Shown: positions 1 to 5,552 of the stretch, piece by piece
Numbering within the stretch: the stretch's first letter is position 1
Layout of the letters: each line of letters opens with the position of its first letter
Assembly (NCBI GenBank): GCA_022566355.1
Contig: JADFJB010000189.1
Span: 1 to 5,552 of the forward strand
DNA length: 5,552 nucleotides
Reading direction: 5' to 3'
Source: a candidate division KSB1 bacterium
Lineage (GTDB): Bacteria > Zhuqueibacterota > JdFR-76 > DREG01
Translations under genes and position numbers: made by a program
The notes under the pieces: generated by a model
The model's database searches: none
Seen by the model: only the letters and a program-made list of their open reading frames with translations
Told to the model about the DNA's origin: nothing

Positions 1-233
1 GTCCTAACAAACAAAAAAGTTCTCCTTGCTTGACGTGAAGGTTGATATTGAGGAGGACAGTTTTTTTTTCTTTTTTGAAGGGGTGCGCTATTATTTGAGG
101 GAAGCTTTTACTGACAGGAAAGCTTTTAGAGAGGTTAATCGTTTCTATAGCGTACTGCAATGCAATGTCATTTTAATTGAATTTGTTCATTGTTGATTAA
201 TCCAAATTCTCACTCCAAAAATTTCAACAACTT
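1..233. other. Left-edge region downstream of the radical SAM gene, no assignable gene
   Basis: This stretch lies beyond the stop of the minus-strand operon. I see no convincing gene and no clear hairpin-plus-T-run terminator for the operon. On the plus strand one frame is open from position 8 to a TGA at 194-196 (62 codons, no ATG, possible TTG or GTG starts at 26 and 35). It reads as a plausible charged/aromatic protein segment (for example EGVRYYLREAFTDRKAF) but has no recognisable family and no good ribosome binding site. It may be a relic or chance. A T-rich run sits at 61-76. A 9-base direct repeat (aagctttta) occurs at 102-110 and 120-128 within that open frame. Confidence 0.4.
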
Positions 234-1322
234 CTAAGTAGATTTGCTTATTTTTTCATGATCAATGGATATCATTGCATCGTCATGCCATGGATCATCG
301 GGAAATCTTTTCATCCAATTGAGTTTTTTAAAATGTTTCGCGCAATACCAACAGGGAAAAGCATCCAATTTTGTCAACTCTCCATTTTTATATCGACGAA
401 GTTTTTCTTTTTGGAAGCTGGAAATCATTTGGACATAATCGCCATACAAATCTAATAGATTATTGTCTTCCAAATTTCCAATTATATCGGTCATCGAATC
501 GCCATCAGCATATTCTGATAATTGGCAACAGAAGGTTATATTACCGCGATAGTCAACATAGATCGCCTGCATCGAAAGTGCGTTGCAATTAACCCAGGGT
601 GAATCATCATTTGGAAAGGCAACAAAGGGTTCTATCGAAACCTTATAAACAGCATTCAGTTCCTCGATTTCTTGTTTAATTTTATACCAATCCTCCGGAG
701 CCACATTCATTTGTTTGTAAGTGGTTTGTAAAGTTGGTTGAAGTGGAATTAAATATAATTGTTCGCTTTCGACTTTACTGGCTAAAATGGCCATGGCTTC
801 CAATTCATGGCGGTTGGTTGCGGTAATCACCATTTGAATACAAAATGGTAGTTTCTTAGCGCGGCAAACGCTGATAGCTTGTAAAGATTTGACAAAAGAT
901 CCCTTCTGCCGGATCTGGTCCATCGTCTCAGCGGTTGCCCCATCCATGCTGAAACAGAAACCTCTAAAACGATCTCGGTAAGGGTTTATAGTCTGGTAGG
1001 TTTTTTCAAACCTGGTTCCATTCGTGACCATTGCAATTTCATAACCGGCATCATAGAACTTCTTGACAATCTGTGGAAATTGTCGATGCAAAGTTGGTTC
1101 ACCTCCTGTAAATGATACAGCTGGAATATGAAGAGGACGAGCTTCATCAATAAGCTTGTCAACAAGATGTAGCGGAATATCCAAACGTGAATTAACCGGC
1201 CCGATAACAGATTGTAAGTCTTCCGGTAGGTCCTTTCTTGGTGCGATATCAGATCGTAAACAATGGACACAAGCATAATTACAGCGGTTAGTAATTTCAA
1301 ACCCTATCGATTCAATTGCCAC
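234..1322 (-). CDS. Radical SAM peptide-modifying enzyme with a short SPASM-like C-terminus
   Basis: The 362-residue product is a radical SAM enzyme. Cys14, Cys18 and Cys21 form the CxxxCxxC motif that binds the [4Fe-4S] cluster cleaving S-adenosylmethionine, and GGEP at 73-76 is the SAM-binding motif. The C-terminal part has Cys246, Cys265, Cys266, Cys324 and Cys327 (a CWYC pair), which looks like a reduced SPASM/twitch auxiliary-cluster domain with fewer cysteines than the usual seven. The start is GTG at 1322, overlapping the end of the kinase gene by 11 bases. An AAAGGAGG ribosome binding site lies nine bases upstream, so the two genes are probably translationally coupled. The stop is TAG. 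It is the last gene of the cassette, and context makes the 55-residue precursor its probable substrate. The core has no cysteine, so thioether (sactipeptide or ranthipeptide) chemistry is excluded. Epimerisation or a carbon-carbon or other crosslink is possible but unproven. Confidence 0.93.
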   Translation of the reverse strand: MAIESIGFEITNRCNYACVHCLRSDIAPRKDLPEDLQSVIGPVNSRLDIPLHLVDKLIDEARPLHIPAVSFTGGEPTLHRQFPQIVKKFYDAGYEIAMVTNGTRFEKTYQTINPYRDRFRGFCFSMDGATAETMDQIRQKGSFVKSLQAISVCRAKKLPFCIQMVITATNRHELEAMAILASKVESEQLYLIPLQPTLQTTYKQMNVAPEDWYKIKQEIEELNAVYKVSIEPFVAFPNDDSPWVNCNALSMQAIYVDYRGNITFCCQLSEYADGDSMTDIIGNLEDNNLLDLYGDYVQMISSFQKEKLRRYKNGELTKLDAFPCWYCAKHFKKLNWMKRFPDDPWHDDAMISIDHEKISKST

Positions 1323-2331
1323 AGAGGCTATCCTCCTTTACATTATTGTTCAATACAGCCTCTATTATTTTCGAAAGTTTTCCAGGATTATTTAGCAAAT
1401 CTTTTCCAGAAAGCAATAAATAGCAATCACTTTGTTTGATTAGATCTTTTAATACATCCAGATGAAGTTGTTTAAAGCGATGGGGTAAAAAAATGTAAGG
1501 GCTTTGTTGCAACAGGTAGGTTAATGCATTTATATGAGTGGTTGGTACTAGCCGGGTTGTTGGCTCATCTACTATCTGGGGAAAAATAACGGTATTTGGT
1601 GTACTATATTGAACAAATTGATTTGGATATATTTTCTGAATATCAATATGCTTTTTTTCATTAAATGGGACATCATAAATATGCTCTTTTAAATAATCCT
1701 TTGAGGGTTGATTGATAAAATTATCATTGAACTTAAAATCTCCAGGAAAAGAATGTACAGATATTTCTTTATTTTCCTTTTGCTGCAGTAAAACGATATC
1801 ATCAGATAAATAATTCCATCCACTTTCAACTAAATGCATTGTATTTGTAGATTTCCCCGAACCGGATTGACCAACAAATAAATAACCATTTCCAGCGTTT
1901 TCTAACGCTGCGGCATGAAGATAGAAAAGCTTTCTTGAATGTAATAGCATCACAATCGCCGTTAGAATAAATGCGTGAGATATCATGCGGGGGAATTTAA
2001 AAACTGATTCTTCAAAATGTCCCATTACTGTTTCGTTTGTAAAATCAATTTGTAACATAGATTTCTTATAACTAATATAAACAAACTCATCCAATTGATG
2101 TAACCTGAGAAGAGATTGTTTATCTGATATTAATTTACAACCATCAGGAATACTAATTGTTGAATTGGAAAATTTTAGATATAAAGGTGAGGAATCCTTT
2201 CCTCTGAAAGGATTGTTGGGTATGGAACAAAAAAGCTGTGATAAAGAAGATAAACTACTTTCAAGCTGATTGTCTGAATACTCAACAATTATCTCAATGC
2301 CATAAAGATTAAGTGTTTTATCCTTATCCAT
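1312..2331 (-). CDS. HPr kinase-like P-loop kinase of a RiPP cluster
   Basis: The 339-residue product matches the HPr-kinase-like proteins found in lasso-type peptide operons rather than the HprK/P of sugar regulation. The N-terminal ~130 residues lack a motif I recognise. The kinase core follows: LHAAALE at 138-144, the Walker A loop GQSGSGKST at 154-162, and LSDD at 175-178 carrying the paired aspartates expected near the active site. The rest resembles the C-terminal half of these kinases. In the paeninodin type of lasso cluster such a kinase phosphorylates the side chain of the precursor's C-terminal serine, and the precursor encoded just upstream ends in serine. The only start available is ATG at 2331, because an in-frame stop lies shortly upstream. 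An AAAGG sits just one base from it, closer than ideal. The gene follows the precursor after an 82-base gap holding an inverted repeat and overlaps the radical SAM gene. The phosphate acceptor is inferred. Confidence 0.9.
   Translation of the reverse strand: MDKDKTLNLYGIEIIVEYSDNQLESSLSSLSQLFCSIPNNPFRGKDSSPLYLKFSNSTISIPDGCKLISDKQSLLRLHQLDEFVYISYKKSMLQIDFTNETVMGHFEESVFKFPRMISHAFILTAIVMLLHSRKLFYLHAAALENAGNGYLFVGQSGSGKSTNTMHLVESGWNYLSDDIVLLQQKENKEISVHSFPGDFKFNDNFINQPSKDYLKEHIYDVPFNEKKHIDIQKIYPNQFVQYSTPNTVIFPQIVDEPTTRLVPTTHINALTYLLQQSPYIFLPHRFKQLHLDVLKDLIKQSDCYLLLSGKDLLNNPGKLSKIIEAVLNNNVKEDSLCGN
1332..1339 (-). promoter_or_regulatory. Strong ribosome binding site fixing the GTG start of the radical SAM gene
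   Basis: On the minus strand this reads AAAGGAGG, nine bases before the GTG at 1322. It lies wholly inside the 3' end of the kinase gene. It supports the GTG start and an 11-base overlap between the two reading frames, an arrangement typical of coupled translation. Confidence 0.8.
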
Positions 2332-2341
2332 TCCTTTGGAT

Positions 2342-2388
2342 TTTGTTGTAGCTTACAGTACTCAATGCTTGTTGAATAGTACAACAAA
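2342..2388 (-). promoter_or_regulatory. Inverted repeat (possible stem-loop) between precursor and kinase genes
   Basis: Two perfect 9-base arms, tttgttgta at 2342-2350 and tacaacaaa at 2380-2388, face each other across 29 bases. They sit in the 82-base gap after the precursor stop and before the kinase start. A smaller alternative pairing (gtact at 2358-2362 with agtac at 2378-2382) overlaps the right arm. There is no T-run, so this is not a standard intrinsic terminator. In RiPP operons a stem-loop here often keeps precursor mRNA more abundant than the enzyme genes. It could equally be an mRNA-stability element or a protein-binding site. Confidence 0.4.
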
Positions 2389-2413
2389 CTACGACATTCA
2401 AATCCTCTCTTAA

Positions 2414-2581
2414 TTATGATGTTCCAACAGCAGCTGCTCCTGGAGCTGCAGCTCCTGGAAAAAGCGTCGATTTGACCAAAGACTCTTGCTTGGTTAACTT
2501 TGGCTCAATAAAGGCTTTCAGCTTTCTTTTTTCTTTGTTATCTTTATTGTTACTTTTATTTTTTTCCGCTCGTGATGCCAT
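2414..2581 (-). CDS. RiPP precursor peptide with Ala/Gly/Pro-rich core and C-terminal Ser
   Basis: A 55-codon gene starts at ATG 2581 with GGAGG four bases upstream, begins 11 bases after the B2 stop and ends in TAA at 2414. Residues 1-23 are rich in Lys and Asn. Residues 24-39 read FIEPKLTKQESLVKST, matching the lasso-type leader pattern YxxPxL...GxL...T with Phe for Tyr and Glu for Gly. Thr39 would be the conserved penultimate leader residue, which predicts cleavage after Leu40 and a 15-residue core, FPGAAAPGAAAVGTS. The core carries a tandem PGAAA repeat and ends in Ser55, a candidate acceptor for the neighbouring kinase. It has no Cys, Asp or Glu, so no thioether and no Asp/Glu-based lasso ring can form. 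The assignment rests on its place among three maturation genes, its ribosome binding site and the leader pattern. The cleavage site is inferred. Confidence 0.82.
   Translation of the reverse strand: MASRAEKNKSNNKDNKEKRKLKAFIEPKLTKQESLVKSTLFPGAAAPGAAAVGTS
2429..2459 (-). repeat. Tandem 15-base repeat encoding PGAAA-PGAAA, with palindromes
   Basis: Within the precursor core, two adjacent 15-base units on the minus strand, CCAGGAGCTGCAGCT and CCAGGAGCAGCTGCT, both encode Pro-Gly-Ala-Ala-Ala. They differ at two synonymous positions. The same stretch contains two perfect palindromes, ggagctgcagctcc at 2442-2455 and agcagctgct at 2429-2438. The most likely origin is an internal codon-unit duplication. 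Confidence 0.75.
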
Positions 2582-2585
2582 GAAA

Positions 2586-2590
2586 CCTCC
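2586..2590 (-). promoter_or_regulatory. Ribosome binding site of the precursor gene
   Basis: GGAGG on the minus strand lies four bases before the ATG at 2581, in the 11-base gap after the B2 stop codon. It is the best argument that the 55-codon frame is a real translated gene. Confidence 0.8.
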
Positions 2591-2592
2591 AA

Positions 2593-2943
2593 TTAGTATG
2601 AGTAATTCGTGTAATTGTAAATTAACTTGAAATCTTTCACTTTATTTTCTGTATCCGCAAAAATCTTGCCATTTAATATTAACCAACTGTGACCTAATAT
2701 ATTGGCTTGCTTATTCTGAACTCCAATTTTAAAATCTACTGAACTATTATAGTATCGTAAGAAACGGTAGAGTACTAAAGACCTTTTTAAACAAGTCTTT
2801 TTTAATATAGGATTAATTAGATTTAAGATGAAATCAACATAGGAGACTAATTTGTAAATTTCATGTTTGGAAAGTGGGGCACCGATATACTTTTTTGAGC
2901 TTAAGAGCTGTAATACCCGGGTTATATTCCGAAATCGCACCAT
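2593..2943 (-). CDS. Lasso peptide biosynthesis B2-type leader peptidase (transglutaminase-like)
   Basis: This is a small papain/transglutaminase-fold protease of the lasso B2 family, the enzyme class that cuts the leader from RiPP precursors. Counting from the ATG at 2943 it has 116 residues. The family block CLKRSLVLYRFLR carries the nucleophile Cys51, GHSWLI carries His85, and IFAD carries Asp97. The 12-residue His-to-Asp spacing is the same as in the microcin J25 protease McjB, and the Cys-to-His spacing is close to it. No B1-like leader-binding domain is fused at the N-terminus. The frame stays open to a TTG at 2982, giving 129 residues with a hydrophobic extra N-terminus. I prefer ATG 2943 because a promoter-like sequence overlaps the longer version, but neither start has a good ribosome binding site. 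The TAA at 2593 is followed 11 bases later by the precursor gene. It appears to be the first gene of the operon. Confidence 0.88.
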   Translation of the reverse strand: MVRFRNITRVLQLLSSKKYIGAPLSKHEIYKLVSYVDFILNLINPILKKTCLKRSLVLYRFLRYYNSSVDFKIGVQNKQANILGHSWLILNGKIFADTENKVKDFKLIYNYTNYSY

Positions 2944-2953
2944 GATATTTATT

Positions 2954-2982
2954 ATTATACTCCAGACAAATATTCTGCTCAA
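2954..2982 (-). promoter_or_regulatory. Predicted sigma70-type promoter of the RiPP operon
   Basis: On the minus strand TTGAGC (2982-2977, four of six matches to the -35 box) is followed by exactly 17 bases and a perfect TATAAT (2959-2954). Transcription would start near 2947, only about four bases before the ATG at 2943, giving an almost leaderless mRNA. The alternative TTG start at 2982 would place this promoter inside the coding region. It is a pattern match only. Confidence 0.5.
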
Positions 2983-3165
2983 AAGCAGATAGTTTGCTTT
3001 AATAATTTTTCCTAATAAGTAAACGATAACGCAATCCTCACAATTAATTCTTCATAATTCTTGTTTTTTTAAGTCTTTATGAAGCAAAACCTATGCCTAA
3101 GTAAATGCTGATAAAACCAATAGGGTAGGATTCTCGAAACTGCAAAAAACTGTATCACTATATAA

Positions 3166-3330
3166 CAGTTAGCTTGGTTTGAGACACTTAAAGCTATTCA
3201 TTTTGAGCATAAAGAGCTTCTCATCCTTCGAATTATTACAAAAAAATATCCTAAAGTTTTGGTGATTTGTCAAAATGTTACCTATTCGGTTGAGGATTAT
3301 GACTTATGGAATACCCCCTTTGTTATCTGA
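3166..3330 (+). pseudogene. Possible relic of an unidentified gene
   Basis: A frame of 54 codons, bounded by TAA at 3163-3165 and TGA at 3328-3330, has protein-like composition, for example FETLKAIHFEHKELLILRII and YPKVLVICQNVTYSVEDYDL. It lacks an ATG and a ribosome binding site, and upstream sequence in every frame is broken by stops. It could be the decayed C-terminal end of a gene or a chance open stretch. I do not recognise a family. Confidence 0.2.
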
Positions 3331-3357
3331 TTAATTATTAATAAAAATAAAAAAAGT

Positions 3358-3386
3358 TTGTATTGTTCCATTTGATTCATTATACT
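3358..3386 (+). promoter_or_regulatory. Weak promoter candidate for the secreted-protein gene
   Basis: TTGTAT at 3358-3363 (weak -35) and TATACT at 3381-3386 (five of six matches to the -10 box) are separated by 17 bases. It would give a 5' leader of roughly 190 bases before the ATG at 3582. AT-rich sequence throws up such matches often, so this is tentative. Confidence 0.25.
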
Positions 3387-3569
3387 TCAATAAATAATTA
3401 AGATAAGATTTTTTTTCACAAAAAAGGGGTGAGAACAATCCCAAGTTAATTAATACTTTTGTTAGTATCAGCGAGGAAGAAATTTATTCGCAAGTAATGG
3501 TATTTTTTGTATGAGAAAGCTACTCGTCAAATTAAGTTTAAACTAATCAATAATTTCATTTAACAATTG

Positions 3570-3577
3570 AAGGGGGG
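3570..3577 (+). promoter_or_regulatory. Ribosome binding site of the secreted-protein gene
   Basis: A purine run, AAGGGGGG, ends four bases before the ATG at 3582. It fixes the start, and a signal peptide follows directly in the same frame. Confidence 0.7.
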
Positions 3578-3581
3578 AAAC

Positions 3582-5552
3582 ATGTATAGTCAATATTATA
3601 TTAATCAAGTTGTATTTTATAGGTTTTTGTTTGTCGTTATTTTTGTTTTTTCAATTGCTCCATTCACCAGCAAAGGTTTGAATGCCCAGGTACCAGATTT
3701 TAAATGGATGCACCCTGCAGGAGTCGTTGGTAATGATGAGGGGAATGATTTAGTAATTGATGGTGCTATAAACAGCTATGTTGTGGGCCGATTTATAAGA
3801 ATAGCTGATTATTCCGATTCAGCACTTATTGGAGTAGGCAGCCAAGAAGTGTTTATTGCTAAATATGATCTCAATGGCAATGACTTATGGACAAAACGAG
3901 CGGGAAGTGCAAGTAATGATCCGGAAGCTGACAGAGGTAGTGCAATTGGCGTGGAGAAACTTGGAAATATTCTAATGACTGGCCGCTTTGTTAGTAATGC
4001 GGACTTTGGCACCAATTCGTTAACAAGCGCAGATGGACAGGACTTTTTCATCGGTAAGTTGGCGGAGCAGATCGTCCTCATCAACGAAGTCGTAACCGAT
4101 CCTCAGCAGGATTGGACCGATAACAGCGGGGGCAATGGTGTTCAATTTGATTCTAAACCAGGCAATGGTACTATCAGCAACACAGATGAATGGCTCGAAA
4201 TATACAATGCCGGTGTCTCTGCTATTGATTTGACTGAGGGAACCGGTTGGACTTTGGATTTTATAGATGGCTCCGATGCTACATTAGATTTTCAAAACCC
4301 GGGATCTACCGTATTTGTCTTTAGTGATGGTGGATCTTTAACTAATTTCCAACCCGGTGAATTCCTCGTTATCGGCAATCCACCAGGATCCATGAATAAC
4401 GATATTTTTCTTGAGTTGAAAAATGCATCTGGCACCATCGTTGATGATGTCGAATTGGGAGATGATAAAGAAAGTGATGGCGATGGCGATGGCGCGGCCG
4501 ATGGCAGTTCAAACGGCGGTAATGCGAGCAGCATCGTGGATGAAGCCATAGCCCGAGTCCCCAACGGCATCGATACAGATAATGATGTGAACGATTTCAT
4601 TCAACAGCATACAACTATCGGATTTGCAAATGATGCTGCTTTTGATTTTAGCGATGCGCCAAGTGGGGGCGATGCTGGGGTACCTCCAGATAGTTATCCC
4701 ACCTTATTGAAGGATAATGGGGCGCGTCATGTGCTTAATGGCACAACTTTCCTGGGATTTGCAGTGGATGCCGAACCAGATGGCCAGCCCGATGCGACAG
4801 CAACTGACGACGATACCAATGGTGTCCCGGACGATGAGGATGGTGTTGTGTTTACTTCATTCCTCGCGCCAGGGAATAATGCGACTGCGGACGTTACGGC
4901 ATCCATTGCAGGCAAACTAAACGCGTGGATCGACTTTAATCGTGACGGTGATTGGGAAGATGCAAATGAACAGATCTTTACCAACCTGGATTTGAATGCC
5001 GGCCTCAATAGTGTTCTGACTTATTCCGTGCCTGCATCTGCATTACAAGGAGTCACTTTTGCTCGTTTTCGATTTAATTCAACCGGCGATCTGTCATTTG
5101 ATGGCCTGGCCCTGGATGGCGAAGTTGAGGATTACAAGGTAGAAATTGGTATTACCGATTGTTTCATCACACCCACAACCGACACCAACCAGGTTAACAG
5201 TCAGCACTCTTCAACCGTAACCGTTCAGAAAGATGGTATTAACCAACAAGGAGTTGAGGTGACTTTCGAAGTTTTCAAAGGTCCCAATTTAGGCCAAACC
5301 GGTTCCGGCACCAGTCCAACCAATGGCAGTGGCCAAGCCACATTTATTTATACCAGCAACGGTACGGCTGGCACGGATTCCATCAAAGCAAGCGGTTCGA
5401 TTGATGGTGTTCCTTTTGAATGTTTTGCTCAGAAAGTTTGGGTAGATAATATGTGCACTTTGGAGGCAGAAACGGACACGAATCAAGTCGGTACGGATCA
5501 TACATTGACTGTAACTATAAAACAGGATGGAGTTGCAAAATCGGGTATTCCG
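3582..5552 (+). CDS. Large secreted multidomain protein (SBBP repeats, lamin-tail, GEVED, Ig-like), 3' truncated by window
   Basis: The frame is open from ATG 3582 to the window edge (657 codons, no stop). Residues 1-35 are a signal peptide with Arg14, a Phe/Val/Ile-rich core and probable cleavage at LNA-Q (35/36), so the protein is exported. Residues 42-162 hold two SBBP-type beta-propeller repeats (FIAKYDLNGNDLW, DGQDFFIGKL). Residues ~164-350 form a lamin-tail domain, starting IVLINEV, with DEWLEIYNAG and the closing PNGIDTDNDVNDF pattern. An Asp-Gly run (299-304) lies inside it. Residues ~353-520 are a GEVED domain with the family hallmarks SYPTLLKDNGARH, DDEDGV, WIDFNRDGDWEDA and GEVEDY at 513-518. 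From ~527 tandem bacterial Ig-like (invasin/Big_1-type) repeats begin. The role is unknown. Surface adhesion or display is likely by domain type, and a C-terminal sorting or anchor signal may lie outside the window. It is divergent from the RiPP operon and probably unrelated to it. Confidence 0.92.
   Translation, partial: MYSQYYINQVVFYRFLFVVIFVFSIAPFTSKGLNAQVPDFKWMHPAGVVGNDEGNDLVIDGAINSYVVGRFIRIADYSDSALIGVGSQEVFIAKYDLNGNDLWTKRAGSASNDPEADRGSAIGVEKLGNILMTGRFVSNADFGTNSLTSADGQDFFIGKLAEQIVLINEVVTDPQQDWTDNSGGNGVQFDSKPGNGTISNTDEWLEIYNAGVSAIDLTEGTGWTLDFIDGSDATLDFQNPGSTVFVFSDGGSLTNFQPGEFLVIGNPPGSMNNDIFLELKNASGTIVDDVELGDDKESDGDGDGAADGSSNGGNASSIVDEAIARVPNGIDTDNDVNDFIQQHTTIGFANDAAFDFSDAPSGGDAGVPPDSYPTLLKDNGARHVLNGTTFLGFAVDAEPDGQPDATATDDDTNGVPDDEDGVVFTSFLAPGNNATADVTASIAGKLNAWIDFNRDGDWEDANEQIFTNLDLNAGLNSVLTYSVPASALQGVTFARFRFNSTGDLSFDGLALDGEVEDYKVEIGITDCFITPTTDTNQVNSQHSSTVTVQKDGINQQGVEVTFEVFKGPNLGQTGSGTSPTNGSGQATFIYTSNGTAGTDSIKASGSIDGVPFECFAQKVWVDNMCTLEAETDTNQVGTDHTLTVTIKQDGVAKSGIP
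4476..4493 (+). repeat. Short (gatggc)x3 microrepeat encoding Asp-Gly
   Basis: Three perfect copies of gatggc encode DGDGDG (residues 299-304) inside an acidic loop of the lamin-tail domain. It could bind calcium, as many Asp/Gly loops in secreted proteins do, but no complete calcium motif is evident. Confidence 0.6.
5160..5552 (+). repeat. Tandem Ig-like domain repeats, ~98-residue period, second copy cut by window edge
   Basis: Unit one starts at Cys527 and unit two at Cys625, 98 residues later. Both share the frame C-(3-5 residues)-TDTNQV, then (S/T)-V-T-(V/I) strands, KDG/QDG and a closing G-V/I segment. Unit one also has Cys614 near its end (PFECFA), which suggests a Cys527-Cys614 disulfide. 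The DNA of the two copies has diverged well beyond codon third positions, so the duplication is old. More copies probably follow outside the window. Confidence 0.75.

Follow-up and report, generated by a model that had tools for sequence, protein, structure and literature searches.

The question raised by this locus is what peptide is made by an operon in which a lasso-type B2 peptidase, a precursor peptide, an HprK-like kinase and a radical SAM enzyme are encoded together, with no lasso cyclase among them. The window analysed here is the whole of contig C189, 5552 bp, of a KSB1 MAG of 4.62 Mb (213 contigs, 98.5% complete). Its operon genes are closely spaced on the minus strand and run from the B2 peptidase through the precursor, the kinase and the radical SAM enzyme to the start of an ABC ATPase. 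The first four genes have the order and span given in a preliminary description of this DNA, and the precursor is indeed second in the C189 operon. The start of the radical SAM gene overlaps the end of the kinase gene by 11 nt, and GGAGG ribosome-binding sites are present for the precursor and radical SAM genes. B2 is most likely the operon's first gene, since a divergent gene for a secreted protein starts at 3567. That protein (3567-5552), open at the contig end, is large and has SBBP, LTD and GEVED domains. At the opposite edge, 53 codons of an ABC transporter ATPase-like N-terminus (2..160, minus strand), cut before Walker A and with weak family matches only, run off C189, so the end of the operon is not visible in the window.

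The B2-type leader peptidase (Transglut_core3, 129 aa; 2593..2982, minus strand) scored 50.7 bits against Pfam PF13471 (cut-off 26) and 45.8 bits against NCBIfam NF033537, lasso_biosyn_B2 (cut-off 33), passing both and thereby showing the feature of a lasso B2 protein. The motifs CLKRSL (Cys 64) and GHSW (His 98) are retained, and the start codon is ambiguous between the TTG at 2982, as called, and an internal ATG at 2943. The HprK-like kinase (339 aa; 1312..2331, minus strand) has an intact P-loop, GQSGSGKST, and an intact LSDD motif; it matched Hpr_kinase_C with an E value of 1e-7, slightly below the Pfam cut-off, and HprK-related NCBIfam families far below their equivalog cut-offs. A query with the kinase against a wider genome-contig collection gave no match, and neither did a search of viral contigs. 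Kinase-containing, lasso-related machinery was a correct description of these genes.

The precursor (55 aa; 2414..2581, minus strand) has homologues, at the equivalent position, in both other cluster-bearing genomes of the phylum (loci L004 and L026) and in no further one; plain BLASTP aligned it with the L004 homologue at 45% over 33 aa. A profile built with the L004 and L026 sequences, which therefore includes both by construction, detected no additional cluster among 81 genomes of the phylum. The leaders of the three cyclase-less precursors share the pattern [FY]xEPxLTx[HQ]ExLxxxT, with a distance of 15 residues from the aromatic residue to the Thr; in the window this F/YxxP...T recognition motif is FIEPKLTKQESLVKST (2465..2512, minus strand). 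The same spacing is found in five precursors of three KSB1 lasso clusters (L023-L025), and the leader is kept across different families of the phylum. No Cys is present in the precursor; thioether chemistry is excluded because the core lacks Cys, and assignment to the sactipeptides or ranthipeptides was rejected on this ground.

By analogy with lasso B2 systems, cleavage after T-L would leave the 15-residue core FPGAAAPGAAAVGTS (2417..2461, minus strand), which ends in Ser and has a short internal PGAAA-PGAAA repeat. The ring acceptor of a lasso peptide is an Asp or Glu at core positions 7-9 (PMC9266682). Counting the core from two residues after the Thr (T assumed at -2), none of the three cyclase-less precursors has Asp or Glu at positions 7-9, whereas all five KSB1 precursors encoded beside an Asn-synthase cyclase have Asp9, in what is a small comparison of related genomes. 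As acidic residues are entirely missing from the window core, the result for its ring acceptor is independent of the register. The correlation between core and cyclase provides a simple sorting rule for genome mining.

No Asn-synthase cyclase was found on C189. In the host genome PF00733 (Asn_synthase) has a single match, on contig C198, which was rejected as a cyclase: it scores much better as QueC and adjoins a QueE-like gene. No lasso cyclase was found in the 98.5%-complete assembly. The L026 operon could be read past its B1 gene and contains no cyclase, and the Asn-synthase genes that the L004 and L026 genomes (G048 and G053) do possess lie elsewhere in those genomes. The gene calls are firm, and so is the finding that the assembly lacks a cyclase. 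The cyclase reported as missing from the operon is therefore missing from the host assembly and from the homologous operons as well, and a linear or otherwise modified peptide, as first suggested, is a better reading than a lasso for a core without ring-forming Asp/Glu. Lacking both a cyclase and an Asp or Glu at core positions 7-9, the system very likely yields a product that is not a lasso.

The four genes had been presented as an operon by themselves, but a B1/RRE, a formyltransferase and a nucleotidyltransferase very probably belong to it too. The only PqqD protein encoded by the host lies 2 kb from the start of contig C51. C51 carries, in this order, an ABC-2 ATPase, a permease, the PqqD/B1 protein and a formyltransferase, with an NTP_transf_5 nucleotidyltransferase on the other strand. 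Jointly, C189 and C51 hold the set that is contiguous in L004 and L026, where B1/PqqD directly follows the kinase; the C51 formyltransferase is 42% identical to that of L004, and the G+C content agrees, with 0.30-0.40 for the C189 genes and 0.33-0.36 on C51 apart from the formyltransferase gene. No overlap between C189 and C51 was found, and the sequence at the left contig end occurs just once in the genome. We infer that the two contigs carry parts of a single operon, split by a gap in the assembly that could hold other genes, and B1 is very likely to lie in the same operon as the window genes. A cyclase and a B1 gene just outside the window had been named in the preliminary description as one finding that would speak against it. 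Beyond the ABC-ATPase start at the contig edge, the B1 gene is very probably there, by its presence on C51 and its place after the kinase in the relatives, whereas the cyclase was not found. An ORF whose end lies at the start of C51 (L009:2-205) has an OB-fold (PF01336) that resembles a class II tRNA synthetase anticodon-binding domain; this stand-alone fragment ends just where the ABC ATPase begins.

The host B1 matches the lasso B1 models below their cut-offs. Judged by pairwise scores, it is close to 9x90_B, a lasso PqqD chaperone (E 3e-8), and to TbiB1 (1e-7), with an E value of 0.5 to 9x8z_B, a PqqD family protein whose chain is presumably LppB. The best family of the C51 formyltransferase is Fmt, below cut-off, and the ArnA sugar formyltransferase family was also matched; the host's true Fmt is a different gene, on C96. 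A homologue of the formyltransferase in genome G013 was set aside, as it lies outside any such cluster. With a G+C content of 53.7%, against 30-40% in the other genes and 33-39% in the region, the formyltransferase gene (L009:2587-3600) may be a recent passenger, or horizontal acquisition.

The same gene set is present in two more KSB1 genomes. L004, on a 6218-bp contig, contains the end of a nucleotidyltransferase (NTP_transf_5), two opposite-strand ORFs, the formyltransferase, radical SAM, B2, precursor and kinase genes and a PqqD/B1 gene cut at the contig end; L026 contains a nucleotidyltransferase end, the formyltransferase, a radical SAM stub, B2, precursor, kinase and B1. The co-occurrence of B2, kinase and radical SAM families, proposed earlier as a check, is thus found in L004, and in L026 with the radical SAM enzyme as a stub only. 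The candidate division KSB1 bacterium isolate KSB J3, whose 6218-bp contig is that of L004, is a relative with the same genes, and this contig was the only one recovered from the wider genome-contig collection with a radical SAM profile. Only three such clusters are known, all of them in MAGs. Apart from generic radical SAMs (~25%), plasmid searches returned only a PqqD-nucleotidyltransferase-HPr kinase array of Crinalium, which was rejected because no radical SAM gene lies beside it. The flanks L004:1798-3144 and 5958-6218 are 98-99% identical to L026, and the segment between them (radical SAM body, B2, precursor and kinase) has only 39-52% protein identity. Either strains may swap a radical SAM-B2-precursor-kinase cassette or L004 may be a chimeric assembly. 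The L004 radical SAM gene is frameshifted where the 99%-identical stretch common to L026 ends, and about 51 residues are left of the L026 enzyme, with B2, precursor, kinase, B1 and formyltransferase kept; decay of the cluster in these two genomes is possible.

The radical SAM enzyme of the window (362 aa, GTG start; 234..1322, minus strand) passes PF04055 with 65 bits and has the CX3CX2C motif at 14/18/21. Five further Cys, at 246-266 and 324/327, form the pattern CX13GX4CC...CX2C, which we take to fit one auxiliary cluster in a twitch-like C-terminal domain; the match to PF13186 (SPASM) was below cut-off. An AlphaFold model made from a two-sequence alignment reached a pLDDT of 52, too poor for a fold search. 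Candidate chemistries are epimerisation, a C-C link and action on a sugar.

Altogether, these data are best explained by a cyclase-less branch of the machinery for phosphorylated lasso peptides. We regard this reading as a whole as reasonably likely, and favour, with moderate confidence, a linear phosphorylated peptide as the product. The discrete B1/RRE of C51, taken to belong to the same operon, would bind the precursor at the F/YxxPxL motif in its leader, and the B2 cysteine peptidase would then release the core. The HprK-like kinase would phosphorylate one hydroxyl group in the core, most likely that of the C-terminal Ser, by analogy with pseudomycoidin and paeninodin. PsmK and PsmN phosphorylate and glycosylate a C-terminal Ser (PMC9266682), and linear phosphorylated products of cyclase-less relatives have been demonstrated for the linear polyphosphorylated peptides (LPP) (PMC13381572). 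The kinase target is uncertain because neither candidate site is conserved: the L004 and L026 cores do not end in Ser, and the Ser at core position 3 that serves as the LPP site is absent in all three cores. The nucleotidyltransferase may attach a sugar to the phosphate, and the radical SAM enzyme would act further on peptide or sugar; the formyltransferase may formylate a free amine. The ABC-2 transporters would export the product, and no lasso ring would be formed.

Four other explanations have to be weighed against this one. That the locus is a normal phosphorylated lasso cluster, with its cyclase in the unassembled gap beside the ABC ATPase, would fit an operon inside which C189 ends and a C51 that begins with a truncated ORF, leaving a gap; yet the near-complete genome has no Asn synthase other than QueC, the homologous L026 operon reads through without a cyclase and the window core has nothing to close a ring with in the form of Asp or Glu, and we consider this very improbable. 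It is also unlikely, if somewhat less so, that the locus is a decaying lasso remnant that lost its cyclase and makes no product. Broken radical SAM genes in both relatives would agree with decay, but all complete genes of the window are intact with their catalytic motifs, the precursor and radical SAM genes have good ribosome-binding sites and the leader has been conserved across families within the phylum.

The remaining two alternatives concern the radical SAM enzyme, which had been described as standing in for the cyclase. If it truly replaced the cyclase, a C-linked crosslink or epimers in the Ala/Gly/Val core would be the main modification and the kinase would be secondary. The enzyme in the operon is intact, has the twitch-like auxiliary cluster pattern and overlaps the kinase gene, it is the best conserved of the set between host and L004 (64% identity, versus 27-30% for kinase and B2), and PoyD and YydG, both epimerases of the radical SAM type, modify residues with no Cys involved (PMC9266682). 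However, it matched no characterised RiPP radical SAM family in NCBIfam above cut-off, and it is no fixed substitute for a cyclase, because L026 (G053) retains a stub of 51 residues beside an otherwise kept cluster; we find this replacement doubtful. About equally doubtful is that the radical SAM enzyme, formyltransferase and nucleotidyltransferase act on a peptide-bound sugar phosphate and not on the backbone. This would accord with the ArnA match of the formyltransferase, with PsmN, which adds hexoses to phosphoserine (PMC9266682), and with the PDB matches of the radical SAM enzyme, all to cytosylglucuronate decarboxylase, a sugar-nucleotide enzyme; but these extend over no more than residues 53-173, the generic radical SAM core, and Fmt remains the best formyltransferase family, albeit under cut-off.

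Among known systems, SynChlorMet (ScmC kinase-like, ScmD PqqD, ScmE and ScmF radical SAM) shows weak similarity to the kinase, PqqD and radical SAM proteins, and membership was rejected with 35, 30, 57 and 67 bits for ScmC/D/E/F against NCBIfam cut-offs of 125, 100, 400 and 400. Clusters of the paeninodin/pseudomycoidin type share B1, B2, an HprK-like kinase and a nucleotidyltransferase, as well as the C-terminal Ser of the window core; the KSB1 cluster differs in having neither a cyclase nor a ring-forming Asp/Glu, in its added radical SAM enzyme and formyltransferase, and in a leader with F/YxxP where theirs has WxxP. The canonical KSB1 lasso clusters L023, L024 and L025 belong to the same phylum and have the same leader spacing, with an HprK-like kinase in L023 and L024 and a nucleotidyltransferase in L024 and L025, but have an Asn-synthase cyclase, Asp9 cores and a YG motif in the leader. 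L024 (1403-9766) encodes three different precursors, the kinase, a methyltransferase-like ORF, an ABC transporter and the nucleotidyltransferase. In the open-access literature we found no paper combining KSB1 and lasso peptides and no description of B2, radical SAM and kinase without a cyclase.

The gene combination had been judged unusual, yet it has a precedent: a cyclase-less RiPP family with kinase, RRE and nucleotidyltransferase was published in May 2026, the LPP of Bacillota (Popov et al., Nat Commun 2026, PMC13381572). They are the closest relatives described so far, but they are described as restricted to that phylum, with another peptidase, and the text of that paper mentions neither a radical SAM enzyme nor a formyltransferase. 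Shared with LPP are a precursor with a lasso-like leader, a discrete RRE, an HprK-like kinase, a nucleotidyltransferase, an ABC exporter and the lack of a macrolactam cyclase; L004 and L026 have this set except for the exporter, and the host has all of it if C189 and C51 are one operon. The LPP motif YxxPxVLxHQxIxFETxxS has the same spacing of 15 and, by eye, closely resembles the KSB1 leader. In contrast, LPP clusters use a SipW-like SpI signal peptidase, of which no ORF was seen in the window, L026 or L004 operons, where a cysteine B2 is encoded; they have the Ser at core position 3 that the KSB1 cores lack; and the RRE of the host scores closer to lasso RREs in the PDB than it does to the presumed LppB chain. 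The KSB1 cluster therefore appears to function as LPP systems do, but we do not assign it to that family; that the cyclase was lost independently is the simpler explanation, given the B2 in place of SpI, the missing Ser3 and the scores of the RRE. More tentatively, it may represent a separate KSB1 RiPP family of linear peptides, with leader removal by B1/B2, HprK-type phosphorylation, radical SAM action on a Cys-free, Ala/Gly-rich core and N-formylation, which arose independently of the Bacillota LPPs through cyclase loss from lasso machinery. Such a cluster would be a natural system for B2 cleavage uncoupled from ring closure and would bring together a radical SAM enzyme and leaders of the lasso type. 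The comparison suggests that the lasso toolkit of RRE, B2, kinase and nucleotidyltransferase has lost its cyclase on at least two occasions: in Bacillota, where the protease is of the signal-peptidase type, and in KSB1, where it is the classical B2.
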